Assembly: GCA_029261135.1 (NCBI GenBank)
Contig: JAJDBX010000009.1
Span: forward strand, 1 to 64,000
Reading direction: 5' to 3'
DNA from: Nitrospirota bacterium
GTDB lineage: Bacteria; Nitrospirota; Nitrospiria; SBBL01; JAADHI01
DNA: 64,000 nucleotides
In this document: piece after piece, positions 1-64,000 of the stretch
Numbering within the stretch: position 1 is the first letter of the stretch
How the letters are laid out: every line of letters begins with the position of its first letter
The notes under the pieces: model-generated
Databases searched by the model: none
The model's input: only the letters and a program-made list of their open reading frames with translations
What the model was told of the DNA's origin: nothing
Translations under genes and position numbers: made by a program

Positions 1-52
1 ATGTGTATCTACACCAAGAATAACCTCGTGTTTCAAGGATTGTTTTTTCATT
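1..52 (-). CDS. IS110-family transposase, N-terminal fragment (runs off window)
   Basis: Reading leftwards from an ATG at 52, the first 17 codons give MKKQSLKHEVILGVDTH and then the window ends. The GVDTH signature with its Asp is how IS110/IS1111 transposases begin; that Asp is the first carboxylate of their RuvC-like DEDD site. The family inserts circular intermediates at specific sites. Only the start is visible, so subgroup and intactness cannot be judged. The reading frame is also open upstream through the whole left end into the interrupted IS3 orfB, so the ATG at 52 is chosen from the family's usual N-terminus rather than from an upstream stop codon. Confidence 0.72.
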
Positions 53-267
53 TGTAAAGTCCTCTGAGAGTCTTTGGATGCATCTCCGATTGCATTGCAG
101 GACAGGACACTCAGGTTGCAGTACAAAGCTCCTATTAGGTCACGGACAATGCCCCCGGTGATACTCGGGAAACGCTGGTATCCAACCGACAGGTCAACGC
201 AAAGGCAGCTTCGCCAATCCCAGCACGGGTCAGGTTGGACCAACGTTCGATAGCATTTTAACTGAGT
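53..267 (-). ncRNA. Candidate IS110 left end encoding a bridge RNA
   Basis: About 215 bases separate the broken IS3 orfB (conserved protein match ends near 268) from the IS110 start codon at 52. IS110-type elements carry a non-coding left end here that is transcribed as the bridge RNA guiding target and donor choice. Seen in the sequence: a TAAAAT box at 260-255, close to the element edge, where the left-end -10 box lies in elements whose promoter forms on circularisation; and a hairpin with arms GATAC (182-178) and GTATC (164-160) around a 13-base loop. The hexamer GGATAC at 183-178 also occurs in the flanking target at 271-266, which would suit a target guide. The assignment rests on position and these short matches only; no covariance was tested. 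Confidence 0.45.
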
Positions 268-968
268 ATCCCAACAATTTCCCTTACGACTCATGCTGGG
301 AACCATTTTGTGGATCTTGAGCATCTTCACAAAATCATTGCTGCAATACTGGCTTCCCCGATCTGAATGAAAAATCAAACCAGGTGGTGGACGACGATGC
401 CAGACTCCCATTTGTAAGGCATCCATAACCAATTGCTTGTTGATCCGATTGCTCATGGACCAACCCACAATTTTTCGATGGAATAAATCCAGAATAACGG
501 CAAGATACAACCAGCCTTCGGAGGTCCAGACGTATGTGATGTCTGAAACCCAAACCCGGTCAGGCACAGCGACTTTGAAATTACGGTCTAGTAAATTCTC
601 GGCAATTGGCAGATTATGTTTACTGTCTGTCGTCACCTTGAACTTCTTTCTTCGTCGAACAGAGATCCCAGCCAAATTCATCAGCGTTCGTGCTCTGTAG
701 CGACCACAGGGAGTGCCACTTGCTGCAATTTCTTCTGAAATACGACGAGCCCCATAAGTATCTCTTGATTCCTTAGATGCCCTTTTTACGATTGGAATGA
801 GGTTTTCGTTCTCTATCTGCCGAGGCGATTTTTCTCGTTTCCGCCACGAATAATAACCACTTTGGCTCACTCGCATCACTTGACACAACAGGACAATTGT
901 ATAGACCTTCTTCTCGGTATCAATAAATTGATATCTCAGTCCGTTTCTTTCGCGAAGAAGGTTGCCGC
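268..968 (-). pseudogene. IS3-family transposase orfB (rve integrase), broken by IS110
   Basis: Translation in the frame reached after a -1 shift from orfA gives a typical IS3 OrfB: an HTH_21-like region (SQSGYYSWRKRE, then TYGARRISEE), then the DDE integrase core with VWVSDITYVWT (first Asp), LIFHSDRGSQY (second Asp) and MSRKGNCWD just before the catalytic Glu. The conserved sequence stops at GNCWD near 270, where AESFF with the third catalytic residue would be expected. The frame then runs without a stop through the IS110 left end. The protein therefore lacks its catalytic Glu and should be inactive. It has no listed start of its own because IS3 OrfAB is normally made by frameshifting. Confidence 0.85.
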
Positions 969-1232
969 CTTTTTTAATATTTCGCGCTCCAACTTCAAAC
1001 GCTTGTTTTCTTTGCGGAGTTGTTTTAATTCGGTCTGCATATTCAGCAGGCTGCGCGACTCAGACACACCACCTTCACTCTTTTCCATCTCCCGCTTCCA
1101 GCGGCCCAGGAGATTCGGATTGACGCCCAAATTCCGCGCTGCTTCTGATATCGCGTATCCCTGATCCTTTATTAATTTTACTGCTTCTTCTTTGAACTCC
1201 TTTGTGTGATTCCGTCTTTGCTTATTACTCAT
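936..1232 (-). CDS. IS3-family transposase orfA (HTH_Tnp_1)
   Basis: A 98-residue protein starting MSNKQRRNHTKEFKEEAV. It has the helix-turn-helix pattern of IS3/IS911 OrfA (AISEAARNLGVNPNLLGRW) followed by a charged, probably coiled-coil region rich in Lys/Glu (ELKQLRKENKRLKLEREIL) that serves as the multimerisation zipper. The start at 1232 is preferred over an upstream TTG/ATG because AGGAGG lies 7 bases before it. OrfA binds the element's terminal repeats and, when fused to OrfB by frameshifting, forms the transposase. OrfA is intact here while OrfB is not, so it can only act as a DNA-binding regulator. Confidence 0.88.
   Translation of the reverse strand: MSNKQRRNHTKEFKEEAVKLIKDQGYAISEAARNLGVNPNLLGRWKREMEKSEGGVSESRSLLNMQTELKQLRKENKRLKLEREILKKAATFFAKETD
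969..975 (-). other. Programmed -1 frameshift heptamer of IS3 orfA/orfB
   Basis: The minus strand reads A AAA AAG across codons 86-88 of orfA, the canonical IS3-family slippery heptamer. A -1 slip here leaves the orfA frame 33 bases before its TGA at 938-936 and enters the orfB frame (GGC GGC AAC CTT), which is open from that point. This explains why orfB has no separate start. Confidence 0.75.
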
Positions 1233-1279
1233 TGAACACCTCCTGAATGATTGATAATCCAATCTTAAGAATGTGTCCA

Positions 1280-1537
1280 CTAAAACCCTAGCACCTCGCA
1301 GCAATCGATTTTAGGAAAGAATGTCAATTGGACGGCGGTAAAACGCATTGAGATATCTTTCTTCATGTTTTCTTTTTGGCTGTTCTTTCGATAATATGGT
1401 GATGCAAGTGATATTGATCTAACTGATAGGACAGAACAATGTCGATGAACAACCCGCCACATCTCGGAAGAAGGTAGAGACTATCTTGCCAGTGTACGCC
1501 GTTCATGCCAAACGTTATTTTACTAAAGGCCGTATCA
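1280..1537. other. Intergenic stretch, no gene recognised
   Basis: Short open frames exist on both strands but none has a ribosome binding site or a recognisable product. Pairs such as ATGAAC (1444-1449) and GTTCAT (1501-1506) are complementary but do not follow the attC/attI pattern, so the 5' edge of the putative cassette downstream is not defined. Confidence 0.4.
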
Positions 1538-2500
1538 ATGAGTAAATCAAAAGACTATTTTATTTCCTTCAGTGAGATAGCCAGTACTTTAGGAATCCTA
1601 GAGGGTGATTTCCTGGAATGGGTGAAAGAAGACAACCCAGAAATAGGCAAAGACCATATAGGAAGAAAAGCAACTAAAAGGTCTTATTTAGAGAAGTGTG
1701 CGCTTAAAAAAGATTATTTATTTAAATTGGAAAAATCATTCCACGCTGAAAATCTAGAAATTGAAAGTGAGTCGGAGGACAAAATTCGATTCTATCTAAT
1801 AGAGCGCTCAAGGCTTATTGGTCTATATGCCATATTTATTGAAGATTTGATTAAGCTACATAAAGAATATAAAAAAGTTGCTGAGTTTCATGGAATAGAA
1901 AGTCCTGTTTTAGCTGCATATTTATTGTTTTCAAAGGCTATATCCGTATTGTCTTGCCTTTGTGAAAACCTAAAGAAAGGATATTGGTATGTTGGTTCAA
2001 TGCTGCGTGAAATTGATGAAACACTAGATGTAGCGTTATATTTCATTTTGAGTAGTGAAGGAGATTCTGGAAAATTGGATTTAAAAAAATGGTTTCGCCT
2101 TGGTTCGTCTCCAAGTCATTTTAAGTGTAGAGAGATAATTTCCGAATGGCATTCACAACTCAACCCTTCAATTAATGAAGAAAATCACAGGGTATTAATG
2201 AGTAGTCTTTATGGGAAAAAATCAAAATTTACTCATCCAACATTTCAGTCAATAAGAGATAGTAGTGTGATGTCATATTCTAATGGAGAGATAGTCATAA
2301 AAAATCTATGTTATGGGAGTTCGTCCAGGCAAAAATATTTATGGGAACTTACGCATTTTACTAAATCTAGCATCTGGACATGTTTTCAACGGTTTATGCT
2401 GATTTTTATCCATTCAATGCCACTTAATCAAAAAGATGTAGACTATTTGTTAGAGTACGACAAAAAATTTATCGCCTTGGATAGCAGTTGGGAATGGTAA
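1538..2500 (+). CDS. Hypothetical protein of a putative gene cassette
   Basis: A 320-residue soluble protein (331 if started at 1505) that I do not recognise. No signal peptide or membrane segment is evident. It starts MSKSKDYFISFSEIASTLGI, where SFSEIASTLGILEGDFLEW could be a DNA-binding or excisionase-like helix pair. The rest is helical and charged, with an aromatic-rich C-terminus (SSIWTCFQRFMLIFIHSM, DSSWEW). The start at 1538 has AAAGG about 10 bases upstream; 1505 has nothing better. Codon use is much more AT-rich than mutS next door, and the gene is followed within a few bases by an attC-like palindrome. Both suggest horizontal acquisition, perhaps as an integron cassette. Confidence 0.6.
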   Translation: MSKSKDYFISFSEIASTLGILEGDFLEWVKEDNPEIGKDHIGRKATKRSYLEKCALKKDYLFKLEKSFHAENLEIESESEDKIRFYLIERSRLIGLYAIFIEDLIKLHKEYKKVAEFHGIESPVLAAYLLFSKAISVLSCLCENLKKGYWYVGSMLREIDETLDVALYFILSSEGDSGKLDLKKWFRLGSSPSHFKCREIISEWHSQLNPSINEENHRVLMSSLYGKKSKFTHPTFQSIRDSSVMSYSNGEIVIKNLCYGSSSRQKYLWELTHFTKSSIWTCFQRFMLIFIHSMPLNQKDVDYLLEYDKKFIALDSSWEW

Positions 2501-2574
2501 TATAACAAAAGCATTCGTCAGACGGCGAGAAGCTCGGCTGTTACATGCAACTCTGCAGATGCAGATTGTTAGGT
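2500..2574 (+). other. attC-like recombination site (59-base element)
   Basis: Immediately after the stop at 2500 lies an imperfect palindrome built like an integron attC. TAACAA (2503-2508) pairs with TTGTTA (2566-2571), and the right end reads GTTAGGT (2568-2574), matching the R' consensus GTTRRRY exactly. Inside, GCATTCGTCAGAC (2511-2523) pairs with CTCTGCAGATGC (2551-2562) imperfectly, leaving extrahelical bases as attC sites do. The arms are separated by 2- and 3-base unpaired spacers, and a small CGAG/CTCG hairpin (2526-2536) sits in the variable centre. The left core (ATATAAC) fits RYYYAAC with one mismatch. No integrase is in view. Confidence 0.55.
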
Positions 2575-2659
2575 CTAGAGAATAATCACCCCTGAGGCAT
2601 AATTGGTAATACTGTCTCAGATTTTTACAGTTTTTTCCTTCCCTGCATTTTTTACTGAT

Positions 2660-5380
2660 TTAAGTTTCAGAATCTTCCGATTTGATATCGCTGTCTTTTT
2701 TTAATTGTTCTGAAAGATCAATCAGTTTTTTTAAGGCTTGCATCGGGGTGAGGTTCATCGGGTCGATATTTCTCAGCGCATCGATGACGGGATGTTCAAG
2801 CACTTGGAGTTCCGGTAAGGGGTCTTGATCTTCAGGAGTGGATGCTGAAAAAAGAGAACCCTGATCGGAAAAATTTTCAATGGAGTCGGCTGAAAAATGG
2901 GCGTGAAGGGGGGTCCCGATGGTTTTATCATCTAATTTTTTGAGAACGTCTTTTGCCCTGTTGATGATCTCGGCAGGTAGCCCTGCCAGTCGTCCCACTT
3001 GAATGCCGTAGCTTTTATCTGAACCGCCTTCGACCATTTTTCTCAAAAAGATGATCTCATCGTTCCATTCTCGAACCAACACATGATAGTTTCGAATCCC
3101 CGGATAAATCATCGAAAGCCCGGTCAGTTCATGATAATGTGTCGCAAAAAGCGTGCGGGCTTTGAGTGTAGTGTGGACATATTCCGCAATGGCCCAGGCG
3201 ATGCTGATGCCATCGAAGGTGCTGGTGCCGCGACCAATTTCATCCAACAAGATCAAACTTTTTTCAGTCGCGTGGCTTAAAATCTGAGACATTTCCGTCA
3301 TCTCGACCATGAAGGTGCTCATGCCTTCATTCAGGGCATCCTGCGCGCCGACGCGGGTGAAAATCTGATCGCAAACCCCGATGGTGGCTTCGCGTGCAGG
3401 CACATAACTGCCCATCTGTGCCATGAGCACGATGAGGGCGATCTGCCGCATATAGGTGGATTTTCCGGCCATGTTCGGCCCGGTCAAAATAAGCAATTGT
3501 TTAGAGGGCGGGCTGATCATGGCGTCATTGGGGATAAAGCCCGCTTTCCCACCTGAAACCATCCCGGCTTCCAAGACCGGATGCCGACCTTCGGTAATTT
3601 GAATACTCATGTTTTCATTCACTTCGGGTCGGCAGTAATTGTTGTTGTGGGCAACTTCGGCCAAGGTCGATAGAAAATCGATGAGGGCGATTTTTTTTGC
3701 CATGGTTTGAACGCGCGCGGTTTCTAAAGAAAGGTCATCACGAATTTCCTCAAAGGCGCGGGCTTCGAGCGCCATAATCGCATCTTTTGCCCCCGTGAGT
3801 TTTTCTTCCAGGGTTTTCAATTCCAGGGTCATATAACGTTCGGCATTGGCGAGTGTCTGCTTGCGGATAAAGTGTTCAGGCACTTTTGGTGAATGGGTTT
3901 TGCTGACCTCAATATAGTAACCGTGGACTTGGTTGTAGCGCACCTTGAGCGAGTCAATCCCGGTGTCTTGCCGTTCCTTTTTTTCCATCTCCGTGAGCAT
4001 GGCGCGGCCTTCTTTTTGGAAATGTCGCAATTCATCCAATTCAGCAAGGTAACCGGGTTTGATCACGCCCCCGTCTTTGAGGGAAAAGGGCGGCTCCGGC
4101 ACGATAGCCTGATCAATGAGTTGATAAACGGATTCGATATTGTCCCAGCTTCCCAGGAGTGTCGAGATAATTTCGGGGTGGAGCGTCGCGTCCGTCGCAT
4201 CCTCAACATGAGAAAGGGTTCGCTGAATTTCCGGCAGAAGCGCGATGGATTCTTTCAGGGCGATCATGTCGCGCGGTTGTGACGCTCTGAGGCTGATGCG
4301 GCCGATCAAACGTTCAATATCTGCAATAAGTTTGAGTCGATCTCGAAGCCCTTTTCTTAAAGCAAGATGATCATAAAAAAAACTCACCCCTTCCTGTCTG
4401 TGATGAATTTCTTTTGCATCCAGTAATGGCCGAAGAATCGATTCTTTGAGTAGCCGGCCGCCCATCGCCGTGACCGTGTGGTCAAGTAAGTGAAAAAGAG
4501 TGCCGCCCTTTTGATCTCGGTAAAGGGGAATGAGATCCAGGTGCTTTAAGGCCAGAGGATGAATGCGCATGAGCCCACGGCTGGGAATGGGCCTTACGCG
4601 CGTGATGTTGCCGAGGGCTTTTTTTTGTGTCTCTTGAAGATGGGTCAAAAGTGCCCCGGCCGCCATTAGGGAAAAGTCGCCACCCCCAAAAGCCGCCGTT
4701 GAATGGACTTTAAAATGCGTTTTCAAAACCAATTCCGCTTCTTCCTGTACAAAGAAGGAGGAGGGTACAAATCGAATCGGCCATTGATCGTTGAGCGGAC
4801 CCAATGGCCCTTCATTTTTTTTATAACGGGATGAGAGCATGATTTCTTTGGGTGAAATTTTTAGGAGTTCTGCCTCAACGACTGCCCAATGGCCATCTGT
4901 GGCGAGCATACGAAAATCACCGGTCGAAAGATCAATACAAGCCAGTCCGATCTGTTTGGCGTCTTTAAGACCCGCGTTCGATTTCCAAATCAGTGCCGCG
5001 AGATAATTGTGTTCTTTTTCTGTAAGCAGTTCTGGTTCGATGACCGTTCCGGGGGTAATGACACGAACGACTTCCCGCCGCACGATGCCTTTTCCCGGAC
5101 TCGCCTCCTCGACTTGTTCGCATATGGCAACCGATTCTCCCGCACGGATCATTCGGGCAATATAACCGGAGGCTGCATGATAGGGGATGCCACAGAGCGG
5201 GATGGGGTTAAGATTTTTTTTGTCGCGGGAGGTCAGGGTGATTTGTAAAATTTTAGAGGCTTTAATGGCATCGTCATAAAACATTTCATAAAAGTCGCCC
5301 ACACGAAAAAAAAGAATGGTCTCTGGATGTTCTTCCTTGATGGCCAGAAATTGTTTCATGAGAGGTGTGGTCGCTTGCAT
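2660..5380 (-). CDS. mutS: DNA mismatch repair protein MutS
   Basis: 906 residues, slightly longer than E. coli MutS (853). MutS recognises mispairs and small loops and recruits MutL. Seen here: the mismatch-reading F-Y-E motif at residues 30-32 (RVGDFYEMF), the connector and lever domains, then the ATPase with Walker A GPNMAGKST near residue 633, the Walker B/signature region LLDEIGRGTSTFDG near 710, FATHYHELT, and the helix-turn-helix dimerisation tail. The C-terminal tail (MQALKKLIDLSEQLKK) resembles the tetramerisation end. AGGAAG lies upstream of the ATG. It stands alone, with a 365-base gap on its 5' side, and its codon use matches the chromosomal backbone rather than the island to the left. 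Confidence 0.98.
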   Translation of the reverse strand: MQATTPLMKQFLAIKEEHPETILFFRVGDFYEMFYDDAIKASKILQITLTSRDKKNLNPIPLCGIPYHAASGYIARMIRAGESVAICEQVEEASPGKGIVRREVVRVITPGTVIEPELLTEKEHNYLAALIWKSNAGLKDAKQIGLACIDLSTGDFRMLATDGHWAVVEAELLKISPKEIMLSSRYKKNEGPLGPLNDQWPIRFVPSSFFVQEEAELVLKTHFKVHSTAAFGGGDFSLMAAGALLTHLQETQKKALGNITRVRPIPSRGLMRIHPLALKHLDLIPLYRDQKGGTLFHLLDHTVTAMGGRLLKESILRPLLDAKEIHHRQEGVSFFYDHLALRKGLRDRLKLIADIERLIGRISLRASQPRDMIALKESIALLPEIQRTLSHVEDATDATLHPEIISTLLGSWDNIESVYQLIDQAIVPEPPFSLKDGGVIKPGYLAELDELRHFQKEGRAMLTEMEKKERQDTGIDSLKVRYNQVHGYYIEVSKTHSPKVPEHFIRKQTLANAERYMTLELKTLEEKLTGAKDAIMALEARAFEEIRDDLSLETARVQTMAKKIALIDFLSTLAEVAHNNNYCRPEVNENMSIQITEGRHPVLEAGMVSGGKAGFIPNDAMISPPSKQLLILTGPNMAGKSTYMRQIALIVLMAQMGSYVPAREATIGVCDQIFTRVGAQDALNEGMSTFMVEMTEMSQILSHATEKSLILLDEIGRGTSTFDGISIAWAIAEYVHTTLKARTLFATHYHELTGLSMIYPGIRNYHVLVREWNDEIIFLRKMVEGGSDKSYGIQVGRLAGLPAEIINRAKDVLKKLDDKTIGTPLHAHFSADSIENFSDQGSLFSASTPEDQDPLPELQVLEHPVIDALRNIDPMNLTPMQALKKLIDLSEQLKKDSDIKSEDSET

Positions 5381-5430
5381 GTTTTTCGTCTTCCTTTTAA
5401 GTCCGTGAATAATGATCTAATTGAGGAGGG

Positions 5431-5465
5431 ATTTTACAGCAAATCGACCTGATTTGCTGTAAAAT
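5431..5465. repeat. Perfect 15-bp inverted repeat upstream of mutS
   Basis: ATTTTACAGCAAATC (5431-5445) is exactly repeated in reverse complement at 5451-5465, with a 5-base loop GACCT. It lies 50 bases upstream of the mutS start in the mutS leader or promoter region. It could be an operator for a dimeric repressor, an RNA hairpin in the mutS leader, or a small mobile palindrome; a simple terminator is less likely because no gene ends here. Confidence 0.7.
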
Positions 5466-5512
5466 TATTTTGCCTGAAAAAATAAGTGGAGTATCGTTTT
5501 TGATCTTTTTAT

Positions 5513-5533
5513 CTCCCCTTTGACAAAGGAGGG
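5513..5533. repeat. Palindromic repeat, CCCCTTTG/AAAGGAGG type
   Basis: A near-perfect palindrome (CTCCCCTTTG, AC, AAAGGAGGG). A close relative sits at 9203-9223. Palindromes of this CCCCCTTTG..AAAGGGGG kind are dispersed intergenic repeats in many bacteria. Two copies bracket the GMC oxidoreductase gene. Confidence 0.55.
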
Positions 5534-5613
5534 ATAAAAAGAAATCCAAGGAATTGTTGGACAAATAATAGATCTCTCTCAATCCCTCCCTTCCAGATAC
5601 CCTCTCCCGGTTC

Positions 5614-5642
5614 TTGACTTTATTCCTTAATTCCGGTATAGA
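5614..5642 (+). promoter_or_regulatory. Sigma-70 promoter for the GMC oxidoreductase gene
   Basis: TTGACT (5614-5619) and TATAGA (5637-5642) with a 17-base spacer, about 100 bases upstream of the start codon at 5746. Both boxes differ from consensus at one position. Confidence 0.65.
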
Positions 5643-5745
5643 ATTTCATTCTATTTATTAAGCACTTATACATGATTTGTCTTCAAATCTGTGTGTTGTT
5701 TTTGATCAAGAAATACCTATAAAACTATTTTAAGGGAGGTTTTCC

Positions 5746-8700
5746 ATGAGACGTATCTCTTTGTCTTTAGATCAATTGAAATCCCATTACGATGTGGTGG
5801 TGATCGGTTCTGGATACGGCGGCAGTATCGCGGCATCACGATTGGCGCGTGCAGGTCAGAAGGTTTGTTTGTTAGAGCGAGGCAAGGAGTTCTTGCCCGG
5901 TGAATTTCCAGATACCCTGCCCGAAGCCCTGAGTGAGATGCAATTTCGATCAAAAAAGGGAAACATCGGGGCAGAGACGGGTTTGTATGATGTGCATGTG
6001 AATGACGATATCAATGCCGTCGTGGGTTGTGGTCTGGGGGGCACGTCCTTGATCAATGCCAATGCCGTGATCGAAGCAGAACCACGAGTGTACGACGATC
6101 CTGCTTGGCCACAGGACTTTGTGAATGATCTTCAGGACGGTATGAAAAAAGGTTATGATCGCGCACGCGCCATGTTGGGTGCCAATCCTTATCCAAGTGG
6201 CGCACCGGGTTTTCCTTCATTGAAAAAAACAGAGGCACATAAAAAATGCGGGGAAGCCCTGGGTGAAGAATTCCGCATGCTGGATTTGGCAGTGACCTTT
6301 AAGAAAAATAAAGACAATATTAATGCGGTGGGTGTTGAGCAGCATCCCTGTATCAATTGTGGTGACTGTGTCTCGGGCTGTAATCATACCGCTAAAAATA
6401 CGACACAGATGAATTATTTGCCGGATGCTTATAATTTCGGTGCGGAAATTTTTACGGAAGTAAATGTGGAATATCTCGAAAAGCAGGCGGGAAAATGGAA
6501 GGTGCATTTTAAAGCGGTGGGGGCGGCCCGCGCGATTTATGATGTCGCGCATCCTTTTGTGAGTGCAGATCTCGTCGTGGTCTCGGCGGGGACTTTGGGT
6601 TCGACGGAGATCATGCTGCGTTCGCGTGAAAAAGGACTGAGCTGCTCCGACAAGTTGGGTGAAAACTTTACGGGCAATGGTGATGTTCTGGGTTTTGCCT
6701 ATAACAGTGATCAACGCATTACCGGTGTCGGCTGGGGAAATCGCGCGCCGGATGAGAAAAATCCGGTCGGCCCGACAATCACCGGCATTGTGGATACCCG
6801 AAAAAGTAGTCAAGATTACCACGATGGAATGTCCATTGAGGAAGGCGCATTACCGGGCCCCTTGACGCCTGGGTTGCCCCAGTTTTTATCGACCCTTTCA
6901 AAATTGGTCGGGAAGGATACGGACAGTGGGGTCGTGGACTTCATCTCTGAAAAAACCCGGGAACTCAAAAGTTTTCTATTCGGGGCTTATCATGGCGCAG
7001 CGCAAAATACCCAGACCTATCTCATCATGACCCACGACAGTTCTGATGGAAAGATGGTACTCGAAGAGGACAAACTACGTATCAAGTGGCCAGGGCTTGG
7101 AAAACAGAAAATCTTTGAAAAAGCCGATAAGGTGTTGATGAAGATGACAGAAGTCCTCGGTGGAACTTATATCCCGAACCCGCTTTGGTCCGACAAATCA
7201 CTCTATCCAAAATTTTTTGGCAATGATCTGGTCACGGTGCATCCTTTGGGGGGCTGCATCATGGCAGAGGATGCTTCCTTAGGAGTGACGAATCACAAAG
7301 GCCAAGTTTACTCTGCTCAAAGCGGAACAGCGGTTCATGAAGGCTTGTATATATCAGATGGGGCGATTATTCCGAAGTCGATCGGCACCAACCCTCTCTT
7401 GACGATCTCGGCTCTTGCAGAGCGGAATATGGAGATCTTGACACGTGAAAAAAATTGGGAAGTGAACGCAGAATTTGGTTCGCTGCCGCCCTCGCCGACA
7501 GCGCCCTTGAAACCGGGCATTCAATTTACAGAAACGATGACGGGTTATTTTTCTACAGAAGAAAAAAATGATTACCAAGTCGCAGCGGACAAAGGGAAGT
7601 CGAGTGATTCTCCTTTTGAATTTACATTGACTGTCATTTCCAATGATTTGGAAACAATGCTTTCAGAAGAAAACCATGAAGCGCGAATGTTTGGCACGGT
7701 AGATGCCCCCGCACTTTCCAATGAGGTGCTGACGGTAAACGGGGGCATCTTTAATCTCTTTGTGCGAGATCCTGAGAATGTCGACACGAAAAAGATGGTT
7801 TACCGGATGAAGATCGCGGCGCAAGACGGGAAGACCTATTACTTTGAAGGTTTTAAGTCTATTCATGATGATCCGGGTTTGGATCTTTGGTTGGATACGA
7901 CGACTTTGTATATCACTCTCTACGATGGGGCGGATGCCACTGTGCCTGTTCTGGGTAAAGGCATCCTTAAAATTCTGCCGCTCGATTTTGCAAAACAAAT
8001 GACAACAATGAAAGCGATTAATGTCAAGGATACAGCAGGGCGATTGAAGTCCCTCTCGAAATTCGGAACATTTTTTGCCGGATCACTTTTTGATACCTAT
8101 GGTTCGGTTCTAAGTGGTTTGAATTATTTAAACCCGGAGGCCGAGCCGCGTAAAAAACGAGTCTTGCGTGTCTCTGTCCCGGAAGTCCATGATTTTAGAA
8201 CAGAGGATGGTGTGAACCTCAGGTTGACACGTTACGAGGGCGGGAGACGTGGTCCGGTCATTTTGGCCCATGGCTTGGGCGTTTCAAGCCGTATTTTTTC
8301 TACAGATACGATTGATACGAATTTACTGGAATATCTTCACGCGCATCGTTTTGATGTGTGGCTCTTGGATTTTCGTGTGAGCATCGAATTGCCTGCGGCT
8401 TTGATGCAATCTACCGGAGATGAAATTGCTCAATACGATTATCCGGCGGCGGTCGAAACGGTTCGGATGATCACCGGTGCCGAAACGGTACAGATGGTGG
8501 TGCATTGTTATGGTGCAGCGACATGGACAATGTCCATGCTAGGAGGGCATCTCAAACATGTGCGTTCAGCTGTGGTGTCCCAGGTATCCACACATGCCAA
8601 AGCCGCATTGGGGAATAAAATGAAGTCCGGTCTTTTTGTCCCGACCTTGTTGGATAAGCTGGGGGTGGATTCTTTGACAGCTTATGTGGATGAAGGTTCG

Positions 8701-9192
8701 GCATGGCATGAAAAACTTTTAGACAAGGCCCTGAAACTTTACCCCATTCAAAAAGAAGAGCAATGCGAAAACCCTGTTTGTCGCCGCGTGACCTTTTTGT
8801 ATGGGCAGCTTTATGAACATGATCAGATAAATGATGTGATGCATAGGAATATTCATGAACTCTTTAGCGTTGCGAATATTTCTGCCTTTGAGCAACTGGC
8901 TTTGATTTTCAGGAAGGGACATCTCGTGGATGCAGATGGCAGAGAAAAATACTTGCCTCATCTTGAACGTTTGGCGATTCCGATTACGTTTATTTCTGGT
9001 GCGGAAAACGATTGTTACCTTCCGGAAAGTACCGAGATTACCTATAAACTGCTTCAGGAAAAAAATGGGAAAAAAAGTTACAAACGCCACCTCATCCCGA
9101 ATTACAGCCACATTGACTGCATATTTGGGAAAAACGCCGTGCAGGATGTCTATCCCCATATTCTTGATGGACTGAATGAAGAGGCCCTTTAG
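5746..9192 (+). CDS. GMC-type oxidoreductase fused to an alpha/beta hydrolase
   Basis: 1148 residues. The N-terminal half (about 1-580) is a flavoprotein of the GMC/cholesterol-oxidase-like group: dinucleotide fold GSGYGG at 21-26, ERGKEF, and a C-terminal FAD-contact region with VHPLGGCIMAEDASLG and SIGTNPLLTISALAERN. Near 202-212 is CINCGDCVSGCNH, a cysteine cluster of the kind seen in this bacterial subgroup. A beta-rich linker (about 600-800) leads to an alpha/beta hydrolase from about 825: oxyanion HGLG near 841, nucleophile elbow VVHCYGA near 919 with Cys instead of Ser, and a likely catalytic His in SHIDCIFG near 1122. No signal peptide. GGGAGG precedes the ATG. The substrate is unknown; a sterol or other lipid alcohol/ester is an inference from family only. 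Confidence 0.85.
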   Translation: MRRISLSLDQLKSHYDVVVIGSGYGGSIAASRLARAGQKVCLLERGKEFLPGEFPDTLPEALSEMQFRSKKGNIGAETGLYDVHVNDDINAVVGCGLGGTSLINANAVIEAEPRVYDDPAWPQDFVNDLQDGMKKGYDRARAMLGANPYPSGAPGFPSLKKTEAHKKCGEALGEEFRMLDLAVTFKKNKDNINAVGVEQHPCINCGDCVSGCNHTAKNTTQMNYLPDAYNFGAEIFTEVNVEYLEKQAGKWKVHFKAVGAARAIYDVAHPFVSADLVVVSAGTLGSTEIMLRSREKGLSCSDKLGENFTGNGDVLGFAYNSDQRITGVGWGNRAPDEKNPVGPTITGIVDTRKSSQDYHDGMSIEEGALPGPLTPGLPQFLSTLSKLVGKDTDSGVVDFISEKTRELKSFLFGAYHGAAQNTQTYLIMTHDSSDGKMVLEEDKLRIKWPGLGKQKIFEKADKVLMKMTEVLGGTYIPNPLWSDKSLYPKFFGNDLVTVHPLGGCIMAEDASLGVTNHKGQVYSAQSGTAVHEGLYISDGAIIPKSIGTNPLLTISALAERNMEILTREKNWEVNAEFGSLPPSPTAPLKPGIQFTETMTGYFSTEEKNDYQVAADKGKSSDSPFEFTLTVISNDLETMLSEENHEARMFGTVDAPALSNEVLTVNGGIFNLFVRDPENVDTKKMVYRMKIAAQDGKTYYFEGFKSIHDDPGLDLWLDTTTLYITLYDGADATVPVLGKGILKILPLDFAKQMTTMKAINVKDTAGRLKSLSKFGTFFAGSLFDTYGSVLSGLNYLNPEAEPRKKRVLRVSVPEVHDFRTEDGVNLRLTRYEGGRRGPVILAHGLGVSSRIFSTDTIDTNLLEYLHAHRFDVWLLDFRVSIELPAALMQSTGDEIAQYDYPAAVETVRMITGAETVQMVVHCYGAATWTMSMLGGHLKHVRSAVVSQVSTHAKAALGNKMKSGLFVPTLLDKLGVDSLTAYVDEGSAWHEKLLDKALKLYPIQKEEQCENPVCRRVTFLYGQLYEHDQINDVMHRNIHELFSVANISAFEQLALIFRKGHLVDADGREKYLPHLERLAIPITFISGAENDCYLPESTEITYKLLQEKNGKKSYKRHLIPNYSHIDCIFGKNAVQDVYPHILDGLNEEAL

Positions 9193-9202
9193 TTTTTTGT
9201 CA

Positions 9203-9223
9203 TCCCCCTTTGAAAAAGGGGGA
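9203..9223. repeat. Palindrome after the GMC gene, possible terminator
   Basis: TCCCCCTTT (9203-9211) and AAAGGGGGA (9215-9223) form a 9-bp stem with a 3-base loop, 11 bases after the stop codon. It is of the same type as 5513-5533. It could act as a transcription terminator, but there is no T-run on the plus strand; a dispersed repeat is equally likely. Confidence 0.5.
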
Positions 9224-9285
9224 CTGAGGGAGGGTTGAAGTACAGTCTGAAAAATTAAAAAGATATTGCAAAGAGGAGGAAAGTT

Positions 9286-10427
9286 GTGGCACGTGAAATT
9301 CCCTTATATACGACAGAAGGTGTAAAAAATGCCGAGGTTTCAAGCCATTACTTTAGCACAGAAGATGGGCTGGGTTTAAGTTTGCAGCGCTTTAAGCGTG
9401 ATGACTGTGAAGACATCGTTGTGATCATTCATGGCTTGACGACCTCGACCGACATGTACATTATGCCGGAGCATTATAACTTGGTTTCTTACCTCCTGGA
9501 TCATGGTTTTACTGACTTGTGGTGTTTTGATTTCAGGATGAGCAACCGGCACAGTTATAATCTCATTCCCGGAAAATACAGCATGGATGACTGTGCGTTG
9601 TATGACCATCCACGGGCATTGAAGAAATCCGGAAACAGGTCGGGCCGAATAAACGTATCCACGTGATTTGTCATTGTCTGGGTTCGATGAGTTTTTTGAT
9701 GGCTCTGGCGGCGAAGACCGTGACAGGGATTACGAGTTGCATTTCAAACAGCATCGCACTGACACCGCGCCTACACAATTGGTCTGAGTTTAAAATCACC
9801 TATGTCCCAACGATATTGGAAGGCCTTTTGGACATCCCCTATGTTTCCCCCCTCTGGAGCGAGTCTCCGGGTTTTTCGCGTGGAAAGATGCTTTCAAAAC
9901 TGGTGTCTTTATTTCATCGTGAATGTGATGTACCTGCTTGTCATATGTTGAGCATGATGTGGGGCACGGGTTGGCCTGCACTTTACCATCATAAAAACCT
10001 CCATGAGGTGACGCATCGCCGCGGGGGAGATCTTTATGGGGGAACGATGATGAGCTATCACCGCCATGTGGCAAAGATGGTCAAGGGGAATGGAGATGCC
10101 AGCCCGATGTTCCCTGAGGATGGGCCTTATAAGCAGCTACCCAAAAACTACATGCGCGCAGCAAAGGATATTGAAACGCCCGTCCTATTTATGACGGGAA
10201 AAGACAACAAGGTTTTTACCAATTCCAACATTGTTTGTTACGAAAAACTCAATCAAGAACGTCCTGGATTTCACCAACTTCATGTTTTTCCAGAATATGG
10301 TCACCAGGATGTGTTCATGGGTAAAGACAACGACAAAGATATCTTTCCCCGCTTGCTGAATTTTTTAGAAGAAAAACGTGATGCGGCGATTATCCTGATG
10401 GAAGAGTCTGTTCTAACGAATGTTTAG
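9286..10427 (+). pseudogene. Alpha/beta hydrolase, paralogue of the GMC C-terminal domain, frameshifted
   Basis: Starts with GTG at 9286 after a strong AAGAGGAGG. The first frame covers about 110 codons with VVIIHGLTTSTDMY (oxyanion region) and YDHP, then drifts and stops at 9666. The next frame from about 9615 continues GIEEIRKQVGPNKRIHVICHCLGS and runs to 10427, with the Cys-type nucleophile elbow (HCLGS) and His motif GHQDVFMGKDN. A one-base deletion near 9613-9620 joins the halves into about 380 residues aligned with residues 810-1148 of the preceding protein. It could be a true pseudogene or a sequencing/assembly error; apart from that base the protein looks well kept. Confidence 0.8.
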
Positions 10428-10429
10428 AA

Positions 10430-10447
10430 GCTCTAAATGATTAGAGC
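10430..10447 (+). terminator. Hairpin between convergent genes
   Basis: GCTCTAA, ATGA, TTAGAGC forms a perfect 7-bp stem with a 4-base loop directly after the hydrolase stop codon and just before the end of the convergent DUF2061 gene. The following bases are only moderately T-rich. Confidence 0.5.
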
Positions 10448-10448
10448 C

Positions 10449-10730
10449 TTAATCTCCCCTATTTAGAGTCGATTTTTTTTCGGTGCGATGTTTACGTTTT
10501 ATGACAATTTCATCTTCGATGTGTCGAATGGTTCCCCGTGGCACCATCTGCCACACACGTTCGTGGAAATAATACAAAAGAAGTTTTACAACGGCCTCAA
10601 CCCCACCAATGCCTAAAGCAACGGCGGTGTCTCCTGTAATCAAATAAGCAATCCCGATTGTCGAGGCGGATGCCAATATTCTCCAGCTCAAGCCTTTGAG
10701 TAGACTTCTAAGACGTGTCTCACGCTGCAT
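10449..10730 (-). CDS. DUF2061 membrane protein
   Basis: A 93-residue protein from the ATG at 10730 (a TTG at 10802 overlapping folA would give 117). The core LSWRILASASTIGIAYLITG..ALGIGGVEAVVKLLLYYFHERVW is the DUF2061 signature: two short hydrophobic segments and a conserved HERxW. The C-terminus is Lys/Arg-rich and probably cytoplasmic. The family is a predicted inner-membrane protein of unknown function, often near sulfate-assimilation or nucleotide genes. It is the last gene of the minus-strand run containing thyA and folA. Confidence 0.75.
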   Translation of the reverse strand: MQRETRLRSLLKGLSWRILASASTIGIAYLITGDTAVALGIGGVEAVVKLLLYYFHERVWQMVPRGTIRHIEDEIVIKRKHRTEKKSTLNRGD

Positions 10731-10798
10731 AAAAGATTCCCGGTGGACAAAAATGAGTGCTTCGTTGCTTAGTAGGATAAGCGAGAAAGGCTTTCCGG

Positions 10799-11356
10799 TC
10801 AATAGAGACGGTCTTCTGTTTCCCGCCTTTGGTATTCTGCAAAGTAATAGATGATGCCGTTTTCTTCCACTTTGTCTGAGATGTTGACCGGGTGGAATTT
10901 AGACTCAAATGGCGGGAAAAAAGTATCGCAGTCGAACGTACTTTTAATATGAGTGACGTATAACTTCGCGCAATTCTCCAATTGCAAGGCCGGTTTATAG
11001 ATCTGCGCTCCGCCAATGATAAAAAGGTCTGATACTTGGTATTTTAAATCGGGCCGCTCTAAAAGTAACAAAGCATTTTTCAATGAATCTTCAAAGTAGA
11101 CGCCCTTCGGTCGCTTTAATTGTTTATGTCGAGTGACGACGATGTTGATACGATTCGGCAGGGGGCGATATTTTTCAGGGATCGATTCCCAGGTCTTCCG
11201 TCCCATCAAGAGGACGTTTTGTTTTTGTTCTAAATCCGTTGAGTAAGTCAGTTGTTTAAAGTGGTTTAAATCACCTGGTAAATGCCAGGGAAGCTGGTTG
11301 TTTTTTCCAATACCTCGATTTTCGTCCATTGCGACGATCATGTTAAATGGTTTCAT
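10799..11356 (-). CDS. folA: Dihydrofolate reductase
   Basis: 185 residues, a little longer than E. coli FolA (159). It reduces dihydrofolate to tetrahydrofolate with NADPH. Motifs: N-terminal FNMIVAMDENRGIGKNNQLPW (substrate site, with Asn-Gln-Leu-Pro-Trp in the Met20-loop position), LLMGRKTWESIP (NADPH binding), NIVVTRHK, and LFIIGGAQIYKPAL. It starts two bases after thyA ends, so the two are almost certainly co-transcribed. Pairing with thyA recycles the dihydrofolate that ThyA makes. Confidence 0.95.
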   Translation of the reverse strand: MKPFNMIVAMDENRGIGKNNQLPWHLPGDLNHFKQLTYSTDLEQKQNVLLMGRKTWESIPEKYRPLPNRINIVVTRHKQLKRPKGVYFEDSLKNALLLLERPDLKYQVSDLFIIGGAQIYKPALQLENCAKLYVTHIKSTFDCDTFFPPFESKFHPVNISDKVEENGIIYYFAEYQRRETEDRLY

Positions 11357-11358
11357 CT

Positions 11359-12174
11359 TTAAACGGCGATTGGGAATTTGATGAAGGGATCGTGTTGGTA
11401 GTTGCAGAGTTCAATGTCATCGAAGGTGATGTCGAAAACATTTTTTTGTGTGATCTTGAGCTGTGGAAGCGGTTTGGGGTTCCGTTTGAGTTGTTCTCTC
11501 AGCCCTTCCACATGGTTGGAATAAATATGGGCATCACCCAGGGTGTGGACAAAAATACCGGGGATTAAATCACACTCCTGCGCAATCATCATCATTAATA
11601 AGGCATAACTCGCAATATTAAAAGGAACCCCCAAGGCCACATCTGCCGAACGCTGATAAAGCTGGCAGTCGAGCCGGTCGTTAATGACATAAAACTGGAA
11701 AAAGGCATGACAAGGCGGGAGTGCCATCCGATCAATGTCACTCACATTCCAGGCACTCACAATGATTCGGCGAGAATCTGGGTTGTGCTGGATGAGATCG
11801 ATCGCATTTTGAATTTGATCCACGTGTTCTATTCTCGGTGTCTTGCGATCGTCGTCCCAAACGAACTTTTCCCAGTTACGCCACTGATGACCGTAAATGG
11901 GGCCTAATTCCCCTGATTCATCTGCCCAGGCGTTCCAGATGGGCGTGTGTGCCTTCAGATTGTCATTGATATTGGTTGATCCTTTTAGAAACCACAGGAG
12001 TTCATGCACCACAGCCGGGAACAGCACTTTTTTCGTGGTTAATAGCGGGAAGCCCGCACGAAGGTCGTATTTTGTTTGGCAGCCAAAAATTGAAAGCGTA
12101 CCTGTGCCGGTGCGATCGCCCTTTGCTTCCCCGTTTTCCAGAATATCGCTGACGAGATCTAGATATTGTTTCAT
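11359..12174 (-). CDS. thyA: Thymidylate synthase ThyA
   Basis: 271 residues, standard length. Converts dUMP to dTMP using methylene-tetrahydrofolate, yielding dihydrofolate for FolA encoded just downstream. Seen: the phosphate-binding Arg region ([10 protein letters not shown]), catalytic Cys in [33 protein letters not shown], and the C-terminal IKFPIAV needed for loop closure. The ATG is followed by the typical MKQYLDL start. It is separated from secF by about 170 bases, so it may have its own promoter, though I see no convincing one. Confidence 0.97.
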
Positions 12175-12342
12175 TTAATTTCCATTTTTTGAAGCTGAAT
12201 TTCTGAGCTCGTTTGTGTGGTGTTGGATGAATATTTTCGTTACGAACTAACAATATCCGGCCTTGATGTCAAGAGAAACTCAGAGGGCGGGGTAAAGATA
12301 AATAGCAGATTAAACGTCCTTTATAAAGAACGACTCTATCAA

Positions 12343-13281
12343 CTAGGAGGCGCGCTTGAGGATGCGTTTGCTCTGAACTTTTTTAAGCTGATTTTTTTGC
12401 CACGAAACAAGTAGCGCACTCGCAATAAACCAGGAGGAGTAGGTCCCGACAAAAATGCCAAGCAAGACGGATAAAGCAAAATCATGAATGACTTCTCCCC
12501 CAAAGATAAAAAGGGCTCCGACTGCGAGAAAAGTCGTTAGACTCGTGATGAGGGTCCGGCTGAGGTTGTCGTTGATGGAGCGGTTAATAACTTCTTCATA
12601 GCTTTCTTTTTTTCTCCGTTTCAGGTTTTCACGGATTCGATCGAAAATAACAACAGTATCATTTAAAGAATACCCTGCAATGGTGAGCAGCGCAGTCACC
12701 GTCAATAGGGTAATTTCTATATTCATCAGAAAAAGAATGCCAAGAACGACAAAAACATCGTGAAAAGTCGCGATGGCGGCGGCAATGCCAAATCGAAACT
12801 CAAAACGAAAGGCGATGTAGGCGATGATTAAAACAAGGGAGAAAATAATGGCATTCACCGCATCTCCCTGAAGTTTCTTCCCAATCGTCGGGCCAATTTC
12901 AGTACTGCTTTCGATGACAAAATTGTTTCCGGAAAAGGCCGAAGAAAAGGTTTCTTTAATTTTTCCTCGAATATTTAATTTATCAATTTCCTGTTTCTTC
13001 AGGCGGATAATAATTTTGTTTTCTGAAGAAATTTCTTGAATCTGCGCGTCATTAAATCCGCCTGCTTCGAGGGCCTTTCTTGCCGTGTTGATTTGGATGG
13101 CTTGATCAAACTTGAGTTGAATCGCAGCCCCACCGGCAAAATCGATTCCTAAGTTGCCTCCGCCTCGGGAGATCTGAACGAGGGCAATGACCCCAATTGC
13201 AACCAAGATAAGCGAAAGCATAAAACATTTTTTCCGCTTTCCAATGAAATCGATATCTGTTTTTTTAATAAACGTTAACAT
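12343..13281 (-). CDS. secF: Protein translocase subunit SecF
   Basis: 312 residues with six predicted membrane segments, the first at about 20-40. SecF works with SecD and YajC at the periplasmic face of SecYEG and uses proton motive force to help export. Recognisable features are the GIDFAGGAAIQLKF motif of the periplasmic domain start, the conserved GYSLNDTVVIFDRIREN loop, and TLITSLTTFLAVGALFIFGG. It follows secD by 25 bases on the minus strand in the common yajC-secD-secF order. Confidence 0.97.
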   Translation of the reverse strand: MLTFIKKTDIDFIGKRKKCFMLSLILVAIGVIALVQISRGGGNLGIDFAGGAAIQLKFDQAIQINTARKALEAGGFNDAQIQEISSENKIIIRLKKQEIDKLNIRGKIKETFSSAFSGNNFVIESSTEIGPTIGKKLQGDAVNAIIFSLVLIIAYIAFRFEFRFGIAAAIATFHDVFVVLGILFLMNIEITLLTVTALLTIAGYSLNDTVVIFDRIRENLKRRKKESYEEVINRSINDNLSRTLITSLTTFLAVGALFIFGGEVIHDFALSVLLGIFVGTYSSWFIASALLVSWQKNQLKKVQSKRILKRAS

Positions 13282-13306
13282 GGTGTTCCTTCTATTAAAT
13301 TAATGA

Positions 13307-14941
13307 TTAGACACTCAGTGTCTCAAGCCGTTTTCGACCATTCAGGTAGTCGTAAACAACCTTTGTCGCGACGAGGGCTGTAAAAAGATTAATGGTAATC
13401 CCCAGGCCGAGCGTGACTGCAAAACCACGAATGGGGCCTGTGCCAAACATGAAAAGGGCCATCGCTGTGATCAAGGTCGTGACATTCGAATCGAAAATTG
13501 AGGTGAAGGCTTTTTCGTAACCTGCGTCGATGGCCAAACGCGGCGGGCGGCCCACTCGAAGTTCTTCTCGAATGCGTTCCAGTATTAAGACGTTTGCATC
13601 GACAGCCATCCCGATTGAAAGGATGATGCCCGCAATGCCGGGCAGCGTGAGTGTGGCTTCCAGAGTCGCTAAGCCCCCGAGGAGGAGTATCATGTTAATT
13701 CCCATGGCCGCGACGGCCAGCAGACCTGAAAGACGATAATAGATGACCATAAAACCGACCACGAGTGCCGTGCTGATGATTCCTGAGATCCAACCTTTTC
13801 GGATAGAGTCACTGCCGAGGGAAGGGCCGACGGTTACATTTTGAAGCACTTTAACCGGAGCAGGCAAGGCCCCAGCCCGAAGGATGATGGCCAGATCGCT
13901 TGCTTCTTGATGTGTAAAAGTGCCGCTGATCTGGGCACGTCCACCTGAAATTTTTTCCTGGATTCTTGGCGCGGAGTAAACGTTATCGTCAAGAACGATG
14001 GCGAGTCTTCGTTGGACATTCTCTCCGGTGATTTTTTCAAAGAGGCGGGCGCCGTCGTTGTCGAAGGTGATAGAGACATAAGGGTCGTTAAATTCTCCGA
14101 TCGAAACACGGGCATCGGTGAGCAGATCTCCCGCCAATATAGCCGCATTTTTTACAAGGTAAGGCCGTTTTTTGACGGCTCCGGTTTCTTCGTCGCTTAC
14201 CCGCTCAAATAGAATTTTGTCGCCCTCTTCGATACGGTCTTTAAATCTATCAATAAATTCCGTTTCTTTTCCAGATTCAATTTGGTCTGGGAAATCTCTA
14301 ATGATCGCATTGGTTTCGTTTAGAAGTTTAAATTCGAGTAGTGCGGTTTTTCCAATGAGTTCCATGGCTCGCTCCGGCTCGGTAATGCCGGGAAGTTGAA
14401 TGAGTATTTGATTGTCTCCTAGTTTTTGAATGAGCGGTTCTGCGACACCAAATTCGTCTACACGGTTCCGGATGGTTTCTAAAGCTTGCAGGGTTGAGGT
14501 GGTGAGAATACGGCTTTTTTCCGATTCACGCAGGGCCAGTACCTTTTCTCCGCCCCCTTCTTCTTTTGTGACGAGATTTGGGAAATTTTCATCAAGGATA
14601 GTTTTGATCTCGTCCGCTTTTCCTGATGGGAAAGAGAGACGAATTAATCGCCCTTCCCTTTTTACACTGGGGTTTTCAATCCCATTTTCTTTCAAAACCC
14701 CGGGGAGGGACGCGGCTGTTCTTTCAATACTGTTATCTACCGCTTTTTCGACTTCGACTTCTAACACGAGGTGCATGCCACCCCTCAGATCGAGTCCGAG
14801 TGAAACGCCTTTGTCTGGGAAAATAGCGCTCCACCAAGTGGGAAGTATGGAGTAGATTGGAGTTGAGGGCAGTAGGAAGAAAACCGCAATGACGAAGGAA
14901 ACGATGATAGAGAGTAGTCTTCCTTTAATACCTTTTTTCAT
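13307..14941 (-). CDS. secD: Protein translocase subunit SecD
   Basis: 544 residues with an N-terminal membrane anchor (about 7-28), the GLDLRGGMHLVLEVE motif, the large periplasmic P1 region (about 40-350), then five C-terminal membrane segments with the conserved AVDANVLILERIREE loop. Partner of SecF in proton-driven completion of protein export, which the cell needs for its many secreted cytochromes. It lies 11 bases after yajC on the minus strand, so the genes form one transcription unit. Confidence 0.97.
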   Translation of the reverse strand: MKKGIKGRLLSIIVSFVIAVFFLLPSTPIYSILPTWWSAIFPDKGVSLGLDLRGGMHLVLEVEVEKAVDNSIERTAASLPGVLKENGIENPSVKREGRLIRLSFPSGKADEIKTILDENFPNLVTKEEGGGEKVLALRESEKSRILTTSTLQALETIRNRVDEFGVAEPLIQKLGDNQILIQLPGITEPERAMELIGKTALLEFKLLNETNAIIRDFPDQIESGKETEFIDRFKDRIEEGDKILFERVSDEETGAVKKRPYLVKNAAILAGDLLTDARVSIGEFNDPYVSITFDNDGARLFEKITGENVQRRLAIVLDDNVYSAPRIQEKISGGRAQISGTFTHQEASDLAIILRAGALPAPVKVLQNVTVGPSLGSDSIRKGWISGIISTALVVGFMVIYYRLSGLLAVAAMGINMILLLGGLATLEATLTLPGIAGIILSIGMAVDANVLILERIREELRVGRPPRLAIDAGYEKAFTSIFDSNVTTLITAMALFMFGTGPIRGFAVTLGLGITINLFTALVATKVVYDYLNGRKRLETLSV

Positions 14942-14952
14942 GGATCAAACTC

Positions 14953-15297
14953 CTACTTATCTTTATCTGAATCGTCGTCTTTGAGCTCTTCAATATTGGC
15001 TCGAATCACTTTTACGCGTACGCCTTCAGCAATTTGAATGGTAATAATCTTGGGGCCGAGATTTGTGATGCTGCCGATGAGTCCACCCGAGGTGATGACC
15101 TTGTCGCCCTTTTTTAAGGCTTGGACCATTTCTTTACGGTCTTTTGACTTTTTCTGCTGTGGACGAATGAGCAGGAAATAAAAGACAACAAAAATAAGAA
15201 TAAATGGGAGGAATGAAACGATCGGATTGAGCTGAGGTCCGGCCGCTGCGTCACCTCCTGTCTGTGCCCATGCCACTGATTCTAAAAATCCAAACAA
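14953..15297 (-). CDS. yajC: Preprotein translocase subunit YajC
   Basis: 114 residues: a short leader, one membrane helix at about 28-48 (IVSFLPFILIFVVFYFLLIRPQQKK), then a basic cytoplasmic domain with the conserved GDKVITSGGLIGSI. YajC is a small accessory of the SecDF complex. Located between tgt and secD, as in most Gram-negative genomes. Confidence 0.93.
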   Translation of the reverse strand: MFGFLESVAWAQTGGDAAAGPQLNPIVSFLPFILIFVVFYFLLIRPQQKKSKDRKEMVQALKKGDKVITSGGLIGSITNLGPKIITIQIAEGVRVKVIRANIEELKDDDSDKDK

Positions 15298-15326
15298 AAC
15301 AGCCTCCTTAGCTTTATTTATTCTCT

Positions 15327-16490
15327 TTAAATACCCATGTTGTGTGTTTTGTAAAAGTCTTGCCGGAATTTTTCAAGTGAATGCTGCTCAATGGCCTTCC
15401 GGAGCTTAAACATTAGCGAAAGATAATAGTACAAATTGTGTAAGGTATTCAAGCGTAGTGCCAATAACTCTTTTGATATGAACAGATGTCGTAGGTAGGC
15501 ACGCGAAAAATGGCTGCAGGTGTAACAGTGACAATCCGGATCAATGGGGAGGTCGTCGTCTTTATAGCGTGCATTTTTGATGTGGAGTTCACCCCGTGAA
15601 GTGAAGAGTGAGCCGGTTCGCGCATGACGTGTCGGAAGCACGCAGTCAAACAGGTCGATCCCCCGTGATACTGCTTCTACGAGGTCTTGCGGTCTGCCGA
15701 CGCCCATCAGGTAACGGGGTTTGTCCGCTGGCATGAATGGAACAACTTGTTCTAATACCTTGAGCATTTTTTCCTGTGGTTCTCCGACAGAGAGGCCGCC
15801 CACGGCATAACCATCAAAACCGAGATTCAGCAGTCCCTCTATTCCCTGCTTTCGCAGATCGGGATAACAACCTCCTTGAATAATACCATATAAAAATTGG
15901 TCTTCCCGGTGATGAGCTGATTTTGAACGAGAAGCCCAACGCAGTGTCCGTTGTAAGGAATCTGATGCGCGTTTATAATCGGCAGGGTATTCCAGGCATT
16001 CATCAAAGGCCATGATGATGTCGGCGCCGAGAGCGGCCTCGATTTCAATGGCTTTTTCCGGGCTGACAAAATGCCGGGAGCCGTCGATATGGGATTGAAA
16101 GGCGACGCCTTCCTCCGTGATTTTGGAAAGGTCATTTAAACTAAAGATTTGATAGCCGCCACTGTCTGTTAAAATAGGGCGATCCCAAGCCATAAATTGA
16201 TGAAGCCCCCCTTTTTTTTCAATGAATTGATGTCCTGGCCTTAAATAGAGATGATAGGCATTGGAAAGAATGATCTCCGCGCCGAGTGTTTTGAGGTCCT
16301 CCGGGGTCATGCCCTTGACTGAGCCCGCCGTCCCCACAGTCATAAACGCAGGGGTCTCAATGCTGCCATGTGTCGTCGTGACTCTGCCGCGTCGGGCCGG
16401 ACTGTTTTTTGAATCAGACAAGACTTGAAAATGCTGATCAGGGGACGAAGGAGAATCTGTTTTGGTCGAAACTTGTTTTTGAAGAGGCAT
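15327..16490 (-). CDS. tgt: tRNA-guanine transglycosylase
   Basis: 387 residues. Exchanges guanine 34 of GUN-anticodon tRNAs for preQ1 on the queuosine route. Motifs: LSNAYHLYLRPG, DSGGYQIFSL carrying the nucleophile-region Asp, FDECLEYP, GGLSVGEP, DLFDCVLPTRHARTG, and a zinc site formed by CHCYTC with a His about 20 residues on. The N-terminus has a short extra tail (about 20 residues) before FQVLSDS; an internal Met start is not obvious. It is in the argS-tgt-yajC-secD-secF run. Confidence 0.96.
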   Translation of the reverse strand: MPLQKQVSTKTDSPSSPDQHFQVLSDSKNSPARRGRVTTTHGSIETPAFMTVGTAGSVKGMTPEDLKTLGAEIILSNAYHLYLRPGHQFIEKKGGLHQFMAWDRPILTDSGGYQIFSLNDLSKITEEGVAFQSHIDGSRHFVSPEKAIEIEAALGADIIMAFDECLEYPADYKRASDSLQRTLRWASRSKSAHHREDQFLYGIIQGGCYPDLRKQGIEGLLNLGFDGYAVGGLSVGEPQEKMLKVLEQVVPFMPADKPRYLMGVGRPQDLVEAVSRGIDLFDCVLPTRHARTGSLFTSRGELHIKNARYKDDDLPIDPDCHCYTCSHFSRAYLRHLFISKELLALRLNTLHNLYYYLSLMFKLRKAIEQHSLEKFRQDFYKTHNMGI

Positions 16491-16496
16491 CAGTCC

Positions 16497-18194
16497 TTAC
16501 ATTTCTTCGGGGGCGGTGAGGCCTAAGATATGGAGCCCATTTTGGAGAACAATGCGAATTGCGGTGACCAAAACGAGTCGCGCTTTTGTTAAAGCGACAT
16601 CCTCTGTGATGACGCGGCAACTGAAGTAATAACTGTGTAGTAGCCCAGCCAAGCTTTGAAGATAAAAGGTAATGCGATGGGGTTCCATGGCTTCAGCAGA
16701 TGATTTGATCAGTTCTGGATACTGGGACAATAGCCGGATGATAGCCAGTTCTTCGGGAAGGGTGAGTGCTGCCAAGGATTGTAGGTTTGGATTTTGAATG
16801 ACATGATCAACATCCCAAGCCTTTTCTTTTGCTACACGTACAATACTACAGAGCCGGGCGTGGGCATACTGGACATAAAAAACGGGGTTTTCATTGGTCG
16901 CTTTTTTTGCAAGCTCCAGGTCAAAATCGAGTGAGGTATCGGAGCGGCGCATTAAAAAAAAGAAGCGTGTGGCATCCACCCCGACCTCTTCCAAGACTTC
17001 TCGAAGCGTCACAAACGTGCCGGCCCGCTTTGACATTTTCACAGGTTTGCCATCCCGAAGCAGATTGACGAGTTGGTGGATCAAAATGGTCATGTTTTTA
17101 GGGTTATAGCCTAAGGCTTGTACGGCAGCTTTCATCCGATTGATATAACCATGGTGGTCGGCTCCAAATATATTGATGAGCCGATCATAACCGCGGTCAA
17201 ATTTATTTTTATGGTAGGCAATATCTGAAGCAAAATAGGTCTTCTGTCCGTTACTGCGCACAACGACACGGTCTTTATCGTCTCCAAACTGAGTGGTGTT
17301 TACCCAGCTTGCCCCGTTTTTTTGATACGACATCGTCTTTGTTTTTAAGAAATCGAGTGCTAGATCCACTTCATTTTTTTCATGGAGTTCACTTTCAGAA
17401 AACCATCGATCAAAATCAATGCCGAAGTCATGAAGATCTTTTTTAATCCAGAAAACAATGGTGTCAAAACTAAATTTTGTGAAGAAGGGAAGGGATGAGG
17501 CTTCATCACGATCAAGGTACTGATCCCCCTTTTGTTTTTTGATGGTTTCAGCAATTTCGATAATATATTCCCCCTGGTAGCTCCCTTCAAGCAGCGTGAC
17601 TGTTTCGCCAAAAAGTTCGCGATATCGGAGGTAGGTTGAGCGTCCCAGCAAAGTCATCTGAGTGCCAATGTCATTTAAGTAATATTCACAGTCCACTTTA
17701 TGTCCGACCGTTTCAAGAAGTCGAGCCAAGGCATCGCCGAGGGCGGCCGCTCGGCCACTGGCGATATGCAGTGGTCCGGTCGGATTCGCACTGACAAATT
17801 CAATGAGGACACGCTCTTTATTTTTCGGAGTTGATTTTCCAAAGTGTGTTTGTTGATCGTGGATGTTTAAAAGTGTTTGCAGCCAGTACGCATTGGTCAG
17901 GAAAAAGTTGATGTAGCCCGGCCCGGCGATTTCGATTTTCTCAATCCAGGAGACCTGGTCCGTCAGTGCAGAAACAAGATGGCTTGCAATTTCACGAGGC
18001 GGTTTTTTTTCGATCTTAGCAAGGGACAGAGCCAGCGTAGTAGCGAAGTCTCCCTGACCGTCATGCTTCGGGACTTCTAATACAATTTTTGGCGTTCCCG
18101 TTCCGGTGAAGATGCCTTGAGATTGACAATGGCTTACAGCTTCTTTTAGCAGTTGAACGAGTGTCTTTTCCTTAAGGTTTTCCTGAATGGACAA
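16497..18194 (-). CDS. argS: Arginyl-tRNA synthetase
   Basis: 565 residues. Class I synthetase charging tRNA-Arg. N-terminal Add-1 domain, then FVSANPTGPLHIASGRAA with HIAS in the HIGH position, the FGADHHGYINRMK region, PVKMSKRAGTFVTL as the KMSKS-like loop, and a DALR anticodon-binding C-terminus. First gene of a minus-strand operon that probably runs through tgt, yajC, secD and secF; it has a clear promoter upstream. Confidence 0.97.
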   Translation of the reverse strand: MSIQENLKEKTLVQLLKEAVSHCQSQGIFTGTGTPKIVLEVPKHDGQGDFATTLALSLAKIEKKPPREIASHLVSALTDQVSWIEKIEIAGPGYINFFLTNAYWLQTLLNIHDQQTHFGKSTPKNKERVLIEFVSANPTGPLHIASGRAAALGDALARLLETVGHKVDCEYYLNDIGTQMTLLGRSTYLRYRELFGETVTLLEGSYQGEYIIEIAETIKKQKGDQYLDRDEASSLPFFTKFSFDTIVFWIKKDLHDFGIDFDRWFSESELHEKNEVDLALDFLKTKTMSYQKNGASWVNTTQFGDDKDRVVVRSNGQKTYFASDIAYHKNKFDRGYDRLINIFGADHHGYINRMKAAVQALGYNPKNMTILIHQLVNLLRDGKPVKMSKRAGTFVTLREVLEEVGVDATRFFFLMRRSDTSLDFDLELAKKATNENPVFYVQYAHARLCSIVRVAKEKAWDVDHVIQNPNLQSLAALTLPEELAIIRLLSQYPELIKSSAEAMEPHRITFYLQSLAGLLHSYYFSCRVITEDVALTKARLVLVTAIRIVLQNGLHILGLTAPEEM

Positions 18195-18233
18195 AGTGCA
18201 AGTCTTTCATGTAAGTGAACAAAAAAATAAGTT

Positions 18234-18261
18234 AGTATAATCTATACATTTAAAATGTCAA
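18234..18261 (-). promoter_or_regulatory. Sigma-70 promoter of argS
   Basis: On the minus strand TTGACA (18261-18256) is followed after 16 bases by TATACT (18239-18234). It lies about 40 bases upstream of the argS start. The -35 box is perfect. The rest of the 252-base divergent gap holds no evident gene. Confidence 0.75.
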
Positions 18262-18446
18262 ATAAAGGATTATGGAGAAATCAGCGAATAGACTTCATGA
18301 ATTTGGGGTCTCAGAGTATCTTGGAATAGATATAGATTTTATGTGTTTTTTTTTATAGAATACCCTGCTTTTTGGTATATTGATTGATCTAAGGCGTTCG
18401 GAGCCTCTGTAATGAGAAGTCCCCTGTTAGGAAAAAGAAGAATCAA

Positions 18447-20294
18447 ATGAAGCAGTATTTCGAACTTTGTCGGAGGCCGGGTTTTTCTGCCTTTCTTTGG
18501 ACACAGTTTCTCGGAGCATTTAATGACAATGCCTTTAAGATTGTGATTTCAATGTTAGCGATCAAAACCAAGGGGGATTCAAGTGGGGCTTATGTTTCAT
18601 TGATCGGGGCTATTTTTATGGTGCCTTTTTTTTGTTTTTCCGGTTACGCGGGATATGCCGCTGATCGCTTCAATAAACGCATATTATTAGTGATCACAAA
18701 AGGCATTGAGCTTCTCGCGATGCTTATAGCCTATGTGGCATTTGTCGCAGGCCAGTTTGAATGGATGTTGGTCGCACTCTTTATTATGGCCCTGCATACG
18801 ACTTTTTTTAGTACAGCCAAATACGGCATTTTACCTGAAATGCTGCCTGACAAAGATCTCTCTCGCGCAAACGGCCTGGTCGAAATGAGTACCTTTATGG
18901 CCGTCATTGCCGGAACGGCTGTTGGCGGATTTTTATTTTCAATCTGGCAACAGCAGATGGGCACAGTAGGATTGATGTTTATCGGGGTAGCCATCATTGG
19001 TTTTGTCACGAGTTTTAGGATTACAAAAGTCACGGCGGCGAAAATTAAACCGACGTTTTACCTCAATCCCTGGGCGGAAATCGGACAAGGCTTTAAACGG
19101 CTTTCTCAGAATAAAATCCTATTGTCGACGGTTTTGGGAATTTCTTTTTTTGGTTTTTTAGGGGCCTTCCTTCAAATGGATTTCCTTCTTTTTGGCAGCG
19201 AGATCATGCATCTGGATGAATTTTCCATAAGTTTGCTCGGGACTTTTCTCGCGATTGGGGTGGGGATCGGTAGTTTGCTGGCCGGGAGGCTTTCCGGTGA
19301 CAAAATCGAACTGGGCTTGGTGCCTTTGGGTGCGATTGGCATGGGCTTATTTGCCGTACTGCTTTCATTCTCCGGAGCATCCTTTTCCAAAACGGCTCTA
19401 ATACTGATGTTGCTTGGGACGGCAGGTGGATTTTTCAGCGTCCCGCTCTACGCCATGCTTCAACATAAAAGTGACAAAGCAGAACGCGGTAAATTGATTG
19501 GAACGTCCAATTTTTTAATGACACTGGGCGTTCTATCTGCCTCAGGATTTCTTTGGGTTTTCCACGATTTTTTTTCGATAGGTTCTGACAAAATAATCCT
19601 CATCCTCGGTTTATTTACCTTGGTGATGACGCCTTTTATTATGAAAATCATCCCTCAATACCTGATTCGTTTTTCTCTTTGGATGTTGACCCATACTATT
19701 TTTCGAATCAAGATACATGGGCAAGAGCATGTGCCTTTCCGAGGGCCTGCCCTCTTGGTTTGTAATCATGTCTCTTATATTGATGGCCTGCTGGTGGGAG
19801 CTTGTGTGCAACGCTTTATCCGTTTTGTCATCCACAAGGAATATTTTAAGATCAAAGGGCTGGGATGGCTTTTGAGGAAAATGCGGGCGATCCCGGACAG
19901 CGGTGGACAGACGCAAGTGCTTGAATTAATCACACAAGGTCGTCAGGCGCTTTCAGAGAACCACGTGGTCTGCATTTTTGCTGAAGGGGCTATCACGAAA
20001 ACCGGTAAGACCTCTCCTTTCAATAATGAGTTCGAGGGCATAGTGATGGGCACGGATGTCCCGATTATCCCCGTCCATTTAGAGGGCTTATGGGGAAGTG
20101 TTTACAGTAATCAAAATGGAATCCCTTTGATGCAGCGGCAGAGGAAGTTCTTTATTCCTGTCTCCGTTTCCTTTGGTCTCCCGCTTCCATCAAACACCAG
20201 TGCTGAGGAGGTGAGAGGTGCCGTGATGGCGCTTGGTAATGAGCCGTATCGTAAAGAACCCGTGCTTGAACCTGTATTGATGAAACAAAAGTGA
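18447..20294 (+). CDS. LplT-like MFS transporter fused to a PlsC-type acyltransferase
   Basis: 615 residues. Residues 1 to about 410 form a 12-segment major facilitator resembling the lysophospholipid flippase LplT (start FSAFLWTQFLGAFNDNAFK is characteristic). From about 425 an acyltransferase domain follows: NHVSYID contains the HX4D site, IFAEGAIT takes the place of the usual FPEG motif, and IIPVHLEG is also conserved. This pair imports lyso-phospholipid and re-acylates it. Many relatives are three-part fusions that also carry an acyl-ACP synthetase domain; that part is absent here, and the next gene overlaps the stop codon. The acyl donor must therefore be supplied by another protein. Confidence 0.88.
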   Translation: MKQYFELCRRPGFSAFLWTQFLGAFNDNAFKIVISMLAIKTKGDSSGAYVSLIGAIFMVPFFCFSGYAGYAADRFNKRILLVITKGIELLAMLIAYVAFVAGQFEWMLVALFIMALHTTFFSTAKYGILPEMLPDKDLSRANGLVEMSTFMAVIAGTAVGGFLFSIWQQQMGTVGLMFIGVAIIGFVTSFRITKVTAAKIKPTFYLNPWAEIGQGFKRLSQNKILLSTVLGISFFGFLGAFLQMDFLLFGSEIMHLDEFSISLLGTFLAIGVGIGSLLAGRLSGDKIELGLVPLGAIGMGLFAVLLSFSGASFSKTALILMLLGTAGGFFSVPLYAMLQHKSDKAERGKLIGTSNFLMTLGVLSASGFLWVFHDFFSIGSDKIILILGLFTLVMTPFIMKIIPQYLIRFSLWMLTHTIFRIKIHGQEHVPFRGPALLVCNHVSYIDGLLVGACVQRFIRFVIHKEYFKIKGLGWLLRKMRAIPDSGGQTQVLELITQGRQALSENHVVCIFAEGAITKTGKTSPFNNEFEGIVMGTDVPIIPVHLEGLWGSVYSNQNGIPLMQRQRKFFIPVSVSFGLPLPSNTSAEEVRGAVMALGNEPYRKEPVLEPVLMKQK

Positions 20295-20890
20295 TGCAAA
20301 ATAACAAAGCTACAATTCGCTGTCCCTGGGTGGATCTGAGTAAAGCAGACTATGTGGACTACCATGATTTAGAATGGGGCTTGCCGCTTCATGACGATCG
20401 CCGTCTATTTGAATTTTTGACCTTAGAGTCTGCTCAGGCGGGTTTGAGCTGGTACACCGTATTGAGAAAACGAGAAAATTACCGCCAGGCCTTTGATGAT
20501 TTTGATCCAACAAAGGTGGCAGCTTACGATGAACGTAAGCTCGAAAGCTTATTGGCAAACAGCGGAATTATTCGGAACCGACTGAAGCTTTCAGCCGCAA
20601 TCAATAATGCACAGCGTTTTTTAGAAGTGCGAGAGACATTTGGGTCTTTTGATCGCTATATTTGGGGATTTGTGGATGGGAAGCCCGTAGTGAACAAGAT
20701 CCAAACGATGGACGACTACGCGGTGACTACAAAGGAATCGGATGGGATGAGTCAAGACCTGAAAAAAAGAGGATTTAAATTTATTGGTTCTACAATTTGT
20801 TATGCGCATATGCAGGCAACGGGGATGGTCAATGACCACACTCAGGGCTGTTTTCGAAGGTCTGAAATTATCGCGGGATACGAGGTTTAA
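20294..20890 (+). CDS. tag: DNA-3-methyladenine glycosylase I
   Basis: 198 residues from the ATG at 20294, overlapping the preceding stop codon (TGATG). Base-excision enzyme that removes 3-methyladenine. Conserved Tag features: RCPWVD..YVDYHDLEWG, with a His and Cys expected to bind zinc together with C-terminal His/Cys (MVNDHTQGCFR), LTLESAQAGLSWYTVLRKRENYR, and LSAAINNAQRFLEV. The second Cys of the metal site is visible as CYAHMQATG. Translationally coupled to the acyltransferase fusion. Confidence 0.93.
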   Translation: MQNNKATIRCPWVDLSKADYVDYHDLEWGLPLHDDRRLFEFLTLESAQAGLSWYTVLRKRENYRQAFDDFDPTKVAAYDERKLESLLANSGIIRNRLKLSAAINNAQRFLEVRETFGSFDRYIWGFVDGKPVVNKIQTMDDYAVTTKESDGMSQDLKKRGFKFIGSTICYAHMQATGMVNDHTQGCFRRSEIIAGYEV

Positions 20891-21745
20891 ATGACGAGAG
20901 CAATCCGAAAAATTAAAAAAACTTTAAAAGCCAAACCGACCCTTGAAGGGGCGGGTGTTCGTCTGAAACGGGTTTTTGGTCATCCTGAAAACCCGCAATT
21001 CGATCCTTTTCTTTTAATGGATGACTTTCATTCGGACAATCCAGAGGATTATCTGGCGGGTTTTCCGATGCACCCGCATCGCGGGATTGAAACCATCACT
21101 TACATGGTTCATGGGACGGTTGCCCATCGCGATAGCATGGGAAATGAAGGGAAAATTCATGGCGGTGATATTCAATGGATGACAGCGGGCAGTGGTATTA
21201 TTCACGAGGAAATGCCGGCGCGATCCGAACCTGAACTTTGGGGTTTCCAACTTTGGGCCAACTTGCCCGCATCTCACAAAATGATGCCCCCGCGTTATCA
21301 GGAGATCAAAAGCATTGAGGTGCCGGAGTTGTCTTATCAGGAGGGCGTGACGATCAAAGTGATTTCCGGGGAAATTGATGGGATTGTTGGCCCCGTTCAG
21401 GATATCGTGACCGATCCCGCTTATCTTGATGTGACCGTTCAAGCACACATGGTGAGTGACTTGCCGGTCAAAACCGGACATACGTGTTTTGTTTATGTCA
21501 TAGGAGGCGAGGGACTATTTGCTGAGGATGCAACTGAAAAGATAAGTTTGGAAACCCTTGTTTTGTTTGATGAGGGAGATGCAATTCGTGTGAGCAGTGG
21601 TGATGCACCACTACGATTTCTTTTGATTTCTGGAAAGCCCATTAAAGAACCCGTCGCCTGGTCTGGCCCCATTGTGATGAATACGGCTGCTGAAATCGAA
21701 GCCGCCTTGAAGGACTACCAAAATGGGACTTTCATCAAAAGATAA
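20891..21745 (+). CDS. Pirin family protein
   Basis: 284 residues, the usual length. Two cupin domains; the N-terminal one keeps the metal ligands in FPMHPHRGIETI and IIHEEMP (His-X-His and His-X-Glu pairs). The signatures FLLMDDFHSDNPEDY, GGDIQWMTAGSGIIHEE and LWGFQLWANLPASHK are typical. Bacterial pirins act as quercetin dioxygenase-like enzymes or redox-linked regulators; which applies here cannot be told. It abuts tag with no gap, so probably shares its transcript. Confidence 0.92.
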   Translation: MTRAIRKIKKTLKAKPTLEGAGVRLKRVFGHPENPQFDPFLLMDDFHSDNPEDYLAGFPMHPHRGIETITYMVHGTVAHRDSMGNEGKIHGGDIQWMTAGSGIIHEEMPARSEPELWGFQLWANLPASHKMMPPRYQEIKSIEVPELSYQEGVTIKVISGEIDGIVGPVQDIVTDPAYLDVTVQAHMVSDLPVKTGHTCFVYVIGGEGLFAEDATEKISLETLVLFDEGDAIRVSSGDAPLRFLLISGKPIKEPVAWSGPIVMNTAAEIEAALKDYQNGTFIKR

Positions 21746-21834
21746 TTCGGATCAGGCGATCAAAAAAAAAGCGCATTCTCTTGACAGAATACGGATGAGA
21801 ACGATAGACTCACGCGATTTCTCACGAGGGTAAA

Positions 21835-22362
21835 ATGATGGCATCTGAAAAGCGCTTAATTTTGTCGGTGGATCGAAATGAGATCACCCTGCCGAAAGAA
21901 TTGATCCCGGACAACGTCGCCATGTTTGTTTATGATTTGCAAGAAGACGGACAGATTATTTTAACGCCCTTTGATGCGATTTCTGAATCCCGATCCTCAC
22001 CCGAAGCTCCTCCAGAATCTGATAAAAGGGATGTAGAATGCGATAATGTCATCGATTTTCGCGCTGCCCGCCTGCGGATGCTAAACCGTAGTCAGAAAAA
22101 GAATCAATCATTCTCTTTGACAAAGCCTAAAGAAAAAACCCCGAAAGCGACGGGTTTTGTGAAATTGCACCATTTTCACTCTCGGCTTGAAGCAGAAATG
22201 ATGGGGGAAATCTTGGAGCAGGCAGAGATCCCCTATCTGATTCAGTCTGATGACATTGGCATTTTTGGCCCCAGTGGTTCTCCTGTTCCAGGTGGAGCAC
22301 GTATTGCGGTTAGAATGTCAGATCTTGAGTATGCGAAGGTCTTGCTCTCCGGCCTGATCTAA
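21835..22362 (+). CDS. Protein with C-terminal DUF2007 (putative signal-transducing) domain
   Basis: 175 residues, soluble. The N-terminus (RLILSVDRNEITLPKELIPDNVA) looks like a short beta domain containing DUF3006-like wording, followed by a polar linker (about 60-105). Residues 108-175 match DUF2007: FVKLHHFHSRLEAEMMGEILEQAEIPY and a strand ending RIAVRMSDLEYAKVLLSGL. DUF2007 proteins are small ferredoxin-fold-like sensors of unknown role. A hairpin terminator follows directly. Confidence 0.65.
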   Translation: MMASEKRLILSVDRNEITLPKELIPDNVAMFVYDLQEDGQIILTPFDAISESRSSPEAPPESDKRDVECDNVIDFRAARLRMLNRSQKKNQSFSLTKPKEKTPKATGFVKLHHFHSRLEAEMMGEILEQAEIPYLIQSDDIGIFGPSGSPVPGGARIAVRMSDLEYAKVLLSGLI

Positions 22363-22390
22363 TCGCGTTTAGATCGTTTAGTTTTTCTGT
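22356..22390 (+). terminator. Rho-independent terminator after the DUF2007 gene
   Basis: GATCTAA (22356-22362) and TTAGATC (22369-22375) form a 7-bp stem with a 6-base loop that overlaps the stop codon, followed by GTTTAGTTTTT. Confidence 0.65.
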
Positions 22391-22460
22391 CTATTTTCTT
22401 TAATAAACACATTATATTGAGTTCTTTATTCATATTGTCTCCCATCCCTTGTTTTTTGTC

Positions 22461-22489
22461 TTGATTCTCATTTTTGTTGCTGTTATATA
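22461..22489 (+). promoter_or_regulatory. Sigma-70 promoter of scpAB
   Basis: TTGATT (22461-22466), 17-base spacer, TATATA (22484-22489), 35 bases before the scpA start at 22525. Confidence 0.6.
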
Positions 22490-22524
22490 AAAACACATCC
22501 TGTTGTGTTATTTTTGGAGGAACC

Positions 22525-23259
22525 ATGGCCCTTGAAACTCCTTATGAAGTAAAATTAGAGGCATTTGAAGGGCCGATCGACCTCTTGCTCCACCTCATTA
22601 AAAAGAATGAAATTGATATTTACGATATTCCTATTGCGCTGATTACAGAGCAATACCTTGATACGGTTAACCTGATGCAGTCCCTTAACTTATCTGTGGC
22701 CGGAGAGTTTTTGGTTATGGCTGCGACACTCATCCATATTAAATCGAAGCTGCTGCTTCCGACACCTGAGACAGATGATCAGGAAGAAGATGATCCGCGC
22801 ATCGACCTTGTCGCGCGTCTATTAGAGTATCAGCGTTTCAAAGCGGCTTCGGAAGCTTTTGAAGTGAGAGAATCCATATGGCGAGATATTTTCCCCCGGG
22901 GGGATACGGAAGCCCCTGAACTTTTACCTGAAGAGATCCCCATCTCCGACCTCAACGTCTACGATTTGATTGGCGCTTTAAGTGATTTGCTGGCGCGTCG
23001 CCCTGATCCGATTGTCATGCAGGTCACGACGGAAACATTGACGGTCAAAGAAAAAATGCAGTTGATCCTCGAATCGCTTGAAATCACAGAAAGCCTCCTT
23101 TTTGAAGAACTTTTTTCCAAGGTTTTTAGTCGGCATACCATTATCGTCACTTTTTTAGCTTTACTTGAAGTGGTCAGGCTCGGGCTCATCCGAGTGATTC
23201 AGGCAGATCTTTGTGGATCCCTCCGTTTAGTGAAGACAGAAAATTTTGGAAGATCATGA
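22525..23259 (+). CDS. scpA: Segregation and condensation protein A
   Basis: 244 residues from the ATG at 22525, chosen because GGAGG sits 6 bases upstream; an upstream TTG at 22474 lacks this. ScpA is the kleisin that bridges SMC heads in bacterial condensin. The conserved opening YEVKLEAFEGPIDLLLHLIKKNEIDIYDIPIALIT and the C-terminal winged helix (VTFLALLEVVRLGLIRVIQ) are clear. Its last 14 bases overlap scpB. Confidence 0.95.
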   Translation: MALETPYEVKLEAFEGPIDLLLHLIKKNEIDIYDIPIALITEQYLDTVNLMQSLNLSVAGEFLVMAATLIHIKSKLLLPTPETDDQEEDDPRIDLVARLLEYQRFKAASEAFEVRESIWRDIFPRGDTEAPELLPEEIPISDLNVYDLIGALSDLLARRPDPIVMQVTTETLTVKEKMQLILESLEITESLLFEELFSKVFSRHTIIVTFLALLEVVRLGLIRVIQADLCGSLRLVKTENFGRS

Positions 23260-23869
23260 ATTAAAACCGATCATTGAGGCCTTGCTCTTTGTTGCCTCTG
23301 ATCCGGTCAGCCTTGATCGGATTCACGGGGTACTAAAGGGCGTTGAGAAAAACCGAATCAAGTCCCTTCTTCTTCAGCTTGAGCAAGAATTCATGCTGTC
23401 CAACCGGGGCTTCCACCTGCTGGAGATTGCAGGTGGCTATCAGTTTGTGACCCGAAGTGATCTTGCTCCTTGGATTAAAGAGATGGAGCGTGTTCGTGCG
23501 GCCTCTCGTCTTTCAAGGCCGGGCCTCGAGACTTTGGCGATCATTGCTTACAAACAGCCGGTGACGCGTGGCGAGATTGAAATGATCCGAGGGGTTGATG
23601 CGGCGGGTGTTCTGAAAACCCTGCTTGATCGAAAATTGGTCAAAATTGTGGGGCGAAAAGAAGTCCCCGGGCGGCCCATGTTATATGGGACGACCCAAAC
23701 TTTTCTAAAATATCTGGGGCTATCCAATTTAACTGCGCTTCCGACCTTAAAAGAATTTTCCGAGATGGCGGATGAAGCGAGCGTGGAGGAAGCCCCGATG
23801 CTTCCTCTTGGAACCATAGAACCCAGAGTGTTTGATGAAGAAAAATCGATCCTTGAAAGCTCTGAATGA
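23246..23869 (+). CDS. scpB: Segregation and condensation protein B
   Basis: 207 residues, dimeric partner of ScpA with two winged-helix domains. Conserved: PIIEALLFVASDPVSL at the start, LSRPGLETLAIIAYKQPVTRGEIEMIRG, and GRKEVPGRPMLYGTTQTFLKYLGL. The start is taken as TTG at 23246, overlapping scpA; no in-frame ATG occurs before the conserved region, so the exact start is uncertain but the coupling is sound. Confidence 0.93.
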   Translation: MEDHELKPIIEALLFVASDPVSLDRIHGVLKGVEKNRIKSLLLQLEQEFMLSNRGFHLLEIAGGYQFVTRSDLAPWIKEMERVRAASRLSRPGLETLAIIAYKQPVTRGEIEMIRGVDAAGVLKTLLDRKLVKIVGRKEVPGRPMLYGTTQTFLKYLGLSNLTALPTLKEFSEMADEASVEEAPMLPLGTIEPRVFDEEKSILESSE

Positions 23870-24201
23870 GATGATTTGAGGGTAGGAGATACACTATTCG
23901 CGTTGATTTCCTTTTCTTGAAATTCTAGGCTCAATGGTTTGTCATTATTTTATTTCATGGATAGCGGTGCTTCGAGTATTCTCTATCTTCGTTATCTTTT
24001 ATTCTTTTCATCTTCAGGGCATAATCGCCCTATCATCTTCCTTAGAAAAAAACGAAATAATCCAATTTAGCCTCATACTGTTATAATTGCTAAGAAGAAG
24101 AGGAAGCGAGAAATCTCGAATTTCTCAAAAGGACGGATGCCAGGGATATCATATGGTGGGTTCTCGCTGAAAAACCACAACAATAAGGAAGGGTTTGGCC
24201 A
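23870..24201 (+). promoter_or_regulatory. 332-base gap with an extended -10 promoter
   Basis: TG-T-TATAAT at 24079-24087 is a perfect extended -10 element for the following regulator gene, without a good -35 box. GGAAGG precedes the start at 24202. Nothing else is supported in this gap; I looked for a c-di-GMP riboswitch because the next gene makes c-di-GMP and found no conserved core. Confidence 0.55.
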
Positions 24202-25503
24202 ATGAAAGCGCTGATTGTTGAGCCTTCGATACTTTATCGTGAAATAGTGAAAATGCAACTTGTTGATTTGGGCTACGAAGTGGTTTTTACGAAAACAGGT
24301 CAAGAAAGCATTGAAACCCTCAATAAAAGCAATTTTGATGTTGTGATTTTCGCCATGTTTTTGCCTGATATGGATGGTGCGTCGTTTTGTTTGGAGTTAC
24401 GTTCAGAGAAGAAATTGCAGCATATCCCCGCGTTTATGGTGACCTCAAGCGAAGATAGTGATGTGCTGGAAAAGGCATCTTCGGCGGGTGTGACAGAGAT
24501 TTTTCATAAAGATGATTTCAATCGATTTGCAGATTATCTTCGTACCTTTACCGACAAGATTGAGGGCGGAAAGGGGATTTCCGGGCATATATTGTATGTC
24601 GAAGATAGTCTCGTTGTGGCGACAGTGACGGGGCGTGTACTGGAAAACCTTGGATTGGATGTCCATCATTTTATGCAAGCCGAAGAGGCACTTGAAGCAT
24701 TTAAAGAAAATCAGTATGACTTGGTGATTACAGATGTCATGCTTAAAGATGGGATGAGTGGGATTGGTTTTACCAAAGTCTTGCGGAAATTGGAAGGTAA
24801 TGAAACCGCTATCCCTATATTAGCCTTAACGGGATTGGATGATGTTGCAAGACGTATTGAGTTATTTAGAGCGGGTGTGAACGATTATGTTTCTAAGCCC
24901 GTGATCGATGAGGAATTGATTGCAAGGGTTCGAAACCTCATCTCAAATAAAAAACTGTTAGATAAAGTCAAACAGCAGCAGGAACAATTGCTTCAAATGG
25001 CCATGACCGATCCACTGACAAAGTTAAACAACCGCCATTATTTAATGGGGATCACCCCTCAGAAGATTAGTGAAGCTTTCCGTCACAAAATCCCGTTAAG
25101 CATGATCGTCATGGATCTCGATAAGTTTAAGGACGTGAATGATACACATGGACATGCCGCAGGAGACACCGTGCTTCGGGAAGTCGGAGAGTTACTTGTT
25201 AAAGAGAGTCGAGACGAAGATATTTCGGTTCGATTTGGGGGTGAAGAGTTTTTGATTATTTTATCGCATTGTGACGAAGCGCACGCGATAAAAAAAGCAG
25301 AGTCTTTAAGGTCACTCCTTGTCGATCTCAATCCTGGGGATCTTCACATCTCTGGCAGTTTTGGTGTTGCATCTTTACCGATGGATTTTAAATGTGATTT
25401 TGCTGAGCTATTTGCGGCGGCGGATGAGGCGGTCTATGAAGCGAAGGAATCAGGCCGAAATTGCGTGAAGGTCTCTCAAGTTCAAAAAAAAAAGCGAATA
25501 TGA
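24202..25503 (+). CDS. PleD-like diguanylate cyclase with two receiver domains
   Basis: 433 residues: REC1 (about 1-120), REC2 (about 130-255), short coiled linker, GGDEF domain (about 265-430). The active half-site is FGGEEF near 346, and RDED just upstream fits the RxxD product-inhibition site. REC2 keeps its acidic pair (YVEDS), phospho-acceptor Asp (VITDVM) and Lys (SKP). REC1 has lost the key residues: EP replaces the acidic pair (residues 7-8) and Ala51 sits where the acceptor Asp should be, although PDMDG follows normally. In PleD REC1 also lost some residues and serves as a dimer adaptor, so that is the likely role here. No partner kinase is adjacent. Confidence 0.9.
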   Translation: MKALIVEPSILYREIVKMQLVDLGYEVVFTKTGQESIETLNKSNFDVVIFAMFLPDMDGASFCLELRSEKKLQHIPAFMVTSSEDSDVLEKASSAGVTEIFHKDDFNRFADYLRTFTDKIEGGKGISGHILYVEDSLVVATVTGRVLENLGLDVHHFMQAEEALEAFKENQYDLVITDVMLKDGMSGIGFTKVLRKLEGNETAIPILALTGLDDVARRIELFRAGVNDYVSKPVIDEELIARVRNLISNKKLLDKVKQQQEQLLQMAMTDPLTKLNNRHYLMGITPQKISEAFRHKIPLSMIVMDLDKFKDVNDTHGHAAGDTVLREVGELLVKESRDEDISVRFGGEEFLIILSHCDEAHAIKKAESLRSLLVDLNPGDLHISGSFGVASLPMDFKCDFAELFAAADEAVYEAKESGRNCVKVSQVQKKKRI

Positions 25504-25544
25504 ATTTTCATAATGCTCCGCAGTTTTAGGGTAATCTGTGTGAG

Positions 25545-26510
25545 ATGCGACAAGAACCTTGCCCTAAATGTGGTGTAGTCCGAGAGGAAAATTGTTTTTC
25601 TCCAGAGTGGCAATGCCCATGCTGTGGTATTGCCTATGACAAATTCAAACGCCCGACGGACAGGACAACATGCGATGATGACCCGAATCCCCCTTTAACC
25701 CCAGAGACCGTTTCACAGAGGACTCGTCCATTTTTTAGCATCTCTTTTAGAGTCCTCCGTATATATATTCTTCTGTTGATTTTAATTTGGGTGGGTGTTG
25801 ATGCTTGGCTGACAAAGCGGCGTGCAATGGATTGGACGCAATCGCTTTGGGTGGCCATTTATCCCATTAATGGAGACGGAAGTGTCGAGTCCGAATCTTA
25901 TATCCAATCTTTAAGCGTGGCAGATTTTAATTCCATATCAGAATTTATGGCGAGTGAAGCACAGCGTCTTCAGTTAAAGCTTCGGGATCCCGTGATCATG
26001 AAATTGGCCCCGGAAGTGAAAACACGCCCTCCTGAAATTCCGGCAGGGGACAATATACTTGAAATTATCTGGTGGAGTTTAAAGGTGCGCTATTGGGCAA
26101 TCAGCTCTGATACATTTGAAGGCCCCTCCCCAAATATTAGACTTTTTGTGATGTACTATGATCCGTCACACTTTAAAGTCTTGCCCCACTCTGTGGGATT
26201 AGAGAAGGGTATGTTGGGTATTGCAAATGTGTTTTCCGATGGGCGGCAGGCCGAGCAAAATAATGTGGTGATCCTGCATGAAATAATGCACACATTGGGG
26301 GCATCGGATAAATATGATCTTTCTACGGGACATCCAATTTACCCCGAGGGTTTTGCCGAACCCGACAAGATGCCTCGATTCCCTCAACAAAAAGCGGAAC
26401 TGATGGGAGGCAGAATCCCCATATCCGAGACCGTTTCGGTCGTCCCTAGGACTCTACTCAATGCCATGATTGGAGAAAAAACAGCACGGGAAATGCATTG
26501 GATCAATTGA
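25545..26510 (+). CDS. Membrane-anchored zinc-ribbon protein with metalloprotease-like HEXXH
   Basis: 321 residues. Residues 6-30 form a zinc ribbon (CPKCG..CPCCG). A single hydrophobic segment at about 72-88 (VLRIYILLLILIWVGVDAWL) anchors a C-terminal domain. Near 245 stands HEIMHTLGASDKYD, the HEXXH zinc site with an extended Asp motif of zincin proteases; preceding text NNVVILHEI is typical of a strand then active-site helix. If the zinc ribbon is cytoplasmic the protease lies in the periplasm. I do not recognise the family; substrate unknown. Confidence 0.7.
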   Translation: MRQEPCPKCGVVREENCFSPEWQCPCCGIAYDKFKRPTDRTTCDDDPNPPLTPETVSQRTRPFFSISFRVLRIYILLLILIWVGVDAWLTKRRAMDWTQSLWVAIYPINGDGSVESESYIQSLSVADFNSISEFMASEAQRLQLKLRDPVIMKLAPEVKTRPPEIPAGDNILEIIWWSLKVRYWAISSDTFEGPSPNIRLFVMYYDPSHFKVLPHSVGLEKGMLGIANVFSDGRQAEQNNVVILHEIMHTLGASDKYDLSTGHPIYPEGFAEPDKMPRFPQQKAELMGGRIPISETVSVVPRTLLNAMIGEKTAREMHWIN

Positions 26511-26514
26511 GCCT

Positions 26515-27240
26515 TTAGTCCGACAGAAAATTGTTCTTAGGGGATGAGTCAGTGGACTTCTTCTTTTTTCTAAGACCTTCAACGACAATGGTTGCCTCGC
26601 CTTTAAAGCGTTTTTCAGCGTATTTTTCAATGATTTCTGAAGCACTCCCTCGAATCACTTCTTCATGGATTTTGGTCATTTCCCGTCCAATGGCAACTTG
26701 GCGATCACCCATGATCGAAGCGATGGCTTCTAAGAGTGAAATAATGCGGTAGGGGGATTCATAAAAAATAAGGGTTCGCGGATTTTCTTTGAGCGATTCG
26801 AGTTGTTTATTGCGTTTTCCTTTTTTTCGTGGCAGGAAGCCTTCAAAAACGAATCGATCTGTAGGAAGACCGGAGACCGAGAGGGCAGCGATGGCAGCTG
26901 CGGGCCCTGGAATCGGGCATATGGTAATGCCTGCATGGCTGGCTTCTTTAATCAAGTAATATCCCGGATCGGAAAGGGTGGGTGTCCCGGCGTCTGAAAC
27001 CAGGGCGAAGGAATCACCACCCTGGAGACGGGAGATCAACACGGGGGTTTTTCCTTCTTTGTTAAAATCGTGATAGCTGGTCATCGGGGTATCGATTTGA
27101 AAATGGGCGAGTAGTTTCCCGGTATGGCGTGTATCTTCGGCCGCAATGGCAGCGACTTCTTTTAAAATGCGAATTGCACGGAGGGTAATGTCTTCTAAAT
27201 TGCCAATTGGTGTGCTGACGATATATAGGGTTCCGGGCAT
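26515..27240 (-). CDS. rsmI: 16S rRNA 2'-O-methyltransferase RsmI
   Basis: 241 residues from the ATG at 27240. Methylates the ribose of C1402 in 16S rRNA using SAM. Motifs: TLYIVSTPIGNLEDITLRAI at the start, AAEDTRHTGKLL, LVSDAGTPTLSDPGYYLI, PIPGPAAAIAALSVSGLPTDRFVFEGFLPRKKGKR and FYESPYRI. An upstream TTG at 27285 would overlap gmhA and lacks family support. The gene is the last of the run gmhA-rsmI and converges with the metalloprotease gene. Confidence 0.95.
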   Translation of the reverse strand: MPGTLYIVSTPIGNLEDITLRAIRILKEVAAIAAEDTRHTGKLLAHFQIDTPMTSYHDFNKEGKTPVLISRLQGGDSFALVSDAGTPTLSDPGYYLIKEASHAGITICPIPGPAAAIAALSVSGLPTDRFVFEGFLPRKKGKRNKQLESLKENPRTLIFYESPYRIISLLEAIASIMGDRQVAIGREMTKIHEEVIRGSASEIIEKYAEKRFKGEATIVVEGLRKKKKSTDSSPKNNFLSD

Positions 27241-27265
27241 GTGTGTTTCAGTAAATTTTGAAAGC

Positions 27266-27847
27266 TTAGGCCAATTCCTGCTCAATCAGTAGGCAGAGCA
27301 GATGACCGAGCATGATGTGTGATTCTTGAATCCGTGCCGTTGACGAAGAAGGGACTTTGAGGCAATACTGCGTTTCAGAAGCGAGCAATCCTCCTTTTTC
27401 TCCTGTCATTCCAATGGTGGTTGCGCCTATTTTCTTGGCCGTACGGACGGCTTCAAGCACATTGGGCGAGTTTCCGCTGGTGCTGATGCCGATAATCACA
27501 TCTTTTTCATGGGCGAGGGCTTCGACTTGTCTCGAAAAGATGGCATCGTAGCTGTAGTCGTTTCCAAGGGCAGTGAGTGTGGAGGTATTGGTGGTGAGTG
27601 CAATGGCGGGGAAGGCTTTTCTTTCCAATTCGAAGCGTCCCACAAGCTCGGCGGCGATATGCTGGGCATCTCCGGCACTGCCACCATTCCCAAAAAGGAT
27701 TAGTTTTCCGCCCGAAGAAATCGATGCCAAAATGATTTCTGCCGTTTCGGCAATGAGCGGAACCATTGTGGCCAAGAGCATTTCTTTCACGTGAATACTC
27801 TCTTGAATCATATTGCTCAAGAGTGTTTCTGCTTTTGCCTTATCCAT
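27266..27847 (-). CDS. gmhA: Phosphoheptose isomerase
   Basis: 193 residues from the ATG at 27847 with AGGGGAA upstream. Converts sedoheptulose-7-phosphate to D-glycero-D-manno-heptose-7-phosphate, the first step to the LPS core heptose. SIS-domain motifs FGNGGSAGDAQHIAAELVGRF, ALTTNTSTLTALGNDYSYD, ISTSGNSPNVLEAV and the C-terminal QESHIMLGHLLCLLIE are all present. Its ATG overlaps the stop of the propeller gene upstream, which suggests one transcript. Confidence 0.96.
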   Translation of the reverse strand: MDKAKAETLLSNMIQESIHVKEMLLATMVPLIAETAEIILASISSGGKLILFGNGGSAGDAQHIAAELVGRFELERKAFPAIALTTNTSTLTALGNDYSYDAIFSRQVEALAHEKDVIIGISTSGNSPNVLEAVRTAKKIGATTIGMTGEKGGLLASETQYCLKVPSSSTARIQESHIMLGHLLCLLIEQELA

Positions 27848-29001
27848 TAATTCCCCTTGTATTGGCTCACACCCCCGAAGGTGCCAAACCATTTATGTCC
27901 TTGGTGATCAATGGCGATAGAAAAGACGCTGCCGATCCCATCTTTTTTTCCCAAGTTTGAAAAGGTTTTTCCATCGAAGCGGCTGACGCCGCCATCCGTT
28001 CCAATCCATAAGATCCCCTTTGAATCAAATTTTAAAGCATGAACCATGTTCCCTGCCAAGCCCTCTTGTTTTGAATAGCTTGTCCAGGTGCTTCCGTCAA
28101 AGCGAGAAAGCCCTGCACCCAGCGTCCCCACCCAAAGGTCGTCATTGGCATCGATCACGGATGAAACAATGTAATTCGGGTTGTAGGAGAGCGGTTTGTG
28201 GTCGCCCTGGTGATGCTTGGGGGTATGGCGGAGTCCTTGTGCGACAGGGGGGATGGTCTGTTCAATTTTAGCGCCGAGTCCGTCCTTGTCGTTCCAGCTT
28301 GTCCAGATTTTTCCGTCGAATCGGGTGACCCCTGCTTCCGTTCCGAACCAAAATTGGCCTTTCCGGTCTTGTGAGAGTGTATAGACCCATTTGTCGATCA
28401 GACCGTCATCCATGGTGTAGGTTTTAAATATAGTCCCGTCAAAAACACTGACTCCCTTCCAGGTGGCCACCCATAGGGTGCCCGAAGGGTCGAAATGAAT
28501 GTCATAGACCCAGAGATCCCCCAGGCCTTGCCCCATCGGATAGGTTTGCCAGTCATTGCCATAAGAGATTGTTTTGCCTGCGCCATAAGGGGTGTAGGTG
28601 GTCCACTTGTTTTGATGGAGTCGACTCAAACCCCCGCCAATGGTTCCGACCCAAATATCCCCATTAGGCGCAGCTTCGATGGTATGGACAATATTGGAAA
28701 GCAGGCCGTCTTTTACGGTGTAAACCTCCTGGCTTCCTTTAGAGAGGTCATAGGCCAGGAGTCCATTCGAAGTCCCCACCCAAAGCGTATTCCCTTGAAT
28801 GCTTAAGGCTCTCACAATAGAGAACAGAGAGAAATGTTCCCAAAGGAGAGATGACGCAGTCGCTTGTTCCCTTGGGAGTTTTGAATGTTCTGAAGGCGCC
28901 GCGTGAAGAAGTGCCGGGTTGAATAGGATCAAAATGAAGAGTAATAAAATGAATGAGTGGAGGGTATGTATTTTACAAAAGTGTTTCATCGGACATCTCA
29001 T
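27847..29001 (-). CDS. Secreted beta-propeller protein (two-component-regulator propeller repeats)
   Basis: 384 residues from the ATG at 29001, which overlaps the previous stop as ATGA. A signal peptide (about 5-33, FILLLFILILFNPALLHAA) is followed by at least six repeats containing DxWVGT, LWVATWKGVSVFDG, FWFGTEAGVTRFDG, LWVGTLGAGLSRFDG and similar, the Reg_prop pattern. Such propellers are usually the sensor part of hybrid histidine kinases; here there is no kinase, only the propeller, so it is a free periplasmic or surface protein. Transcribed between a YD-like repeat protein and gmhA. Confidence 0.8.
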   Translation of the reverse strand: MRCPMKHFCKIHTLHSFILLLFILILFNPALLHAAPSEHSKLPREQATASSLLWEHFSLFSIVRALSIQGNTLWVGTSNGLLAYDLSKGSQEVYTVKDGLLSNIVHTIEAAPNGDIWVGTIGGGLSRLHQNKWTTYTPYGAGKTISYGNDWQTYPMGQGLGDLWVYDIHFDPSGTLWVATWKGVSVFDGTIFKTYTMDDGLIDKWVYTLSQDRKGQFWFGTEAGVTRFDGKIWTSWNDKDGLGAKIEQTIPPVAQGLRHTPKHHQGDHKPLSYNPNYIVSSVIDANDDLWVGTLGAGLSRFDGSTWTSYSKQEGLAGNMVHALKFDSKGILWIGTDGGVSRFDGKTFSNLGKKDGIGSVFSIAIDHQGHKWFGTFGGVSQYKGN

Positions 29002-29822
29002 TTCTGATGGTAAGTGATCTTTCGGTGGGTGACCTCTGTTCGGACGAGCGGTTTTTCCCCTGGTTCTTTCAGCGATTCTAGTGCTGTTTGAGAAATCCAA
29101 TTCCCGACTTTATCATATTTGTATTCAAACTGTTTTAATGATGAAATTTCCCCCATGTCATCAAAGCGGATTTCTTTTTTTAGGACGCCCTTTCGGTTAT
29201 AGGAAAAAACCAAACGGGAATTCAGTGATTTGAGTACTTGGTCAGGGCGTATTCCAGATCGAATCAGGAAATGAGATTCTTCAACCTTTCGTCCTTTGTC
29301 ATCATACTTATAAATCCATTTAAAATGATTTTTGCTGTGGGGCGGAAAGCGGTTTTCTTCAACAAGGTTTCCTGAAATATCATAGTGATAGGTTGCTTTA
29401 GAAAAGAACGTCCCGTCAGGCTGAAAACGATTTTCTACCATTTTACTTAAAGTGTCATTCTTTGTGTAAGTCCATTTAAAAGCAACATTTCCCTTGGCAT
29501 CGTATTCGATCCCTTCGGTGAGGATCCCTTTTGCATCATGAGTAAACACCGAAGTGAAATCGAGGGCTTTATTGGTGTAGATTTGAACTTCTTCAATTTG
29601 ATGGCCTCGTGGATCATAAGTGCTTGATAGCCAAGGCATGGGGGGCTCTTCAATCCAGTTCCCATCTTTCTGCACCATTTTTGAAATTTCGACATAAACA
29701 TTGTTGACCGGGCCGAGAAGTTGTTCTCGATCTTTATCTGTTTTGTCCGTTACCGCAGAAAAAGATGTGCTGTAAATTGCTAAGCAAAAAAGTAAAAAAA
29801 ATAAATGTGGAAGGGTTTTCAT
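28998..29822 (-). CDS. Secreted protein with YD/RHS-like repeats
   Basis: 274 residues from the ATG at 29822. Signal peptide at about 3-22 (LPHLFFLLFCLAIYSTSFSA). The rest consists of short beta repeats such as TYDPRGHQIEEVQIY, EYDAKGNVAFKWTY, HYDISGNLVEENRF, KYDDKGRKVEESHF and KYDKVGNWISQT, the tyrosine-aspartate pattern also found in RHS wraps but here only about eight copies. Probably an extracytoplasmic structural or binding protein. Its stop overlaps the propeller start, so the two are likely a functional pair; no known system comes to mind. Confidence 0.7.
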   Translation of the reverse strand: MKTLPHLFFLLFCLAIYSTSFSAVTDKTDKDREQLLGPVNNVYVEISKMVQKDGNWIEEPPMPWLSSTYDPRGHQIEEVQIYTNKALDFTSVFTHDAKGILTEGIEYDAKGNVAFKWTYTKNDTLSKMVENRFQPDGTFFSKATYHYDISGNLVEENRFPPHSKNHFKWIYKYDDKGRKVEESHFLIRSGIRPDQVLKSLNSRLVFSYNRKGVLKKEIRFDDMGEISSLKQFEYKYDKVGNWISQTALESLKEPGEKPLVRTEVTHRKITYHQK

Positions 29823-29850
29823 GAGTATCTGAGTTAATTCATAAAATACG

Positions 29851-29888
29851 AAATCGCCCCGCAGGGATAAACAACTGCGGGGCGATTT
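29851..29888. terminator. Strong bidirectional hairpin terminator
   Basis: AAATCGCCCCGCAG (29851-29864) and CTGCGGGGCGATTT (29875-29888) form a perfect 14-bp GC-rich stem with flanking A/T runs and a 10-base loop. It separates the cytochrome genes from the YD-repeat/propeller/gmhA run on the minus strand. Confidence 0.85.
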
Positions 29889-29917
29889 CATTAATGCCGA
29901 TTAGGTGTTACGGTGTT

Positions 29918-30613
29918 TTATTTAGCGGAGGACATTTGCTCCTTAGGCTTGACATGGCAACGGGTACAATTGGCAATGGGGAAAGCAATGCGTCCGTGAC
30001 AACGACCGCAGAATTCACCATTCACAATCTTAACCATTGAGATGGGGTTGCCCCCCTTTTTCATCATGAAAATTCCTGGGTGGCAATTTGTACAATCCAG
30101 CCAAAAGGTATGCGGCTCATGGGGAAAAATGACATTAGGCATTGAACCCATAGCCGGAATCTCGACATCAAATTTAAGCGGTGGACTTAGCTTTTTATCC
30201 AGGTCAAGCGATTCATGGGGTTTGACGAACCCTTCTTTATAGGCTTTGACCCAATCCTCAACACCCGTCGCTTCTTTTGGGATATTTCTCATCACAAGAT
30301 CGGGATTTGAATTTTGTTTGTTATAAGGTGGCCCAGGGGTCGGAAGATTGTGTGGGTCTTCAAAAGAGCGAAGCCCGGTTTCCGGCCTCGGCGCAACCAG
30401 AGATTGTTTTGAATTTCCCGATGCGAGTTCTTTTTCCTCAACTTGCATCGGGGCTTCTGCTTGTGCAACCACGACAGGTTTTGCTTTTTCCGTCGCAGGT
30501 GTTACGGTCTCACTTTTTGCTTGGCGAACACAGGCGTAGATTGAAATAAGTGAAAATACTACTAGTAACGTTCTCGTAAATACTGATCTTTTTCGTCCTT
30601 TTGCCCCGGCCAT
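29918..30613 (-). CDS. Triheme c7-type cytochrome, probable lipoprotein
   Basis: 231 residues. After a short basic N-terminus comes a hydrophobic stretch ending ISIYAC, which could be a lipobox with the lipid-bearing Cys near residue 28. A long Pro/Glu-rich linker (about 35-140) leads to a C-terminal triheme domain: CTNCH, CGRCH and CTRCH, with an extra His in FPHEPHTF as likely axial ligand. This is the c7/triheme layout seen in Geobacter-type periplasmic electron carriers. The linker could let the heme domain reach across the periplasm. Downstream of the second triheme gene on the same strand; a strong terminator follows. Confidence 0.85.
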   Translation of the reverse strand: MAGAKGRKRSVFTRTLLVVFSLISIYACVRQAKSETVTPATEKAKPVVVAQAEAPMQVEEKELASGNSKQSLVAPRPETGLRSFEDPHNLPTPGPPYNKQNSNPDLVMRNIPKEATGVEDWVKAYKEGFVKPHESLDLDKKLSPPLKFDVEIPAMGSMPNVIFPHEPHTFWLDCTNCHPGIFMMKKGGNPISMVKIVNGEFCGRCHGRIAFPIANCTRCHVKPKEQMSSAK

Positions 30614-30664
30614 AAAAACCCCTCCAAATATTGATCAATCACACTTGTTTATTTTAGCGATCAC

Positions 30665-31036
30665 CTATTGCGGGAACCCTTCTAAGACCCCAGTTTTCAT
30701 CCCCGGTGTTCCAGAGTGACAGCGAGCACATTCGATGGGTTTCCATGAGATTGTTCCGTTGTGACATTTTCCACAGAACTGACCGTCAATAATAATCTTT
30801 TTCATGTCAATGTCATTTGCGCCTGATCGCATTTCAAAAATGGCCGGATGACAGACTTTGCACTTAAATTCTGCCCTGTGATACCAGTGAGGGAAGACGA
30901 CGGGTGGCATCCCTCTTTTTTCAGCCTTGCTGTTTAGAATCATGTCGCCATAATATCCTGATGCGCGATCCTCTACGAACACGAACGAGAGCAGAATGGA
31001 CATTCCCAACAGTATGCCTAAGCGCGCCTTTTTCAT
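30665..31036 (-). CDS. Periplasmic triheme c7-type cytochrome
   Basis: 123 residues with a signal peptide (about 5-26) and one triheme domain: CKVCH, CGKCH and CARCH, preceded by VFPHWYHRAEFK, which supplies axial His. The pattern (FPHxxHxxxF, CxxCHPxxFxM, MxxIxxGxFCGxCH, CxRCH) is the c7-type triheme repeat. Small size suggests a mobile electron shuttle. AGGGAGG precedes the ATG. It begins a minus-strand pair diverging from the multiheme operon at 31302. Confidence 0.9.
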   Translation of the reverse strand: MKKARLGILLGMSILLSFVFVEDRASGYYGDMILNSKAEKRGMPPVVFPHWYHRAEFKCKVCHPAIFEMRSGANDIDMKKIIIDGQFCGKCHNGTISWKPIECARCHSGTPGMKTGVLEGFPQ

Positions 31037-31158
31037 TATCCCTCCCTGTAAAAATATAAAAAGTTGAGGATTAGTACCATACCGATTTTATTTTTGTCAA
31101 TAGGTTTCTTAGCGGTTTCCCCTTTGGGAAGACGAACGCAATTGGTATTCCTTTTTTC

Positions 31159-31186
31159 TTGACAAATTTGAAAATAAATTTATAGT
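31159..31186 (+). promoter_or_regulatory. Sigma-70 promoter of the multiheme cytochrome operon
   Basis: TTGACA (31159-31164), a 16-base spacer, and TATAGT (31181-31186). It lies about 115 bases upstream of the pentaheme gene, in the divergent gap between the triheme and pentaheme genes. On the minus strand a second TTGACA (near 31103-31098) points to the triheme genes, but its -10 box is weak. Confidence 0.7.
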
Positions 31187-31301
31187 AAGCTCTGGTTATT
31201 TTGGGGTTTTTTGGTCTGTATTTAGGGATGACGACTCCCTAATATGCCCTATATCTGCCATTTACCTTCGTCTAATTTAGGAGTTTTCTGTCGAGGTGAA
31301 G

Positions 31302-32102
31302 ATGAAAGGGATCAAGGTTGCTGCCTTATTTTCTATCGCAGCCCTTCTTCTGCTGTTCTCTGCTTCAGCGAAAGGGGGATCCATTGTGCGGTCTCGGCAT
31401 GACTTGTCTTCTTTGAATTGGCGAGGATATCAAAACGAGACAGGACCGATGCAGGGGGGGACATTCAGCGACTACCGTGAGGCATGTGTTTATTGCCATA
31501 CGCCCCACAACAGCAGTAGTTATGCCCCACTTTGGAATCGCCAGTTGCCGGAGGAACGTCAGTACCGGATGTATTCCAGTCCTAACTTTGACTCAACGCC
31601 CCCAAAAGCACCCGATGGGATCTCATTGGCCTGTCTCTCCTGTCACGATGGTTCGGTCGCTGTGGATTCTGTTTTAAATCCACCCAAATTTCACAACATT
31701 GTTGAAGTCGGTGTGAAGCATCGCATGACATTAGAGGGGGAGCCGGGCACGGATGCCTGTTCTAAATGTCACAACCGATCCGAAGGGGCCTATGGCGGCG
31801 TTTCCGGAGCACATGATGCCACAATTCGCTATTTCACAAAGGACCTTCGGGACGACCATGCATTTTCTATGGTCTTCCCTTCTATCGATCTTGATCCTCA
31901 GTTTAATCAACCCACCATTTTAAAAACCGATGGGGGCCGGATGTTCCCAAATGGGGTGCAGACCTTTGAGGGAGATAAAGTCCAGTGCGCCTCTTGTCAC
32001 GATATCCATAGTCCGGATGAAAAAAACTTAGAGGGTCGAGACCCATTTTTAAGAACGTCTAATCGGGGGAGCGCACTTTGTTTGACCTGCCATCAAAAAT
32101 AG
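31302..32102 (+). CDS. Pentaheme c-type cytochrome (paired CXXCH family)
   Basis: 266 residues from the ATG at 31302 (GAGGTG just before). Signal peptide about 1-23. Five heme sites: CVYCHTPHN, CLSCHDG, CSKCH, CASCHDIHS, CLTCHQK. It shares a domain with the 4- and 12-heme proteins downstream: an SxRHDLSS start, CHTPH, PLWNR..Y, CLSCHDGSVA, and LRDDHAFSM. Exported, probably periplasmic or outer-membrane-facing electron carrier. First gene of the plus-strand unit. Confidence 0.9.
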   Translation: MKGIKVAALFSIAALLLLFSASAKGGSIVRSRHDLSSLNWRGYQNETGPMQGGTFSDYREACVYCHTPHNSSSYAPLWNRQLPEERQYRMYSSPNFDSTPPKAPDGISLACLSCHDGSVAVDSVLNPPKFHNIVEVGVKHRMTLEGEPGTDACSKCHNRSEGAYGGVSGAHDATIRYFTKDLRDDHAFSMVFPSIDLDPQFNQPTILKTDGGRMFPNGVQTFEGDKVQCASCHDIHSPDEKNLEGRDPFLRTSNRGSALCLTCHQK

Positions 32103-32115
32103 TAGGAGCCATTTT

Positions 32116-33213
32116 TTGACGAATCGTTTACATGTTTTTAGTGTTGCTTTCCTGATGCTTGTTTTGGGTGGATGTGGGGGTAAAGCCGCACTTCCAGATC
32201 CAAATATTACATGGCCCGCCGCACCGGAACCGCCCCGAATCAAATTTGTCAAAACGATTTCTTCTTCTGAAGATGTTGAAGAAAAAAAATGGATCGATCA
32301 TCTGAAGGCTTTTCTTTTTGGACGTTCGTCTTCTGCTTCATTGGTGAAGCCCTATGCGGTATTCGCAACCCCGAGCGGACGAATCTATGTCGCGGATTCC
32401 GGTTGGAGAAAAGTGCTTGTCTTTGATGAAGCACGCAAACAATTTTCTATGATCGGGGTGGATGGACCTGGCGCCCTTTCTGGCCCACTTGGTGTGGCAG
32501 TTGATAAAGACGGACGTGTTTACGTGACGGACACGGTGCATCGAAAAGCTTTTGTGTATGATTCCGAAGGGAAATTTCTTTTTAATTTTGGTGATGAGAA
32601 TCAAATGGAACGCCCTGTCGGAATTGCACTGAACAATGTCCTTCAACGTGCTTACGTGACGGATACACGGAAACATCAAGTCCTCGTCTACGATTTTAAG
32701 GGAGCATTTCTTTTCAAATTCGGGGGAAGAGGGACGGAAGACGGTAAATTGAATTTTCCGGCCAATCTTTTTGTGGATTCCGAAGGGAAAATATACATTA
32801 CCGATATGAACTTCAGGGTTCAGATTTTTGATCCGGATGGGAAGTTCCTTTCTAAATTTGGCAGTATTGGAACGGGTTTTGGCCAGTTCTCTCTCCCCAA
32901 GGGGGTGGGCGTGGATTCCAAGGGACATATTTATGTTGTCGATTCCCGCTTCAATAATGTTCAAATTTTCGACCAAAGTGGACGCTTGCTTCTTTTCTTC
33001 GGAGAATTTGGTGCGAGTGAAGGACAATTTTGGTTGCCGGCAGGACTGACGGTGGATCAAAATAACCGGATTTATGTCGCCGATCAATACAACCATCGCA
33101 TTGATGTGTTTCAATATCTTGATCCACCGGTATCTCAGATAAAAGACCCGGCAAAAGAAGGTTCCGGGTCTTTTGAATTTTTTGAAAATGGAGCGGCAGA
33201 GTCGACACAATGA
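32116..33213 (+). CDS. NHL-repeat lipoprotein 1
   Basis: 365 residues, TTG start with TAGGAG upstream. Lipoprotein signal with lipobox VLGGC near residue 20. A proline-rich segment (PAAPEPPRIKFVKTI) precedes six NHL-type blades of about 48 residues, each with patterns like GVAVDKDGRVYVTDT..KAFVYDSEGKFLFNFG and GVGVDSKGHIYVVDS..NVQIFDQSGRLL. NHL propellers beside multiheme cytochromes occur in several extracellular electron transfer loci and probably act as scaffolds. A near-copy lies at 36868. Confidence 0.88.
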   Translation: MTNRLHVFSVAFLMLVLGGCGGKAALPDPNITWPAAPEPPRIKFVKTISSSEDVEEKKWIDHLKAFLFGRSSSASLVKPYAVFATPSGRIYVADSGWRKVLVFDEARKQFSMIGVDGPGALSGPLGVAVDKDGRVYVTDTVHRKAFVYDSEGKFLFNFGDENQMERPVGIALNNVLQRAYVTDTRKHQVLVYDFKGAFLFKFGGRGTEDGKLNFPANLFVDSEGKIYITDMNFRVQIFDPDGKFLSKFGSIGTGFGQFSLPKGVGVDSKGHIYVVDSRFNNVQIFDQSGRLLLFFGEFGASEGQFWLPAGLTVDQNNRIYVADQYNHRIDVFQYLDPPVSQIKDPAKEGSGSFEFFENGAAESTQ

Positions 33214-33244
33214 AGATCTCTGTGGTCAAGCCGTGAAAGGATTC

Positions 33245-34345
33245 ATGATTAAAATCGTCCTTTTTTTGCTTGCGGTGATAAGCGCTGGAGATCACTTTTT
33301 TCCAAAAGAGACTTTCGGCTTAGAGGATGTTCGGCATACCAAGCACAACCTTGCCGTCAACCCGGATATTCTTGCGGGAGAAGGCAATGATTTTGTTCCC
33401 GGTGGATTAACCTCGCTCCGCGGGCCTCGAAACCCTGAGGTACGCGGGATTGAAGGGGATATCCGTCTCAACGAAGAGGTTTGCATCTTTTGTCATACCC
33501 CCCACGGAGGCCGAAGCAACGTGGGCGGGGTTCAAGGGATTGCCCCGCTTTGGAACCGTAGAATTTCAAGCCCCATGTCTTATACCCCGTACAACAGCCC
33601 TCATTTTGACGCACAAGACCTGATGGGTGTTCCGGGTCGGCCCAAAGGTGTTTCACTGGCTTGCCTTTCCTGTCACGATGGGGCCGTGGCTTTTGATGCC
33701 TTGATTAATAGTTCAGGATCTGGTGGGTTTTTTCCGAAAAATAAATTTTTTCAAGGGCCTGGCGGAAGCATTGGCATGGGTTTTTCCGGCCCGGCAGTGG
33801 ATGCAGCCAACAGTTTTCGGGAAGGTCGCCGGGCAAGTCCCGTCACCAGTGCGGATAAGGGATATGTTTTTTTTGATCAATTCGGTTCTGGACCGAATGC
33901 ATCTTTCGGGGCAGAACCTTTTCCGAATCTGGGCCTTGATCTGCGCGATGATCATCCCATTAGTATGGAAATTCCGAGGACAGATCCCCAGTTTAAAGAG
34001 ATTCTGACCAACATTACGACAAAAGGAGGAAGAGTTCCAGGGAGTGGCGGTGTGATGTGGATTGATCGAGATCCCAGTGGTGCAAATCTCCCCTTGGATA
34101 AACGAGACCGCATTCGTGCCTATCCTTCAGATCCGAGTCGGCCTGATGCGCCATATATCGAATGCGCCTCGTGTCACAATCCGCATGAGGCCAGTCGTCC
34201 CGGGGGGCAGCCTGCCCTTTCAGAGTCGGTGAATGCCCAAACAGTGAACAATTCGCTTTTTCTTCGATTGGCATCGCGTCCTCGACCTGATTCTCAAGAC
34301 CGAAATGCAAAAAGCTTGATCTGCCTCAGTTGCCATAAAAAATGA
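33245..34345 (+). CDS. Tetraheme c-type cytochrome (paired CXXCH family)
   Basis: 366 residues from the ATG at 33245. Signal peptide about 1-25. Four heme sites: CIFCHTPHG, CLSCHDG, CASCHNPHE, CLSCHKK. Domain order mirrors the pentaheme protein: VRHTKHNLAVNP, CHTPHGG, PLWNRRIS..YNSPHFD, CLSCHDGAVA, LRDDHPISME, and a terminal CXXCHKK. The second spacer is longer and Gly/Ser-rich (about 165-250). Its stop overlaps the SurA-like gene by 4 bases (ATGA), indicating coupled translation. Confidence 0.9.
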   Translation: MIKIVLFLLAVISAGDHFFPKETFGLEDVRHTKHNLAVNPDILAGEGNDFVPGGLTSLRGPRNPEVRGIEGDIRLNEEVCIFCHTPHGGRSNVGGVQGIAPLWNRRISSPMSYTPYNSPHFDAQDLMGVPGRPKGVSLACLSCHDGAVAFDALINSSGSGGFFPKNKFFQGPGGSIGMGFSGPAVDAANSFREGRRASPVTSADKGYVFFDQFGSGPNASFGAEPFPNLGLDLRDDHPISMEIPRTDPQFKEILTNITTKGGRVPGSGGVMWIDRDPSGANLPLDKRDRIRAYPSDPSRPDAPYIECASCHNPHEASRPGGQPALSESVNAQTVNNSLFLRLASRPRPDSQDRNAKSLICLSCHKK

Positions 34346-34959
34346 TGAGGATTGATTTAAAAAAAATGAGATCTGCGGGTGAAGCCGGCGCGAAAATTTT
34401 CATACTTCTGTTTTTGATCCTTTTTTTTAACCTTGGTTTAATCGCAGCTTCTGAGGCGGTGACTTTGGCAAAGGTCAACAATGTTCCGATTACTGATCAA
34501 TCGGTGCAAGAGGCGGTTCAGTCATATTTGCGGAAAATCGGGCATCGCGAGTTGTCCCGCAATAGAATGGCGATCTTACGGAAAGAAATGCTGAAAAAGT
34601 TGATTGAAGAAGAGTTGCTTTATCAGGATGGCCTGGCAAGAGATTTAATGGTGAGTGATGAAGCGCTCAATACGGGTTTGATTCAGATTCGCAATCGTTT
34701 TCAATCCAAGGCCTTATTCGATGCAGCACTTTCGAGAGAAGCCCTGAATTTTGAAGATATTAAAATAGGTGTTTATCGCTCTATCCTGATTCAGGAGGTG
34801 TGGTCTGGTTTTTCCCAAATGTCTGAATCAGATCGTAGCCATCGCTTAAAGGAAATCGCTCAAGGGGCAAATATTCAAATTATCGATAACCCGTTGCTGG
34901 CTTTTGCCCCTGCTGGCGATCTTGAGCCTCGACTTTTGCTAGAAGCCGCCGAAAAGTAG
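34342..34959 (+). CDS. SurA-like periplasmic chaperone (no PPIase domain)
   Basis: 205 residues. Basic N-terminus, membrane/signal segment at about 19-40, then the SurA N-terminal-type helical fold: VTLAKVNNVPITDQSVQEAVQSYL..RRE..LKKLIEEELLYQDGLARDLMVSDEAL. There is no parvulin domain, which normally follows in SurA/PrsA. Its place between a cytochrome and an outer-membrane barrel suggests it helps fold the barrel; that is inference from context. Confidence 0.75.
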   Translation: MMRIDLKKMRSAGEAGAKIFILLFLILFFNLGLIAASEAVTLAKVNNVPITDQSVQEAVQSYLRKIGHRELSRNRMAILRKEMLKKLIEEELLYQDGLARDLMVSDEALNTGLIQIRNRFQSKALFDAALSREALNFEDIKIGVYRSILIQEVWSGFSQMSESDRSHRLKEIAQGANIQIIDNPLLAFAPAGDLEPRLLLEAAEK

Positions 34960-34973
34960 GGTGAGGAGGAAGG

Positions 34974-36860
34974 TTGCTCCGTTTTTTGGAAAAAAACTGC
35001 TTTTGGATCAGCCTTATTTTGTTCGTATTTTTTCTTCCTGTGGGCGCTGAAGGTCGATTTATTAATTTAGGGGGTTCGTTGGATTTTAGTTACGGAGAAA
35101 CGAAAACAGAACAGGACAATCAAACCGATGAGACCTCTTTTTTTCAGCAACGCTACAACCTCCACAACTTCGGTGAACTCTTCAGCCCTCGAATCGGGAC
35201 AATGCTGATTAACGGTACGTTTTTGCAACAAGATACCAAAACGGATGGTCGCGGCAATCAAGATTTTCATTTCAACGATTATTCCGTCAATATGAACCTG
35301 CTGCCCTATATCTCCCCCTTGAGTATGTACTATCAACGAATGAATCGGACAAACCAGCAAGATCAATCAACAAGCCAAACTGCACTGAATGTGAAGGATC
35401 GCACGACAACCCTTGGAGGGAATTGGTTACTTTCATCACCCCGATTGCCGAGAATAGGTGTTTCTTTTAATCAATCTGAGTTGGAAGCCCCAGATGATCC
35501 CAATCGGTTTCCAAATACGGTGAATCGCTCTTTGAATTTAGATTCGAGTGGAACATTTCGCGAGACGACACTTCGTGGGCGGTATCAGTTTAATGAGACC
35601 GATGTTGCGCGTGTGGGCTCGGTCACTGCCGAACCCATTCGGGGCCATGCCTTTAATCTCACCACTGATACTCGGCTTGCCCCTGCCTTGATGGTGAGTA
35701 CGCATCTGCGTTTAGCTGAAAAAGAGGGAAAGAATACATTCGGACAGACCTTTGCAGAAGAGCGTGGATTTGGCGCTTCTCTTTCCTACACCCCTTCAGT
35801 GAAGTGGGATACCCATGCCAGAATCAATTTTACAGAAACCCCTTCAGGGCTGAGTGGTCCAGATTTAAAGCAACAGAACGCGTTTTGGAGTGGCTCGTAC
35901 CGTCCGAGCGAAGAGTTGGACATGGTGACGAGTGCCCGGTATTTTATATTCGATGTGGGTAATACTGAAACGACGTCGCCCTTTGTGGATTATAGCCTGA
36001 ATTATCGCCCCTTCTTCGGCTTTTCTGCTGGCTTTGGTACCTCGTATGGTATGACCGAAGTCAAAGGCGGGGGTGCGGATGTGAGTACAAATTATCAACG
36101 GTATCGGGGTAATCTCGACTATACACGTGCCCTTGAATTGATTCGGTTTACCAGCAGCTATGGCATCAGTCATAGTGTCTCGGATACAGAGGCTAATTCG
36201 CAAACAAATCAAGGCGGAGAATCAAGCGATTTGATGAATACGATTCATTTGGGTATTGAAAATACGCAAATCCGAATTGTCCACCTTGCTTTAGGCTATA
36301 CCCTTAATGATATTGGTCGGAGTAATACGGGGCCGGATGTTCAGGATACCGGAGATCAACTTTCTCATCTTTTTCAATTAAATGCTGATTCAAGTTATTT
36401 TAGACACTTATTCCGGAATGATGATAGCCTCATGCTTCAGTCGACTGCGAGCTGGACAAAAATAGAAGGATTTGGTGCCGCAGGGGAGAGTATTTTACTG
36501 GACGGTCGGGGAAATTACTATTTTCTTCAAGGGGCGATGTTTTCTGCAGGCTACAGCCGTCAAGATTACCCTGGTGGTTTTTATACGGATACGGATACAT
36601 TCTATGAAGAATTGACTTGGAGTTTTTTTATTGGGGATACGTCCTTCTCTTTGGGTGCCTTGGCAAGACAAGAAAGTACTGATGGAGATACCTCACTGGA
36701 TCGGGAAATTATTCAAACAACGGCTTCTATATCGTATCGTATCGGAAAATTCGTGTTGAGTGCTGATGGCCGCTGGGGCATAGACAGTTCAAAGAGCAAG
36801 ACTGAGGATGATGAATTTGAACACCAATCCTTTTTTGTCCGTGCAAGTCGTTCTTTTTAA
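34974..36860 (+). CDS. Outer-membrane beta-barrel protein of the cytochrome cluster
   Basis: 628 residues, TTG start 5 bases after AGGAGGAAGG. Signal peptide about 8-26. The body alternates polar and hydrophobic residues in long beta strands, begins FINLGGSLDFSYG and ends FFVRASRSF with the terminal Phe of BAM substrates. It resembles, in size and context, the porin partner of porin-cytochrome complexes (MtrB, PioB, Geobacter barrels), which encase multiheme cytochromes. It lacks the N-terminal CXXC of MtrB and has no cysteine in the mature part that I could see. Family membership is not established. Confidence 0.82.
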   Translation: MLRFLEKNCFWISLILFVFFLPVGAEGRFINLGGSLDFSYGETKTEQDNQTDETSFFQQRYNLHNFGELFSPRIGTMLINGTFLQQDTKTDGRGNQDFHFNDYSVNMNLLPYISPLSMYYQRMNRTNQQDQSTSQTALNVKDRTTTLGGNWLLSSPRLPRIGVSFNQSELEAPDDPNRFPNTVNRSLNLDSSGTFRETTLRGRYQFNETDVARVGSVTAEPIRGHAFNLTTDTRLAPALMVSTHLRLAEKEGKNTFGQTFAEERGFGASLSYTPSVKWDTHARINFTETPSGLSGPDLKQQNAFWSGSYRPSEELDMVTSARYFIFDVGNTETTSPFVDYSLNYRPFFGFSAGFGTSYGMTEVKGGGADVSTNYQRYRGNLDYTRALELIRFTSSYGISHSVSDTEANSQTNQGGESSDLMNTIHLGIENTQIRIVHLALGYTLNDIGRSNTGPDVQDTGDQLSHLFQLNADSSYFRHLFRNDDSLMLQSTASWTKIEGFGAAGESILLDGRGNYYFLQGAMFSAGYSRQDYPGGFYTDTDTFYEELTWSFFIGDTSFSLGALARQESTDGDTSLDREIIQTTASISYRIGKFVLSADGRWGIDSSKSKTEDDEFEHQSFFVRASRSF

Positions 36861-36867
36861 TCCAAAT

Positions 36868-37929
36868 ATGAAAAATATAAATATTAAAAGAGGTCTTGTT
36901 ATTTTCATGGTGATGGTTCTTTCAGCCTGCGCCGCTGCACCTGTGAAAAAGATGCCATCCATTTTTTGGCCAAAACCACCCGACCCGCCTAAAATATCCT
37001 TTGTGAATACCTGGTCTCAGCCCGCAGATATCGGTCTTGAGCCTTCCTGGTTTAAAAAGGTGGTCCAATTTATTTTCGGGAAAGGAAAAACCGCCTACGT
37101 GATTCGTCCTTCGGGTGTCGCTGTTGACAGTGAAGGTGGGGTATATGTCGCGGATACGGGACTACAAGTGGTTCATTATTTTGATCAGAAAAACCACAAA
37201 TATCATCAGCTTTACCAGATCACCCAAACTGAACGCCTACAAAATCCGATTGGGGTTGCGGTGGATGCATCCGGGCTTATTTACGTTGCAGATACCGATT
37301 TGAACCGGATAATTGTTTTTAATCAAAAGCAAAAAATGGTGCGCATCATCGGAACCGAAAATTGGGCCAAACGCATTTCTGGGATAGCCATTGATCGCTT
37401 GCGGGAGCGGCTTTATGTGGTGGATACGATGGGACACCAAATTTTGCTCACCTCTCTCGAAGGTGAGTTGAAGGGAAGCATTGGAAAACGGGGCATTGAA
37501 GCAGGAACCTTTAATTTTCCCACTTATGCCACTGTAGATGCTGACGGCGATTTATATATCTCAGATTCCCTCAATTTTCGTGTTCAGGTTTTTGATCCCG
37601 AAGGGACGTTTAAAATGCAATTGGGCAGTCTCGGAAGTCAACTGGGCGAGTTTTCTCGACCGAAAGGCGTCGCTGTAGATCGTGAAAAAAACATTTATGT
37701 TGTCGATACCCTCTACGATACGGTACAGGTCTTTAATTCTTCTGGCGAGTTGTTATTAAATTTCGGAAAATCGGGTACTGATCCGGGGCGGTTCTGGTTG
37801 CCTGCAGGGATTGCCGTTGCGCAAGATGGACATATTTATGTGGCAGACGTTTATAACAAGCGTGTTCAGGTTTTCGAATTACTTCAAGAAGAAAGTCCAT
37901 CCAGTCAATCAAAACCGGGAGAGGGCTAA
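36868..37929 (+). CDS. NHL-repeat lipoprotein 2
   Basis: 353 residues from the ATG at 36868; a start at 36808 inside the barrel gene is less likely. Lipobox VLSAC near residue 20. It keeps the same plan as the protein at 32116: a proline-rich start (WPKPPDPPKISFVNTW), WFKKVVQFIFGKGK, then six NHL blades such as GVAVDSEGGVYVADT and GVAVDREKNIYVVDT. The two paralogues flank the tetraheme, chaperone and barrel genes, so each may hold one face of the complex. Ends just before the promoter of the 12-heme gene. Confidence 0.87.
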   Translation: MKNINIKRGLVIFMVMVLSACAAAPVKKMPSIFWPKPPDPPKISFVNTWSQPADIGLEPSWFKKVVQFIFGKGKTAYVIRPSGVAVDSEGGVYVADTGLQVVHYFDQKNHKYHQLYQITQTERLQNPIGVAVDASGLIYVADTDLNRIIVFNQKQKMVRIIGTENWAKRISGIAIDRLRERLYVVDTMGHQILLTSLEGELKGSIGKRGIEAGTFNFPTYATVDADGDLYISDSLNFRVQVFDPEGTFKMQLGSLGSQLGEFSRPKGVAVDREKNIYVVDTLYDTVQVFNSSGELLLNFGKSGTDPGRFWLPAGIAVAQDGHIYVADVYNKRVQVFELLQEESPSSQSKPGEG

Positions 37930-37932
37930 GTC

Positions 37933-37961
37933 TTGACAAAGCAGAACACGCTTATTATATT
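37933..37961 (+). promoter_or_regulatory. Sigma-70 promoter of the 12-heme cytochrome gene
   Basis: TTGACA (37933-37938), 17-base spacer, TATATT (37956-37961), directly after the NHL gene stop codon. The large cytochrome can therefore be expressed separately from the genes before it. Confidence 0.75.
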
Positions 37962-37987
37962 CACATGTTTTACGAAAGGCTTATTTC

Positions 37988-40900
37988 GTGTTGATGAATA
38001 AGGTACGGTCAATCGTTAGAATAATGAAGTCACGTTCAATTGTTTTCTCACTCCTTCTTTTTCTATCCCTTTCGATTGTAGGCATCATTGCCTTTTTTTC
38101 TTCCGATCAAGCGTCCTGGGCACAGCCAACCTCAGAGCCTTTTACTGAAGATGTTAGCGCGACGAAACATAATCTTTCTGCTGTCCCGCTGGATCCGACA
38201 CAACAGCAGCTCTTTGAAGAAATATTTAGTCCCGATTTACAGAGAAATGTCAAGACAGCACCTGGTGGTACAACGGAAGTGTGTGTATTTTGTCATACCC
38301 CACACGGCGCAAGCCGCGAAGGGGCAAAAGAAATTCGTTCTCCAATTTGGAATCGAAATCTTTCAAAAGCCCAGTATCAAATGTATGATCAAGTTTGGAG
38401 TAAATCCTTTGAAGCGACCCCGAATCTTGCCGGTCAGCCGACGGGCTATTCGCGTTTGTGTCTGTCATGCCATGACGGGACCATCGCACTGGGAAGCGTT
38501 TTAAATAAAGCAGGGAGTGGCGGGTTTAACGGGGAAGAAACAATGGAATACCCCACAGGACAGAGCCCTGCCGGCCCCTTTGGCAGTATCCCGGTCGGGG
38601 AAGGGGCCACCTCGCAAAATACGCGCGCCTTGGGGCGAGATCTCAGGAACGATCATCCGATTTCCATGAAATTTGATGCGGAACTCATTGCGAAGGATGT
38701 GGAATTTGTGAATCCAGGGCCGCCGCTTCACCGTCCTTTTACGCAAAGTACGCCCACGCCGCTTTCTCCGCTGAGAAGAGCATCCGGGGATAATACGAAT
38801 GTCTATGATTCGGTGCAGTGTACGTCCTGCCACAACCCGCATCAGGTGGATTTCCCAAAATTTCTTCGCGCCAATCGCTTGCAGTCACGTACATTCGCTT
38901 CAACTCAGGCTGAAAAGCGTGTGGGTGGGCCGAACCGCGCAGCCCCGCCGAATCAAGGGGGCGCGATCCTTTGTCTCTTTTGCCATGACAAACCCGGATG
39001 GCCTTATAACGTGAATGAATTAAATTCCCATTTTGGTGACCGGCCAACAGGTGTGTTTGATGACAGTCGGCTCAAACCCGGAGCCACAAACCTGCATGAC
39101 GGTGAAGCGCCTGTCGTGGCAGAGCGAGCTTGCCTGGTGTGTCATGATCCACACACGCGTCAAGGTGCGATTCGAATTTTACGCGAGGGTGTTGATCCCG
39201 TTGGCAATGTGTCTATTGAAACCACTTGTTTTCAATGTCATCAACCCCAAGAAACGTCTATTCTTCAAGCGCCGACGCGGGCGCCAGATATTCAATCTCA
39301 GTTTTTTAGAGATCGCGAGGGCAATGGAAATCACGGGACGTCCCCGACGGGCAGCGCAATGGATCTGACGCTTGGCTTGGGTCATCAGCCGGTCTTTGTC
39401 GATTCACCCAAAGAAGGGGTGCAACTGGGAAGTGATAATGTGATCCCTTCATTTTTTGGCGGGCCGTTTATCAGCCCTTCCGGGAATAAAACATCACCGA
39501 ATCCAGGGGTTCCCGATACCTTAGATACTTCCCATGTTGAATGTGTGGATTGTCACAACATGCATCGCGTGACACGTCGAAACCGTTTTCAGGGTATGCC
39601 CGGCGTGACGATTAATAGTGGGATCGTTGCGGCAACCGTGAGAGGTGCTGTTGAAGTGCGCGAGCCCTATCTCTATGAGGTTTGTCTCCGCTGTCATGGA
39701 AACTCATTCAATAACCACGTCCGGGAAGCCCTTTTTACGGCTGTCGGCACGGGTAAGGTTGTGCAGGCAAGAGGAAACAGTCCGATCAGTCCTGGAAGGG
39801 GGGTGAATGCCCACGGGAGTAACAAAAGGAAAGAATTTGATTCGACTTCAAAACCCTTTTATCCAGAGAATTACCGAACTTTAGACCTTTCTAACCCGAC
39901 AGGCCCAATGATTGTCGATCCTAGTCCAGCATCAACAGACAATACCTCTTTCCATCCAGTCGCAGAGACGGGTCGTAATCAGTCGGGGGTGTTGAATAAC
40001 TATAACCTTTATGTCGATGTGCCATCTCAACAGGGACAATTAATGGGTGGATTTGGTTCACAGGCCAATTTTGATGCCAGTGGCAGAGTCAGTGGGCATG
40101 ATGGTTCGGGCGGGCTTTCAAGAGAGGCCACGATTCATTGCCCAGATTGTCACAATACGGATCTTTTTGGTACTTTTTCGGGCACGAGACCGCTTTTTAA
40201 AGGCTTGACCGGAGGTTTTCCGATTGGGTTGAATTTTCCGGATTATCCCGGCCCGATTAGCGGAGATGACACCCGCGGAAAAGCCTGGCGACGTACGACA
40301 GACCGCTCTCCCAGTATTCCAGAAAACCCTATTGGCATCCGAACTTCATCTTTAAATGATCCAAAAACGGCGCAGGGGCCGCATGGCTCAATCTACAAAC
40401 GTATCTTGCGGGCAAACTACGATACCAATATTGGGACGGCAGATGACAAACCCGCGGGCTTTATTACGGGTCAATATAATCCTCAAAACTTTGCACTTTG
40501 TTTTAACTGTCACAATGAATCGGCTTTTATTACCCCATGGTGGGAAACTCCGAATTGCACTGGAAGTGAAGCCGATGGTTTTATAGCCCCCAAAAGCCGA
40601 TTAACCAATTTTTATCGCTGTGGCACAACGAACGTCGATGGGAATAACACGACGGGAGGAAATCTCCACATGCTTCACCTTATTGGTCGAACCAACGCAC
40701 GATGCCATGAGTGCCACAACAATGTGCACAGCAATGTCGAGGCGGGGAATACGATCTTTGTTGGGATGGATGATGCGACATTTAAAGCAGACAACCCCGG
40801 CCATGATAAGAATAGCCACTTACTTAATTTTCAGCCCAACCTTAAGGGGAATCGTGTGGCAACCCAGCCCATGTGGGGCGCGGGCCATATGGTCAATGGT

Positions 40901-41056
40901 CCTCTTTCCAAGGGTTCAGGTGTGGATGACTATTCTGAAACGACAGCAGTCCCTGATTCGGGAGGACACAGAGGCCCCGGGTGTAATTTGCGTTGTCATG
41001 GTTTTACGATGGAACATAATACCGATAAGCACTCAGTAATCGGTGGAGAGAAATAG
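37988..41056 (+). CDS. Large multiheme c-type cytochrome (11 CXXCH + 1 CX3CH)
   Basis: 1022 residues (GTG at 37988 with AAGG 8 bases before; ATG at 37994 or 38024 are alternatives). Signal peptide ends near SWAQ. Heme sites in order: CVFCH, CLSCH, CTSCH, CLFCH, CLVCH, CFQCH, CVDCH, CLRCH, CPDCH, CFNCH, CHECH, then CNLRCH with one extra residue between the cysteines. The first 300 residues repeat the shared module (VSATKHNLS, CHTPHGAS, PIWNR, CLSCHDG, LRNDHPISM, CTSCHNPH). Long low-heme stretches (about 600-700) separate the N- and C-terminal heme groups. Probably extracellular or outer-membrane electron outlet. No lipobox seen. Confidence 0.9.
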   Translation: MLMNKVRSIVRIMKSRSIVFSLLLFLSLSIVGIIAFFSSDQASWAQPTSEPFTEDVSATKHNLSAVPLDPTQQQLFEEIFSPDLQRNVKTAPGGTTEVCVFCHTPHGASREGAKEIRSPIWNRNLSKAQYQMYDQVWSKSFEATPNLAGQPTGYSRLCLSCHDGTIALGSVLNKAGSGGFNGEETMEYPTGQSPAGPFGSIPVGEGATSQNTRALGRDLRNDHPISMKFDAELIAKDVEFVNPGPPLHRPFTQSTPTPLSPLRRASGDNTNVYDSVQCTSCHNPHQVDFPKFLRANRLQSRTFASTQAEKRVGGPNRAAPPNQGGAILCLFCHDKPGWPYNVNELNSHFGDRPTGVFDDSRLKPGATNLHDGEAPVVAERACLVCHDPHTRQGAIRILREGVDPVGNVSIETTCFQCHQPQETSILQAPTRAPDIQSQFFRDREGNGNHGTSPTGSAMDLTLGLGHQPVFVDSPKEGVQLGSDNVIPSFFGGPFISPSGNKTSPNPGVPDTLDTSHVECVDCHNMHRVTRRNRFQGMPGVTINSGIVAATVRGAVEVREPYLYEVCLRCHGNSFNNHVREALFTAVGTGKVVQARGNSPISPGRGVNAHGSNKRKEFDSTSKPFYPENYRTLDLSNPTGPMIVDPSPASTDNTSFHPVAETGRNQSGVLNNYNLYVDVPSQQGQLMGGFGSQANFDASGRVSGHDGSGGLSREATIHCPDCHNTDLFGTFSGTRPLFKGLTGGFPIGLNFPDYPGPISGDDTRGKAWRRTTDRSPSIPENPIGIRTSSLNDPKTAQGPHGSIYKRILRANYDTNIGTADDKPAGFITGQYNPQNFALCFNCHNESAFITPWWETPNCTGSEADGFIAPKSRLTNFYRCGTTNVDGNNTTGGNLHMLHLIGRTNARCHECHNNVHSNVEAGNTIFVGMDDATFKADNPGHDKNSHLLNFQPNLKGNRVATQPMWGAGHMVNGPLSKGSGVDDYSETTAVPDSGGHRGPGCNLRCHGFTMEHNTDKHSVIGGEK

Positions 41057-41165
41057 CCATGTTTGTTAAGATTAAATAGGCCATGAGCGCTTGTCCGATA
41101 TCGCGAATGACCCTCATTTTCCTAAAATAGTACTCCCTCAAAAGCAACATGATGGAGTGCACTTC

Positions 41166-41975
41166 ATGTCCCCCAAAAAAATCCTTTTATTTTTTCTCCT
41201 CTTTGTTTTAGCGGGTATTTTCACTTTTTTCGGACCCGCCCATGAAATCCCACTAAAAATGGTTAAGATCCCTACGGGGCCATTTATCATGGGCAGCAAT
41301 GACGTGCCAAAGGCGGATGAAACACAAGGAGAATTGGGCAATAAAAAACCTTTTTATCTCGACGAACACCCCCAACGCAGTTTATCGCTTGACGATTTTT
41401 ATATGGATCGTTTTGAAGTGACCAATGAAGATTATCACCGCTTTATTCGAGAAAGACGGCGAAAACCTCCCCCTTATTGGGGTGGAGAGATCTACCCCTC
41501 GGGGCAAGCCCTATTGCCTGTGGTTGAGGTGAACTGGTATGAGGCACGCGATTATTGTCTGTGGCTGGGGAAGCGACTGCCTTCTGAGGCCGAATGGGAG
41601 AAAGCCGCGCGCGGTCCCGATGGCAATCTGTATGTGTGGGGCAATGAATTTGACGGGTCAAAGGCCAATGTGAGCGCGGGATCTCATGGCAACATTATGA
41701 TGATTGGGCGGTTTAGCCATGATAAAAGTGATTACGATGTTTATGATTTAAATGGCAATGTGATGGAGTGGAGCGCAGATTGGTATCAAGCCTACCCAGG
41801 TGGGGATTATCAATCCAATGATTTTGGCCAGCAGTTTAAGGTGGCAAAGGGGGATGCTTATGGTGAATCAGGACATTATGCTCTTTCTATTTTTTCACGA
41901 TTGCCCTATCGCCAAAATGTTGCACCAGAGACACGCCTCCCTTTTTTAGGCTTTCGATGCGCAAAAGATGTATGA
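41166..41975 (+). CDS. Membrane-anchored SUMF1/FGE-sulfatase-domain protein
   Basis: 269 residues from the ATG at 41166 (GGAG 10 bases upstream). One N-terminal membrane segment (about 5-22), then a formylglycine-generating-enzyme-like domain: VKIPTGPFIMGSND, FYMDRFEVTNEDYHRFI, PVVEVNWYEARDYCLWLGKRLPSEAEWEKAARG, DLNGNVMEWSADWY, FLGFRCAKD. The active-site cysteine pair of true FGE is not evident; only the two structural Cys positions common to many SUMF1-like proteins are seen. It is therefore probably a binding or structural module. Such proteins often accompany respiratory cytochromes. It follows the 12-heme gene by about 110 bases. Confidence 0.82.
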   Translation: MSPKKILLFFLLFVLAGIFTFFGPAHEIPLKMVKIPTGPFIMGSNDVPKADETQGELGNKKPFYLDEHPQRSLSLDDFYMDRFEVTNEDYHRFIRERRRKPPPYWGGEIYPSGQALLPVVEVNWYEARDYCLWLGKRLPSEAEWEKAARGPDGNLYVWGNEFDGSKANVSAGSHGNIMMIGRFSHDKSDYDVYDLNGNVMEWSADWYQAYPGGDYQSNDFGQQFKVAKGDAYGESGHYALSIFSRLPYRQNVAPETRLPFLGFRCAKDV

Positions 41976-41986
41976 TTTTTTGTGGT

Positions 41987-43339
41987 TTAGCTTGGACGTT
42001 TAATCTGATGTTTTGTCAGCATATCGTGAAAAGCTTGCCTGGAAATACCGAGTGCAGAAGCCGCATTGGTCACATGTCCACCGAAGCGGGTGAGCGCTTG
42101 TTCAACCAATTTACGCTCAAGTTGATCTCTGGCATCTTTTAATCGAGGCAGCGGTGGCGCACTCGATTGATCGACGAGTTCTAAATCGTCTACCGTCAAC
42201 AATGCGGTGTCAGTCATGACAACCGCGCGTTTTATTTTGTTTTCAAGTTCTCTGACATTGCCCGGCCAGTCATAAGACGCCATGGCCTCGGTGGCTTCAT
42301 TCGTCAGCCCTTTAATCCGTTTCCCTGCTTCTTCAGAAAATTGCGCAATAAAGGCCCGGGTAAGTAGTAGAAGATCTCCCTCTCGTTCCCGAAGCGGTGG
42401 ACTGGTCATTGAGACCACGCTGAGGCGGTAGTAGAGGTCTTCTCTAAATGCGCCGTTTTTTGACAATTGTTTTAAATCGCGATTGGTTGCGGCGATGACC
42501 CGTGCATCAATTTCATAACATTTTCGCCCTCCGACGCGTTCGATGGTTTTTTCCTGCAAAAAACGAAGGAGCTTTACTTGTAGCCCTAAGCCCAGTTCTC
42601 CAATTTCATCAAGAAAGAGGGTCCCGCCTTCGGCAAATTCAATACGGCCTTTTCTCAAAGCGTGGGCACCGGTAAATGCCCCTTTTTCATGGCCGAAGAG
42701 TTCACTTTCCATCAGGTTTTCAGGAATCGCGCCACAGTTGATGGCGACAAAAGGTTGTTTGGAACGCTCACTTTGTTGGTGGATGGCTTGGGCAATGAGT
42801 TCTTTCCCTGTGCCGCTTTCGCCTGTGACCAGTACGGGAAAACTGTTGGTTGCGATTTTACGAATGGTTTTATGGAGTGTTTCCATCACCCGACTGGAAC
42901 CGATCATCCCACTGCTTCTTAGGGGGTGTTGACGGAGTTGTCGGTTTTCTTCCTCAAGATTAAAAAGATTGAGCGCACGTCGCAGGGTGACTTGAATCTC
43001 ATCAATTTCAATCGGTTTTGTAAAAAAATCATAAGCCCCTTGTTCTATGGCTTGTAGAGCGTTCATTTTTTCCGAATTCCCACTCACCACAAGCACCTTG
43101 ATTTTCGGATTTATTTCAACCATTTGAGATAAAGCTTGGAGTCCTTCGGTGGCATCGCGAGGATAAGGTGGTAGTCCCAAATCAAGGGTAACCAATGGTG
43201 GCATCTCCCGTCTGAAGAGATCCAGCCCTTTAATACGATCTCCGGCCAAGAAGACGTCATAGGTCTCCTTGAGCGCCCATTTCATTTGGTTGAGGATGGT
43301 CTCGTCGTCATCAATCATGAGTAGTTTTGTTTTTGACAT
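41987..43339 (-). CDS. PrsR-like sigma-54 response regulator
   Basis: 450 residues from the ATG at 43339: receiver (about 1-125), AAA+ sigma-54 activator (about 145-380), Fis-type HTH (about 405-450). The receiver keeps MIDDDE, the acceptor Asp in VTLDLGLPPYPRDATEGL, and FFTKP. That extended LDLGLPP..DATEG text is typical of PEP-CTERM-box response regulators (PrsR). The activator has GESGTGKE (Walker A), GAFTGA (sigma-54 contact) and GTLFLDEIG. The HTH is AASALGISRQAFHDML. PrsR proteins normally pair with PrsK and drive EPS genes; no kinase is adjacent. It converges on the cytochrome cluster. Confidence 0.9.
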   Translation of the reverse strand: MSKTKLLMIDDDETILNQMKWALKETYDVFLAGDRIKGLDLFRREMPPLVTLDLGLPPYPRDATEGLQALSQMVEINPKIKVLVVSGNSEKMNALQAIEQGAYDFFTKPIEIDEIQVTLRRALNLFNLEEENRQLRQHPLRSSGMIGSSRVMETLHKTIRKIATNSFPVLVTGESGTGKELIAQAIHQQSERSKQPFVAINCGAIPENLMESELFGHEKGAFTGAHALRKGRIEFAEGGTLFLDEIGELGLGLQVKLLRFLQEKTIERVGGRKCYEIDARVIAATNRDLKQLSKNGAFREDLYYRLSVVSMTSPPLREREGDLLLLTRAFIAQFSEEAGKRIKGLTNEATEAMASYDWPGNVRELENKIKRAVVMTDTALLTVDDLELVDQSSAPPLPRLKDARDQLERKLVEQALTRFGGHVTNAASALGISRQAFHDMLTKHQIKRPS

Positions 43340-43440
43340 GAGGGTCAAGGGGTTATGAATAGAACGAAGTCATTGTATATAGTGACGCGACTATCATAAA
43401 AGATATCTTTTTTATTTACTAGCAAAAAAAACGGAGCAGG

Positions 43441-44382
43441 CTATTGTGAGTTGAGGCGGTTTTTTTGAACAATCCGGGCAAGCGCTTGGATAAAACGAGG
43501 AGAGGTATTCAGGGACGCCGTCCGCTGCAATGAAATGCCTTGAGAGGCTGCAAGATCTTTGTAAAGGATATCAACATCATAAAGAATCTCGACATGGTCA
43601 GAGACGAATCCAATGGGGACGACGAGCAGGTCAGTGATACCCTTTTCTCCCAGTGAATTGATGACGTCTTCTACTTTCGGCCCGAGCCATCTTCCCCCTC
43701 GAAAGCCCTGGCTTTGATAGGCAAAAGACCAATTTTTTTCTGTTGAGTCAAGGTCAAGCTGTTTAAGAATGGCTGCAACGGTTTTTTCGATTTCAATCGG
43801 ATAAGGGTCTCCCTGAGACACCACTTCTTCCGGGAGCGAGTGTGCCGTAAAAAGAAGATGAACCTGAGGTCGAGTTACTGCATCATATTGTGCCAGTCCA
43901 AGCTGAATTTTTTCTGCGAAGGCTACGATCAGTTCCACCTGATCGTACCAGCTTTTGACGGCTTGTACAGGGATCTCCAGTTGAGTCGAAGCCCTGGCGT
44001 TTTCGAGGGTTTGAATATAGGCGCCGACGCTTAACTTGGAATACTGCGGCGCAAGGCTGATCGCAATGAGTTGGTCTGGTTGATCTGAAGCGATCTTTTG
44101 AATTGTTTCATCGATAAATGGATGCCAATGCCGCATTCCAATATAAACACGATAGTTGTTCTTATCCTGATTTAATAAGCCTTCCAGCGCAAGGGCTTGT
44201 TGTTTTGTTATTTCGAGCAAGGGTGATTTACCCCCAACCAAGCGATAGCGATCCTTGATTTGTTCAATGACTTCTTCTGAAGGGGGGCGGCCTTTCATGA
44301 TATGGCCGAGGTAGGCTGGAATGTCTCCGAGCGATTCAGGTGCGCCATGCGCCATGAGGAGAACTGCGGTCTTAGCGGGCAT
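43441..44382 (-). CDS. hemH: Ferrochelatase
   Basis: 313 residues. Inserts Fe(II) into protoporphyrin IX or coproporphyrin III, completing heme. Motifs: TAVLLMAHGAPESL, IKDRYRLVGGKSPLLEITKQQA, IGMRHWHPFIDE, LLFTAHSLPEEV with the catalytic His, SFAYQSQGFRGGRWLGP and VVPIGFVSDHVEILYDVDI, ending near the expected length. It is in the minus-strand run between ispG and the PrsR-like gene. Supplying heme near a cytochrome cluster is suggestive, but the gene order may be coincidental. Confidence 0.95.
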   Translation of the reverse strand: MPAKTAVLLMAHGAPESLGDIPAYLGHIMKGRPPSEEVIEQIKDRYRLVGGKSPLLEITKQQALALEGLLNQDKNNYRVYIGMRHWHPFIDETIQKIASDQPDQLIAISLAPQYSKLSVGAYIQTLENARASTQLEIPVQAVKSWYDQVELIVAFAEKIQLGLAQYDAVTRPQVHLLFTAHSLPEEVVSQGDPYPIEIEKTVAAILKQLDLDSTEKNWSFAYQSQGFRGGRWLGPKVEDVINSLGEKGITDLLVVPIGFVSDHVEILYDVDILYKDLAASQGISLQRTASLNTSPRFIQALARIVQKNRLNSQ

Positions 44383-44429
44383 ATTGTTTGATACCTTTAT
44401 TGATAAGAGGAATTAATTGGAATTGAGGT

Positions 44430-45542
44430 TCATGACAAGAGCGTTTGGGGTTTCCGGGCTTCTTTCCGTTCTAAAGCAATTTGTTCCACTTCTTCGATCA
44501 AGGCCGATTCGAGGTCTTCTGAAGGGACTCTTCGGATAATTTTCCCCTTTCGGAATAAGAGGCTGCCGCTGTGCCCTCCGGCGATCCCGACATCGGCTTC
44601 TTTTCCTTCCCCAATGCCATTGACGACACAGCCGAGAATGGAGACATCAATGGGCTCGGTAATGTGGGAAAGACGTCGTTCGATCTCTGATGCGAGTTGA
44701 ATGACGTCAAATTCAAGCCGACCGCAGGTCGGACAAGCAATGACGTTGACCCCGCGTTTTCTTAAATGGAGGGATTTGAGGATCTCATAACCGACGCGGA
44801 TTTCTTCAACCGGATCCGCTGCAAGTGAAACACGTATGGTGTCGCCGATTCCCTCAGCGAGTAAAATACCAAGACCCACAGCAGATTTAACCGAGCCGGT
44901 CATTGCTGTGCCGGCTTCGGTGATGCCCAGATGGAGGGGGTAATCGAAACGAGATGAAAAAAGACGATAGGCCTCAACAGCGAGTCCGACATGGGAGGCT
45001 TTGAGTGAGACTTTTGTCTCATAGAAATCAAGGGATTCTAAAATTTCAATGTGGTATGCGGCGGATTCGACCATGGCCTCTGCTGTCGGGTAAGCATATT
45101 TTTCTAAGAGATGTTTCTCCAAGGAACCGGCATTCACCCCAATCCGAATGGGAACCCCTTGGTCTTTCGCTTGTTTGACGATGCGTTCAACACGGTCACG
45201 CGAACCGATGTTCCCGGGGTTGAGCCGAAGACAGTCTACTTTGGCATCCAGTGCCATCAAAGCAATTTTGTAATTAAAATGGATGTCCGCAATGAGTGGA
45301 ATATCAATCTGTTCACGGATCTTTGGAAGTGCCTCGGCTGAAGCTTGATCAGGCACGGTGACACGAACGATTTCACAGCCAGCCGCTTCAAGTCGATGAA
45401 TTTCAGAAACAGTTGCTACGATATCCCGCGTATCGGTGGTTGTCATAGATTGTACGGTAATGGGTGCATCGCCGCCAATCTTTACCGATCCAACAGAGAT
45501 CTGTTTTGTCGGGCGACGGTTTATTTGAAATAGGTTTGACAT
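44430..45542 (-). CDS. ispG: 4-hydroxy-3-methylbut-2-enyl diphosphate synthase (IspG/GcpE)
   Basis: 370 residues from the ATG at 45542. Penultimate step of the MEP isoprenoid route. TIM-barrel start [26 protein letters not shown], then [34 protein letters not shown], and the 4Fe-4S ligands in [12 protein letters not shown] and [11 protein letters not shown] with a conserved Glu. Located just downstream of rseP, with dxr of the same pathway two genes back. Confidence 0.96.
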
Positions 45543-45580
45543 CGTCAAAAAAGAGCCTTGACCCTCATTGGGTTGTTTGT

Positions 45581-46657
45581 TTAACTCGGATTAATGAAGA
45601 AACGCATAATATCGTTATAAAAAGCAAAGACCATGAGCGAGATGATGAGAAAGAGTCCAACTTGTTGCGCGATCTCCCTTTTTTTCAGACTTAATGGACG
45701 ACCGATGATCCCTTCGATGGTAAAGAAAACCAGGTGTCCCCCGTCTAAAACTGGAATAGGGAAAAGATTGAGTACGCCCAGGTTAATGCTGAGCATGGCC
45801 ATAAAAAGAACAATATTCGAAAAACCTCGCGAGGCTTGTTCCCCGGCAATTTGTGCAATCAGAATAGGGCCCCCAATATTGTCAGAAGATATTTTCCCCT
45901 GAATCATTTTTAGGATGCCTTTCATCGTTAAATAAGTGAGCTTGATGGTGTTTTCCGTCCCGAGATAAATCGCTTTCACCGGGTTATATCGTTTGGTAAT
46001 TTGATCCCCTTTGGGGGTGATGCCGATGAGCCAAGTAGGGTGTTTGTCGCCAAAAACATCTTCGGTTTCTTTTGACCGGGGTGTGACCTTTAAATCAATT
46101 TGATTTCCACCGCGTTGAACAAGAAAATGAAGTGTTTCGCCGCCACTTTCTTGTACGTTTGCCCTAATTTCATCCCAGTCTGAAATGTTGGTCTCTTCAA
46201 TCGCCAAAACATGATCACCGCTTTGCATCCCCGCGAGTTCAGCTGCAGAACCTTCTTGAACTTCTCCGACCACGGCGGTGACGGTTGGAAAGCCGACCAT
46301 GTAAACACCGGAATAGATGAATACGGCGAGAAGCAGATTAAAAAGGGGCCCCGCGACCACAATGGCAATTTTTTTTCGTACCGGCTGGCTTAGAAAAGAA
46401 CGTTCCCGTTCATCTTCAGGGATTTCTTCATTGGGGTCGTCACCCAACATTCGGACATAACCGCCGAGCGGCACAAGTGAAAGGCAGTATTCGGTGGGGC
46501 CGACTTTTTTAGAAAGGATTTTGGGGCCGAAGCCCAGTGAAAAGGTTTCGACTTGAACCCCACAAAACCGCGCTACGATAAAATGGCCAAATTCGTGAAT
46601 GCCGACGAGTACGCCTAAAACCACGATGAATGTGATTACGGCTGAAACACTAAACAT
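45581..46657 (-). CDS. rseP: Intramembrane metalloprotease RseP
   Basis: 358 residues. Site-2 protease that cleaves anti-sigma factors and remnant signal peptides. [14 protein letters not shown] near residue 22 is the zinc site, LGFGPKI follows, one PDZ domain at about 115-190 ([20 protein letters not shown]) instead of the two in E. coli, and [13 protein letters not shown] is the conserved third membrane motif carrying the Asp ligand. Four membrane segments. It is in the standard dxr-rseP order on the minus strand. Confidence 0.95.
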
Positions 46658-46675
46658 CGGCCATTTCTCTATTGA

Positions 46676-47839
46676 CTAGGAGTTTGTGTCTTTCTTGATC
46701 CATCGTTTTCCTTCTATCCGTGCCCATCGGTCTGCTTCGAGTACATCATCCAGTGTTTTTATGGCATTAGGTCTGTGCGCCTCAAGAGTTTGTTGGATGA
46801 CTTTTGTAATTGTACCAAAGTGAATCCGTTTGTCTAAAAATGCCTTTACCGCCTCTTCATTTGCTGCATTCAAGACAGCTGGGAGGCTTCCTCCCCCTTC
46901 AAGTGCGGCATAGGCTGTTGTCAACAGGGGAAATGCTTTTGTATCCGGTTTTTCAAATGTTAGCGTTCCGACCTCTGCCAAGTCAAGTGAGGGCAGTGAA
47001 AGCGGGATTCTTTCTGGATAATGAAGGACATAGGAGATGGGTGTCCGCATATCCGGTAGTCCCAACTGTGCAACGACGGATCGATCGATAAATTCAACCA
47101 TAGAATGCACAATCGATTCTGGGTGAATCACCACATCGATTTTTCCTGCCGGAAGGTCGAAGAGCCATTTGGCCTCAATAATTTCGAGCCCTTTATTCAT
47201 TAAAGTTGCCGAGTCAATGGATATTTTGGGACCCATCTTCCAGTTTGGATGTGCAAGGGCCACCTCGGGTGAAATCTGCGTTTTCTCATCATTCGATAAA
47301 CGAAGGAGCGGTCCTCCCGATGCGGTCAATATAATACGCTGAATGTCCTGATGCCGTTCGCCATTTAAGACCTGAAAAATGGCAGAATGCTCACTGTCGA
47401 TCGGTAAAATCGAAACGCCATTGAATGCGGCTTCTTTTTTGATGATTTCTCCGGCCATGACTAAGGGTTCTTTGTTTGCAACCGCCACTGTTTTTTTTGC
47501 GCGAATGGCCGAAAGAGTGGGTAAGAGGCCGGCAGCCCCAACAATGGCAGAAATCACAAGATCTGCCTCAGAAAGTTGAGCGACCGCGAGAATGCCGTTT
47601 TCACCAGACAGGACTTCTACCTTCGTTTTAGAGAGACGCTGGGCCAATGCCATTGCAGCGACTTCATCCTGTAGTGCGACGACTTTGGGACGAAAAGCTT
47701 TGATGAGGGATTCGAGCTTCTCGTCGCTTGATTTCGCGGTCAGACCCAAGATTTGGAATTGATCTGGGAAGCGTTGAATAATATCAAGCGTATTGGTTCC
47801 TATTGAACCAGTTGCACCGAGGATGACGATGTTTTTCAT
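46676..47839 (-). CDS. dxr: 1-deoxy-D-xylulose-5-phosphate reductoisomerase
   Basis: 387 residues. NADPH-dependent second step of the MEP route. NADPH fold ILGATGSIGTNTLDII, VANKEPLVMAGEII, PIDSEHSAIFQVL (metal ligands), LTASGGPLLRL, HPNWKMGPKISIDSATLMNKGLEIIEAKWLF, and VNAANEEAV-like LNAANEEAVKAF. Upstream of rseP by 19 bases, hence the same transcript. Confidence 0.97.
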   Translation of the reverse strand: MKNIVILGATGSIGTNTLDIIQRFPDQFQILGLTAKSSDEKLESLIKAFRPKVVALQDEVAAMALAQRLSKTKVEVLSGENGILAVAQLSEADLVISAIVGAAGLLPTLSAIRAKKTVAVANKEPLVMAGEIIKKEAAFNGVSILPIDSEHSAIFQVLNGERHQDIQRIILTASGGPLLRLSNDEKTQISPEVALAHPNWKMGPKISIDSATLMNKGLEIIEAKWLFDLPAGKIDVVIHPESIVHSMVEFIDRSVVAQLGLPDMRTPISYVLHYPERIPLSLPSLDLAEVGTLTFEKPDTKAFPLLTTAYAALEGGGSLPAVLNAANEEAVKAFLDKRIHFGTITKVIQQTLEAHRPNAIKTLDDVLEADRWARIEGKRWIKKDTNS

Positions 47840-47919
47840 TTTACCTGTTCGTGCTAAATATTTTTAGATGCGTGAAGGAAGCTTGAAATTGCAAAATGGT
47901 CGGCTCCAAATGGAATAAC

Positions 47920-48768
47920 TCAGTGAACGAGCACCATGTAATAATAGAGGAGCGGCGCGGCAAAGGCAATGCTATCGAGCTTGTCAAAAAGGCCGCCGTG
48001 CGCTGGAATAATGCTACTTGAATCTTTGACCCCTGCGGCGCGTTTTAACATGGATTCGGTTAAATCCCCTAGTTGTCCGAAAATGCCCAAGAGCAGAGAA
48101 AGTGCGATGACATCCATCGAAGAAAGGAAAGAAAGAAAAGTGAATTTTGCCACCAGGCCAAAAACAAATGTGCTTGAAAGTCCACCGACGGCTCCTGCAA
48201 TTGTTTTGTTCGGGCTGACACGGGGGGAGAGTTTCATTTTTCCCATCGCTCTGCCGACATAGTAGGCCCCGGCATCTGCCCCCCAGGTCATTAAGAGCAC
48301 CAGGATGATTAAGCCTTTTCCTTCTGGCAAATCACGTATTAAAAATAGGTGACTCACGAAGCCTGATAAATAAGCGACCCCCAGAAAAAGAATGGCGGAT
48401 TCTGTGAAGGTCAGTTGGATATCCTCAAAGCTAAACAGCGTATAGAGAAAAATCCCCATGAGAGAAAGGACGAGAACCATCCCGACAAGGGAGGGCTGAA
48501 AATAAATGGTGCCAGCGAGCAAGAGTCCAAAGAATAGGCCAAGGCCCATCGATTTTTTATGGGTAGGCTCATAATATAGGAGGTAAAATTCATACTGAAC
48601 CCGGAGAATTAGCAGCAATATAAAGAGAAAAAAGAAAAAAGAGGGGAGGAACCAGATGATGCAAAAAAGAATGGGGAGCAATATAATCGCCGTAAGGAGA
48701 CGACTGGGTTTAATGGTTCTGTCCCCCGGAGACCAAACCAAAACGTCTTTCCCTGCCTTGATATTCAT
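47920..48768 (-). CDS. cdsA: Phosphatidate cytidylyltransferase
   Basis: 282 residues, about eight membrane segments. Makes CDP-diacylglycerol from phosphatidate and CTP. The C-terminal signature SPNKTIAGAVGG..GQLGDLTESMLKRAAGVKDSSSIIPAHGGLFDKLDSI is fully present (S-x3-KR..P-GHGG-type). The N-terminal 20 residues overlap the end of uppS, so a shorter start at one of the later Met codons is possible but not needed. Confidence 0.95.
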   Translation of the reverse strand: MNIKAGKDVLVWSPGDRTIKPSRLLTAIILLPILFCIIWFLPSFFFFLFILLLILRVQYEFYLLYYEPTHKKSMGLGLFFGLLLAGTIYFQPSLVGMVLVLSLMGIFLYTLFSFEDIQLTFTESAILFLGVAYLSGFVSHLFLIRDLPEGKGLIILVLLMTWGADAGAYYVGRAMGKMKLSPRVSPNKTIAGAVGGLSSTFVFGLVAKFTFLSFLSSMDVIALSLLLGIFGQLGDLTESMLKRAAGVKDSSSIIPAHGGLFDKLDSIAFAAPLLYYYMVLVH

Positions 48769-49474
48769 GGAGGGCTTTTAAAAAGTCGGCTTCTCTAAAA
48801 TCAGGCCATAAGGTTTTTGTAAAATAAAGTTCAGTATAGGCCACTTGCCAGAGCAAAAAGTTACTGACGCGGACTTCCCCACTGGTTCGGATCATCAAAT
48901 CCGGGTCGGAGATATCTTCCGTGTAAAGGTAGTTAGAAAAGTGCTTTTCATCCAGATCTTTGATTGAGAGGGTTTCATCTCTAAGGTCTTGGTAGACTTT
49001 TTTAATGGCATCCACGATCTCTGCGCGACCTCCATAACTCAAGGCCAAGACCAAGTCCATTTCATGATTATTTTTAGTTTCTTCCTCAACTTTGTGTACG
49101 AGTTTGGCGACCGATTTTTGAAGACGGTCGATTTGTCCAATGGCGCGCAAGCGAATGCCGTTTTCCATCATTGTTTTCAGTTCTTTATTGAGATATCGTT
49201 CAAGCAGAACCATGAGTTGTGTAATTTCTTTGGCAGGACGATGCCAGTTTTCATTGGAAAAAGCGTAGAGCGTCAGGGTTTTGATCCCGATTTTCCGGGC
49301 AAAGGTCACTATTTCCTGAACAGATTTAATTCCTTCCCGATGTCCTGCAATGCGTGGAAGGTGCCTCTGTGCTGCCCATCGACCGTTTCCATCCATGATA
49401 ATGGCCACATGTTTCGGAAGGTTTTCAAGATCCACTTGTGATTGATTTTTTGGTGTAAAGTCTGCCATCTTCAT
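48710..49474 (-). CDS. uppS: Undecaprenyl diphosphate synthase
   Basis: 254 residues. cis-Prenyltransferase making the lipid carrier for peptidoglycan, O-antigen and EPS units. Conserved text: LPKHVAIIMDGNGRWAAQRHLPRIAGHREG (catalytic Asp in MDGNG), TLYAFSNENWHRP, LALSYGGRAEIVDA, DPDLMIRTSGEVRVSNFLLWQVAYTELYFT and WPDF. The ATG overlaps the upstream stop (ATGA), so it is coupled to the secreted protein gene before it. Confidence 0.97.
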   Translation of the reverse strand: MKMADFTPKNQSQVDLENLPKHVAIIMDGNGRWAAQRHLPRIAGHREGIKSVQEIVTFARKIGIKTLTLYAFSNENWHRPAKEITQLMVLLERYLNKELKTMMENGIRLRAIGQIDRLQKSVAKLVHKVEEETKNNHEMDLVLALSYGGRAEIVDAIKKVYQDLRDETLSIKDLDEKHFSNYLYTEDISDPDLMIRTSGEVRVSNFLLWQVAYTELYFTKTLWPDFREADFLKALHEYQGRERRFGLVSGGQNH

Positions 49475-50220
49475 TGGTTTTGCTGTCGTTGCTCAAAGAG
49501 CTGATATTGTAAATGTTCTAGTATAAGATCGCTATCTTCAGATTGATGGATGAGAACTTCAATGTTCGCGAGCGCTTTTCCTGTGATCGTGTTTTGAATT
49601 TGAAGTTGTATCGAGAATATCCCCTCATTGCGGCGCGTCACGAGTTGAATGTGATAATGGTTTTTTCGTGTAAAAGCAGTTTTAAAATCTGTCCCCGGAG
49701 AAAGTGCATCGACTTGAAATCGACCGGTATCACTCAAAGCCGCCGCAAGCTCATTCTGTAAAAAAACATGGTCTTTTTCCGAGTGTGTTGAGATGGCCAA
49801 TGGTATTTTTGTAGAGGGTAAGCGAACCAGGTCGCCCACTTCAATCTTTTTCTGTGCTTTGACGCGTTTTGCCGTCAAGAGAGGCGGCTCAAATCGGATG
49901 ACTTCAATGGTGCCCACTTTTCTTTCAAAGCGTCCCAGTGGAACATCGGTGACGGGATGTCGGAATGTTTCCCCTTCTCTAAAAACGGTCAGCAAGATTC
50001 CTTCAGCCAACCCTTGTCCCGATTCAAGATCGACTTCGATGATCCCATCATTGATCGCGGACACCTTCCCGGTGATTTTGGGGAAGTAGGTGAGAATGGC
50101 CCTGGCTATATCGTCAATATTGCCTTCAATGGCCTCTGCCCTTAATTCTGGGGTGTTAAAAAACAACACCAAGAAAAAAATGTAAAACCCTGTTTTTATG
50201 CGTTCTTTTCTAATGATCAT
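49471..50220 (-). CDS. Secreted protein, possible FlgT-like domain
   Basis: 249 residues with a signal peptide (about 9-28). Residues 45-130 contain ITGKVSAINDGIIEVDLESGQGLAEGILLTVFREGE and KKIEVGDLVRL, the beta-rich pattern of the FlgT C-terminal-type domain found in outer-membrane or flagellar assembly proteins. The rest (HVFLQNELAAALSDTGRFQVDALSPG) resembles the 'collect lipoprotein partner' domains of such proteins. First gene of the uppS-cdsA-dxr-rseP-ispG run; no flagellar genes are nearby. Function unknown. Confidence 0.55.
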   Translation of the reverse strand: MIIRKERIKTGFYIFFLVLFFNTPELRAEAIEGNIDDIARAILTYFPKITGKVSAINDGIIEVDLESGQGLAEGILLTVFREGETFRHPVTDVPLGRFERKVGTIEVIRFEPPLLTAKRVKAQKKIEVGDLVRLPSTKIPLAISTHSEKDHVFLQNELAAALSDTGRFQVDALSPGTDFKTAFTRKNHYHIQLVTRRNEGIFSIQLQIQNTITGKALANIEVLIHQSEDSDLILEHLQYQLFEQRQQNQ

Positions 50221-50465
50221 GTGTGATAGAAACCTACAACCTCTGGCGTTAGAGTAAGACGTATTTAAAAGCGAATAATGATATTCTTCTAACTAAATAA
50301 TGTCAACTTGTGACCTTGTGTTTTGTGCGTGAAATCACTTGTGCATTTGATCTTTATAAGGGGCATAGGGTAATATTCATTGGATTTGTCTCTTTGATTT
50401 TTTGACGATTTTGGATGTTCTCAGAAAATTTTATCTGGGATTTTTTATGAAAGTGTAGGAGGGAT
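50221..50465. promoter_or_regulatory. Divergent promoter region between the envelope cluster and purM
   Basis: A 245-base AT-rich gap between divergently transcribed genes. AGGAGG lies 5 bases before the purM ATG. No single pair of promoter boxes stands out, and no riboswitch core was recognised. Confidence 0.4.
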
Positions 50466-51497
50466 ATGACTCAAGCTGCTTATAAAAAAGCAGGGGTGGA
50501 TATAGAGGCCGGGAATCAGATTGTTGAATCGATTAAACCCTTGGTTCGTTCAACTTTTCGACCCGAAGTGCTGGGGGGCTTGGGTGGTTTTTCCGGTCTA
50601 TTTTCTTTGCGATCAAAAAAGTACAAGCAACCTGTTTTGGTTTCCGGTACAGATGGTGTCGGGACGAAACTGAGAGTGGCTTTTTTGACCGGAAAGCACG
50701 ATACCGTAGGAATAGATCTGGTGGCCATGTGTGTCAATGATGTGATTGTGACAGGGGCAGAGCCGCTTTTTTTTCTTGATTATTTTGCAACGGGGAAACT
50801 CCAAGCTGATGTCACCCTAGAAGTCATTAAAGGGATTGCGGCGGGCTGCCGTGAAGCCGGATGTGCCCTGATTGGCGGTGAGACGGCTGAGATGCCCGCT
50901 TCGTATCCAAATGGGGAGTATGATCTTGCCGGTTTTTCTGTCGGGGTGGTGGATAAATCGAAAATCATTGATGGTCGTAAAATCCGGCCATCCAATATAC
51001 TCATTGGGCTGGCCTCCTCTGGCCTTCACAGTAACGCGTTTTCTCTGGCGCGACATATTTTCTTTGATAAGGCAGGCTTGTCAGTCCATGCAAAAGTGCC
51101 GGGTCTTTCCAAACTGCTGGGGGAAGAATTACTGACGCCAACAAAGATTTATGTGAAGGCTATCCAAGCCCTGCTCAAGCGGGTCCCCTTAAAAGGGATC
51201 GCACATATCACTGGTGGGGGGATTACAGATAACCTCCCTCGAATTTTGCCTGTAGGGACTGCTGTCGAGATCAAAACAGATCAATGGTTCTTGCCCCCGA
51301 TTTTTTCAATACTACAGCAGAAAGGGGAAATCACAACAAAAGAGATGTATTCTACCTTTAATATGGGTATCGGCATGGTTGTTGTGATTCCAAAAACGTA
51401 TTTAAAATCGACGCTCGCAATTTTAAAAAGACAAGGCCAGAAAGCCGCCGTGATCGGTGAAGTGATCCAGGGTGATGGACAAGTTCACTATGTCTGA
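50466..51497 (+). CDS. purM: Phosphoribosylformylglycinamidine cyclo-ligase
   Basis: 343 residues. Fifth step of purine synthesis (AIR synthetase). Motifs: YKKAGVDIEAGN, LVSGTDGVGTKLRVA, VGIDLVAMCVNDVIVTGAEPLFFLDYFA, IGGETAEMPASYPNGEYDLAGFSVG, GLASSGLHSNAFSL and HITGGGITDNLPRILP. AGGAGG precedes the ATG. Followed directly by purN with an 8-base overlap. Confidence 0.98.
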   Translation: MTQAAYKKAGVDIEAGNQIVESIKPLVRSTFRPEVLGGLGGFSGLFSLRSKKYKQPVLVSGTDGVGTKLRVAFLTGKHDTVGIDLVAMCVNDVIVTGAEPLFFLDYFATGKLQADVTLEVIKGIAAGCREAGCALIGGETAEMPASYPNGEYDLAGFSVGVVDKSKIIDGRKIRPSNILIGLASSGLHSNAFSLARHIFFDKAGLSVHAKVPGLSKLLGEELLTPTKIYVKAIQALLKRVPLKGIAHITGGGITDNLPRILPVGTAVEIKTDQWFLPPIFSILQQKGEITTKEMYSTFNMGIGMVVVIPKTYLKSTLAILKRQGQKAAVIGEVIQGDGQVHYV

Positions 51498-52131
51498 TAA
51501 GACATTGGTTATTGGGGTTTTGGCCTCTGGCCGTGGAAGTAACCTGCAAGCGATTATTGATGCCATCGAAGGTGGAGGTCTTGAGGCAAAGATCGGGGTC
51601 GTCCTCAGCAATAAAAAAAATGCCCATGCGCTTCAACGCGCAAAGCGCCATCATATCCCGTTTCAATATGTTGATCCCAAAGATTGTCCGAGTCGAGAGA
51701 TCTATGATACTATCTTGTTAGGCTTGCTCAAGACACACCAGGTCGAGCTTGTTGTTCTGGCAGGTTATATGCGTCTTTTAACTTCCGAATTGGTACGGCC
51801 CTATCAAGGCCGTATTATCAATGTGCATCCGAGTTTACTCCCAGCCTTTCCAGGTTTGCATGCACATCAACAGGCGCTCGATTATGGTGTGAAAGTCAGT
51901 GGTTGTACCATCCATTTTGTCGATGAAGAGATGGATCATGGCCCCGTAATTGCCCAGGCATCTGTGCCCGTTTTTTCGGGCGATAAAGAGTCAAGTCTGT
52001 CAGAGCGCATCCTTCGAGAAGAACATCGCCTCCTTCCAAAGGTGATACAAGAGTATTCCGAAGGGAGATTGTGCGTAGAAGGCAGGATTGTACAGAACCG
52101 TTCAGACCCGCAGATTGAGGTCATTCAGTGA
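51490..52131 (+). CDS. purN: Phosphoribosylglycinamide formyltransferase
   Basis: 213 residues from the ATG at 51490, inside the end of purM; GTG at 51472 is an alternative. Third step of purine synthesis, using 10-formyl-THF. Motifs: VLASGRGSNLQAIIDAI (phosphate site), VVLAGYMRLLTSELV, IINVHPSLLPAFPGLHA (catalytic Asn-His), and HFVDEEMDHGPVIAQ (catalytic Asp). Confidence 0.97.
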   Translation: MSDKTLVIGVLASGRGSNLQAIIDAIEGGGLEAKIGVVLSNKKNAHALQRAKRHHIPFQYVDPKDCPSREIYDTILLGLLKTHQVELVVLAGYMRLLTSELVRPYQGRIINVHPSLLPAFPGLHAHQQALDYGVKVSGCTIHFVDEEMDHGPVIAQASVPVFSGDKESSLSERILREEHRLLPKVIQEYSEGRLCVEGRIVQNRSDPQIEVIQ

Positions 52132-52814
52132 TTTGCACGATTTGTGGTTGCCAGCAACGAAAAGCAGATGTTTGTATGCAGTGCCATTCTCCTCTGTTGG
52201 CCAAAGAGGTTCAAGGGAATGATCCCTTTGGTGGTTTACGCGAAGATGATACGGTCGAATATGAAGAGATCGATACAAACCCGTCAATCCTTGAGGATGT
52301 GGCAGAAACAACCCCGACTCCGAATCCCGCTCAGGTAGGAATGCCCGTTCCGGAAGCCGAAGCAAAAACAAAATCGCCAGAAACACTGTCAGAGACGCAA
52401 AAAGAACAAGACGCGATCTCAGAGGTTCCTGAGCCGACTCCGGTCAAAAATGCACCAACGAGCAAAGCGAAATCCGGCGTATCTTCTCCGAAAGGGGCTC
52501 AGACGAAAACCGTTCAGAACATCCTGATTACGACAACACAACGGGTAGAAGGAAAGCGGATCTCGACCTATTATGGCTTAGTTCATGCCGAGGCCCTGAT
52601 TGTATTTCCTGAGGGGGTTTCGGGAGAATCACAGCCAAATCGCCGTAAAAAATTTAATGGAACTGTATCTGAAGTACTCCAAACCTTGCGTCAGGAAGCG
52701 ATTTTGTTTAAGGCGAATGCAATCGTAGCGACCTCTTTTAATCATCAAGTGATCAATCCGAAAACCATTCTTCTCTCAGCGATGGGAACAGCCGTTCTTT
52801 TAAAAGAAGGATGA
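52128..52814 (+). CDS. Zinc-ribbon protein with C-terminal YbjQ-like domain
   Basis: 228 residues, GTG start overlapping the purN stop. Residues 3-19 hold CTICGCQQRKADVCMQC, a small zinc ribbon. A long acidic, Pro/Thr-rich low-complexity linker (about 30-120) follows. The last 100 residues (ILITTTQRVEGKRISTYYGLVHAEALI..VLQTLRQEAILFKANAIVATSFNHQ) fit the YbjQ/DUF74 heavy-metal-binding-like fold. Role unknown; probably co-transcribed with purMN without sharing their function. Confidence 0.7.
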   Translation: MICTICGCQQRKADVCMQCHSPLLAKEVQGNDPFGGLREDDTVEYEEIDTNPSILEDVAETTPTPNPAQVGMPVPEAEAKTKSPETLSETQKEQDAISEVPEPTPVKNAPTSKAKSGVSSPKGAQTKTVQNILITTTQRVEGKRISTYYGLVHAEALIVFPEGVSGESQPNRRKKFNGTVSEVLQTLRQEAILFKANAIVATSFNHQVINPKTILLSAMGTAVLLKEG

Positions 52815-52883
52815 AGAATCCAGGCGCCTTTCTTCTCTGACTTTAGAAGTAAAACAGGGCAAGCTGGATTATTTTTTCATCAA

Positions 52884-53345
52884 TTAAAACTTAAACTGAA
52901 GATCAACCTGCACAATATCTTCCTCACTCGGGCCATTGATCTCTTCAGTCATGTAGTAATCGATCCCGAAAATCACATTCTCTTTTAGTCCGACTTGGGT
53001 AATTACTTCATGTTCTTTGAAGACGGTTTTTCCGCCAAGCAGCTTTGCCGATTCAGAGCGTTTCACTTTGACGAAGGCGTAGTCAAACTGCAGACCTTTT
53101 GAAGAAAAAGAATCATCAAAGGTTTGGTTGGTGGATCTTGGGTCGTCGCCACCGCTTTGGTCTGGCGTGCTGCCATTTTGTTGAGTCAGTTGATAGCGGA
53201 GCCGTAAGTCTCCGTTCATTTTTATTGTTTTGACCCATTGGGGGAGTTCGTTTTCGTTTGCAGATACAATGGATGTGCTGAAAGGGATAATCGTGATCAG
53301 CACGGCACTCAAAACTAATGTCAGACGATGATAAAATTTCTTCAA
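52884..53345 (-). pseudogene. Porin remnant with internal deletion
   Basis: 153 residues: a signal peptide (about 1-29) and the opening of a putative porin (WVKTIKMNGDLRLRYQLTQ), then a jump to what reads as the last strands of the same kind of protein (GLKENVIFGIDYYMTEEI, EDIVQVDLQFKF with terminal Phe). Relatives of this 'putative porin' type are several hundred residues long, so the middle of the barrel appears to be missing in frame. It could also be a genuinely small, few-stranded outer-membrane protein. An upstream RBS (GAGG) is present. Confidence 0.6.
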
Positions 53346-53980
53346 TGGTTCAACCTCATTTATTTCACTTTGTTATTCAATAAGATAATTCTTGCAATCC
53401 ATTTGACATAAAGGGCTGTATTATTACAGCGATTGGGAGTTTATAAAAAAGCAGATTTGATTTAAGATAGAAACACATTTGAAAATAATTTGATTGATAT
53501 GCGGAATACATGGGACGCGTTTGCTCAAGAAGAGATCGGCCAATGTCTGTATGTTTTAGTTGTTCTCCTCTTTCTTTTTATCTGAGTGGCCGCGATCTCA
53601 TCCTGCTGAAATATGGTCACGAATGGGCTGCTTCACTTTTGTTATTTCGGGAAACGTCCCTCGGTTTTCCAGAACCCAATGAGCGGGTCGTTGACTGTCA
53701 TTTCAAATATGACATCGCTTCCCCGTTTCAAAGACAGTTCCGAAATTTCTTGAATGAAGCTTGTGAGCCGTTCTTGCGTCATCCAGGTGGTGCGTAGTTC
53801 CATCCTGCATTGTGTGTAATAAACAAGGGTGATGTGGTGATTCACCTGGTTTTCATGGGGGAATGTTCAGGGGAAGGGATCGAAAATTATCTAAACAGCG
53901 CACTGAAATCGAATAAGTTACTGTTTAAATCGATCAAATTCTTGTATAATAGGCTTCCTAATTACGAGTGACATTAAGAA
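53346..53980. other. 635-base intergenic region, one doubtful small minus-strand frame
   Basis: On the minus strand 53803-53642 reads MELRTTWMTQERLTSFIQE..., 53 residues of plausible helical composition but with only a weak RBS; I would not call it a gene without homologues. The plus-strand frame at 53510-53797 overlaps it and has a less protein-like composition. Near the right end TATAAT at 53945-53950 is a good -10 box. Confidence 0.3.
53945..53950 (+). promoter_or_regulatory. -10 box upstream of the PAS sigma-54 activator gene
   Basis: A perfect TATAAT 30 bases before the ATG at 53981. The -35 region 17 bases upstream (TGTTTA) is weak. Confidence 0.5.
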
Positions 53981-55384
53981 ATGACCATAAAAACAGAGCA
54001 AAAGTCACCTCAATTTTATTCGTCGGTTTTAAATAGTATCGCTGACCCCCTCATTGTGATCAAAGAGGGGTTTACGCTTGATTACGTGAATAACGCGGCT
54101 TCCGATGTTTCGGGTGACCATCAACTTGGACAGAAATGTTATGAAGTCCTGCATGGTCGAGAGGTTCCTTGTGATCCCTGTCCCTGTCTGACGGTCTTTG
54201 AGACAGGGAAACCTTTTCGTTCAATCAGAAAATCGGCATCCAATGGGAGTGGAATCCAAGAAGAGATTCGCGCTTATCCTGTTTTTGGAGGAGATGGCAA
54301 GGTCTCTCATGCCATTGAGATTATGCACCGTATGACTCCATCCTCCTCTATTGACCAAAATAATCGAATTTTTTTGAAGGAGAAAACCGCGACGGAAACA
54401 TCTCAACCGGCCATCAACAAAGAAGAGACTCATTTTTGCGGGATGATTGGCCGTAGCAAAAAAATGCGTGCGCTTTTCCAGATGATCCGTCTTGTGGCAC
54501 CCAGTGCCGCCACCGCACTTATTTATGGAGAAAGTGGCACAGGAAAAGAACGGGTCGCACAGGCAATTCACCAGATGAGTCCGCGGCGAGATCGCCCATT
54601 TGTTGCGATTGACTGTGGGGCGCTTCCTGAAGCACTACTCGAAAGCGAGCTCTTTGGTCATGTCAAGGGGGCGTTTACAGGAGCATTCTCAAATAAAACT
54701 GGTTTATTTGAAGAGGCTGCAGGTGGCACCCTTTTTCTAGACGAAATTAGCGATACGAGCCTTGTGTTTCAATCAAAGCTCCTTCGTGCGCTTCAGGAAG
54801 GAGAGATTCGTCCTGTGGGCGGAAACTGTAAAATCAAGGTGAATATTCGCTTGATTGCTGCGACAAATCGATCTTTAAAAGAAGGGATTACAAAAAAAAC
54901 TTTTCGGGAAGATCTCTATTATCGCTTGGCGGTGATGCCGATTATGATTCCCCCGCTTCGGGGTCGCTTAGATGATATCCCTTTACTTGTTGAACATTTT
55001 ATTGAAAAATATACGACTGAAAATGGTAAAGGGCCGATGTTTCTTTCAAAGGAGGCTTCTGAGTTGCTCTTAAGAATGCCGTGGAAGGGCAATGTTCGTG
55101 AATTAGAAAATGTTATTGAGCGGGGCGTATTGGTTTCTCAGCAATCGGAGATATCCCTTGAATCACTTTTGATCGAAGAAGAAGTGACTTCCCTCGGCTA
55201 TTCGTCTTCCGCATCACTTTTTAGTTCAACACAAGAGGCCTTGTCAAAAGTTGAGCGTGCACGCATTATTGAATCTCTGCAAGAGTGTAAAGGCAATAAA
55301 TCAATGGCTGCGCGTGCTTTGGGTATTTCCAGAGCCAGCTTCTATAACAAACTAAAACGGTATCAAATTTCAGCTTCAATCTGA
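53981..55384 (+). CDS. PAS-domain sigma-54-dependent transcriptional activator
   Basis: 467 residues. N-terminal PAS domain (about 10-115: [25 protein letters not shown], with [17 protein letters not shown], a Cys-rich loop common in this PAS type), AAA+ domain (about 150-385) with [14 protein letters not shown] and [10 protein letters not shown], and Fis HTH ([17 protein letters not shown]). No receiver domain, so it is not phospho-controlled; the PAS may sense a ligand or redox state. It stands upstream of EPS export genes and may activate them, but I see no -24/-12 site in the 198-base gap. Confidence 0.9.
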
Positions 55385-55582
55385 TGATTAAATATTAGAG
55401 TCCTATTTATCCCATCCTCTTTTGCAATATTATCCTTGATCAAACACCCTTGAAGGGTTTTATTTTCCCGCTGTCTCTATTACTTAAAGGGTCTTCTTTC
55501 AATTTTTTGACGAATCATTGGTGTTTTATGGTTCAATATTTTAAGATAGGTTCCGAATGAAATTTTGAGGATTTCCTAAAAG

Positions 55583-58516
55583 ATGGCCTATTCCAAATAT
55601 TCTCCTTTTTTCTTTCAAAGAACCGCTCGATATTTATTTTATTCGCTTCATTTTTGGGGATGGATTCTTGTCCTTTTGGGCGCTTTTTTAAGTGATCCCT
55701 TGATTTCTTATGGGCAGATTCCTGTTGAGAATCCCGACCTCTTTCAACAGACGCCTTTGTCTTCGCAGCGTCAAATTGGATTAGACCCGTCTGCGGTATC
55801 TCCGAATCCCCTGAGGCCTGAAAGCATTGAGCGCGGAAAGGCTTTTTTACAAAATCAAGTCAAACAAAAATCGATCAAAGATCCTAAAAAACATCCCCTG
55901 ACACAAGACTTAGATAGTCAAAAAAAAGCAGGGCCTCAAGGCCTGAAAGAAAAGGGCTTCCAACATACAGACCGTTTAAAAGTACATGACCCTGCGCAAA
56001 TGCTTGAGGTGAAAAAAAAGGACTCCCCATTTGATGCTTACCTTCTTGAAGAAGTTCCTTCACATCTCTCTTTAATAATTGATCCGTTTGGACATGATCT
56101 TTTTCGCGACTCTCCCATAAACTTCTCGCCCCTTGAAGCCATTCCTGTTGAACCGAACTATCTTCTGGGACCCGGAGATGAGCTTCGTATCACAGTTTGG
56201 GGAAAAATCAATGCTGAATTTTCAGAATATTTGGATCGGGATGGAAAAATTGTCCTGCCGCAATTAGGGGCATTGCATCTATCGGGATTAAATTTTTCTG
56301 AAGCCAAAGACTTTATTCAAAAGGAGTTTAGCCGGTATTACAAGTTGACTGAGGTGAAGATGAACATCAGTATGGGGCAGTTGCGGACGATCCCAGTGTT
56401 CGTGGTGGGCAAAGTACAGCGCCCGGGGAGCTATACCCTCTCCTCTTTTTCAACAGTGATTAATGCGCTTTTTGCTTCGGGTGGGCCCAGCCAGGTTGGG
56501 ACGATGCGTGACATTCAGGTGAAACGAAAAGGGAAAACGGTTAGTCATTTTGATCTTTACGACCTCTTATTAAATGGAAATACAGGTCAAGATATTCGCA
56601 TGATGGCCGGCGATGTTATTTTTGTTCCCACTGTCGGTCCTCGTATTGGCATTTCCGGCAATGTGAAAGTGCCTGCCGTTTATGAAGCCAAAGAAGTGAT
56701 GAATCTTCGAGAACTGATCACGATGGCAGGCGGAATCAACGCGACAGCTTATCTTCAAAAGGTACAGATAGAACGGGTTTCCGGAAATGTGGACAAAATC
56801 GTACTTGATCTCAATCTAGAAGGCTTCGGAGATCAAGCCGATCTCAATTTAAAAGATGGCGATCTTGTGAAGGTTTTTTCGATTGATCCGAATGTAAAAA
56901 ACGGGGTGACTTTAAAGGGAAATGTTGTCCGACCCGGCATTTTTGAATGGCATACGGGAATGAGGTTACGGTCTCTTATTAAAGGTCTGGAGGATCTCTT
57001 GCCAGAAACTTTTTTAGACTATGCGCTGATTGAACGGCTTGCGCCACCTGATGGGCATAAAGAGATTCTTTCTGTTGCGCTTGAAAAATTGCTTGTTCAG
57101 GAGGATGAAAAAGAAAACCTGCTTTTGCGGTCAGGGGATACCATCGTTGTCTTTCATCAATCCGATTTCCTCGAGAAAACCTTGGTTCGGATTCATGGGG
57201 CTGTCAATAGGCCAGGGGACTACGAACACCGGGAAAATATGAAGCTTTCGGACCTTTTTAAATTGGCAGGAGGATTGAAACGTCCACAGCACCCAGAGTC
57301 CTATCTGCCTGATGGCATCATTATTCGGAAAATGTCTCCAGACTTCCATGATGAAAAAATTTCCTTTAATTTTAGAAAAGTAATCCTGAAGCAGGACGAT
57401 TCAGCAGATATTTTTCTTCATCACCTGGATGAAGTCTATCTTTTCGATCATTCGGATCTTTCACAAGAAAAAGAGGTACAGGTTGTCGGTGCCGTCAATA
57501 AACCCGGTCTTTTCCCCTGGGCAAAAAATATGCGTATCAAGGATCTCATTAATCTAGCCGAAGGCACAAAATATTATGCCTTTTTAGAATCTTCAGAACT
57601 GACACGCATCTCCGCAAACACAGAAGGTCCAAAGATACAACGGATTTCCATCAACATTGAAAAAGCCCTTGCAGGGGACGAAAAATCGAATCTTATATTA
57701 CGTCCCGACGACTATCTTTCTGTTCGATCCGTCCCGGAATGGGAAATTTATCGCACTGTACAGATTGACGGAGAAGTCCGGTTTCCAGGATCTTATACCA
57801 GTAAAAAAGGGGAACGGCTCTCTTCTCTGATTGAGCGGGCAGGTGGATTAACCCAAGATGCTTATCTTAAAGGGGCTGTTTTCACGAGAAAATCTGTACA
57901 AAAATTACAACAAAAGCAGCTTGATGACTCCATCGACCGCTTTGAGCAGCAGATGCTTTCAAAATCGGCCTCAACGATTGAGGCGTCCTTAAGCCCTGAT
58001 GCGGCTGTACAGCACAAAACATCAATGGAACAAAGGCATACGCTGATTCAACAAATGCGCGCGGCGAAGGCCATCGGGCGTATGTCGATTCATCTCACGG
58101 GTTTAGAATCATTTAAAGGCTCTTCCTCCGATATGCTGCTTGAAGAAGGAGATAGGCTCGATATCCCGGAGCAGCCTCAACAAATTCAAGTGATCGGTTC
58201 TGTGTTCAATCAAACGGCATTTATATTTGATGAAAATACGACCGTTTCAGAATATATCGGAAAGGCGGGCGGGATCACAGACGTCGCTGACGAAGAGAGC
58301 CTGTATATTCTCAAGATTGACGGAACGGCGGTGTCACGATACCAAAAAAGAGGGTTCTGGGCAAAAAATATTATTGCTTCTACACTGGATCCTGGAGATA
58401 CGATTGTGGTGCCGGAAGATATCGAAAAGATCGCATGGTTAAGAGAAACAAAGGATATGACGCAAATTCTCTACCAGATCGCGGTGGCTGCAGGGGTCTT
58501 ATTGGTGGCATTTTAA
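55583..58516 (+). CDS. Multi-SLBB polysaccharide export protein (Wza-like)
   Basis: 977 residues. One hydrophobic segment near the N-terminus (about 20-42, probably a signal or anchor), a low-complexity linker, then the PES domain (NYLLGPGDELRITVWGKINAEFSEYLDRDGKIVLPQLG, about 190-275) followed by about six SLBB domains, each with a pattern like VVGKVQRPGSYTL, ISGNVKVPAVYEA, LKGNVVRPGIFEW, IHGAVNRPGDYEH, VVGAVNKPGLFPW, IDGEVRFPGSYTS, and VIGSVFNQTAFIF. It ends in a short hydrophobic segment. This is the outer-membrane export channel of a capsule/EPS system; the Wzz-like protein is next. Confidence 0.9.
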   Translation: MAYSKYSPFFFQRTARYLFYSLHFWGWILVLLGAFLSDPLISYGQIPVENPDLFQQTPLSSQRQIGLDPSAVSPNPLRPESIERGKAFLQNQVKQKSIKDPKKHPLTQDLDSQKKAGPQGLKEKGFQHTDRLKVHDPAQMLEVKKKDSPFDAYLLEEVPSHLSLIIDPFGHDLFRDSPINFSPLEAIPVEPNYLLGPGDELRITVWGKINAEFSEYLDRDGKIVLPQLGALHLSGLNFSEAKDFIQKEFSRYYKLTEVKMNISMGQLRTIPVFVVGKVQRPGSYTLSSFSTVINALFASGGPSQVGTMRDIQVKRKGKTVSHFDLYDLLLNGNTGQDIRMMAGDVIFVPTVGPRIGISGNVKVPAVYEAKEVMNLRELITMAGGINATAYLQKVQIERVSGNVDKIVLDLNLEGFGDQADLNLKDGDLVKVFSIDPNVKNGVTLKGNVVRPGIFEWHTGMRLRSLIKGLEDLLPETFLDYALIERLAPPDGHKEILSVALEKLLVQEDEKENLLLRSGDTIVVFHQSDFLEKTLVRIHGAVNRPGDYEHRENMKLSDLFKLAGGLKRPQHPESYLPDGIIIRKMSPDFHDEKISFNFRKVILKQDDSADIFLHHLDEVYLFDHSDLSQEKEVQVVGAVNKPGLFPWAKNMRIKDLINLAEGTKYYAFLESSELTRISANTEGPKIQRISINIEKALAGDEKSNLILRPDDYLSVRSVPEWEIYRTVQIDGEVRFPGSYTSKKGERLSSLIERAGGLTQDAYLKGAVFTRKSVQKLQQKQLDDSIDRFEQQMLSKSASTIEASLSPDAAVQHKTSMEQRHTLIQQMRAAKAIGRMSIHLTGLESFKGSSSDMLLEEGDRLDIPEQPQQIQVIGSVFNQTAFIFDENTTVSEYIGKAGGITDVADEESLYILKIDGTAVSRYQKRGFWAKNIIASTLDPGDTIVVPEDIEKIAWLRETKDMTQILYQIAVAAGVLLVAF

Positions 58517-58518
58517 GC

Positions 58519-59673
58519 ATGACAGAGGAGATCCGGCAAGAGGACGACATTAACCTATTGGACTACTGGCGGGTGTTGTTCAAGCGAAAGCTTCTTTTTC
58601 TCGTCATCCTGAGTACGGCATTTATTCTCTCAGCCATCGTCAGTTTGAGCCTTCCTAAAATCTATGCATCAACAACAAGCCTTCTTCCCCCTCAAGACAG
58701 TGGTTCTGGTGCAGGTTTGATTTCTTCACAACTCCCCTCCGGACTGGGTGGATTTGCCGGGGGGATGCTTTCTGGAAAATCACCGATTCATCTTTGGATC
58801 GGGATATTAAAAAGTCGAACGGTTTTTGACGAAATTGTCGAACAATTTAATCTGAAATCTCTCTATCAAGTTCAAACAGTTTCGGATGCACGTCATCTCT
58901 TGCGCACCCAGGTTCACATCAAAAAATCAAAGGAAGACATTCTGTCCATTACAGTGGAGGGTAAAAATCCAGAACTGATTACACAAATGGCCAATGCTTT
59001 TGTTGAAGCTTTGGATCGGATGAATAAATCGATACTGACCACCTCGGGCGGACGCTTGCGTTTATTTGTCGAGAAAAGACTCAAAGAGGCGAAAATGGCG
59101 CTCACAGAAGCCGAAAATGCCGTCAGAGTTTTTCAGGAAAAAAACGGGGCCGTTAAACTGGATGCGCAATCTCAAGCGATTATCGGTGCCATCGGGACGC
59201 TCAAAGGAGAATTGATGGCCAAAGAGGTGGCGCTCCAGACATTGCTTTCTTTTGCAACGCCTCAAAATCCACAAGTGAAAACCTTAAAGACAGAAGTAAA
59301 AGAATTAAAAAGCGCCCTTTTAAATCTTGAAAAAGGAAAGGAAGGTGTGGATTCAAAGGGTATCTTTATCCCGACGGATCGCCTGCCTGACCTGGGACTC
59401 CAGTACGCGCGGCTTTTACGAGATGCTAAAATCCATGAAACCCTTTATGGTCTGCTCACTGAACAGTATGAGATGGCCCGAATTCAAGAGGCCAAGGACA
59501 GCTCCACGGTGCAAGTTTTAGATCTTGCAACGATCCCCGACGAAAACATTAAGCCCAAAAAGCGCCTTATCGTCATCCTATCCACATTTACAGCCGGATT
59601 TTTTGGCGTCTTTCTCATTTTTTTTCTAGAATATATCGAAAAATCGAAAATGCAATCGAGACCAAATGTTTAG
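58519..59673 (+). CDS. Wzz/GNVR-type chain-length determinant protein
   Basis: 384 residues from the ATG at 58519, two bases after the SLBB stop. Two membrane helices bracket a periplasmic coiled-coil region: DDINLLDYWRVLFKRKLLFLVIL (about 20-45) and PKKRLIVILSTFTAGFFGVFLIFFLEYIE (about 350-378). The middle has IYASTTSLLPP and a long helical part (KRLKEAKMALTEAENAVRVFQEKNGA). No tyrosine kinase domain is fused. It controls polysaccharide length with the export channel. Confidence 0.88.
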   Translation: MTEEIRQEDDINLLDYWRVLFKRKLLFLVILSTAFILSAIVSLSLPKIYASTTSLLPPQDSGSGAGLISSQLPSGLGGFAGGMLSGKSPIHLWIGILKSRTVFDEIVEQFNLKSLYQVQTVSDARHLLRTQVHIKKSKEDILSITVEGKNPELITQMANAFVEALDRMNKSILTTSGGRLRLFVEKRLKEAKMALTEAENAVRVFQEKNGAVKLDAQSQAIIGAIGTLKGELMAKEVALQTLLSFATPQNPQVKTLKTEVKELKSALLNLEKGKEGVDSKGIFIPTDRLPDLGLQYARLLRDAKIHETLYGLLTEQYEMARIQEAKDSSTVQVLDLATIPDENIKPKKRLIVILSTFTAGFFGVFLIFFLEYIEKSKMQSRPNV

Positions 59674-59682
59674 GGGGATTTA

Positions 59683-60507
59683 ATGGCTTTAGATGAAGAT
59701 CAGGAAACACCTGAAGTACCGATTGGAAAATGGCTTCCAGAGATTGTCGCACTTGCAGAACAGGCCGGAGAGGCGATCATGTCTGTTTATCGACAAGCGG
59801 ATTTAGGGACGACCTACAAGGAAGATCAGTCTCCCCTGACTCAAGCGGATCTTGCTGCCCATCATTTAATTATTGACGGACTTAAAGCACTCACGCCTGA
59901 AATTCCGGCCTTATCAGAAGAATCAAAAATGATTTCTTATGAAACGCGCCGTGAATGGGAACCCTACTGGCTTATCGATCCTCTAGACGGTACCAAAGAA
60001 TTTGTAAAACGTAATAAGGAATTTAGTGTGAATATCGCATTAATACAAAATCATAAGCCGGTGCTGGGTGTTGTTCTTGCGCCTGCCTTAGGTCTTACTT
60101 ATTCTGCAGTAAAAGGATGTGGCAGTTTCAGAAAAGAACCCGAAACAGCCCCTGTTCAGATCTCTGTTTCGGATTATCGAAATCGCATCATGAAAATTGC
60201 CGTGAGTCGATCTCATGGGAGTCCTGCTTTAGCGGCTTTTCTTCAAAAAATACAGCCCCATGAATTGGTCGAAATGGGAAGTTCACTCAAACTCTGTCTT
60301 GTTGCAGAAGGGGCGGTGGATCTTTATCCGAGGCTCGGGCCGACCATGGAATGGGATACCGCCGCAGCGCATGTGATTGTGACAGAAGCAGGCGGCAGTG
60401 TAACGGATAGAGTCGGGGAGTCTCTCTGCTACAATAAAGAAAATCTTTTAAATCCGGATTTTTTTGTTCGGGGCGCCCCGCAAATGTCTTTGGAGAATTA
60501 TTTTTAA
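59683..60507 (+). CDS. cysQ: 3'(2'),5'-bisphosphate nucleotidase CysQ
   Basis: 274 residues. Inositol-monophosphatase-type metal-dependent phosphatase acting on PAP/PAPS by-products of sulfate assimilation. Motifs: DQSPLTQADLAAHHLI, LSEESKM (metal ligand Glu), YWLIDPLDGTKEF (metal Asp pair), and GPTMEWDTAAAHVIV. It has a 23-residue N-terminal extension before the usual start. It lies 9 bases after the Wzz gene; CysQ-like genes are often next to polysaccharide genes in Gram-negatives, possibly because sulfated sugars or PAP arise there. Confidence 0.93.
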   Translation: MALDEDQETPEVPIGKWLPEIVALAEQAGEAIMSVYRQADLGTTYKEDQSPLTQADLAAHHLIIDGLKALTPEIPALSEESKMISYETRREWEPYWLIDPLDGTKEFVKRNKEFSVNIALIQNHKPVLGVVLAPALGLTYSAVKGCGSFRKEPETAPVQISVSDYRNRIMKIAVSRSHGSPALAAFLQKIQPHELVEMGSSLKLCLVAEGAVDLYPRLGPTMEWDTAAAHVIVTEAGGSVTDRVGESLCYNKENLLNPDFFVRGAPQMSLENYF

Positions 60508-60561
60508 GATTGAATTATGAGACCCAACTTATAATTGGGGGAGCTCTGTCATCGGAAGGGA

Positions 60562-63246
60562 TTACCCCTTATATCCTTGAAAATTAGTAACAAGTTCATC
60601 AAACGATTTTGGTTTATATTTATTGAAGTTTTCTTCATCCACAAACACAAAGTCATAGCTTACGTCTGTCTGTACCTGGTTAATGTCTTCACCCCATTGC
60701 TTGAGTCGCCGCATTTTAAGGGGGACATCCACATCTTCCAAGCCTTTCGTTTCAACAATAAAGACCTCACGTTCTGATTTTTTGACGATGAAATCCGGGT
60801 AATAATTGGAGATGTTTCCGTCGGCATTGACGTAATCAATCCTGAAATGGACAGCCAGATAATTTTTAACATACGAAATAATATCGGCACATTCTTCAAG
60901 AAAAGAGGCAAACTGCAATTCCAGGTGACTGTCACCAATAATTTTATTGAAGATGCTTTTCTTGGGGACGATATATCCCTGTTCCTTGACGACGAATGGT
61001 CGGGTAAGTCTCAGTTTGATCGTGTCGCGAATTTCCGCGTCCCCTTTGTCCTTAATTGTGAGGGCATTGATCTCTTTCTTGAATGTTTCAATCAGGGTTT
61101 TAGTCGCAGCTAATTCTGACAGGTTCCGCAGTGTGTTCAGCTTGTCCAGATCCACGCATTGATCAAACAGTTCATCTCGAATAAACCCTTTTACCTTTCC
61201 ATAGAGCACATCATAACCGCTGAATAGTCTCAAATCCTTCATGATGGTTTGCGTGAAATATCTGACCACGGAGCGATAATCTGTCACCGCGCTGGATGCA
61301 AGCTTGGTCGTATGGTTTATTTCTCCGGTTGTAATATCTTTAAAGACAATCTCCCTCTGGTCGTCCTCACTGAAGAGTCGGTATTCCACTTTTTTATGGC
61401 CGAAACGACTCGGCTCAAGATTAGAAAGGTTCTTGTAATCCCGATATATCCTAGGTGTTAAGATCGGTATTTTTATTTCAAGTTTATTGATATCCTTATT
61501 TGTGTTTTCGTTATCCACTTCAACAATTAGTGGGGTAAGCGGCTTTGTCCCTTTTCCCATCGCTTTGTGTTCTAGCTCAACGCCTTCTGACTGGATCGAC
61601 TCGACAAAGTCCATAAAGGCGTCTGTTCCCACGACGCTGACATATTCTTCAATATCAAAGCCTGGGTACATAAGGCGCAGTCCGCGCCCTAATGTCTGTT
61701 CGGGCAAAATATTGCTTTTTGAGGAATAGGCTCGAAGTCCGACAATGGTGGTGACATTTTTGACGTCCCAGCCCTCTTTTAGCATGAGTACAGAGACGAT
61801 CGCCTTAAAAGGGCTGTCCCAATGATCGATATTGTTTGACTGCCTACGCAATTTTTCCAGTTCTTCTTTTTTCTTCCCGCTCGTCGATTCACTTATTTCA
61901 CCATTGTTTTTCGTATGAATGACCAGAACCGCACCTTTGAGTTCTGCATAGGTCGTTTCTAAATATTCTGCCACGTCGTCGCAATTCTTCGTGTCGTCTG
62001 TCATGACAAAGAGGATGGCCTTTTTATCCATTTTTTCATGTTCGGTATATGCTTTGCGCCACTCCTCAATACCGAGGTTCAGGTAATCGGCGTATTTTTC
62101 TGTGTATCTGGAACTCTGTCTTTCTTTCAGTTTGGCGCGGCTTGCCAAATCCGGCAGGACCGGATGTTTGACGACATTCTGAAAAATCGCCTCGACTAAT
62201 GGATAGTCCGAAACCGTCTGCACAAAAATTGCGCCGTTATTGTGTTTAGGTGTTGCCGTGACATCGACTTGCAGTGCCAGGAACCGGTCTTTATGTTTCA
62301 ATCGGTTATGAATGTCTTCTATAGATTTAAACCACGCCATTTTGGGATCATGGATGTGGTGTGCCTCGTCATTGAGGACAACCAGTTCATCAATCTCCCG
62401 GACAATATCACTGAGGTTTACTTTAGAATCTGTGGTTGCACCGGTGGGGCGTGGCCCCAGAAAATAATCCATCGTATCTTCATCATCCGCCGATGCCGCT
62501 ACATCACTGCCGGAATAAATGCGGTGGATATTGCTCAGAAATATATTTCCGGTTTTTTGAGTCATGTTGACATCATCCTGAATGTGCAAGGTCAGTTGAA
62601 AGTCATCGTGCCAATTGTTCCCTTCAAATCCGTTATCGGGCAACACCGGGTCTTCAAAGAAAATCCTTAAACCGTCAAAGTCGGCGCGGATTCTATCCAG
62701 CACAATAATATTGGGTGTGATCACCAGGAAATTTCTGGCTAAGTCGGAATCAGTCTCATAAAGTTTGTGGAAATAGCACCAAGCCAGAATCAGGCTCATC
62801 ACTTTAGTCTTGCCCGATCCGGTTGCCATTTTTATGACAAAGCGTCGCCATTCTTCATTGAACATATTTGCGGAAACAGCACCCGAGCGATCAAAGCGGA
62901 TCAGGTCGTATTTGTCCTTCACCCGGACGACATCATAGAGGTAGATAATGGTTTCAAGCGCTTCGCGCTGCGCAAAATAATATTGAAATCCCGCCATTGA
63001 CCCGTCGGCCTTTGGCAGGAGATGTTCGGTTTTAAACCACCAGTTCAAGAGTGCTTTGCTGGTATTTGATGCCCCTTCATAATCTCTGCTCCGCCATGTT
63101 GTTACTTTTTTACGGAGTTCATGCACTAGAGGCGGCAATAGTTTTTCGTAGCTGGTTTCACGCAAGGTCTCGTCTGCGGGGAACCAACGGATTGCCGGAT
63201 CAAGAATGGTGTGAGGTGAGCCAGGGAAATCGGGATGCAGGGCCAT
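60562..63246 (-). CDS. Type III restriction-like helicase-nuclease (Res)
   Basis: 894 residues. N-terminal DEAD/DEAH superfamily 2 helicase: Walker A MATGSGKTKVMSL near 145, LITP..ITPNIIVLDRI, VVLNDEAHHIHD (DEAH box), VDVTATPKH, and motif VI EQTLGRGLRLM. A PD-(D/E)XK nuclease follows in the C-terminal 120 residues: NYYPDFIVKKSEREVFIVETKG holds the PD and ExK residues. This matches Res subunits of type III restriction systems, which translocate on DNA after recognition by Mod. No Mod gene is in view; one may lie to the right beyond the window. It begins inside the end of the small gene upstream (TAATG). Confidence 0.9.
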   Translation of the reverse strand: MALHPDFPGSPHTILDPAIRWFPADETLRETSYEKLLPPLVHELRKKVTTWRSRDYEGASNTSKALLNWWFKTEHLLPKADGSMAGFQYYFAQREALETIIYLYDVVRVKDKYDLIRFDRSGAVSANMFNEEWRRFVIKMATGSGKTKVMSLILAWCYFHKLYETDSDLARNFLVITPNIIVLDRIRADFDGLRIFFEDPVLPDNGFEGNNWHDDFQLTLHIQDDVNMTQKTGNIFLSNIHRIYSGSDVAASADDEDTMDYFLGPRPTGATTDSKVNLSDIVREIDELVVLNDEAHHIHDPKMAWFKSIEDIHNRLKHKDRFLALQVDVTATPKHNNGAIFVQTVSDYPLVEAIFQNVVKHPVLPDLASRAKLKERQSSRYTEKYADYLNLGIEEWRKAYTEHEKMDKKAILFVMTDDTKNCDDVAEYLETTYAELKGAVLVIHTKNNGEISESTSGKKKEELEKLRRQSNNIDHWDSPFKAIVSVLMLKEGWDVKNVTTIVGLRAYSSKSNILPEQTLGRGLRLMYPGFDIEEYVSVVGTDAFMDFVESIQSEGVELEHKAMGKGTKPLTPLIVEVDNENTNKDINKLEIKIPILTPRIYRDYKNLSNLEPSRFGHKKVEYRLFSEDDQREIVFKDITTGEINHTTKLASSAVTDYRSVVRYFTQTIMKDLRLFSGYDVLYGKVKGFIRDELFDQCVDLDKLNTLRNLSELAATKTLIETFKKEINALTIKDKGDAEIRDTIKLRLTRPFVVKEQGYIVPKKSIFNKIIGDSHLELQFASFLEECADIISYVKNYLAVHFRIDYVNADGNISNYYPDFIVKKSEREVFIVETKGLEDVDVPLKMRRLKQWGEDINQVQTDVSYDFVFVDEENFNKYKPKSFDELVTNFQGYKG

Positions 63247-63425
63247 TATTGTTTGATCTCGCCAGCCTGCACTTTGGCGCCATTACTTTCAAAAAGACGG
63301 ACGACCTTTTTATTGTGCCAGACAACGGCATACTGACCTAAACGCTTTTTTTTATCCAAAACTGCTCGAACGCTTTTGTTCAAGGATTCTAAAGCGGTTT
63401 CTGCCTTTTTCTCAAGCTCGGTCAT
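63246..63425 (-). CDS. Small 59-residue protein between zeta-like and Res genes
   Basis: MTELEKKAETALESLN... to VQAGEIKQ. Charged and helical at the N-terminus, with a short aromatic stretch in the middle (QYAVVWHNKKVVRLFE). Its start lies 14 bases inside the end of the zeta-like gene and its stop shares one base with the Res start (TAATG), so all three are translated in sequence. Size and position fit an antitoxin or small regulatory subunit, but I do not recognise a family. Confidence 0.75.
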   Translation of the reverse strand: MTELEKKAETALESLNKSVRAVLDKKKRLGQYAVVWHNKKVVRLFESNGAKVQAGEIKQ

Positions 63426-63999
63426 GCTTCATCCCTCCAGACAAAAGTTGATAAATTTCCTTATTTTTAATGAGTCGCCCTTGTTTATTTTGAACAAAAA
63501 TAATCTTCTCTTTTTCCTGGGAGTTATCCAGGCAGATGACCCCGTCACAGAGTGGGGCATAAAGATGGAGAAGGTTGCTGATACTTCGGGGGTAGCGTCT
63601 AATGATGGATTTTAAAGGGATGTCATGGCCTCCGTGTTTTGCCCGTTCCGCAACACGTTCTACCGACATCTGGACATCAGGCAGATATAAATAAATCAAC
63701 TCAAGAATCCAGTGATCCGCCTGTAAATCACGAATGAGCTTCAAATAGCTTTTCCCTGACAAGGTGGTTTCAAAGGAGAAATCTTCCCTGCGAACAATGG
63801 CCTTTTTAATTTCAGATAAAAACAATCGACTGGCGGCGGTTTGTTTGAGTTTCGGCAGTAAAGGGGACAAACCGGAGGCAATTAAATCCGCATTGATAAA
63901 ATGCCGACACTGCCTGATGTCCAACAAATAATTCAGCGCAAAAGTTGTTTTACCCGCACCGTTCGGCCCGGCAATGATGGTGCAAGTCGGCAGGCTCAT
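63412..63999 (-). CDS. Zeta-toxin-like P-loop ATPase
   Basis: 195 residues, beginning MSLPTCTIIAGPNGAGKTTF with a Walker A motif close to the N-terminus, then FINADLIASGLSP and FSFETTLSGKSYLKLI, all typical of the 'predicted ABC-type ATPase / zeta toxin' group; LERVAERAKHGGHDIP-like VERVAERAKHGGHDIPLKSIIRR is also a family signature. True zeta toxins phosphorylate UDP-GlcNAc and are held by an epsilon antitoxin; this subgroup is often seen beside restriction genes. The gene is complete in view but its upstream region lies outside the window. Confidence 0.85.
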   Translation of the reverse strand: MSLPTCTIIAGPNGAGKTTFALNYLLDIRQCRHFINADLIASGLSPLLPKLKQTAASRLFLSEIKKAIVRREDFSFETTLSGKSYLKLIRDLQADHWILELIYLYLPDVQMSVERVAERAKHGGHDIPLKSIIRRYPRSISNLLHLYAPLCDGVICLDNSQEKEKIIFVQNKQGRLIKNKEIYQLLSGGMKHDRA

Positions 64000-64000
64000 A

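What the first reader, a model, noticed from the sequence alone, without database searches (positions are those of the whole stretch)
53..272. Candidate bridge RNA in an IS110 left end nested in an IS3 element
The IS110 start codon is preceded by about 215 bases of non-conserved sequence up to the IS3 break. It has a TAAAAT box close to the element edge and a GATAC/GTATC hairpin, and the hexamer GGATAC of this hairpin also occurs in the target flank at 271-266. Bridge RNAs guide IS110 recombinases to target and donor, so a target match inside the RNA is expected.
Basis: partly seen in the sequence, partly recalled or inferred. Interest (0 to 1): 0.6.

Follow-up and report, generated by a model that had tools for sequence, protein, structure and literature searches.

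The report
Bridge RNA aiming at IS3 transposases
The window's left edge holds one end of a jumping gene (IS110 type) that carries a guide RNA for a conserved stretch of another jumping gene's transposase (IS3 type), and relatives in several bacterial phyla sit at that same spot; the RNA-guided mechanism is known, but this aiming point appears not to have been described.

Summary
The detailed guide assignment is wrong: the GATAC/GTATC hairpin is not conserved, and the GGATAC match to the flank is accidental. A covariance model built from 35 relatives WITHOUT the window finds the RNA at window 254-87(-) with 173 bits, E about 2e-44. Its helices covary strongly. The guides are: LTG TGCTGGGAT (225-217), RTG GCGTTG (200-195), LDG ATAGGAGC (135-128), RDG CCTGAGTGTC (115-106). 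They match IS3 TGYTGGGA|YA|AYGC and the element's own ends. 45 of 51 relatives (Proteobacteria, plus Acidobacteriota and Spirochaetota MAGs) sit in IS3 transposase genes at codons GNCWD|N(A/S), five codons before the catalytic Glu, always in the same orientation. Related IS110s with other targets carry other, matching guides (0/20000 permutations). ISEc21, the experimentally studied IS110 known to hit IS3 (PMC11187229), is only 45% identical and aims at a different IS3 motif, HSD|QGSQY. So this is a bridge-RNA element of known kind with a different programme on the same victim gene. The rest of the element is off the contig, and no transcript or transposition was tested.

The parts
1..53 (-). 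5' end of the IS110 recombinase gene (first 17 codons; gene runs off the contig end)
   Evidence: full-length homologue P0001 (353 aa) from G003:C45 matches NF033542 IS110 family RNA-guided transposase, E 2.4e-54
54..266 (-). IS110 non-coding left end (LE), CTCAG... to the base before the start codon
   Evidence: boundary fixed by 51 relatives
267..268 (-). core dinucleotide TA at the left junction (target-derived; donor core is CA)
   Evidence: 27 T and 24 C as first core base on the left, CA in 47 of 47 right junctions
87..254 (-). bridge RNA (extent of the model match; true 5' and 3' ends not mapped)
   Evidence: model R1, built without the window: 173.3 bits, E 2.1e-44, the only hit in 64 kb and in the genome
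170..248 (-). target-binding stem-loop: GAACGTTGG-CCAACC ... GGTTGG-ATACCAGCGTTT
   Evidence: helices 1-3 with changes on both sides
217..225 (-). left target guide (LTG) TGCTGGGAT
   Evidence: 49 of 51 relatives match their left flank at 7 or more of 8 bases
195..200 (-). right target guide (RTG) GCGTTG, pairs with CAAYGC
   Evidence: covaries with the right flank: Fisher 6.5e-6 at one position, permutation 0/20000 (52/20000 after removing duplicates)
154..169 (-). small hairpin CCCG-AGTATCAC-CGGG between the two loops
92..152 (-). donor-binding stem-loop: GCATTG (152-147) pairs with CAATGC (97-92)
   Evidence: helix 5 with 7 of 8 pairs changing on both sides in relatives
128..135 (-). left donor guide (LDG) ATAGGAGC, same as the element's right end ATAGGAGCGT|CA
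   Evidence: in ISEc21 both guide and end read AGAAGGGC
106..115 (-). right donor guide (RDG) CCTGAGTGTC, complement of GACACTCAGG at the left end
   Evidence: covaries with the left end, permutation 0/20000 (1/20000 after removing duplicates)
255..260 (-). TAAAAT, candidate -10 box; with TTGACA of the right end gives spacing 17 in the joined circle
   Evidence: right end taken from L031; for the known junction promoter
269..276 (-). left half of the target, TGTTGGGA, in IS3 orfB codons for N-C-W-D
   Evidence: empty site in the same genome
268..888 (-). IS3 orfB, 5' part, interrupted five codons before the catalytic Glu
   Evidence: remainder NAVAESFFGSLKTER... follows the IS110 right end in L031
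936..1304 (-). IS3 orfA; AAAAAAG at 975-969 is a probable -1 frameshift site joining orfA and orfB
   Evidence: frameshift inferred from sequence

Best explanation
Window 266-1(-) is the left part of an IS110-family element. Its left end encodes a bridge RNA (about 254-87) with two loops. The first loop pairs with the target: LTG TGCUGGGAU reads as the left target strand and RTG GCGUUG complements the right target CA-AYGC. The second pairs with the element's own joined ends: LDG AUAGGAGC and RDG CCUGAGUGUC. On excision, a circle would join right end TTGACATAGGAGCGT to left end CACTCAGTTAAAAT. That creates a TTGACA-17-TAAAAT promoter which would transcribe the RNA and then the recombinase. The recombinase would insert the circle at TGYTGGGA|YA|AYGC, the codons GNCWD|N(A/S) of IS3-family transposases. 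This separates the catalytic Glu (D-35-E) from the rest of the IS3 enzyme, as seen here. Shown: element and boundary, RNA structure by covariation, guide matches, repeated insertion at this IS3 site. Inferred: transcription, circle, activity, and that L031 or a close copy is the missing rest of the window's element.
For: Independent covariance model hits 254-87(-), E 2e-44. Covariation: 23 pairs with changes on both sides against 13.8 in shuffles, 0/500. LTG matches the left flank in 49/51; RTG and RDG covary with right target and left end. 45/51 relatives are in IS3 at the same codon boundary and in the same orientation. Related IS110s with other targets match their own and not others' flanks, 0/20000. 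The clade is supported in a tree with Nitrospirota L044 inside. An empty IS3 site in the same genome is TGCTGGGATAATGC. A junction promoter is recovered across the clade. The mechanism is established experimentally for IS621 (PMC11208160) and ISEc21 (PMC11187229).
Against: The window holds only 17 codons of the recombinase. The continuation is ambiguous because two G003 contigs share the 141-base overlap, and one of them (L006/L088) carries a copy cut at about codon 204. Folding energy of the window RNA alone is not unusual (z -0.8). The RTG pairs with the presumed target CAATGC through one G-U wobble, and the target core TA differs from the donor core CA. No Rfam family matches. No RNA or transposition data.
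Confidence: 0.94

Rival explanations
1. The conserved 200 bases are only a 5' untranslated region or regulatory leader of the recombinase, and the repeated IS3 location reflects one ancient composite that spread as a unit.
For: The region lies upstream of the gene and would be co-transcribed; the left end and IS3 flank were found collinear in many plasmids.
Against: The IS3 hosts are different subgroups with different sequences on both sides, and off-IS3 insertions L051, L052, L061 and L103 keep TG[CT]TGGGA. Guides covary with target and ends.
Confidence: 0.03
2. The element boundary is at window 141 and the rest (142-268) is other DNA.
For: Only window 1-141 matches the two G003 contigs.
Against: Both G003 contigs end exactly there, which is the signature of a k-mer overlap in a de Bruijn assembly; homologues in other phyla extend to 266.
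Confidence: 0.01
3. One reading: a GATAC/GTATC hairpin whose GGATAC finds the target.
For: The hexamer occurs in both places.
Against: The two halves belong to different helices and do not covary; GGATAC at 271-266 straddles the junction; relatives lack it.
Confidence: 0.01
4. A real but dead copy: the RNA and end are relics and the window's element is no longer mobile (compatible with the best explanation of what the sequence is, but not with present activity).
For: The contig holds only a fragment, and one of the two neighbouring copies is broken (L006/L088).
Against: All four guides, the -10 box and the reading frame are intact here, and L031 carries an intact 353-codon gene.
Confidence: 0.25

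Closest known systems
ISEc21 (IS110 family, E. coli; PMC11187229; NZ_LT903847, locus L140)
   Same: IS110 recombinase with upstream non-coding RNA; inserts into IS3-family transposase genes; same RNA scaffold (model R1 hits it, E 1.5e-6); junction promoter; by sequence it also has donor guides (LDG AGAAGGGC equals its right end).
   Different: 45% amino-acid identity. Target is HSD|QGSQY around the second catalytic Asp, about 30 codons upstream of the GNCWD|N site used here. Its published 74-nt seekRNA was described with target matches only.
IS621 and its bridge RNA (PMC11208160, PMC11208158)
   Same: Target loop followed by donor loop in the left end, LTG/RTG and LDG/RDG arrangement including the core, promoter formed by joined ends; the only solved structures that match P0001 are IS621 and ISCro4.
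   Different: IS621 core is CT and it targets REP elements; here the donor core is CA and the target is IS3 coding sequence. The IS621 5' stem-loop was not identified here.
IS1111-type elements (ISEc11, ISPa11, ISKpn4)
   Same: DEDD recombinase with a guide RNA.
   Different: RNA lies downstream of the gene and guide order is reversed (PMC11187229); here the RNA is upstream.

Membership tests
IS110 family element | DEDD (PF01548) and Transposase_20 (PF02371) recombinase | tested here: met
   For L031/P0001, both domains and NF033542. The window itself has only the first 17 codons, identical to P0001.
IS110 family element | Long non-coding left end upstream of the gene (IS110 type rather than IS1111 type) | tested here: met
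   213-215 nt in the window.
Bridge RNA / seekRNA | Conserved two-loop RNA structure in the non-coding end | tested here: met
   Covariation and independent model hit.
Bridge RNA / seekRNA | Target guides match both sides of the insertion site | tested here: met
   Left side directly in the window; right side from L031 and relatives.
Bridge RNA / seekRNA | Donor guides match the element's own joined ends | tested here: met
   Left end directly in the window; right end from L031; covariation in relatives.
Bridge RNA / seekRNA | RNA is transcribed and bound by the recombinase | not testable with these tools
   No RNA data.
ISEc21 group | Target at the codons around the second Asp of the IS3 DDE | tested here: not met
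   The window clade targets GNCWD|N(A/S); ISEc21 itself sits at HSD|QGSQY.
ISEc21 group | Close recombinase relationship | tested here: not met
   45% identity; ISEc21 falls outside the clade in the tree, although its branch is long.
IS3 family (host of the insertion) | orfA/orfB with HTH and rve DDE domains | tested here: met

The most novel reading that the evidence does not exclude
A clade of IS110 elements has been specialised, through its bridge RNA, as a parasite of IS3 transposons. It reads the codons GNCWD|N(A/S) next to the catalytic Glu, a second IS3 aiming point besides that of ISEc21, and its right guide drifts between Ala and Ser codon versions to follow the IS3 subgroup in its host. 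Each insertion inactivates the IS3 transposase, so the element finds a safe and ubiquitous landing site and also limits IS3.
Probability: 0.5. Interest if true: 0.6.

Novelty: new variant of a known kind. Interest (0 to 1): 0.45.

Why it matters
It shows that RNA-guided IS110 elements can be aimed at protein-coding motifs so conserved that one guide serves in several phyla, and that two related lineages (45% identical recombinases) aim at two different motifs of the same victim gene. That makes a natural data set for the guide-to-target code: tolerated wobbles, core mismatch (TA against CA), and switching between Ala and Ser codons. It also bears on a disagreement between two papers: the seekRNA paper described only target matches for ISEc21, whereas ISEc21 and this whole clade carry donor guides that match, and in this clade covary with, the element ends.

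Tried and rejected
(1) My first right-guide assignment, GGCATTGTCC (153-144), matches the target complement over 10 bases but is wrong: the alignment shows it is the donor-loop stem pairing with TGCAATGC, and it covaries with that partner, not with the target.
(2) Element edge at 141: rejected as an assembly overlap.
(3) Other IS110 genes of the genome (C6, C65) are different subfamilies and do not carry the missing part; R1 finds one copy in the genome.
(4) Rfam: no match.
(5) Single-sequence folding energy: not informative, z -0.8.
(6) I first assumed from the paper that this is ISEc21's own target; fetching ISEc21 showed a different IS3 motif.
(7) No ISEc21-named annotation among the E. coli matches listed for an enterobacterial member of the clade (35 of 5426 genomes match, 12 listed).
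(8) Fisher test of the RTG position opposite the target T/C: not significant, p 0.30.
(9) Citrobacter plasmid pCRE3-KPC fetched for ISEc21 but not needed once the E. coli record was found.

Full report
WHAT IS THERE. The window is bases 1-64000 of a 65,024-base contig (G000:C76) of a genome in the same genus as Nitrospirota MAG OFTM211, whose record title appears. On the minus strand an IS3 element (orfA 1304-936, orfB from 888; PF01527, HTH_21 and rve; NF033516) is broken after codons ...SMSRKGNCWD. It is followed by 213-215 non-coding bases and then the start of an IS110 recombinase at 53, which runs off the contig after 17 codons.

THE MISSING PART. Window 1-141 is identical to the ends of two contigs of G003. 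Both matches stop at exactly 141 bases because both contigs end there, and the two copies differ at the first base after the shared stretch; this is how contigs of a k=141 de Bruijn assembly overlap (inference). One copy (L031) has an intact 353-codon IS110 gene, a right end TTGACATAGGAGCGTC, and then AATGCCGTAGCAGAG..., coding NAVAESFFGSLKTER..., the expected rest of this IS3. An intact IS3 in the same genome (C8) reads GNCWDNAVAESFFGRLKTER with empty site TGCTGGGATAATGC. The other copy (L006/L088) is cut at about codon 204. Which one continues the window is not resolved.

RELATIVES AND TARGET. A scan of GTDB representative genomes with an alignment of three recombinases gave 80 loci. In 51 sequences (window included) the left end could be located; in 45 the left flank is IS3 orfB at the same codon boundary, GNCWD|N(A/S), in the same orientation, in different IS3 subgroups (counted by eye from the table, since the regular expression there missed L054, L079 and L115). 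Four others (L051, L052, L061, L103) are not in IS3 but still have TG[CT]TGGGA on the left; two (L057, L096) have altered left flanks. The motif lies between the second Asp and the Glu of the D-35-E catalytic triad, five codons before the Glu, so the insertion removes the Glu from the IS3 enzyme. In the recombinase tree all members fall in one clade (UFBoot 83 / SH-aLRT 100), with the Nitrospirota copy next to Methylococcaceae (96/90); three rows of that clade are labelled 'other' there only because their left end was cut off or not parsed (L044, L047, L059). The RNA was found in only 1 of 296 Nitrospirota genomes. Both facts suggest horizontal arrival.

THE RNA. The 35-row alignment A3, made without the window, gives 47 pairs; 95.8% of cells pair, 23 pairs change on both sides (shuffles 13.8, 0/500), and the covariation score is 0.270 against 0.04-0.08 when partners are slid. 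The structure was derived from the same alignment by RNAalifold, so the slide control leans in its favour; the counts of changes on both sides are the stronger part. The model finds the window at 254-87(-), 173 bits, E 2e-44, as the only hit in 64 kb and in the genome. It also finds distant relatives and ISEc21. The order is target stem-loop, small hairpin, donor stem-loop.

GUIDES. LTG: 32 of 51 match the left flank at 8/8 bases and 49 of 51 at 7 or more. RTG: own pairing 5.23 of 6 against 4.99 for permuted partners, 0/20000; after removing duplicate combinations 52/20000; one position alone gives Fisher 6.5e-6. Example: L081 has RTG GAGTTG and target CAACTC, where most have GC[AG]TTG and CAAYGC. 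RDG: own 4.98 against 4.65, 0/20000; without duplicates 1/20000 (LE ACTCAG with CCTGAGT, ACTGAG with CTTCAGT, ATAGAT with CATCTGT, TCTCAG with CGAGAGT). These permutations ignore relatedness among sequences. Stronger is the set of 13 relatives with other targets: the best match of a 9-base left flank in the own target loop averages 7.6 against 6.1 in others' loops, 0/20000; for example L095 flank TGCTCTGA with guide TGCTCTGA and right flank ATCCGGC with guide GCCGGAT. Left boundaries in that test were set by hand.

CROSSOVER AND PROMOTER. The first core base on the left is T in 27 and C in 24 (target-derived), while right junctions all read CA (47/47). The retained crossover therefore lies after the first core base, and a target core of TA is tolerated against donor CA (inference). 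Joining right end and left end gives TTGACA-17-TAAAAT for the window and similar boxes across the clade (mean 4.3 of 6 matches to TATAAT; spacing was allowed to vary from 16 to 19, so part of this is selection). Such junction promoters are known (PMC11208160; PMC11187229).

COMPARISON WITH THE KNOWN. ISEc21 was shown experimentally to be RNA-guided and to target certain IS3 elements at the codons around the second Asp (PMC11187229). I fetched ISEc21 itself (L140). It is 45% identical to P0001 and is inserted at CATAGCGACAG|...|TCCAGGGAAGCCAGTAT, that is HSD|QGSQY. So the window's clade uses a different aiming point on the same gene. ISEc21 also carries donor-guide-like segments: AGAAGGGC in the RNA region and AGAAGGGC at its right end, CGTTACTGTC against GACAGTAA at the left junction (by eye). 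The full-text searches I ran found no description of an IS110 group at GNCWD|N. The library lacks most subscription papers, the supplements and ISfinder were not readable, and large IS110 surveys may list such elements without comment. Novelty is therefore claimed only for the aiming point and its breadth.

VERDICT. The finding is right in kind, wrong in its guide details, and belongs to a known mechanism with a new target programme.

Noticed in passing
window 1-141: Exactly 141 bases shared with two contig ends of another MAG (G003): an assembly k-mer overlap, so anything inferred from identity there is not independent evidence.
   Followed up: yes
L006 / L088 (G003:C118): A second copy of the IS110 gene is cut at about codon 204 by other, unrelated-looking sequence.
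   Followed up: partly
L041 (Halomonas plasmid), L057, L096: Left junctions that contain right-end-like sequence (for example TGGGAGCGTCACTCAG), as if the element had landed beside, or recombined with, another copy's right end.
   Followed up: no
L140 (ISEc21) 1240-1300 and 2416-2435: ISEc21 carries segments that match its own two ends, although its published seekRNA was described with target matches only; bears on whether a donor loop is needed.
   Followed up: partly
L042 (E. coli IncHI2-type plasmid): A clade member with the same left end whose gene is broken lies directly next to a retron/PtuAB defence operon.
   Followed up: no
window 969-975 (-): AAAAAAG in IS3 orfA just before orfB, a probable -1 frameshift site.
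   Followed up: no
window 1505-2500 (+): 331-codon ORF between the IS3 element and mutS with no Pfam match.
   Followed up: partly
window 2660-5380 (-): Complete mutS gene (all five MutS domains) next to the nested insertion elements.
   Followed up: no
L122 (Modicisalibacter muralis): Looks like an ISEc21-type element: right end TTAGAAGGGCGTC followed by IS3 sequence GSQY...GNCYDNACAES.
   Followed up: no
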